A DNA stretch of 25,269 nucleotides from a virus: positions 1-25,269 of the IMG/VR virus record IMGVR_UViG_3300021964_000478. One strand, written 5' to 3'. The number at the start of each line of letters is the position of its first letter. Positions within the stretch are counted from its first letter, which is position 1. The notes below the pieces were generated by a model. The model was given only the letters and a program-made list of their open reading frames with translations, did no database searches and had not been told where the DNA came from. Made by a program: the position numbers and the translations under genes. Positions 1 through 25,269 of this stretch are shown here, piece after piece.

Positions 1-1166
1 TCAAAGAGTTCGGCTGGACAAATCCGATCCTGATCGATGAAAACAACGGCATTATTGCCGGGCATGGGCGCTTACAGGCCGCACAACGCTTGGGCGAGTC
101 CAACGTGCCAACAATCGTTTTGACAGGGCTTACAGACGCTCAGAAACGCGCTTATGTGATCGCTGATAACAAGCTGGCTCTCAATGCTGGCTGGGATAAC
201 GATATGCTGGCGGTCGAGATTGCTGATTTGATCGAGGAAGGCTTTGACCTTGACCTCACTGGTTTTGATGGGGATGAAATCGACAAGCTGCTCGCCGATG
301 GCAAAAAGATCGATGGCTTGACCGACGACGATGATGTGCCGGATGTGCAAGACGAGACTGTCTCAAAGCTGGGTGATGTTTGGTCGCTTGGCAGGCACAC
401 ACTGGTTTGCGGTGACAGCTGCAGCACAGAGGTGCTTGATAAGCTGATGGCGGGTCGGAAGGCAGATATGGTTTTCACCGATCCGCCATGGAACGTTAAT
501 TACGGTGCGGTCGATAAGGGAAACGCGCAGGGGTATAAACCACGCACGATCCTGAACGACCATATGCAGGCTGATGACTGGCAACAGTTCTGCAACGACA
601 TCGCCAACAGCCTGTATATCTGCACAAAGGCTGGCGCACCGATTTATGTCGTGATGTCAGCGCAAGAATGGCCTGTCATACACGGCTCGCTCAACGCCGC
701 AGGCTTTCACTGGTCAAGCACAATCATATGGGCAAAGGACTCGCTGGTTCTCAGCCGCAAAGACTATCACACGCAGTATGAGCCGATCTGGTATGGCTGG
801 AACAGTTCAGCCGCACGACTGGTTGAACTGGAGGATCGCAAGCAGTCAGACGTTTGGTCAATGGAAAGGCCAAAGCGGTCAGATCTGCATCCGACTACAA
901 AGCCAATCGAACTGGTTGAAAGAGCAATCAACAACAGCGCAAAGGCTGGTGGGATCGTGCTGGACTTGTTCGGTGGCTCAGGCTCGACACTTATTGCCTG
1001 TGAAAAGACGGGGCGTGATTGCAGAACCGTTGAGCTTGATCCCAAATATGCCGACGTGATTATCAGACGGTGGCAAGAGTTCACTGGTGAAAAGGCAACG
1101 CACACTGACACGTTCATGAGCTTTGATGAGATAGAAAATGGCAAGACCTCACAAGACGAACAGTAA
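1..1166 (+). CDS. ParB-domain DNA methyltransferase, 5'-truncated
   Basis: The gene enters from outside the window; the open frame runs from base 3 with 387 codons visible. The first part (IIAGHGRLQAAQRLG) is the core of a ParB/sulfiredoxin-type N-terminal domain, followed by an acidic linker at about bases 290-360. The second part is an N4/N6 DNA methyltransferase: catalytic motif IV TDPPWNVNY begins near base 477, HPTTKPIELVERAI near 888, and the SAM-binding motif LDLFGGSGS near 960. Motif IV precedes motif I, the beta-class order. It should methylate cytosine N4 or adenine N6; DPPW does not decide which. The frame is intact and no restriction endonuclease lies next to it, so I infer an orphan phage methylase, perhaps protecting phage DNA or marking it for packaging. 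It overlaps the terminase small subunit gene by 29 bases. Confidence 0.93.
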   Translation, partial: KEFGWTNPILIDENNGIIAGHGRLQAAQRLGESNVPTIVLTGLTDAQKRAYVIADNKLALNAGWDNDMLAVEIADLIEEGFDLDLTGFDGDEIDKLLADGKKIDGLTDDDDVPDVQDETVSKLGDVWSLGRHTLVCGDSCSTEVLDKLMAGRKADMVFTDPPWNVNYGAVDKGNAQGYKPRTILNDHMQADDWQQFCNDIANSLYICTKAGAPIYVVMSAQEWPVIHGSLNAAGFHWSSTIIWAKDSLVLSRKDYHTQYEPIWYGWNSSAARLVELEDRKQSDVWSMERPKRSDLHPTTKPIELVERAINNSAKAGGIVLDLFGGSGSTLIACEKTGRDCRTVELDPKYADVIIRRWQEFTGEKATHTDTFMSFDEIENGKTSQDEQ

Positions 1167-1620
1167 AAAGACACCGGAAACGGTCGAGCAGTTCCTCGAT
1201 TATATCCGCAACGGTCGAAGCTGTGCGCAGGCTTGTCGTCAAGATGGTATGCCAAGCAGTAAAACCATCGAAAGCTGGGTCAAGACGGATAGCACGTTTG
1301 CAGCGGCTTATGAGCAGGCAAAAGAGGATCGTGGGACTTACTATGGTGAGTTGGTCGCAGAGGTTGCTCTGGCTGGATTACAGGGCAAATACAAAGACTC
1401 AGCAATGCTTCGGGCTGCGATTGATGGATTGAAGTGGAGCGCTGCAAGGATGGCTCCGAAGTCGTTCGGTGATCGCATCAATGTGGATCATGGAGCGCAG
1501 GCAAGCTATGTGGATGCGCTGAAGTTGGTGCAAGACAGGTTGGAGGGTGATACAGCTCTACCTTCCGAACTACGCGCGCGCGAGGCTGATCTGGCGGCGG
1601 ACAAAGGCTCGTTGCATTGA
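1138..1620 (+). CDS. terS: Phage terminase small subunit (putative)
   Basis: 160 residues. Residues about 20-66 look like a helix-turn-helix DNA-binding region (repeated helices with SSKTIESWVK and FAAAYEQAKEDRG), followed by a helical segment and the WSAARMAPKSFGDRI stretch often seen in small-terminase-like phage proteins. The role would be recognition of concatemeric phage DNA and recruitment of the large terminase. The ATG lies inside the end of the methylase gene, implying translational coupling; the ribosome site is weak. The terminase large subunit follows after one small gene, which supports the assignment. An alternative is a transposase-like HTH regulator. Confidence 0.72.
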   Translation: MARPHKTNSKKTPETVEQFLDYIRNGRSCAQACRQDGMPSSKTIESWVKTDSTFAAAYEQAKEDRGTYYGELVAEVALAGLQGKYKDSAMLRAAIDGLKWSAARMAPKSFGDRINVDHGAQASYVDALKLVQDRLEGDTALPSELRAREADLAADKGSLH

Positions 1621-1623
1621 TGC

Positions 1624-1640
1624 TTAGGCTGTTAGCCTGA
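1624..1640 (+). other. Hairpin resembling the tRNA anticodon arm / attachment core
   Basis: TTAGGCT-GTT-AGCCTGA forms a 7-bp stem with one T-G pair, three bases after the terminase small subunit stop. It has no following T-run, so it is not a typical terminator. It matches 14 of 17 bases of the anticodon arm of the tRNA fragment at 25131-25147, which could be chance. Confidence 0.5.
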
Positions 1641-1675
1641 CGGTATCCTATAGACAGCGCGGGTTAGCGGGTGGC

Positions 1676-1695
1676 GTGGACAAAGTGTGGACAAA
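1676..1695 (+). repeat. Direct repeat GTGGACAAA, two copies 11 bp apart
   Basis: GTGGACAAA occurs at 1676-1684 and 1687-1695, one helical turn apart, in the intergenic DNA before the 67-residue gene. The complement (TTTGTCCAC) resembles the TTTGTGTCCACA and TTTCCACA elements at the right edge of the window. A protein-binding site is inferred. Confidence 0.5.
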
Positions 1696-1728
1696 CCGCG
1701 CCTAGTTTTTAGCGATTATATTATTTGA

Positions 1729-1778
1729 CCCCCCCCCTGATTTTTTCGGGCGGGCGGTCTTTGCTTTTGCCCCCCCCC
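1729..1778 (+). repeat. Two C9 homopolymer tracts
   Basis: Runs of nine C occur at 1729-1737 and 1770-1778, separated by a T6 run and a G-rich segment. They lie between the terminase small subunit gene and the next start codon, and no gene in view needs to read through them. Confidence 0.85.
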
Positions 1779-1796
1779 TTTTCAAACGGAGCGCTC

Positions 1797-2000
1797 ATGT
1801 TTCAAGCCATCGTGATAGCTTGCGCATTGAGCAACCCGGCGGTGTGCATAAAGCTGGAAAACTCGCGCTTTCCATTGGAAACACGCAAGGCCTGCGAAGC
1901 TCGTGCGATGCAGATGGCAAACGATGTTGATCGGCTGATCAGCGACATGAGGGCGGTTCGCTGGCGCTGTTACAAGCTCAAAGAGGGCAGCTTTACATAA
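1797..2000 (+). CDS. Small Cys-containing phage protein, unknown function
   Basis: 67 residues starting at the ATG at 1797, chosen because GGAG precedes it at about 6 bases and because upstream codons would translate through the C9 tracts. The N-terminus is hydrophobic (FQAIVIACAL) and may be a short membrane or export segment. Four cysteines (residues about 9, 17, 33 and 58) could form disulfides. The rest is charged and helical. It sits between the two terminase genes. I do not recognise a named family, though proteins of this pattern seem familiar from marine phages. Confidence 0.7.
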   Translation: MFQAIVIACALSNPAVCIKLENSRFPLETRKACEARAMQMANDVDRLISDMRAVRWRCYKLKEGSFT

Positions 2001-2006
2001 TTGGCA

Positions 2007-2030
2007 ACGCGCTAGTCCCTCATAGCGCGT
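2007..2030 (+). promoter_or_regulatory. RNA hairpin ahead of the terminase large subunit
   Basis: ACGCGCTA (2007-2014) pairs perfectly with TAGCGCGT (2023-2030) around an 8-base loop. There is no T-run after it. It lies 16 bases before the ATG at 2047 and contains part of an alternative GTG start (2029), so it may modulate translation. The role is inference. Confidence 0.5.
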
Positions 2031-2046
2031 GGGATTGGGCGGGTTT

Positions 2047-3438
2047 ATGGCTTCGATAGAGGACACCATTCTGCGGCTGCGGAATGACCCTGTTTTATTT
2101 GTTGAGAGCGTTATTGGCGCAAAGCCGCAAACTTGGCAGCGCGAGGCTCTTGAGGCGATAGCTTCAAATGACAAGCTGGCGATCAAATCCGGTCACGGCG
2201 TTGGTAAAACGGCGTTTGAGGCATGGGTGACGCTCTGGTGGCTGTTGACGCACTATCCCTGCAAGATTGCGGTGACGGCGAACACAGCGCATCAGTTGAA
2301 CGATGTGTTGTGGACTGAGATTGACAAATGGGCGCGTGAGCTTCCAAAGGGCTTCAAAGATCTTCTTGAGTTCAAGAGCGACAAGATCAGCCTTTCGGGG
2401 GCGAGTGACAGCTTCGCGGTTGCGAGAACATCTCGCCGCGAGAACCCAGAAGCCTTACAGGGCTTTCATAGCGAGAACATGCTGTTCATTTGCGAGGAAG
2501 CATCGGGCATCCCTGATGTGGTGTTCCAGGTCGGCGAGGGTTCGCTCTCAACGCGAGGGGCGAAGGTTTTGATGTGCGGAAACCCGACAAGGGCGGACGG
2601 CTATTTTTATGACGCGTTTCATTCGCATCGTGAGATGTGGAAATGCTTGACGGTGAGTTGCGAGGATGCAGATACAGTCTCTGAAAACTTTATTGCGGAC
2701 ATGGCGGCAAAATATGGCGTCGACAGCAATGTATACAGGGTGCGTGTCAGCGGTGAGTTCCCGACTCAATCGGACGATGTTTTGCTGCCATTACACCTCG
2801 TTGAAGCTGCGACTAGGCGCGAGATTGAGATGGCACCGACTACGCAGACGGTTTGGGGGCTGGATGTTTCGCGTTATGGCGGAGACAGAACGGCGCTTTG
2901 TAAACGTCAGGGCAACGTGGTCATTGAGCCGGTCAAGACGTGGCAAAACAAAGATCTGATGGAGCTGGCGGGGATCATCCTGTCGGAGTATGAGGCAACT
3001 CGCTATATGGATCGTCCAAGCGCTATTTACATCGATAGCATTGGGATTGGTGCTGGTTTGGCTGATCGTCTCGCTGAGTTGGATCTGCCTGCGATTGGGA
3101 TTGCGGTGTCTGAGAGTCCCAGCCTCAAAGAAAAATTTGTAAGGCTGCGGGACGAATTGTTCTGGAAGGCACGAGAGTGGTTTGAAGGGCGGGACGTCAA
3201 GATCCCGAATGATGAAACCCTCATCAGCGAAATCACAGCCGTCAGGTATAAATACCAGTCCACCGGCAAGCTCAAGATTGAGAGCAAGGATGAGATGAAG
3301 CGGCGGGGGCAACGCAGCCCGGACGTGGCTGATGCGTTTGTGCTGACAATGGCGGCAGAGGCTGCGACAGCATCGGGGCATCATAGCCGTTGGAACAGCC
3401 GCACCCCCATCCAGAGGGATCTGTCATGGGTGATATGA
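2047..3438 (+). CDS. terL: Phage terminase large subunit
   Basis: 463 residues from the ATG at 2047; a GTG at 2029 in the same frame sits within a hairpin and is less likely. The N-terminal ATPase has Walker A SGHGVGKT (residues 48-55), Walker B MLFICEEA (about 144-152, with catalytic Glu) and motif III VLMCGNP (about 174-180). The C-terminal RNase H-like nuclease shows GLDVSRYGGD (Asp 273), AIYIDSIGIG (Asp 330) and SPDVADAF (Asp 426/429), the expected acidic cluster. It drives ATP-dependent packaging of DNA into the capsid through the portal and cuts concatemers. Length and motif order fit a full-length large terminase. It follows the putative small subunit and precedes the portal. Confidence 0.96.
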   Translation: MASIEDTILRLRNDPVLFVESVIGAKPQTWQREALEAIASNDKLAIKSGHGVGKTAFEAWVTLWWLLTHYPCKIAVTANTAHQLNDVLWTEIDKWARELPKGFKDLLEFKSDKISLSGASDSFAVARTSRRENPEALQGFHSENMLFICEEASGIPDVVFQVGEGSLSTRGAKVLMCGNPTRADGYFYDAFHSHREMWKCLTVSCEDADTVSENFIADMAAKYGVDSNVYRVRVSGEFPTQSDDVLLPLHLVEAATRREIEMAPTTQTVWGLDVSRYGGDRTALCKRQGNVVIEPVKTWQNKDLMELAGIILSEYEATRYMDRPSAIYIDSIGIGAGLADRLAELDLPAIGIAVSESPSLKEKFVRLRDELFWKAREWFEGRDVKIPNDETLISEITAVRYKYQSTGKLKIESKDEMKRRGQRSPDVADAFVLTMAAEAATASGHHSRWNSRTPIQRDLSWVI

Positions 3439-3713
3439 ACGACAATATTTTGAACTTTCCAAAGCGCGGCGCGAATGATGATGAGATCAGCGTGACGGTA
3501 TCGCTAGAGGAAGAGGGCATATCGCAGGCGTTTGATACGCTCCGGCTGGCGGCGGTCGGGCTGATGAACGACAAGTATACACCGGTCGAGGCTGGGGACA
3601 TCGTTCATGGCTCTATAATATTGATAAGCTGGATGGCAAAAGAGTCCGGCGTTACGGTCGCCGAACTCTTGGAGTTTTTCAAAAGCATCGAGCTGGAGGA
3701 CTTTGAGGACTAG
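3426..3713 (+). CDS. Small acidic phage protein, unknown function
   Basis: 95 residues from the ATG at 3426, preferred because AGAGGG at 3413-3418 lies 7 bases upstream; a second ATG at 3435 gives an ATGA overlap with the terminase stop and is possible. The protein is acidic, with a conserved-looking start (NILNFPKRG) and a helical second half (EAGDIVHGSIILISWMAKES, then ELLEFFKSIELEDFED). There are no cysteines or membrane segments. It is translated from the same message as the terminase, and its stop codon overlaps that of the minus-strand gene that follows. Function unknown. Confidence 0.75.
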   Translation: MGDMNDNILNFPKRGANDDEISVTVSLEEEGISQAFDTLRLAAVGLMNDKYTPVEAGDIVHGSIILISWMAKESGVTVAELLEFFKSIELEDFED

Positions 3714-3868
3714 GCCTCTTGAGCAATCTCAATGATCTGATCGTTGTAGAGGCAAATATCAGATTTAAAGATCTCAAGCTCTTTAACGAAGTCTAGCAGA
3801 CTCTCGACCACAAAGGTTTCGGTGAGGTGCTTGCCACTCTTGTTATATTTGACGTGGATTATATGCAT
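3710..3868 (-). CDS. 52-residue minus-strand protein, unknown
   Basis: Reading the minus strand from the ATG at 3868 gives 52 codons and TAG at 3712-3710. AGGAGG sits 6 bases before the start (3875-3880). The product starts MHIIHVKYNKSGKHLTETF and continues into a helix (ESLLDFVKELEIFKSD) and an acidic end. A perfect ribosome site and a clean frame make it a convincing gene despite its size. It lies 10 bases after the 85-residue gene, whose stop codon adjoins this gene's ribosome site, so the two are probably co-translated. Its stop overlaps the stop of the plus-strand gene (3711-3713). Function unknown. Confidence 0.8.
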   Translation of the reverse strand: MHIIHVKYNKSGKHLTETFVVESLLDFVKELEIFKSDICLYNDQIIEIAQEA

Positions 3869-3878
3869 GGGGTTCCTC

Positions 3879-4136
3879 CTAGTAGGCAGTTACTTTTGTC
3901 AGGATCATTTCTTTGTATGCAATGCATTCATAAGATTTGCCTTTAGCCATGTAGAGGCATCCGTCTGATCCGATTTTGAAGAGGGGCTTTCCGGCATCCT
4001 CCCAAGCCTTACGGTGCTTGGCCTTAATGTCGGTGTATTTAAGCTGGGTTGCGATCCGAACAGTCAGGCCGTCATCGAGCTTGCTCATGATCCAATCGTA
4101 AGCCTTTTGAGCTTTTGTTTGGTTTGATTTGGTCAT
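3879..4136 (-). CDS. 85-residue minus-strand protein, unknown
   Basis: The ATG is at 4136 with AAAGGAGG ideally placed upstream on the minus strand. The protein is basic at its N-terminus (TKSNQTKAQKAYDWIMSK), with a central helical region (RIATQLKYTDIKAKHRKAWE) and a C-terminal compact part (GKPLFKIGSDGCLYMAKGK, then YECIAY). The pattern 'AG-PLFKI--DG-LYM-KGK' gives the impression of a small phage-specific fold, but I cannot name it; a DNA- or RNA-binding regulator is possible. It is the first gene of a two-gene minus-strand unit in an otherwise plus-strand morphogenesis block, so it is likely expressed at a different time. Confidence 0.85.
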   Translation of the reverse strand: MTKSNQTKAQKAYDWIMSKLDDGLTVRIATQLKYTDIKAKHRKAWEDAGKPLFKIGSDGCLYMAKGKSYECIAYKEMILTKVTAY

Positions 4137-4234
4137 TTCGTCCTCCTTTATTGTCTAACTACCATGCGCCTTATTTACCCTATAGTAAACTATAAAAAGC
4201 AATAAAATCGTATAAAAACAACGAGTTATGCAAA
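4137..4234. promoter_or_regulatory. Divergent AT-rich control region
   Basis: This segment separates the minus-strand pair from the rightward genes and is markedly AT-rich (runs such as TATAAAAAG and TATAAAAAC). Promoters for both directions are expected here because the two flanking starts point away from each other, but I cannot pair a convincing -35 with a -10 at normal spacing on either strand. Confidence 0.5.
4174..4189. promoter_or_regulatory. Inverted repeat, candidate operator
   Basis: TTTAC (4174-4178) and GTAAA (4185-4189) form a perfect dyad with a 6-base spacer in the middle of the divergent region. It is placed where a repressor could control both directions. No candidate repressor is evident apart from the adjacent small proteins. 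Confidence 0.35.
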
Positions 4235-4522
4235 ATGCCAAAGAAAAAAGACCCACGTCTGACAAAGCTGGGGCTGGATCGCTATAACCAATGTAAACGC
4301 ACCCCCAGCCACCCCACAAAAAGCCATGTGGTTGTTGCAAAAGAGGGCGACAAGGTCAAAACCATCCGGTTCGGGCAGCAGGGCGTCAAAGGGTCTGCGC
4401 CTAAAAAGGGCGAGAGCAAAGCGGCAAAAACCCGCAGAGCTTCATTCAAAGCAAGACACGCATCAAACATCTCAAAGGGCAAAATGTCAGCCGCATATTG
4501 GGCTGAGAGGTGCAAGTGGTGA
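4235..4522 (+). CDS. Small basic phage protein (DUF6321-like)
   Basis: 95 residues, very basic. It begins MPKKKDPRLTKLGLDRYN and contains the blocks KRTPSHPTKSHVVVAKEG, IRFGQQGVKGS and the ending SKGKMSAAYWAERCKW. These blocks resemble a family of small phage proteins with the IRFGQQGV core that I recall as DUF6321; the name is from memory. The abundance of Lys/Arg suggests binding to nucleic acid or a virion role. It is the first gene right of the divergent region, with only a weak ribosome site (GAG about 12 bases upstream). Confidence 0.85.
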   Translation: MPKKKDPRLTKLGLDRYNQCKRTPSHPTKSHVVVAKEGDKVKTIRFGQQGVKGSAPKKGESKAAKTRRASFKARHASNISKGKMSAAYWAERCKW

Positions 4523-4566
4523 TGCAGACATTGTCAAAAAGGCGAAAGCTAACAAGAGGAAGTAAA

Positions 4567-4755
4567 ATGCAAACTTGTGAATTTTGTCCAAAGCCATCGC
4601 GCTGCATAGCGCGTGAGAAATGCTTTGAAGGCCGCATGCCGTTTGCCGGTGAAGAGGTCGTCCTGGCAGAGCCAGAGCCGGTTCGGGTTCTCACGACTAA
4701 AGGCTATGGAATGACATCAGAGCCAAAGCAAACAAAAAAACGGAAGGTGAAGTAA
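4567..4755 (+). CDS. Cys4 microprotein 1, putative zinc knuckle
   Basis: 62 residues from the ATG at 4567, chosen for AGAGGA 6 bases upstream (4555-4560). The N-terminus carries four cysteines spaced C-x2-C-x5-C-x5-C (residues 4, 7, 13, 19), which fits a small zinc-binding knuckle. The C-terminus is basic (SEPKQTKKRKVK) and could contact nucleic acid. The stop TAA overlaps the next start by one base. The Cys spacing is identical in the 58-residue protein downstream. Function unknown. Confidence 0.78.
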   Translation: MQTCEFCPKPSRCIAREKCFEGRMPFAGEEVVLAEPEPVRVLTTKGYGMTSEPKQTKKRKVK

Positions 4756-4829
4756 TGGCATACGATAAGAAAAAAGGCGAAAAGAAAAAAGGCATTCGTT
4801 TAGTTTCAGGCAAGCACTGCTCCGCATGA
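4755..4829 (+). CDS. 24-residue Lys-rich micropeptide (candidate)
   Basis: An ATG at 4755 overlapping the previous stop (TAATG) opens 24 codons. AAGGTGA lies about 5 bases upstream. The product is strongly basic (DKKKGEKKKGIRLVSGKH). Its TGA overlaps the ATG of the next gene (ATGA at 4826-4829), so it would couple translation between the two Cys4 genes even if the peptide itself has no function. Confidence 0.5.
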   Translation: MAYDKKKGEKKKGIRLVSGKHCSA

Positions 4830-5002
4830 TTGTCCGCACTCTACGCCGCCCCCCAAAAGTTCAGCCGCAGCCCATGCCTGACATGAAGCTGTGCGTCGGG
4901 TGCGTCACCCCAAAATTCTGCAAATCAAATAGCAAATGCGATGTTGAGGCGCTGGGCAAAGCGCACTCAAAGAGGAAAGCCAATGGCAGAAAAGCTAAGT
5001 GA
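4826..5002 (+). CDS. Cys4 microprotein 2, putative zinc knuckle
   Basis: 58 residues from the ATG at 4826, or 39 from an internal ATG (residue 20, just before KLCVGC). The four cysteines (residues 23, 26, 32, 38) have the same C-x2-C-x5-C-x5-C spacing as the 62-residue neighbour. The C-terminus is basic (SKRKANGRKAK). Its last 20 bases overlap the portal gene in another frame. The shared spacing suggests duplication or a conserved small fold. If the internal start is used, the Cys cluster sits at the N-terminus exactly as in the neighbour. Function unknown. Confidence 0.68.
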   Translation: MIVRTLRRPPKVQPQPMPDMKLCVGCVTPKFCKSNSKCDVEALGKAHSKRKANGRKAK

Positions 5003-7049
5003 CGAGGACGTTGGCAATCTCATCTCGCTTGAGATTTCTGACGCGCTCGACAATTACGACACAGAATATTCGGCTGACCGCATAAAGGCGCTCGACTATT
5101 ATTTGGCAGAGCCTTTTGGCAATGAGATCGATGGCAAGTCACAGGTCGTGGATACCACTGTTTCGGATGTCGTCGAACAGATCATGCCCTCTCTTATGCG
5201 AGTTTTTTGCGGCTCAGACAAATATGTGCGCTTTTCGCCCCGCAATGCAGAGGACGCAGAGTTGGCGGAGCAGGCCAGCGATTATGTAAACTACATCATC
5301 GCGCATGATAATAACGGCTATAAAATCATCGACACATGGATCAGGGACTCTCTCCTGTTCAAGATCGGGTGCGTAAAATTTTATTATGACGACACCACGA
5401 CCGTCGAAGAAGAAACCTACGAAAACCTGAACGATGCAGAGCTTGCGCTGCTTTTGAACAACCCTGACGTTGAGGTGATCGAGCAATCGACCAACATCAC
5501 CAGCGCCACAATGGTTGACGGCTCTGAAGTTGCTGCGGCTGAGAGCTTTGATATGAAGGTCAAAGTCACGCGCAAATCAGGTCGGGTTCGCATTGAGAAC
5601 GTGCCGCCCGAAGAATTCTTATTCAATCGCAGAGCCAAGTCGCTTGAGGATGCGCGGTTTATTTGCCATCGCACCACGATGACCGTCAGCGAGTTGATCT
5701 CGATGGGTTATGACGAAGATGAGGTGCGTGAGCATATTGGCAGCACCCGCGTTGAGCTAGAAGAAGAGCGCGACGTGCGCTTCGGCGATATTGGGTCTGG
5801 CTCAGACACATCGCCAGCCGATGATAGCCAGCAAGAGGTCGCAGTATTCGACAGCGTGATCTTGATGGACTTTGACGGCGATGGCATTGCAGAGCGCCGC
5901 CGGGTGTTGTCCATTGGGGACTCTGGCTCGCACGTTTTGGAAAACGAAGTCACCGACCACATCCCATTTGCGGTCATCAGCCCTATCAACATGCCGCACC
6001 GCCTGATTGGTCGCAGCATATTTGATCTGACGAAAGATGTGCAGCAGATCAAATCTGTTCTGATGCGGCAGTATCTCGACGCAACATATCTGACGGTCAA
6101 CCCGCGCACAGTGGCAGTCGAAGGACAGGTCAATTTGGATGATTTGCTGGATGGCTCTGCTGGTGGTGTAATCAGGGCTAGAACTGCAGGCGCTGTGCAG
6201 ACATTGGGTGGGCAGGGCGTTGGCGGCGAGGTTTTGCCGCTGCTCAAATTTATGGACGACATAAAAGGCAACCGCACCGGCATCACCGCCGCATCCGCCG
6301 GGCTTGACCCAAATGCGCTACAAAGCACGACCGCATCCGCCGTTGCTGCGACCGTTAAAGGCGCAGGCCAGAAAATCGAGAGCTTTTGTCGTAATATTGC
6401 CGAAGGCGGCATGAAGGACTTGTTCAAAGGCATTTTGCTGCTTTCGACTAAATACCAGCAAGAGAAGCGGGTCATCCGCTTGCGTAACAAGTTTGTGCCG
6501 ATTGACCCACGCGAGTGGGACAGCGAGTTTGATGTGGTGGTCAACGTAGGGCTTGGCACCGCAGACGATGAGCAAAAGATCGCGTTTTTGACTCAGATCG
6601 CGTCAAAGCAAGAAGAGATCTTGAAAACGCTGGGCGCTGATAACCCGCTTTGCACATTGCAGCAATATGCGGCAACACTGCGTGAAATCGCTGAGATTGG
6701 CGGTTTCAAAGACAGCGGTAAGTTTTTCAACGATCCGCAAATGGTCGCTCAGATGGTTGAGCAGAAAAAAGCGCAAGCCGCCCAGCAACCGCAGCAACCC
6801 AACCCGCAAATGCAGATGCTCCAGCTTGAGCAGCAAAAGGCGCAAGCAGACATTCAGATCGCCCAGCAAAAAGCTGAAGCGGACATCCAGATCAAACGCG
6901 AAAAGGCCGCAGCCGATCTCCGCCTTGCAGAGCAAAAGCAGGCTGCTGAGTTGGAGATGCGGCGTGAGGAGCTTGCGCTGGAAAGCCAGCTTCGCGCAGC
7001 CAAAGCAATAACTGATGCTGAGATCAGCACCAACTTGCCAAGAGTGTAA
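4983..7049 (+). CDS. Portal protein (SU10/P22-like)
   Basis: 688 residues from the ATG at 4983, chosen for AGAGGAAAG just upstream. The body resembles large podovirus portals: an N-terminal helical region with SQVVDTTVSDVVEQIMPSLM, then a stem/wing region with PPEEFLFNRRAKSLEDA and SPINMPHRLIGRSI, and the helical GITAASAGLDPNAL region. It would form the dodecameric ring at one capsid vertex through which terminase packages DNA and to which the adaptor binds. The last ~110 residues form a long charged coiled coil with five 11-residue repeats (bases 6831-6995), a C-terminal barrel-like extension. Size and downstream SU10-type capsid genes support the call. The stop overlaps the next start (TAATG). 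Confidence 0.92.
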   Translation: MAEKLSDEDVGNLISLEISDALDNYDTEYSADRIKALDYYLAEPFGNEIDGKSQVVDTTVSDVVEQIMPSLMRVFCGSDKYVRFSPRNAEDAELAEQASDYVNYIIAHDNNGYKIIDTWIRDSLLFKIGCVKFYYDDTTTVEEETYENLNDAELALLLNNPDVEVIEQSTNITSATMVDGSEVAAAESFDMKVKVTRKSGRVRIENVPPEEFLFNRRAKSLEDARFICHRTTMTVSELISMGYDEDEVREHIGSTRVELEEERDVRFGDIGSGSDTSPADDSQQEVAVFDSVILMDFDGDGIAERRRVLSIGDSGSHVLENEVTDHIPFAVISPINMPHRLIGRSIFDLTKDVQQIKSVLMRQYLDATYLTVNPRTVAVEGQVNLDDLLDGSAGGVIRARTAGAVQTLGGQGVGGEVLPLLKFMDDIKGNRTGITAASAGLDPNALQSTTASAVAATVKGAGQKIESFCRNIAEGGMKDLFKGILLLSTKYQQEKRVIRLRNKFVPIDPREWDSEFDVVVNVGLGTADDEQKIAFLTQIASKQEEILKTLGADNPLCTLQQYAATLREIAEIGGFKDSGKFFNDPQMVAQMVEQKKAQAAQQPQQPNPQMQMLQLEQQKAQADIQIAQQKAEADIQIKREKAAADLRLAEQKQAAELEMRREELALESQLRAAKAITDAEISTNLPRV

Positions 7050-8227
7050 TGATGAAAAACAAAATCACCGCACCCAAAAAGACCACGATCAAAGGTCAGC
7101 CGCACGAGCTTGCCTACATCAATGACGCAGAGCAGGGCTTGCTCATGGCGCTTGGTGGTGCCGGAAAGCCGGTGCATGGCATTTTGGCTTACTATGACGA
7201 AGGTGATGATTATGGCGGCGGCGGCGGTGATCAGTCGGCTGGCGCAGATGGCAGACAGGGTGCGCCGGATGGTGGTGATCGCGGAAATGATCGTGACGAC
7301 AGAGTTACATCATATGAAAAGGCAATAATCGACCAAGCGCGTGACAACCTAGCCAAAAGCATTGCTGAAAAGGGCGGCGGCACTGATCGCAACCCGATGG
7401 CTAACAGCACCATGACTGCCGCAGATTTTAACTTCACAACAACGCCAGCCGCCCAGCGCATTGCACAAAGCTATTTAAACGGTGGCGGAGTTTTCGCCCC
7501 ATCGGTATTCAGTAGCAGGCGCATAGGCGGCAGCTTAAAAAATCTTTTTAGCGGCAACCCGACTTTTGGTGGCGTTTTCGGCATTCCATCGTACTCAAAT
7601 TATTTTGATGACCCGGATGTTTTGAGCGCAATCAATGACGGTGTGCAAGGCCAGCTTGATGATCGTTATGCTCAAGCTGAAGCGGGTTACGGTTTGCCGG
7701 GATTTGCTGGTGCGGCTCTTGGCGGACTTGGTAAGTTTGGCATCAACAGAATCCGATCTGTTTTAGATGCGGGCGGTCGGCCTGTTTTTGACGAAAATGG
7801 TCAGCTTGCCGGTGCTTTCGGCAAAGGACTCTTTGGAAGCGAAGTCTATACAGGCAACCCTGTAAAGGGAATGCCCGAAACCGGTTATGTGGACGACTAT
7901 GCGGCTGCTGGCGAAGATCGGCAACAGACGGTTCCGCCTAACCCGATGACAGGCACTTGTCCTGACGGCTACATCTTTGATGATGATTTGCAGGCTTGCA
8001 GATTAGACACCGGCTCAAGCGCTGATGGCGACGGCGACACTATGGGGTCGAGCGCAGAGGGTTTGATGTATCGCCCAACGGCGCTTGATGAAGCGCCTGC
8101 ATTTGGAGGCGATGGGTTTGCAGAGGCCAATAAAGCCTTTGTCGATACTTTCGCCTACAACCCTGACTATTACGAAAATCAAATGGATTTGACTGGTTTT
8201 GCCCCGACATCAGGTTTGCTGACATGA
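7049..8227 (+). CDS. Putative virion protein with Cys-Pro motif, unknown function
   Basis: 392 residues; the start may be either of two consecutive ATGs (7049 or 7052). The N-terminal block PHELAYINDAEQGLLMALGG is followed by a Gly/Asp-rich low-complexity stretch (residues about 50-85), a Gly-rich centre (FAGAALGGLGKFG), and near residue 304 a short motif CPDGYIFDDDLQACRL, where two cysteines flank a probable small disulfide-linked loop. It lies between the portal and the scaffold-like gene, so it is probably a head, connector or ejected protein. I recognise the pattern from marine podoviruses but know no assigned function. It ends in an ATGA overlap with the next gene. Confidence 0.8.
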   Translation: MMKNKITAPKKTTIKGQPHELAYINDAEQGLLMALGGAGKPVHGILAYYDEGDDYGGGGGDQSAGADGRQGAPDGGDRGNDRDDRVTSYEKAIIDQARDNLAKSIAEKGGGTDRNPMANSTMTAADFNFTTTPAAQRIAQSYLNGGGVFAPSVFSSRRIGGSLKNLFSGNPTFGGVFGIPSYSNYFDDPDVLSAINDGVQGQLDDRYAQAEAGYGLPGFAGAALGGLGKFGINRIRSVLDAGGRPVFDENGQLAGAFGKGLFGSEVYTGNPVKGMPETGYVDDYAAAGEDRQQTVPPNPMTGTCPDGYIFDDDLQACRLDTGSSADGDGDTMGSSAEGLMYRPTALDEAPAFGGDGFAEANKAFVDTFAYNPDYYENQMDLTGFAPTSGLLT

Positions 8228-8493
8228 GCGAGGCAAAATTAAGGACTCAGCAAGAACGTGCGGCTCACGCTGAACGTCTGCTGAAAGACCCTCTTTTGCA
8301 AGAGGCGTTTGAAAAGCTCAACACAGAATTTATGCGCACATGGCGACAAACCGATGTGAATGACACAGAGGCTCGCGAGCGCATTTACAATCTTTGCACC
8401 GCGCTCGATACGCTCAAGCAGCAAATTGCCAGCGTCGTCGTGGACGGAAAAATCGCAAAGATGAACTCAGAGCAGCAACAAAAAAATAGGTGA
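8224..8493 (+). CDS. Small helical phage protein, unknown function
   Basis: 89 residues, almost entirely helical and charged (QQERAAHAERLLKDPLLQEA, then EARERIYNLCTALDTLKQQI). The start overlaps the upstream stop as ATGA. The pattern of 'RA-AE-LL-----EAF' plus 'DTEARER' recurs in my recollection of small proteins encoded between portal and scaffold in related phages. A structural or assembly role is likely from position; no enzyme motif is visible. Confidence 0.8.
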   Translation: MSEAKLRTQQERAAHAERLLKDPLLQEAFEKLNTEFMRTWRQTDVNDTEARERIYNLCTALDTLKQQIASVVVDGKIAKMNSEQQQKNR

Positions 8494-8498
8494 TAAAC

Positions 8499-9521
8499 AT
8501 GGCTGACAATTCCACGCCGGAAACCAGCGCTCCCGATAGTTTAAGTTTTAATGAAGCTATAGCCACACTTCTTCCAGACCCGCCAGAGGCGGACAATCCA
8601 GAGAGTGAGGCAGCAGAGCCTGACGAAGATCAGGCTCAACCCTCTGAAGATGAGGTTGAGATCGAAGCAGAGGCTGAAGCCGATGAGGTTGAAGCGGAAG
8701 CGGATGATGAAGCTGATTTTGATGAGGAAGATGCCTCTGAAGATGAGGCCGACGATGAAGAGGAAGAGGAGCCTGAATTGTATACCGTCAAAGTTGACGG
8801 AAAAACGATGCAGGTAGACCTAGAGACTTTAAAGTCCGGCTTTATGATGCAGAGTGCGTTCACAAAGCGCATGCAAGAGACCGCTGAAAAAAGCAAACAG
8901 GCTGACGCAGAAATTGCTGAAGCCAGAAGGCAGCGGGATGAGTATGGGCAAGGACTCCAGCTACTGAGTCAACATCTGCAATCCATGACGGCGCAAGAGC
9001 CGGATTGGGACAGTTTATATGACCAGTTAGATGCTAAAGAGTATGCCAGAGCCATTCAGATTTGGAACGATAACAAGGCCACCAAACAGGCTGTTGACGA
9101 ACAGACTCAAGCTATTCACCAGCAACAAGCTGCTGAAAATCAGGTCGCGTTTCAAAATCACTTGGTCAAAGAAAAAGAGAAAATGCTGGACTCAATACCA
9201 GCATGGCGTGACGAAAAAACGATGATGAACGAACGTAAAGAAGTCATCGATTACGCAAAAACTCTGGGTTACACCGCCGAAGAAATACAGGTCGCAAGCG
9301 ATCATCGGGCGGTCAAAGCTCTCTATGACTCCTGGCGTTTGTCCAAGCTGACGCAGCAGACAGATGCCGCAAAGAAGAAGGTGCGGAAAGCACCGAAAAT
9401 GGCAAAAGCTGGCGCTCCTAGATCTAAGGGCGAGAGTCAAACACGGCGCAGACGACAATTGTCTCAGCGTCTTGGCAAAGAACGGAGCATCAATGCTGCC
9501 GTCGATTTACTCTTAGGATAA
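8499..9521 (+). CDS. Scaffold-like capsid assembly protein
   Basis: 340 residues from the ATG at 8499, with AGGTGAT about 6 bases upstream. Residues about 30-95 are extremely acidic (Asp/Glu repeats); then comes YTVKVDGKTMQVDLETLKSG and a motif of the type SAFTKRMQE, followed by long coiled coils rich in Gln, Lys and Glu, and a basic C-terminus (residues about 290-330). An acidic/coiled-coil/basic-tail layout immediately before the major capsid gene is typical of phage scaffolding proteins, which shape the procapsid through a basic C-terminal contact with the capsid protein and are then removed. Confidence 0.82.
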   Translation: MADNSTPETSAPDSLSFNEAIATLLPDPPEADNPESEAAEPDEDQAQPSEDEVEIEAEAEADEVEAEADDEADFDEEDASEDEADDEEEEEPELYTVKVDGKTMQVDLETLKSGFMMQSAFTKRMQETAEKSKQADAEIAEARRQRDEYGQGLQLLSQHLQSMTAQEPDWDSLYDQLDAKEYARAIQIWNDNKATKQAVDEQTQAIHQQQAAENQVAFQNHLVKEKEKMLDSIPAWRDEKTMMNERKEVIDYAKTLGYTAEEIQVASDHRAVKALYDSWRLSKLTQQTDAAKKKVRKAPKMAKAGAPRSKGESQTRRRRQLSQRLGKERSINAAVDLLLG

Positions 9522-9536
9522 GAAAGGAGCCACGAG

Positions 9537-10484
9537 ATGGCTACAGCTACCACTGCGAACAGTGTAGGGGAAAAAGAGACCCTTGCTGACGTAATTTATA
9601 AGGTGGACTCAGACGAGACACCGATTTTCTCTTCAACCGCAAAGACAACTATCAATGGTGTTTTTGCCGAATGGCAAGTTCAAGAATTAGCGAGCGCCGC
9701 CGCAAACCACGTCAATGAAGGCGCGGATATGGCGGACACTGGTGTGACTGCCACAACACGACTCGGAAATTACGCCCAGATTTCACAAAAAGGTGTAATC
9801 ATTTCGAAGACTTTGGATGCTGTTGAAAAAGCGGGTCGTGATCGTGAGGTCGCTTATCAGAAGGTTCTAAAAGGCTTAGAGCTTCGCCGCGACATCGAAC
9901 ACATGATCGGTAACACCGATGTGGCTCGTGCCGCTTCGGGTCCGCGCAAATCAGCATCGCTGACTTGCTGGGTCACAAACGGCAGTGTGGGTGCATCTGG
10001 TGCATTTGCAACTGGCGACGGCACTGACACCGTGACAGGTGGCACTGACCGTGCGTTGACTTTGGCGCTCATTGACGACGCCACACAGGACGCATGGGCT
10101 GACGGAGGCTCTCCAGAGCTTTTGGTATGTTCCGCGACCAATCGTGCGAACATCAGTGATCTGAGTCAGGCAGGCACAAACTTGGTCACAAACCAAGTGA
10201 ATGCCACTGCAAATGCAGCGCCGTCATTTATTGGATCTGTGTCGGTATATCTCAACGACTTCGGTCAGTTGAATATTACGCCTTCACGTTTCATGGGCAA
10301 TGACCGTCTGTTTGTCATCGATCCTGACTATGTCGAGATCGGCACACTTGCTGGACGTAACTTCTCAGAGAACGAAATCGGGAGCACCGGTGACGCTGAG
10401 AAAATACAGCTTATTTGTGAGTGGACTTTGTGCGTCAAGGCACCAAAGGCACATGGCATGATTATGGATCTCAACGGCTCATAA
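9537..10484 (+). CDS. Major capsid protein (SU10-type)
   Basis: 315 residues; AGGAG lies 9 bases before the ATG at 9537. The N-terminal segment (EKETLADVIYKVDSDETPIF), the middle (RLGNYAQISQKGVIISKTLD) and the C-terminal end (FVIDPDYVEIGTLAGRNF, then EWTLCVKAPKAHG) match my memory of the SU10 family of HK97-fold major capsid proteins. It forms the icosahedral shell. The gene follows the scaffold and precedes a strong terminator, which fits high separate expression. No protease gene is evident nearby. Confidence 0.94.
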   Translation: MATATTANSVGEKETLADVIYKVDSDETPIFSSTAKTTINGVFAEWQVQELASAAANHVNEGADMADTGVTATTRLGNYAQISQKGVIISKTLDAVEKAGRDREVAYQKVLKGLELRRDIEHMIGNTDVARAASGPRKSASLTCWVTNGSVGASGAFATGDGTDTVTGGTDRALTLALIDDATQDAWADGGSPELLVCSATNRANISDLSQAGTNLVTNQVNATANAAPSFIGSVSVYLNDFGQLNITPSRFMGNDRLFVIDPDYVEIGTLAGRNFSENEIGSTGDAEKIQLICEWTLCVKAPKAHGMIMDLNGS

Positions 10485-10507
10485 TCGTTCTGCATAACAA
10501 ACCTGAG

Positions 10508-10530
10508 AAGGGGGCTTTTAGCCCCCTTTT
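10508..10530 (+). terminator. Rho-independent terminator after the capsid gene
   Basis: GGGGGCT (10510-10516) pairs with AGCCCCC (10520-10526) around a TTT loop; flanking A-T pairs extend the stem into a T-run (10527-10530). It lies 24 bases after the capsid gene stop. Confidence 0.9.
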
Positions 10531-10546
10531 CTTATTTGAGGGAAAA

Positions 10547-10873
10547 ATGACTAAAAGATTAATTAGAAATGACTCTCAGAAACGCAGTCAAACATGGTTG
10601 CATGAGAACGACAACGGCGGCTGGACAATCGAACAAAAGCAGCATGTCGGCCACGTTCTTGAGCATAACAAGCGCCTGCGGGATGAGTGGCAAAAAGGTC
10701 AATTGGTCGGCAACACGCAAAGGCACTGGCAACAGGTGGCTGAGATACCAGCCAACGTGTTCATGGAACTCAAAGAGAAATTTGGGGACTACAAGGACAA
10801 TCCGAAGGCGTGGCGCAAGTGGCTCAATGATTACGACAACCGATTTTTTAGGACAGGTGGTGGGCATATCTAA
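10547..10873 (+). CDS. Conserved small phage protein, unknown function
   Basis: 108 residues from the ATG at 10547, with GAGGGA upstream and starting 16 bases after the terminator; a longer frame would run back through the terminator. Features: TWLHENDNGGWTIEQKQHVG, NKRLRDEWQKG and an ending with WRKWLNDYDNRFFRTGGGHI. The end pattern (WLND-DNRFFRT) recurs in phages near the capsid gene as I remember, with no named function. A head-decoration or connector-associated role is possible from position. Its stop overlaps the next ATG. Confidence 0.8.
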   Translation: MTKRLIRNDSQKRSQTWLHENDNGGWTIEQKQHVGHVLEHNKRLRDEWQKGQLVGNTQRHWQQVAEIPANVFMELKEKFGDYKDNPKAWRKWLNDYDNRFFRTGGGHI

Positions 10874-11511
10874 TGGCGATAGCAACCTATGCAGATCTGC
10901 AGACTAGCATTGAGAACTTCCTCGCAAGGACTGATCTCACCGCGCAGATCCCAGACTTCATTAAATTGGCAGAGGCTAGAATGTCGCGTGAGCTTGAGAC
11001 ACGTTCTCAGGAAAAACGCGCAACAGCCTCAACGGTTGCTGGTAATGAGTATATAGCGCTGCCTGTCGATATGCGTGAGGTTCGTGAGGTCAAGCTCCTC
11101 ACATCGCCGCTCACTGTTTTAGATTATAAAAGCCCGACCGCGATTGATAAGGATCACTCAACGGCTGGTCAAAGCAAGCCATTGTCATATTCGATCATCG
11201 GTGATGAGATCCGCCTGCGCCCTATTCCTGACGCGGTTTACAGCGTTGAGATTGTCTACATTGGTGAGATTGAGAGTTTGTCAGCGACAAACGCCACCAA
11301 CACAATCCTCTCACGCCACCCCGACGCTTACCTCAGTGGGGCGCTTGTCGAGGCATACACATATTTGATGGATGAGACTAGGGCGCAACTTTACGATCAA
11401 AAATTCAGCCGTGCCATCGCTGAAATCCAAAGAGATAGCGAGAGATCTTATTACGGCACCGGTTCGCTTCAGATCCAATCCATCTATCAACGTCAAAATA
11501 CAGGAGTCTAA
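10873..11511 (+). CDS. Head-tail adaptor (SU10/P22 gp4-like)
   Basis: 212 residues starting TAATG-coupled. The N-terminal helix pattern MAIATYADLQTSIENFLAR followed by IPDFIKLAEARMSRELE, a central beta segment ending in LRPIPD, then IVYIGEIESLS and the helical ALVEAYTYLMDE is characteristic of phage adaptor proteins that attach under the portal. The length is normal for the family. Position after the capsid gene fits. Confidence 0.86.
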   Translation: MAIATYADLQTSIENFLARTDLTAQIPDFIKLAEARMSRELETRSQEKRATASTVAGNEYIALPVDMREVREVKLLTSPLTVLDYKSPTAIDKDHSTAGQSKPLSYSIIGDEIRLRPIPDAVYSVEIVYIGEIESLSATNATNTILSRHPDAYLSGALVEAYTYLMDETRAQLYDQKFSRAIAEIQRDSERSYYGTGSLQIQSIYQRQNTGV

Positions 11512-11514
11512 ATA

Positions 11515-11901
11515 ATGAGTGCGCTCTCAGATTATGCTGAAAATGAGTTGCTCGATCATCTGCTTGGCACCGGCGCTTACACCATGCCAACGACAGTTTA
11601 TGTCGGCTTGTCTACCGGATCGTTCAACGATGATAATAGCGGCACAGAGTTAACCGGCAACAATTACTCACGTCAATCAGTCAGTTTTGGTGCGGCTGCC
11701 TCTGGCACAGCATCCAATGATGCTGCTGTTGAGTTTTCCGCTGCGACCGGTTCATGGGGAGTAGTGAGTCACTTTGGCCTCTTCGATGCCGCAAGCTCTG
11801 GAAACCTTTTAATTCATGGTGCGCTCACCGCATCTAAGACAATTGAGTCAGGCGACATTCTGAAACTCGCTATCGGCGACATGGACATCACTGCTGGCTA
11901 A
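11515..11901 (+). CDS. Small tail protein (often called phage tail fibre protein)
   Basis: 128 residues. It starts with a helix (SDYAENELLDHLLGTGAYTM), followed by beta-rich sequence with YVGLSTGSFNDDNSG, TGNNYSRQSVSFGAAASG, WGVVSHFGLFDAASSGNLL and ESGDILKLAIGDMDI. I know this arrangement as a short family of phage virion proteins usually annotated as tail fibre. The next gene begins one base before this one ends. Confidence 0.82.
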   Translation: MSALSDYAENELLDHLLGTGAYTMPTTVYVGLSTGSFNDDNSGTELTGNNYSRQSVSFGAAASGTASNDAAVEFSAATGSWGVVSHFGLFDAASSGNLLIHGALTASKTIESGDILKLAIGDMDITAG

Positions 11902-12611
11902 TGCCTAGCACCGCGCCTCTTGACCGGCTATCGGGAAGCCTTGACAGCTATACCTTTACGCTGGACACACTTGGAGACAAGGTCGCTTGGACTGCGACTG
12001 TTCTCGACCATATGGATAGCTGGGGGGCGCTTGATAATTGGAATTACGGCACCCTCGACAATGTCGATCTTGAAGTAAAGGTGGCGGAGGCCAACGCCTC
12101 CACATCTGTAACGGCAACAGCATCTGCCTCTAAGCTAAAAGGGGTGGCGGGAACCGCCAGCGTTGCATTTACTGGCAGCACTGCGTCAACACGGGTTCGC
12201 CCTTTCGCGGCGGCGGTGACTGCGCTTGTTACACAAACCAGCGCGTTTTTGAGAGTTCGCCCATTTGAGGCACTTGTCTCAGCGGTGGGAACTGCGACCG
12301 CATCCGGCACAAGAGTCCGCACAGTTTCGGCATCTGCGTCAATGCAAATGACAAGCACCGCGACGCTTAACTTTGTCACTTTGGCGGCTGGTGCGGCTGA
12401 CTTTGAGTTCAGCGTTACAGCAAATGCAAACGGCATATTCAGCATGCCATCGACCGGCGCAATAGCAATCACACCGGCGGTCAGCATGAAAATATTGGGT
12501 GAGGACTGGACTATAGTCACAGATCAACCTGGCGTTTGGGCGGATCAAACTGATGCGCCAGGAGTCTGGGCAACACAAACAACAACAACCGCAACGTGGG
12601 CATCTCAATGA
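11901..12611 (+). CDS. Repetitive virion protein, unknown function
   Basis: 236 residues, Ala/Thr/Ser/Val-rich. The N-terminal part has repeated WDN-type strings (SWGALDNWNYGTLDN). The centre holds about three tandem ~21-residue units beginning RVRPF, RVRPF and RVRTV (residues about 95-150). The C-terminus has repeated Trp sequences (DQPGVWADQ, DAPGVWATQ, TATWASQ). It is probably a beta-rich structural protein associated with the tail; no enzyme motif. Translation overlaps neighbours at both ends (TAATG and ATGA). Confidence 0.72.
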   Translation: MPSTAPLDRLSGSLDSYTFTLDTLGDKVAWTATVLDHMDSWGALDNWNYGTLDNVDLEVKVAEANASTSVTATASASKLKGVAGTASVAFTGSTASTRVRPFAAAVTALVTQTSAFLRVRPFEALVSAVGTATASGTRVRTVSASASMQMTSTATLNFVTLAAGAADFEFSVTANANGIFSMPSTGAIAITPAVSMKILGEDWTIVTDQPGVWADQTDAPGVWATQTTTTATWASQ

Positions 12612-14074
12612 TACAGTTTGGAGAATGGTTGCCGGATCAGCCTGAGACAATAAATAAGGGCGTGACGGTTGCGAAGAATTGCATCCCAGCCGCTAATGGC
12701 TATCGGTCAATTAAAGACCTTGCGTCATTATCCGGCGCTGCCACTGCAAAGTTGCGCGGGATTGTTGCAGGCAAAGACAACAACGGCAACACCACACTTT
12801 TTGCGGGTGACTCGACAAAGCTCTACAAATTTAATGCAGCAACATCTGCGCTCGATAATGTGACTCAGGCCGCGACCACGCATAGTTTGCAAGACGGTGA
12901 GCGTTGGCGGTTTGTGCAGTTTGGCGAGACTATGATTGCGGCTGGCGGGACTAACGAAGCGTTGCAAAAGTTTCAGCTTGGCACAGATACCGCCTTTGCT
13001 GACTTGGCAGGCTCGCCCCCAAAGGCCGATTATATCGCAGTCGTGCGGGATCAGGTGTGGCTGGCGTCCATCGATGAGGGCAGCGGTAAAATCCCATTCC
13101 GCACAAGATGGTCGGGCATCAATGATGAGACAAGCTGGACGGTCGGCACAGATCAGGCGGATTTTCAGGACATCTTTGGTGGCGACTCAGGTGCGATCAC
13201 CGGCCTGACCGGAGGCGAGTTTGCCACGATACTGATGGAGCGCGGCATTGCGGTTGCTCAATATGTTGGCACCCCGCTTATTTACCAGATTGATTTGGTC
13301 GAGACATCCAGAGGCTGTGCAGTTCCGCAGAGTGTCGTGTCGATGGGCGCAAACACCTACTTCCTGTCGGACGATGGTTTCTACATGTTTGATGGCAGGC
13401 AGGCCAGACCGATTGGTGCAGAAAAGATAAACCGGTGGTTTTGGGATCATGCTGACACGCAATACCTGAACAATATGTCGGCAGCAATTGACCCACGCCG
13501 CCAGATTGTTGCGTGGGCATTTACGAGCGTTGACGCTGTTGGCGGGTTGGCTGATTACGTTCTGTTTTACAACTATGCTTTGAACCGCTGGTCGTATGCG
13601 ATATTTAGCGACATTGAGATCTTAGCGGCATTGTATACCGGCGGATACACACTGGAAGATCTCGACAACATTTCAGCAACGCTTGATGGCCTTAACATCC
13701 AGCTTGACGATCCGGCATTGCAGGGCGGCGAGTTTTTCTTCGGCGCAGGCAAAGACAAGAAAATACAAACCTTCACTGGCAGCATTGTTTCGGCTGTGAT
13801 CGAAACGCCAGAGGCCGTCCTGAACAAAGGACGTCACAGCATCATAACGCGCACCATACCGTTTTTTGAAAATGGCGATGTCAACGTGCAAATATCCACT
13901 CGCAACTTGCAAAATACTGCTCAAACATTCAGCGCCGCATCAAACCTCACTGCTGATGGTTTTACGGAGCATAGAGCGCAAGGCCGGTTTCATAAGGTTC
14001 GGATGAACATGACAGGCAATTGGAAATTTGCGCAAGGCGTAGACATCGAACAGAAGCCGCTTGGCACCAGATAA
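12608..14074 (+). CDS. Phage stabilisation protein, P22 gp10-like
   Basis: 488 residues from the ATG at 12608 (ATGA overlap). It opens with MIQFGEWLPDQPETINKGVT and NCIPAANGYRSI, then has beta-propeller-like blocks: TTLFAGDSTKLYKFN, RTRWSGINDETSW, YFLSDDGFYMFDGRQARPIG and NRWSYAIFSDIE. This fits the packaged-DNA stabilisation (tail accessory) proteins that plug the connector. The P22 protein is of similar length (about 470 residues). The assignment is by overall pattern, not by a diagnostic catalytic motif. Confidence 0.72.
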   Translation: MIQFGEWLPDQPETINKGVTVAKNCIPAANGYRSIKDLASLSGAATAKLRGIVAGKDNNGNTTLFAGDSTKLYKFNAATSALDNVTQAATTHSLQDGERWRFVQFGETMIAAGGTNEALQKFQLGTDTAFADLAGSPPKADYIAVVRDQVWLASIDEGSGKIPFRTRWSGINDETSWTVGTDQADFQDIFGGDSGAITGLTGGEFATILMERGIAVAQYVGTPLIYQIDLVETSRGCAVPQSVVSMGANTYFLSDDGFYMFDGRQARPIGAEKINRWFWDHADTQYLNNMSAAIDPRRQIVAWAFTSVDAVGGLADYVLFYNYALNRWSYAIFSDIEILAALYTGGYTLEDLDNISATLDGLNIQLDDPALQGGEFFFGAGKDKKIQTFTGSIVSAVIETPEAVLNKGRHSIITRTIPFFENGDVNVQISTRNLQNTAQTFSAASNLTADGFTEHRAQGRFHKVRMNMTGNWKFAQGVDIEQKPLGTR

Positions 14075-14397
14075 TGGCAACCACAAACTTCAGACGTTTA
14101 AGCCCTCTGGCTAATGATGCCAGAGAGGTCGCAACGATTGTCAACAACATACTTGATGGCAAGATCAACGCCACTGGCACAGTGACTCTCACTGCAAGCG
14201 CTGCATCAACCGCTGTAACAGAGGACAGAGCCGGAGCAACTAGCGTCATCTTGTTTATGCCGACCACAGCAAATGCAGCAGCAGAGCAAGCGGCTGGGGG
14301 CATGTATGTATCGAGTCGAGGCAAGCAGACTTTCACGATTGCTCATGCAAATAACGCGCAAACGGATCGGACATATGACTACATCGTCATTGGATGA
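14074..14397 (+). CDS. Small tail-associated protein, unknown function
   Basis: 107 residues from the ATG at 14074 (TAATG). It opens with TTNFRRLSPLANDAREVATI, a helix (NNILDGKINATG), and continues as beta-rich sequence with a terminal TFTIAHANNAQ and YDYIVIG. This looks like an N-terminal virion-attachment helix plus a beta domain, as in small fibre or base proteins of podoviruses. The last 23 bases overlap the next gene in another frame. Confidence 0.75.
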   Translation: MATTNFRRLSPLANDAREVATIVNNILDGKINATGTVTLTASAASTAVTEDRAGATSVILFMPTTANAAAEQAAGGMYVSSRGKQTFTIAHANNAQTDRTYDYIVIG

Positions 14398-14740
14398 TTG
14401 GGAACGGTGCGCACCATACATTGAAGCCGCATTAGAACACGCTCATGGCACTCACACGCTTGATGATGTTTTACAGCTTGTTGCTGCTGGTGAGGCGCAA
14501 TTCTGGGCGTTTAAGAATGCAGCAATTGTTACTGAGATTATCCGCTACCCGCAACGCACTATTTTGCGGTTTTGGTTGGCTGGCGGTGATCTTGACACAC
14601 TGATAAAGGCAGAGCCAGAGATCATTGAATGGTCGAAGCAATGGGGCTGTCAGTCGGTGGAAATATTTGGGCGCAAAGGATGGGTTCGCGCTCTCAATGG
14701 CTATGAGCCAACATCAACCATAATGGTAAAGGACTATTGA
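14375..14740 (+). CDS. GNAT-like phage protein (T7 gp13-like?)
   Basis: 121 residues from the ATG at 14375. Sequence order helix (DDWERCAPYIEAALEHA), beta strands (AQFWAFKNAAIVTEIIRYPQ, ILRFWLAGGDLDTL) and helix/strand (EWSKQWGCQSVEIFGRKG, WVRALNGYEP) gives the topology of an N-acetyltransferase-like domain without a clear acetyl-CoA P-loop (R/Q-x-x-G-x-G/A). Podoviruses of the T7 group encode a similar small protein needed for virion assembly. An assembly role is therefore more likely than catalysis. Confidence 0.6.
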   Translation: MTTSSLDDWERCAPYIEAALEHAHGTHTLDDVLQLVAAGEAQFWAFKNAAIVTEIIRYPQRTILRFWLAGGDLDTLIKAEPEIIEWSKQWGCQSVEIFGRKGWVRALNGYEPTSTIMVKDY

Positions 14741-14741
14741 T

Positions 14742-15485
14742 ATGAGCAAAGGCGGCGGCGGAGGCGGTGGTCAGCAAACTGTGAACACACAAGTTGAGCC
14801 ACCTAGCTATGCTAAACCATTCTTGGAGTTTGGTCTGGCTGAAGCAAAAGACCGGTATACATCAGGCGATCCAAACTATTACACAGGCAGCACTGTTGTT
14901 GGATTTTCGCCTGAAACAGAGATGGCGCTGACCGGCATTCGGGACGAAGCGCTTGACCCAAACAGCATGACTGCGCAGGCGCAAAATATTGTGCAGCAAA
15001 ACCTGATGGGGACAAACCCGCTTTTATCAGCCGCCTTTAAGCCAGCGATTGATCAGGTGACAAGTCAATTTTCGAAGTATGGTAGATATGGGTCTGGCGC
15101 AAACCAGCAGGCACTAGCGAGTGCGCTTGCCCCGATTTCATATCAAGCACAACAGGACGCACTAGCGCAGGCACCACAAGCGGCTCTCATGGACGAGAAG
15201 CTCCTGACCGGTGTTGGCGAGGCAAGAGAAGGTCTGGCGCAGGCTGAACTGCAAGACAACATCAATCGATTTAACTTTGAGCAAAACCAGCCGATGCAAA
15301 ACCTGAAGGACTACATGGCAATCGTTGGCGGTGGAACTGTCGGAAGCAACACCATTGAGCCTGTCAACCGCAATTCAGCCTCATCTGCTTTAGGCGGCGC
15401 ATTGGGTGGCGCTCAACTTGCTCAGTCTGCTGGGTTCAACCCGATGTATGGCGCAATCGGCGGTGGCCTTTTGGGTCTGGTATAA
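14742..15485 (+). CDS. Putative internal virion (ejection) protein 1
   Basis: 247 residues. The N-terminus is a Gly run (MSKGGGGGGGQQ), then PPSYAKPFLEFGLAEAKD, a helical Gln/Ala-rich middle (NQQALASALAPISYQAQQDA) and a hydrophobic Gly-rich C-terminus (SSALGGALGGAQLAQSAG, then YGAIGGGLLGLV). The composition and position just before two other large Ala/Gly-rich proteins suggest an internal head protein ejected with the DNA. No catalytic motif. The ribosome site is weak. Confidence 0.68.
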   Translation: MSKGGGGGGGQQTVNTQVEPPSYAKPFLEFGLAEAKDRYTSGDPNYYTGSTVVGFSPETEMALTGIRDEALDPNSMTAQAQNIVQQNLMGTNPLLSAAFKPAIDQVTSQFSKYGRYGSGANQQALASALAPISYQAQQDALAQAPQAALMDEKLLTGVGEAREGLAQAELQDNINRFNFEQNQPMQNLKDYMAIVGGGTVGSNTIEPVNRNSASSALGGALGGAQLAQSAGFNPMYGAIGGGLLGLV

Positions 15486-15495
15486 GGGGACGAAA

Positions 15496-16731
15496 ATGGC
15501 AATTGATATTTTAGGAATGCAAGGCTTGCCAGCGGGAGCCAACCCTTATTTGCCGCGAGTCTTACCTCGCCGCAGGCCGTCACAGGCTGCAATGTCAGGG
15601 TTCACTCCGATACCAATGCCATCCGGCGCAGCAACGTCGATGCAGGGCAGGCCTTCAATGGTCGCAAATGCTATGCCGATGCCAACGGTCATGCCGCAAC
15701 CGCGCCCACAAATGCAGGGCGCACCGCGTCCGCCGATGGGTGTGCCTGACTTTGTAAAAGCTATGCCGCAAGCAAAACTGATCACACCGTCGCAAACCCC
15801 AGCCGCCCCGCAGGGCGGTCTGCTTGGCAATTTGCTGGCAGATGATCTGGGAAGCGCAAAAGGCAGAGGGATTATGTCAGCCGCAGCCTCACTGCTTGAG
15901 TCAGGTGGTGCAGTTAAAGGCATGCCAGCACCAACATTGGGTCAGGCGCTTGGCAGAGCATATAACGCAGGCATGGGTTCATTTGATGCGCAAAAGGCGG
16001 CAGAGGACGCAAAGGCAAGCCAAGCTATCACTGACAGATACAAGCAGGCTCAAGCTGCTCAAATGGAAGCGTCTGCGTCACGCCCAATCTTGCAGGATTT
16101 AGGCAACGGTGCCTTCACTCGCGTCGTCGACCCTGTCACCGGCGAAAGCAAAATTATCGAAAACACGGACGTTAAAAATTATCTGGAAGAGCAAGCTATC
16201 AAGCGGCAAACCAAAAACGTCAACTTATCTGACAAGCAAATCGAAGCGCAAACTGACGAGTTAGACAACATATCGGCGACTAATGATTTGCTTTCCGACA
16301 CTGATGGCTTTCTCGATTTGATTGATAGTGAAATGCTGGAGTTCGGTCTTCTCGACTCTGTTGGTGATGCGACTATGCCTTATAACCCTTTTATGGGCGA
16401 GCAAGCCGATCAAGAGGCAAGAAACAGCGCCGCCTTTGACAGATATATAAGCAGGCTGCGGAACGAGTTACTGCGCATGGCAAAAGGTGTTCAAACCGAC
16501 GGTGATGCGCAACGTGCCATTGATGAGATTGTGACCGCAACAGAGTCCAGAGATACGGAGGCTGTGCGTCAGGCTTTGGAAGATCTCCGAAAAGTTCAGA
16601 AGCGCACAATTGATCGCTATAAGGCAAAAGTTCAAAACCGGCGCAAAGCAAAGAATTTAGGCGAGTATGATTTCGGCAATGAGACTTCAGCAGACGGCGT
16701 TGGTTACTCTGTTGTGGAGGATGATGACTAA
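15496..16731 (+). CDS. Putative internal virion (ejection) protein 2
   Basis: 411 residues from the ATG at 15496, preferred because AAGGGGACGAAA lies immediately upstream; in-frame codons upstream overlap the previous gene. Residues about 30-105 are Pro/Met-rich (MPQPRPQMQGAPRPPM), residues about 125-175 contain Gly/Ala stretches, and the second half is charged and helical. Rich disorder followed by helices is common in podovirus ejection proteins. The stop overlaps the next ATG (TAATG). No enzymatic motif was found. Confidence 0.7.
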   Translation: MAIDILGMQGLPAGANPYLPRVLPRRRPSQAAMSGFTPIPMPSGAATSMQGRPSMVANAMPMPTVMPQPRPQMQGAPRPPMGVPDFVKAMPQAKLITPSQTPAAPQGGLLGNLLADDLGSAKGRGIMSAAASLLESGGAVKGMPAPTLGQALGRAYNAGMGSFDAQKAAEDAKASQAITDRYKQAQAAQMEASASRPILQDLGNGAFTRVVDPVTGESKIIENTDVKNYLEEQAIKRQTKNVNLSDKQIEAQTDELDNISATNDLLSDTDGFLDLIDSEMLEFGLLDSVGDATMPYNPFMGEQADQEARNSAAFDRYISRLRNELLRMAKGVQTDGDAQRAIDEIVTATESRDTEAVRQALEDLRKVQKRTIDRYKAKVQNRRKAKNLGEYDFGNETSADGVGYSVVEDDD

Positions 16732-19007
16732 TGGCAACCACTCTTAATATCGGCGGTAAAAAGGTCAAAGTTGACGACAGCTTTAATGATCTGGATGCGG
16801 CTGGTCAGCAAAAGGTGATTCGCCGGATTGAGCGCGATCTTGGTGTGTCATCGAGAAACCCAGCCAAAAAAGAGCAAAAAGGCACCACACTGAAAGACGT
16901 TGGACGGTTCGCTTTAGGGCAGGGCTTGGCATTGGGCTTTGGTGATGAGATCGAAGCTGGTGTGAAGTCAGCATTCACTGATGAGTCTTACGGTGACGCC
17001 GTCAACCGCATTCGTGGCGAGATGGACGACTATCGCAAAGACAACGCTGGCAAGGCGCTGGCGATGGAGATTGGCGGCGGGTTGCTCACTGGCGGAGTTG
17101 GTGCAGGCCGGGCAGCGGCTGGTGCAGCCGCAAGAGGTGCGATGGGAGCCATCAAGTCAGGTGCTTTAACTGGCGCTGGCATCGGCGGCGTTGCTGGTTT
17201 TGGATCAGGTCGGGACACGCTGGAAAACAGACTCACAAACGCCGCTATAGGCGCAGGGGCAGGCGGTGTGCTTGGCGCTGCACTACCAGCCGCAGGCGGA
17301 GCGATCAAAAGCGGTGTGAACCGTCTGAGAGCCGCTACGGACACATTGAGCGATGCCGGAGTGCAACGCACTGCTGATCTCAAGATGCTGCAAAAACTTC
17401 AACAGGAAGGCATGTCACCAACGCAGGCTTTGGCTCGTTTGAAGCAGGCACAGCGTGATGGCGTCAGCGACACCATGATTGCTGATGTGGGCGGCGAGAG
17501 CGTGAGAGGCTTGGCGCAGGGCGCAACCGCCGTTTCTGGTAAGGCAAGAACGCTGGCAGAGGAAGCGCTCGACACACGTCAGGCAAAGTCAGGCTTTGAG
17601 ATCGCTGACGATGTTATGGGCAACTTGGCATCGGGCAAATCTGCAACGCAGGCGACTGAAGAGATCATTGAGCGTCAGTCTAGAAATGCGGCTGGTGATT
17701 ATAATAAAGCCTTCAAAGCAGATGGTGCCGACCGGACTATTGCAATCGACAAAATTGCTGATTTCGCTGGCAATGATGGATTTGCACAAGCCTACAAAAA
17801 AGCTCAAAAACTTGCGTCATACGATGGAGTCGACTTACCGCCTCTAAGTGTCATCCAAAACCCAGCAAAGAGGTTGCAATTTGTGGACGCAGAAGATGGC
17901 AAGCTAATTTTTATAAATAAACTGGGCGAGAGGTTCCCAGCCTCAAATGCAGACGAAGCCGCCGAACTACTAAGGAGGTTTGGAAGTGACACGGTCGGAG
18001 GCCGCTATGTCGATGACATTGTGATGGATGGAGCGACACCAAGAGCGACTCGCAGGCTTGTGCCGTCAAATACAGTCAGCACGTTATCTCAGACAAAGTT
18101 TGGAAAAGAGGTCGGGTTTAAAACCGATGAAGCCCCAATGGAGATGCTTTTCAAAGCATACGAAAAGCAGGGCAAAGTGGTGTCTCCAGACTTAACCATG
18201 CAACAAGCTCACTACCTCAAGATGGGTATGGATGCCGCAATTGATACAGGCAAGCGCAAAGGCTCGTTGTCGAATGTTGAGCAGGGCAAACTCACAAATA
18301 TGCGTCAAGGTTTCAAACAGCGCTTGTTTGATGAAAATCCAGACTATGCCGCCGCAAACGCTCGTTTTGCTGGTGATGCCGCACTTCGGGACGCCATCGA
18401 TGTCGGCAAGAGCATTTTCAAAGGCACAGCCGATGATCTAAAGCCATTAGTCAAAAACATGAGCGAGTCAGAGCGTGAGGCCTTCCGCATCGGTGTGGCA
18501 CAGGCAATCCGCGACCGCGTATCAAACCAGCGCGATCTTGCAAACAGCGCACAGGACTTGTTTGGCAAAGACAGGTTCAGAGGCCTGCTTCGTGAGGCCT
18601 TCCCGGATGCCAAGTCATTTACTGACTTTGAAAAGCGCATGACCAGCCGCATCAATCAGGAAGTCACTCGCAGCCGCACAAAGCCATCCGGCGGATCAAA
18701 GACTGCATTTGCGCAAGAAGATGCAAAAGATGTGGTGCGTGATGCGGAACTGTTCACAAACTTGCTTTCAGGCAATATCGGCGCTGTTGGGCGCGATGTT
18801 GTAACTCGCGGGGGTGGGCTGGGTGCGAAGGTCGGCACCAATGTGGCTCGCGATCTGTTCGACACAAATTTAGTAAATCAACGTGAAACTTTGCGCAGGC
18901 TAAGCCAACTGCGTAGAGGCGAAGCACAACGCCTCAAACAAAGCGCACAGAGAGCCGCCAGAGTTGGTGGTCGTGTTGGTGCAGTTTCTGGCCTACTCAC
19001 AGACTAA
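16731..19007 (+). CDS. Putative DNA ejection protein 3 (large internal virion protein)
   Basis: 758 residues. The N-terminal peptide (KKVKVDDSFNDLDAAGQQKV) resembles a short module found at the start of many phage injection proteins. Residues about 100-200 are a Gly/Ala-rich hydrophobic stretch with several potential membrane-inserting segments (AMEIGGGLLTGGVGAGRA, GAGAGGVLGAALPAAGGA). The rest is helical and charged. This is consistent with a protein that inserts in the host envelope during DNA ejection. No lysozyme or transglycosylase active site is clear. Together with the two genes before it, it forms a likely ejection cluster. Confidence 0.7.
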   Translation: MATTLNIGGKKVKVDDSFNDLDAAGQQKVIRRIERDLGVSSRNPAKKEQKGTTLKDVGRFALGQGLALGFGDEIEAGVKSAFTDESYGDAVNRIRGEMDDYRKDNAGKALAMEIGGGLLTGGVGAGRAAAGAAARGAMGAIKSGALTGAGIGGVAGFGSGRDTLENRLTNAAIGAGAGGVLGAALPAAGGAIKSGVNRLRAATDTLSDAGVQRTADLKMLQKLQQEGMSPTQALARLKQAQRDGVSDTMIADVGGESVRGLAQGATAVSGKARTLAEEALDTRQAKSGFEIADDVMGNLASGKSATQATEEIIERQSRNAAGDYNKAFKADGADRTIAIDKIADFAGNDGFAQAYKKAQKLASYDGVDLPPLSVIQNPAKRLQFVDAEDGKLIFINKLGERFPASNADEAAELLRRFGSDTVGGRYVDDIVMDGATPRATRRLVPSNTVSTLSQTKFGKEVGFKTDEAPMEMLFKAYEKQGKVVSPDLTMQQAHYLKMGMDAAIDTGKRKGSLSNVEQGKLTNMRQGFKQRLFDENPDYAAANARFAGDAALRDAIDVGKSIFKGTADDLKPLVKNMSESEREAFRIGVAQAIRDRVSNQRDLANSAQDLFGKDRFRGLLREAFPDAKSFTDFEKRMTSRINQEVTRSRTKPSGGSKTAFAQEDAKDVVRDAELFTNLLSGNIGAVGRDVVTRGGGLGAKVGTNVARDLFDTNLVNQRETLRRLSQLRRGEAQRLKQSAQRAARVGGRVGAVSGLLTD

Positions 19008-19019
19008 AAGGACGCAATA

Positions 19020-19658
19020 ATGGGCAACACAAAAATTAGTGAATATTCGGCGACTGCAAGCTCGAACACAGATCTAAATTCAATCGATCTGGGCGAAGGG
19101 ACAATGCAGCCATCTGATGTCAACAACTTTGCGCGAGAGTTGCTAAAGCAGCTTGCCGACATGAACTCCGGCGCTTCAGCCATACAGGACACCTTCACGC
19201 TGTCTGATCCGGCTGACGACACCAAGCAGGTGCGCTTCGATGCGGCTGGCATTACAACCGGCAACACCCGCGTGCTGACTGTGCCTGATGCCGACGCCAC
19301 AATCGCTGGCCTGTCTGTGGCGCAAGAGTTTACTGCGACGCAGAACTTCAACGCCACCACGCTGACAGACGCCGCGAGCATTAGCTGGGATGCATCAGCC
19401 AATCAGGTGACTAGCGTTACCCTTGCTGGCGACCGCACGTTTGCCGCGCCGACTAATATGGTTGACGGCGGTGTGTATGTCCTGACGATTGTGCAGGACG
19501 CGACTGGCACACGGGTGCCTAGCTTTAACGCGGTGTTCAAGTTTGCTGGCGGCACTGCGCCGACACTGACCACGACTGCGGCTGCGAGAGACATTCTGGT
19601 GTTTAACTCTGACGGCACAAACATGTATGAAATCGGGCGCAGCCTAAACGTATCGTAA
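19020..19658 (+). CDS. Tail fibre / base protein
   Basis: 212 residues. The start (NTKISEYSATASSNTDLNSI and DVNNFARELLKQLADMNSG) is like the virion-attachment end of podovirus tail-fibre proteins, where a helix with N-xx-R-E-L-x-x-L-A-D occurs. The remainder is beta-rich with repeated 'T-x-x-V/T-L' strands, ending NSDGTNMYEIGR. AAGGAC precedes the ATG. It may be the base part of a fibre to which the following 832-residue protein attaches. Confidence 0.78.
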   Translation: MGNTKISEYSATASSNTDLNSIDLGEGTMQPSDVNNFARELLKQLADMNSGASAIQDTFTLSDPADDTKQVRFDAAGITTGNTRVLTVPDADATIAGLSVAQEFTATQNFNATTLTDAASISWDASANQVTSVTLAGDRTFAAPTNMVDGGVYVLTIVQDATGTRVPSFNAVFKFAGGTAPTLTTTAAARDILVFNSDGTNMYEIGRSLNVS

Positions 19659-19667
19659 GGCGGTATT

Positions 19668-22166
19668 ATGAGCAGTTTATTCGGAATTGGCGGCGGCGGT
19701 AACGTAGGTGCGTCTGGCAGCTTTTACCCATACAGCATTGACCAGTCTCTGCGGTTTCCAAACACTGATAGTGGAAGCGGTAATGCATATCTAAATCGCA
19801 CACCGTCATCTGCAAGCAACCGCAAAACTTGGACATATAGCCTTTGGGTAAAGCGGTCAAAATTGGGCAGTGGTGGTGCAAATCAAAGCCAACTTATCTG
19901 GGCGGCATTTGATGGCGGTGATGCTGACCAATTTCAATTTGGTGATGATAATACTCTAAGATTTTATCTTAATGATGCTGTAAATGCTAGTATTATAACC
20001 ACTGCTGTTTACCGTGATGTTTCATCTTGGTATCATATTGTTTTATCAGTAGATACAACCCAAGCAACAGCGGCTGACCGTGTAAAATTCTATGTGAATG
20101 GTGAACAGGTAACAAGTTTTTCAACCGCTACATACCCATCACAAAATTATGATACAGATTGGAACAGCAATGTTGTTCACGCAATCGGTCAAAGTGCTAG
20201 AATAAATAGCGCACAGTTTTTTTGCGGCTACCTAGCCGAAGTCAACTTTATTGACGGCACAGCCCTAGACCCAACCAGCTTTGGCGAAACCATCAACGGT
20301 GTGTGGGTGCCAAAAAGATACAGCGGGTCATACGGCACTAACGGTTTCTATCTGCCGTTTGATGACAGCAGCGCAATCGGTGACGATGAAAGCGGCAACA
20401 CCAATGACTGGACTGCCAACAACCTAGCCGCCAGCGATGTCGTGCCGGACAGCCCGACTAATAATTTTCCTGTTCTTATTCCGGGCTTTACTCAAACAAC
20501 ACAAGAAGGCGGTTTGAAATTAAAAAGAAGCTCAACAGGGAATATTCATACTGGTTGTTTTTCAACAATGGGTGTTTCTAGCGGCAAGTGGTATGTTGAA
20601 ATAAAATACGAGGATTCAGGAATAGACACAGTGACGTTTGGGGTCGCAGAAACAAAAGGGGGGTTTGACCCAGCGGTTGATGGTACTGCCTATGTTGAAA
20701 CCTCAGGAATATCCTCTAACACGCATATGGAGTTTGCAACTTGGAGTGTCGAGGCCAAATTGTCTAGCTCATATGCTGGCACACTTGGTTCCGCAGGCTC
20801 GTATGGAAGTTCACCGTCAAGCGGTGACATCATTCAAATTGCTTTAGATATGGATGATAAAAAGATTTGGTATGGCGTCAACGGAACATATATTGCGTCT
20901 GGTGACCCAGCTAGTGGAACCAATGCATCACAAAGCGGGTCGGCCTTTAACCCAACAGGTGAGGTTGTTTTTGTTGCTTCAGCTTATTTGGGTAGAGATT
21001 TTTCTATATCTTTTAATTTTGGTCAAGACAGCGCAAATGTGTCTTCTGCGAACACAGATGAAAACGGAATTGGCACGTTTGAATATGCCCCACCATCTGG
21101 CTTCTTAGCCCTATGTTCAGCCAACCTACCAGAACCAACCATCAGCCCAAATGCTGAGGCACAGGCTGACGATTACTTTAACACTGTGCTGTATACTGGA
21201 AACAGCGGAACAAATGCCATAACTGGTGTTGGTTTCCAGCCCGATTTTGTTTGGGCAAAAAGCAGAACAACAGCCTATCCACCCGAATTATATGATGTTA
21301 TTAGGGGGCAAAATAGAATGTACTCAAGCGCAACTACCGCTGACGCTATTGGCTCAATAACATCTTTTGACAGTGATGGTTTTACGCATACTAGCGGCTC
21401 CATAGGCACTAATGCTAGTGGTGATAGCATTGTCGCTTGGAACTGGAAAGCTGGCGGCACAGCAGTCAGCAACACTGATGGCAGTATTACGTCAAGCGTA
21501 TCGGCTGCACCCGATGCTGGGTTTAGTATAGTTAGCTATACTGGCACAGGCGCTAACGCCACTGTGGGTCACGGTCTGACACAAAAACCTGAATGGCTTG
21601 TAACCAAATCAAGGGACAGTTCGTTAAATTGGAGTTTTCTGCAAATTAACGATATGACCACAGATAAAGTAATGGCTTTACAAGCAACTAATGCTGAGTT
21701 CAGCAGTGCAGGTTCATTTATTGAAAGCGATTTTACTGCGACAACTTTTGGCGTAGGCACTGAAACACCAACCAACAAAAGTGGCGATGATTTTATAGCC
21801 TACTGTTTCCACAGCGTTGAAGGCTACAGCAAGGTCGGCAGTATGGAATTAAACAATAACGCCGATGGCACATTTGTCTATTTAGGCTTTCGCCCCGCAC
21901 TCGTCATCGCCAAGCGCATTGATGGCACGGGTGATTGGAACATATTTGACAGCACCAGAGATGCTTTCAACGATGGCGACTTAGATTTATTGCAAGCGAA
22001 TACAACAACTGCTGAAAGTGCATTTGCAGCGTCACCGATTGATTTATTATCAAACGGCTTCAAGCTGAGGCATACAAGCGCAAACGGTTATGTAAATGCT
22101 GCGTCAGATACGGCAATCTACCTTGCCTTTGCCGAACAGCCATTCAAATACGCCAACGCCAGATAG
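19668..22166 (+). CDS. Modular tail fibre/spike with LamG- and SPRY-like domains
   Basis: 832 residues. A Gly-rich start is followed by a LamG/concanavalin-like domain (residues about 40-210: RKTWTYSLWVKRS, WYHIVLSVDTTQ, VKFYVNGEQVTSF, FCGYLAEVNFIDG), a linker with NDWTANNLAASDVVPDSPTN, a SPRY-like domain (about 290-460: SGKWYVEIKYEDSG, IALDMDDKKIWYGVNG) and, from about residue 505, three related modules marked by FQPDFVWAKSR, KPEWLVTKSR and RPALVIAKR. Both folds commonly bind glycans, so it likely recognises the host surface. Bases about 19,900-20,250 and 20,480-21,060 are visibly AT-richer, with different codon use than neighbours, suggesting transfer. Confidence 0.85.
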   Translation: MSSLFGIGGGGNVGASGSFYPYSIDQSLRFPNTDSGSGNAYLNRTPSSASNRKTWTYSLWVKRSKLGSGGANQSQLIWAAFDGGDADQFQFGDDNTLRFYLNDAVNASIITTAVYRDVSSWYHIVLSVDTTQATAADRVKFYVNGEQVTSFSTATYPSQNYDTDWNSNVVHAIGQSARINSAQFFCGYLAEVNFIDGTALDPTSFGETINGVWVPKRYSGSYGTNGFYLPFDDSSAIGDDESGNTNDWTANNLAASDVVPDSPTNNFPVLIPGFTQTTQEGGLKLKRSSTGNIHTGCFSTMGVSSGKWYVEIKYEDSGIDTVTFGVAETKGGFDPAVDGTAYVETSGISSNTHMEFATWSVEAKLSSSYAGTLGSAGSYGSSPSSGDIIQIALDMDDKKIWYGVNGTYIASGDPASGTNASQSGSAFNPTGEVVFVASAYLGRDFSISFNFGQDSANVSSANTDENGIGTFEYAPPSGFLALCSANLPEPTISPNAEAQADDYFNTVLYTGNSGTNAITGVGFQPDFVWAKSRTTAYPPELYDVIRGQNRMYSSATTADAIGSITSFDSDGFTHTSGSIGTNASGDSIVAWNWKAGGTAVSNTDGSITSSVSAAPDAGFSIVSYTGTGANATVGHGLTQKPEWLVTKSRDSSLNWSFLQINDMTTDKVMALQATNAEFSSAGSFIESDFTATTFGVGTETPTNKSGDDFIAYCFHSVEGYSKVGSMELNNNADGTFVYLGFRPALVIAKRIDGTGDWNIFDSTRDAFNDGDLDLLQANTTTAESAFAASPIDLLSNGFKLRHTSANGYVNAASDTAIYLAFAEQPFKYANAR

Positions 22167-22176
22167 GAGATAACCA

Positions 22177-22722
22177 ATGGCATACAAATATAATGGTAAA
22201 GTCATCCGCGCTGGTCGGGCGTGGGCAGACGATAACGGACTACAGCACCCAGCAAACTGGATGAAGATGTCAGACAGCCGCAAGACCGAGATCGGTCTGG
22301 TGTATGAGGCTGACCCGGCAGTCGCCAGCTTCGACAATCGCTTTTACTGGGCTGCTGGCATCGAGCGCGCTCTTGACGATGTCAACGAGACCAACGAGGA
22401 CGGCACACCTATGGTGGACATAGACGGCAACCAAGTCGTCACAAAGGGCTTGAAAAGCAACGCAATTGCGCAGACCAAAGTGACTGCGGCTGGCTTGCTT
22501 GCGCCTACCGATTGGATGGTCGTGCGGTCTGCTGAGAATGGCACCGACATCCCTGCCGACACGCTCGCCTATCGTGCCAACGTCAGGGCGGCCTCAGAGC
22601 GCATTGAGACGGCAATCAGCGGTGCAACTACCCACGCGGCGTTTATGGCGCTGTATGACGTGCCTATGGTCGATGACGAGCCATCTGGCAACGCACCGAT
22701 TAACGACTGGCCTAATGCTTAG
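22177..22722 (+). CDS. Tail assembly chaperone-like protein
   Basis: 181 residues from the ATG at 22177 with TAGGAGATAACC upstream. The N-terminal part has YNGKVIRAGRAWADDNGLQH. Residues about 115-150 carry the pattern DWMVVRSAENGTDIPADTLA followed by YRANVRAASERIE, which is the DW..xR-x-YR-x-x-LR pattern of phage tail fibre assembly/chaperone proteins. It follows the fibre gene directly, so it is probably needed to fold or attach the fibre. Confidence 0.75.
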   Translation: MAYKYNGKVIRAGRAWADDNGLQHPANWMKMSDSRKTEIGLVYEADPAVASFDNRFYWAAGIERALDDVNETNEDGTPMVDIDGNQVVTKGLKSNAIAQTKVTAAGLLAPTDWMVVRSAENGTDIPADTLAYRANVRAASERIETAISGATTHAAFMALYDVPMVDDEPSGNAPINDWPNA

Positions 22723-22727
22723 TCACG

Positions 22728-23219
22728 ATGGAGCCAATCACGACAGCTATCGCCGCAGTGACTGCGGCGTCAAACGCTATTGGCTTTATAAAATCACGCA
22801 TTAATGATGTGCAATCGGTCGCTGAAATCGGCGATCAGATCTCGACGCTTTTCTCAGCGCAAAAGAAACTCAACGAAGAACGCAACAAGCAGGCAGGGGT
22901 GGGTGACATCAGCATCCGATCCAGCATCGATGTTGTGCTTGAGTCGAAGCGTCTCAATGAAGAAATGCAACAGATCGCCACAATGATCAACATGCGGTGG
23001 CCTAAAGCAGCCAATCAAAAATCCACATGGCAAGAAATCCTTGACCATCATAATCAGGCATTGCGTGACCAAAAAGAGGCGATCAGGAAAGCGCAAATTG
23101 AAGCGCGTCGAAAACAGCACGAAATGGAAACGGCGATCAAAACGGCGTTATCAATCGCCTTTGCGATTGCAGTCGGAGTCGGGCTGATCGTTTTCTTGGT
23201 ATCTTTCGCAGTGAGATAA
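22728..23219 (+). CDS. Membrane protein with coiled coil and C-terminal TM, unknown
   Basis: 163 residues. An Ala-rich N-terminus (ITTAIAAVTAASNAIGF) is followed by a charged helical centre (residues about 30-137) and one strong transmembrane segment at about 139-161 (IAFAIAVGVGLIVFLVSF). It is the first of four small membrane proteins around the lysozyme. It could be a lysis or superinfection-related protein, or a virion component. The ribosome site is weak. Confidence 0.78.
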   Translation: MEPITTAIAAVTAASNAIGFIKSRINDVQSVAEIGDQISTLFSAQKKLNEERNKQAGVGDISIRSSIDVVLESKRLNEEMQQIATMINMRWPKAANQKSTWQEILDHHNQALRDQKEAIRKAQIEARRKQHEMETAIKTALSIAFAIAVGVGLIVFLVSFAVR

Positions 23220-23222
23220 AAA

Positions 23223-23438
23223 ATGAGCGTTGAAAGAGAAATTGGTGAAATGTCGAGCCGGTTGCGCACATTGGAGCGCGAGATGGCAGAAACGCGAGAG
23301 ACATTAAAAGAACTGCACGAGCTTGCATTGCAGGCAAAGGGCGGCTGGAAAACGCTGATGCTGGTAGCTGGCTTTGCTGGGCTGATCGGTGCGCTTGGCG
23401 CAAAGGTCGCTATGGTCATCGGGTTTTTGCCTAAATAA
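23223..23438 (+). CDS. Coiled-coil + single-TM holin-like protein
   Basis: 71 residues: a charged coiled coil (residues 1-37, ERE-type heptads such as SSRLRTLEREMAETRETLKE), then GGWKTLMLVAGFAGLIGAL, a single hydrophobic segment at about 44-68. This layout is like XhlA-type or other one-TM lysis accessory proteins. It starts 4 bases after the preceding stop. Holin, holin partner or antiholin cannot be separated by sequence. Confidence 0.72.
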   Translation: MSVEREIGEMSSRLRTLEREMAETRETLKELHELALQAKGGWKTLMLVAGFAGLIGALGAKVAMVIGFLPK

Positions 23439-23439
23439 A

Positions 23440-23859
23440 ATGAGCGCGATAACCACCGGACGCATCGGCGAATATATCGCCGCAGCCGTCTGTGAGTTAC
23501 ATGGCTGGAAAACTGTCATCTGCCCCATCGCTGGGTTTGATATGATCGTGACCAGAGGCTCCAAAATATACAGATGCCAGGTCAAAGCCTCATCATTTCA
23601 TGAGCCGGATGGCAGTCGCTACAAAGAAGGCAAATTGCAGTGGCATTTTGGCATCGGCGGCGACAAACATTTCCCCACAATAGATGACTATGACTTTGCG
23701 GCCTGCGTTAGCATCCCCCACCGCCGTTGTCATTTTATCCCAATCGAAAACATCAAGACGATCACAATGTCTCGTTCCGGGACGATTTTTCACGACATGA
23801 ATATTGAAAGCACAACTTTCAATGAAACAATGGAGATTTTGAATGAGCGCACTTCCTAA
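23440..23859 (+). CDS. PD-(D/E)XK-like nuclease
   Basis: 139 residues from the ATG at 23440. Residues Glu11 (GRIGEYIAAA), Asp34 (AGFDMIV) and Gln47-x-Lys49 (RCQVKAS) give the E...D...QxK arrangement of PD-(D/E)XK nucleases of the small Holliday-junction-resolvase-like group. It should cleave DNA; substrate unknown. It is unexpectedly placed between a holin-like gene and the TSCPD-like gene, near lysozyme. A protective role against host or competing DNA, or a mobile-endonuclease origin, is possible. The ribosome site is poor, and the end overlaps the next gene by 17 bases. Confidence 0.75.
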   Translation: MSAITTGRIGEYIAAAVCELHGWKTVICPIAGFDMIVTRGSKIYRCQVKASSFHEPDGSRYKEGKLQWHFGIGGDKHFPTIDDYDFAACVSIPHRRCHFIPIENIKTITMSRSGTIFHDMNIESTTFNETMEILNERTS

Positions 23860-24067
23860 TCGGCGGCCTTGCATTTCGCAAGATATTGGAGAGGGCATGG
23901 TCGTAACGGTTAGCTATCACCCGCAGACAAGTGAGGCGGTTGAGGTGTTCTTAACAGGGCGTGGGCATAAGGCAAGTGACAGCCCGATGACTGACGCACT
24001 TTATGAGCTTGGGGTGAAGGCCAGCAAACTGATGCAGAGGGATTTTGAAGATGACGAAGTTGCTTGA
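23843..24067 (+). CDS. Small TSCPD-like protein
   Basis: 74 residues from the ATG at 23843, with GGAG 8 bases upstream. Sequence: SALPNRRPC, then IGEGMVVTVSYHPQTSEAVE with EVFLTGRGHKASDS. The LP-RRPC start and V-V-x-P-x-T/G-x-x-x-EVF-x-G pattern match my memory of TSCPD-type small proteins in Rhodobacterales phages and gene transfer agents. TSCPD is an accessory module of vitamin B12-dependent ribonucleotide reductases; alone its function is unclear. It overlaps the lysozyme start by 17 bases. Confidence 0.62.
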   Translation: MSALPNRRPCISQDIGEGMVVTVSYHPQTSEAVEVFLTGRGHKASDSPMTDALYELGVKASKLMQRDFEDDEVA

Positions 24068-24470
24068 ACTTATCAAACATCATGAGGGCGTTGTCAAACA
24101 CGCCTATCAGGACTCGATGTCATACTGGACTATCGGCTGCGGTCGCCTGATCGATGAGCGCAAAAACGGTGGCCTGTCAGATGATGAGATTGATTATTTG
24201 TTAGCCAACGATGTGCAGCGATGTGAGGCGGAGGCGGTCACCTACCCCTTCTATGCAAAAATGGATGAGGCGCGTAAGGCTGTCATCATTTCGATGCTTT
24301 TTAATTTGGGGAAGCCCAACTTTGACAAGTTTCAAAACATGCAGGCAGCGCTGTTGGTCGGCGACTACAATCTGGCGGCAAACGAAATGTTGAACTCGTT
24401 GTGGGCGCAACAGGTCGGGCATCGTGCAAACGAGCTTTCAAAGATGATGCGGACAGGGGTCTGGAAATGA
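24051..24470 (+). CDS. Endolysin, T4-type lysozyme (GH24)
   Basis: 139 residues from the ATG at 24051 (a TTG at 24045 is in frame). The active-site pattern aligns with T4 lysozyme E11-D20-T26: Glu12 in KHHEGV, Asp21 in YQDSMS, Thr27 in YWTIGCG. It hydrolyses the NAM-NAG bond of peptidoglycan. The N-terminus is not a signal peptide, so export depends on a holin. It is overlapped at its end by the start of the holin gene. Short for the family but complete. Confidence 0.93.
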   Translation: MTKLLELIKHHEGVVKHAYQDSMSYWTIGCGRLIDERKNGGLSDDEIDYLLANDVQRCEAEAVTYPFYAKMDEARKAVIISMLFNLGKPNFDKFQNMQAALLVGDYNLAANEMLNSLWAQQVGHRANELSKMMRTGVWK

Positions 24471-24679
24471 GTGTCGAGAGCGTTGCGCGTAAAATGCTGG
24501 AGCTTCGCATCTTGCCGCGATTTATGATGGTCACGATGACGCTGGTTTACATCCGGTGCATTGAGTGGGCGTTGGCGATGCCAGACTTGTCTACGCAGCA
24601 GGCCAGCCTCATCAGCGTCGTCACCGGTGCCATGACCGGATCGCTGGCTGTATGGCTTCAGAGCGAGAAACCGCAATGA
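24467..24679 (+). CDS. Holin-like two-TM protein
   Basis: 70 residues from the ATG at 24467, with an ATGA overlap with the lysozyme stop. Two hydrophobic segments at about 18-36 (RFMMVTMTLVYIRCIEWAL) and 44-64 (QQASLISVVTGAMTGSLAVW), with charged ends. Size, topology and linkage to lysozyme support a holin. Related small proteins with LRILPRFMM occur in marine phages as I recall. It ends in an ATGA overlap with the next gene. Confidence 0.78.
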   Translation: MSVESVARKMLELRILPRFMMVTMTLVYIRCIEWALAMPDLSTQQASLISVVTGAMTGSLAVWLQSEKPQ

Positions 24680-25020
24680 TCCAGCTTCTTGGTGTTGTGG
24701 GGAGCCTTGCTCAGACTTTTCTTGAGGGTAAGGTCGAAAAAGAAAAGGCCAAGTCAGAGATCATGAAAACTGCTGCCCAGCACGACAGCAAATGGGAACT
24801 GATCATGGCAGAGTCCACGAAGGGATCTTGGAAAGATGAGATCATCACAGTGGCGGTTTTGACGCCTTGTGTTTTGTCATTCATTCCGGGCATGGAGCAT
24901 GTCGTCAAAGAGGGGTTTGAGCGGCTGAACGAGTTGCCGGATTGGTATCAGAACATTTTATACGTCACAATTTTGGCTGGGCTGGGGTTGAAAGGACTCG
25001 ATAAATTTAGGCGCAAATAG
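24676..25020 (+). CDS. Holin of 3TMs, gene-transfer-agent type
   Basis: 114 residues from the ATG at 24676 (ATGA). A weakly hydrophobic N-terminus (residues 1-15) is followed by a charged helix, the hallmark SWKDE (residues 51-55), a hydrophobic segment 57-72 (IITVAVLTPCVLSF) and another at 92-107 (QNILYVTILAGLGLKG). This is the pattern of the GTA_holin_3TM family linked to release of gene transfer agents in alphaproteobacteria. It is the last gene before the attachment-like region. Confidence 0.86.
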   Translation: MIQLLGVVGSLAQTFLEGKVEKEKAKSEIMKTAAQHDSKWELIMAESTKGSWKDEIITVAVLTPCVLSFIPGMEHVVKEGFERLNELPDWYQNILYVTILAGLGLKGLDKFRRK

Positions 25021-25033
25021 CGACTCGAGTCGC
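25020..25033. repeat. Perfect 14-bp palindrome
   Basis: GCGACTCGAGTCGC is perfectly self-complementary and starts at the last base of the holin stop codon. The half GAGTCG recurs at 25101-25106 next to the third TTTCCACA element. It may bind a protein. Confidence 0.75.
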
Positions 25034-25036
25034 AAA

Positions 25037-25101
25037 TTTCCACATAGTTTCCACACGTCGTCAGGCTCACGGGGGGATGTCTACACTGTTTCCACACGTC
25101 G
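25037..25101 (+). repeat. Three TTTCCACA repeats, candidate integrase arm sites
   Basis: TTTCCACA occurs at 25037-25044; the longer unit GTTTCCACACGTCG occurs at 25047-25060 and 25088-25101. The first two are 11 bp apart (one helical turn). Clustered direct repeats beside a tRNA-derived core fit arm-type sites of a tyrosine integrase; this is inference because no integrase is in the window. Confidence 0.6.
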
Positions 25102-25113
25102 AGTCGACCCGCA

Positions 25114-25130
25114 GAAAACCGCCAGTTTTC
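25114..25130. repeat. Hairpin next to the tRNA fragment
   Basis: GAAAAC (25114-25119) pairs with GTTTTC (25125-25130) around CGCCA. It occupies the place where the tRNA D arm should be and ends exactly where the tRNA match starts. Confidence 0.6.
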
Positions 25131-25181
<51 letters not shown>

Positions 25182-25208
25182 ATAGTTATATATTACAAAA
25201 ATTTACCA

Positions 25209-25241
25209 GGTCGCAACTCTTAGGAGTTGCGGCCTTTTTTT
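25209..25241 (+). terminator. Rho-independent terminator after the tRNA fragment
   Basis: GGTCGCAACTC (25209-25219) pairs with GAGTTGCGGCC (25224-25234) around TTAG, 11 bp with one T-G pair, followed by seven T (25235-25241). It is the expected end of the tRNA-fMet transcript. Confidence 0.92.
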
Positions 25242-25265
25242 GTGTCTTATACCCTCCTTTGTGTC
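25239..25265 (+). repeat. TTTGTGTC direct repeat right of the tRNA fragment
   Basis: TTTGTGTC occurs at 25239-25246 and 25258-25265; the second continues as CCACA. It may be part of another set of arm-type sites, or host sequence. The window ends here. Confidence 0.45.
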
Positions 25266-25269
25266 CACA

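Follow-up and report, generated by a model that had tools for sequence, protein, structure and literature searches.

We analyzed a window of 25,269 bp, the whole of the virus record IMGVR_UViG_3300021964_000478, which represents a fragmentary genome, and focused on two small genes encoded on its minus strand. The plus strand carries the genes for the small terminase, the large terminase (2029..3438; phrog_5902, 2.5e-65; phrog_2, 5.7e-49), an SU10-type portal (Pfam PF23899, 4e-202) and further downstream genes. The large terminase gene forms the upstream flank of the two-gene island and is followed on the same strand by a short gene at 3426..3713, named FPK here after the ...FPK... motif of its product, with 95 codons from the ATG at 3426 or 107 from a TTG at 3390. 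The right flank is a plus-strand gene at 4235..4522 that matches phrog_7595 (unknown function; 3.8e-37). Both FPK and phrog_7595 are core genes of this phage group, and FPK is found alike in relatives with and without an island. Directly 5' of the small terminase gene, positions 3-1166 (plus strand) encode a fusion of a ParB-like nuclease domain with an N6/N4 DNA methyltransferase. The virus is a marine tailed phage whose host is probably alphaproteobacterial; a link to Roseobacter comes solely from a homologue of the first island gene.

The island consists of A85 (3879..4136, minus strand; 85 codons) and B52 (3710..3868, minus strand; 52 codons), separated by ten bases (3869-3878). These two frames and their spacing had been proposed in the initial annotation and could be confirmed, as could the near-perfect ribosome sites: AGGAGG lies 5 nt before the ATG of A85 (4142..4147, minus strand), where it is kept in the related loci L003, L085 and L005, and 6 nt before that of B52 (3875..3880, minus strand). 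The latter site shares bases with the stop codon of A85 (TAGGAGG), which suggests that translation of the two genes is coupled, B52 probably depending on A85 in this way. The B52 stop (3710-3712) has two bases in common with the opposing FPK stop (3711-3713), the two stops sharing the palindromic CTAG. The island was further said to run against all other genes and to face an AT-rich region; indeed, the remaining long credible genes of the window are all on the plus strand, and positions 4137-4234 have a GC content of 32%, against 51% for the window. Its placement inside the morphogenesis block also holds, with the minor correction that the directly convergent neighbour is not the terminase gene but FPK, which lies between terminase and island. 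The island itself has 42% GC; on a 500-bp scale, GC near 3750 is as low as almost anywhere in the window, with similar values only at 19.7-20.4 kb. That other stretch (19700-20400) falls within an 832-codon gene at 19668-22166.

As both ORFs are small and unmatched in curated family libraries, they could in principle have arisen by chance and lack any function. Nevertheless, in 3000 dinucleotide shuffles of the 447-bp insert, a pair of ATG-initiated ORFs of at least 50 amino acids, both on the same strand and preceded by strong ribosome sites, arose just twice, and both families have distant homologues and signs of purifying selection (see below). Chance can thus be practically dismissed, and the coding evidence indicates that both ORFs are real genes.

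Upstream of A85 lies a conserved AT-rich stretch (4137..4234, minus strand), the putative promoter and leader, which is common to islands with different genes. An identical 22-nt leader, AGACAATAAAGGAGGACGAAAT, precedes the first start codon in the window, L003, L085 and L005, and the 70 nt before it show 81-97% identity among these four loci; past the start codon only L003 and L085, which have genes in common, remain alike, and identity drops to 29-36% in the other pairs. Within this stretch we located a putative sigma-70 promoter (4189..4216, minus strand; TTTATA-16-TATAGT), whose -10 element is covered by the palindrome TATAGTTTACTATA (4181-4194), identical in L003, L005 and L085, which may be an operator or a pair of overlapping divergent -10 elements. 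The hexamers of the window match the consensus at 9/12 positions, no better than in shuffles, and it is therefore conservation, of the -10 element and the palindrome in all four loci, that supports the promoter. The equivalent in the complete relative C72C1 is TTGACA-18-TATAGT, which matches at 11/12 positions, better than any other sigma-70 candidate in the C72C1 genome. The island's own promoter is probably active. The sequence ACTATAGGG resembles a promoter of T7-like RNA polymerases, a candidate that was rejected: the window contains the motif a single time, C72C1 has no annotated RNA polymerase, and a 16-mer taken from the motif was found in only 6 IMG/VR contigs, three of them from this phage group; the matches in L083, L086 and L087 are probably due to chance.

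At the other end, a simple terminator scan gave no minus-strand match after B52. A 12-bp hairpin (3640..3670, minus strand; fold z -2.8) is located downstream of B52, inside the FPK coding sequence, and is kept in L026, which has no island, and in L003, there with a compensatory change of the top pair from G-C to A-U. The U tail of the hairpin is short and weak, and the hairpin fails the scan, but it may possibly act as a weak terminator of the island transcript.

We then compared the locus in relatives of the phage, eighty collected with the large terminase of the window and eighty with that of C72C1, some contigs being in both sets; the survey covers what the IMG/VR pattern scans returned. 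L026, the closest of the relatives whose interval is complete, has a terminase 99% identical to that of the window, and its FPK and phrog_7595 genes are separated by 25 bp, compared to 521 bp in the window, from which it follows that the island was inserted, or lost, between otherwise adjacent genes. Over 122 loci, the interval from the terminase stop to phrog_7595 is bimodal, measuring either less than 400 bp or at least 567 bp. Among the 43 distinct occupied intervals, minus-strand genes backed by ribosome sites are present in 18. In other lineages, including L073, L077, L082, L123, L128 and L154, the interval holds long plus-strand genes (172-893 codons) and no minus-strand cassettes.

The presence/absence difference between the window and L026 is discrete (496 bp), as would be expected if the island were a selfish mobile element, such as a transposon, homing element or satellite, instead of cargo exchanged by recombination. 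However, no nuclease, integrase or recombinase gene was found, neither terminal repeats nor a target duplication could be found, and the window holds no Rfam intron, which makes such an element very improbable. The same spot is occupied differently in other relatives: L003 has three other minus-strand genes, L085 has other minus-strand genes in an interval that ends at the contig end, and L005 has genes of 63 and 55 codons. Moreover, the histories of leader and cargo disagree. The window and L085 have leaders that are 97% identical and different genes; L003 and L085 have genes that are 86% identical, with leaders at 81%; and L003 and L005 combine 91% identical leaders with unrelated genes. This is direct evidence of recombination between the two: the cargo behind the leader has been swapped. 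Together, the empty site in L026, the other cargo at the same spot, the conserved leader of its own and the foreign composition bear out the initial view of an accessory island, and we regard it as nearly certain that the island is an exchangeable accessory cassette.

Similar cassettes are found elsewhere in the group. In the C72C1 lineage, minus-strand cassettes with changing genes are located on the other side of FPK, between it and the terminase gene, with a common promoter-like sequence (TTGACA or TTTACT, 18 nt, TATAGT/TATATT). Overall, cargo families recur at four places, always on the minus strand: before the small terminase gene (L098, L092), between terminase and FPK, between FPK and phrog_7595, and downstream of phrog_7595 (L012, L013, L021-L023). 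C72C1 itself (L088, OQ984150) has two minus-strand cassettes with matching promoters. The second, a two-gene cassette at 14417-14822 (minus strand) between the replication initiation and small terminase genes, has a promoter related to the terminase-side one, and the loci collected contain about 30 matches to its first gene, on the minus strand wherever this is shown. In the same genome, the major capsid gene is split by a group I intron (25495-25735; RF00028, 81.8 bits), and the record labels the two halves of the gene as separate major head proteins; three small minus-strand ORFs annotated over and beside the intron are probably spurious. A further gene of such islands (phrog_3754, unknown function; 151-159 codons) is present in L014 (4612-5091, minus strand), L016 (2926-3381, minus strand) and L017, with relatives in L012, L013, L022 and L023; its GDC...H pattern looks like that of a small cysteine peptidase, and the spacer of its promoter contains the palindrome-like TGCATATATGCA.

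Regarding the proteins themselves, neither A85 nor B52 has a match in Pfam, PHROG, NCBIfam or PADLOC. When 33 island proteins were searched against PADLOC, Pfam and NCBIfam, nothing convincing was obtained, and PHROG matched them only to families of unknown function. A85 is homologous to gp08 of the Roseobacter phage CRP-902, a hypothetical protein (41.5% over 82 residues, E 5e-10), and to proteins in eight IMG/VR contigs (L165, 54%; L166-L172, 40-45%), and a search of bacterial genome contigs returned no bacterial homologue. In CRP-902 and its kin, the homologue is part of a run of small genes after the primase/polymerase and methyltransferase genes, without B52. In L165 it belongs to a divergent small-gene run adjoining the terminase genes, and in L166 it is a lone divergent gene opposite the terminase genes, accompanied by TTGACA...ATATAA and a terminator-like repeat. 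The dN/dS of 0.046 between L166 and L169 indicates purifying selection on the A85 family.

B52 has homologues in L002 and L173-L177 (61-63% over 27-28 residues), contigs from a different type of phage in which they belong to arrays of small genes. In L005 and L006, in addition, the final gene of the island matches B52 with borderline sequence scores (E 0.2-0.65), and these genes are the two best matches outside the family among 21,897 ORFs. The gene of L006 occupies the same place as B52 does in the window and has the same overlapping stop; from position and these scores, both genes are probably related to B52. Between L005 and L006, dN/dS of the island genes is 0.11, again indicative of purifying selection.

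The initial annotation had treated the two genes as a unit, possibly forming a complex, a claim that fell to the refuting observation named there: no contig with a homologue keeps both frames, each gene being conserved singly. The relatives of A85 (L165-L172, CRP-902) and those of B52 (L002, L173-L177 and probably L005 and L006) are in disjoint sets of contigs, and since the two never co-occur apart from the window, they are not an obligate pair and an obligate complex was discarded. These distributions also bear on whether A85 and B52 are accessory proteins of the virion or its assembly, sited among their partners. The island does lie in the morphogenesis block; however, it is on the opposite strand with its own leader, and the homologues elsewhere are found among non-structural small genes, so that we consider a virion role quite unlikely.

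The AlphaFold2 model of A85 (pLDDT 86.8, pTM 0.76) predicts a helix and a small beta-barrel, and fold searches returned only weak small-barrel resemblances, none above Z 4.7, to Hfq and to barrels of WYL-type/Sm-like and designed SH3-like proteins. The protein is basic, with 16 K+R versus 9 D+E. A nucleic-acid-binding small barrel of this kind, with its weak Hfq and WYL/Sm likeness, or the minus-strand transcript itself, might control the late operon by convergent or antisense transcription, and the convergently overlapping stops of island and FPK fit such regulation. Nevertheless, the close relative L026 lacks the island entirely and cargo differs totally between relatives, which renders a regulatory role unlikely.

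The model of B52 is of lower confidence (pLDDT 76.6, pTM 0.50) and predicts a beta-beta-alpha-beta arrangement. Among the short chains that it covers over almost their full length are Dmd of T4-like phages and Gp2, phage inhibitors of host proteins (RB69 Dmd: Z 4.7, 48 of 64 residues; Gp2: Z 4.0). A further such chain is p56, the uracil-DNA glycosylase inhibitor of phi29-like phages (PMC3794593), which has, like the low-confidence B52 model, a three-stranded sheet and one helix, and aligns with Z 5.3/5.1 over 46-47 of 48-50 residues (rmsd 2.2 over 46). The p56 family forms a dimer whose helix blocks the DNA cleft of Ung. In sequence, B52 has no similarity to p56 or Dmd, and p56 is absent among the hmmsearch matches of the B52 profile in PDB chains at E 10. 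In Foldseek, p56 ranks second for the B52 model, a weak match with E 0.30. Matches of both island proteins to known structures are weak throughout, with a Foldseek E of 0.3 or higher and a Z that stays below 8, and the B52 model scores as highly with designed proteins and subdomains of enzymes as with p56, Dmd and Gp2. The models thus offer faint indications that B52 could be a mini-protein of a shape common to the phage inhibitors p56 and Dmd, and we take the fold resemblances of both proteins as leads rather than identifications.

The locus can be compared with known systems. Morons are accessory transcription units (PMC4378225), and the island is like them in having extra genes between genes adjacent in a relative (L026) and a base composition unlike that of its neighbours (42% vs 51% GC). 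Its absence from the near-identical L026 would fit dispensability, and the promoter-like hexamers in the leader that the four loci conserve may represent a promoter of its own, those of the window alone matching at chance level. For the usual terminator of a moron, the island has the conserved 12-bp hairpin with its weak U tail, which gave no match in the scan. A closer parallel is the anti-CRISPR operon of Mu-like phages of Pseudomonas aeruginosa, which sits in the region of genomic plasticity G (PMC4378225) and has a very similar upstream sequence in all carriers, while its gene complement varies (PMC4704812). Both loci have small variable genes with low GC at a constant place flanked by conserved head genes, and a similar upstream promoter sequence before gene sets that differ among related phages. 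The island differs in being transcribed against the late genes and in having no homology to known families. No HTH family match to an Aca-type helix-turn-helix regulator was found in A85 or B52, the A85 model being a beta-barrel. Not every anti-CRISPR locus includes an aca gene. The initial description of the function as undescribed applies to both proteins but not to the kind of locus, which is already known.

A85 also resembles Tab of Pseudomonas phage JBD26, a moron of 83 residues that is encoded on the minus strand between the small and large terminase genes, has a promoter to itself, is expressed from the prophage and is paired with an anti-Tab gene (PMC10884400): the two are similar in size, on the minus strand of the terminase block and convergent with a small plus-strand gene. 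In contrast to anti-Tab, FPK is a core gene that occurs without the island, and was discarded as a self-immunity partner for that reason. The parallel suggests that the island could act on other phages, by superinfection exclusion or interference with assembly, as Tab does, given the size, orientation and neighbourhood that Tab shares with A85 (PMC10884400) and a separate promoter that would permit expression outside the lytic programme. Against this, A85 and Tab (JBD26 gp0031) show no homology (BLASTP E 0.010 as a single pair; HHalign probability 2.4%). Moreover, no integrase is annotated in C72C1, and a terminase search turned up no closely related prophage in bacterial genomes, prophage terminases being only distantly related (39-53%) apart from a single 76% match on an 8-kb MAG contig, so that a role based on lysogeny is unsupported. 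Overall, we consider competitor exclusion improbable, if less so than regulation.

We thus favour, with reasonable though limited confidence, the island as a horizontally exchanged moron-type operon with its own promoter, acting in host takeover or counter-defence. A fixed AT-rich leader with a promoter resembling those of host sigma-70 would drive a two-gene minus-strand message within the late plus-strand module, and homologous recombination in the leader and the flanking core genes would swap or drop the cargo while the start signal is retained. Expression would be early or independent of the late programme, with A85 and B52 presumably acting as small binders of host proteins. Given an exchangeable cassette and an active promoter, we rate takeover or counter-defence at slightly better than even, because the cargo turns over between close relatives, its expression is probably separate from that of the late genes, and its relatives are found in arrays of early type; such turnover would be best explained by adaptation to variable hosts. 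More tentatively, the phage group may keep promoter-anchored docking sites near the terminase and portal genes, where pooled minus-strand mini-proteins, counter-defence or takeover inhibitors of many new families, are swapped behind a leader that serves as the recombination handle.

The uncultured marine phage group with this locus is common in IMG/VR, and comparable loci have yielded anti-CRISPR and other anti-defence proteins. The A85 and B52 proteins are new to family libraries, and their families, together with about thirty sister proteins, almost all unannotated, are candidates for screens of takeover and counter-defence functions in marine bacteria. The locus offers a signpost to them, with a conserved leader and flanks and genes behind that vary from phage to phage; if the docking-site reading is true, the leader DNA could be used to fish new anti-defence genes from metagenomes.
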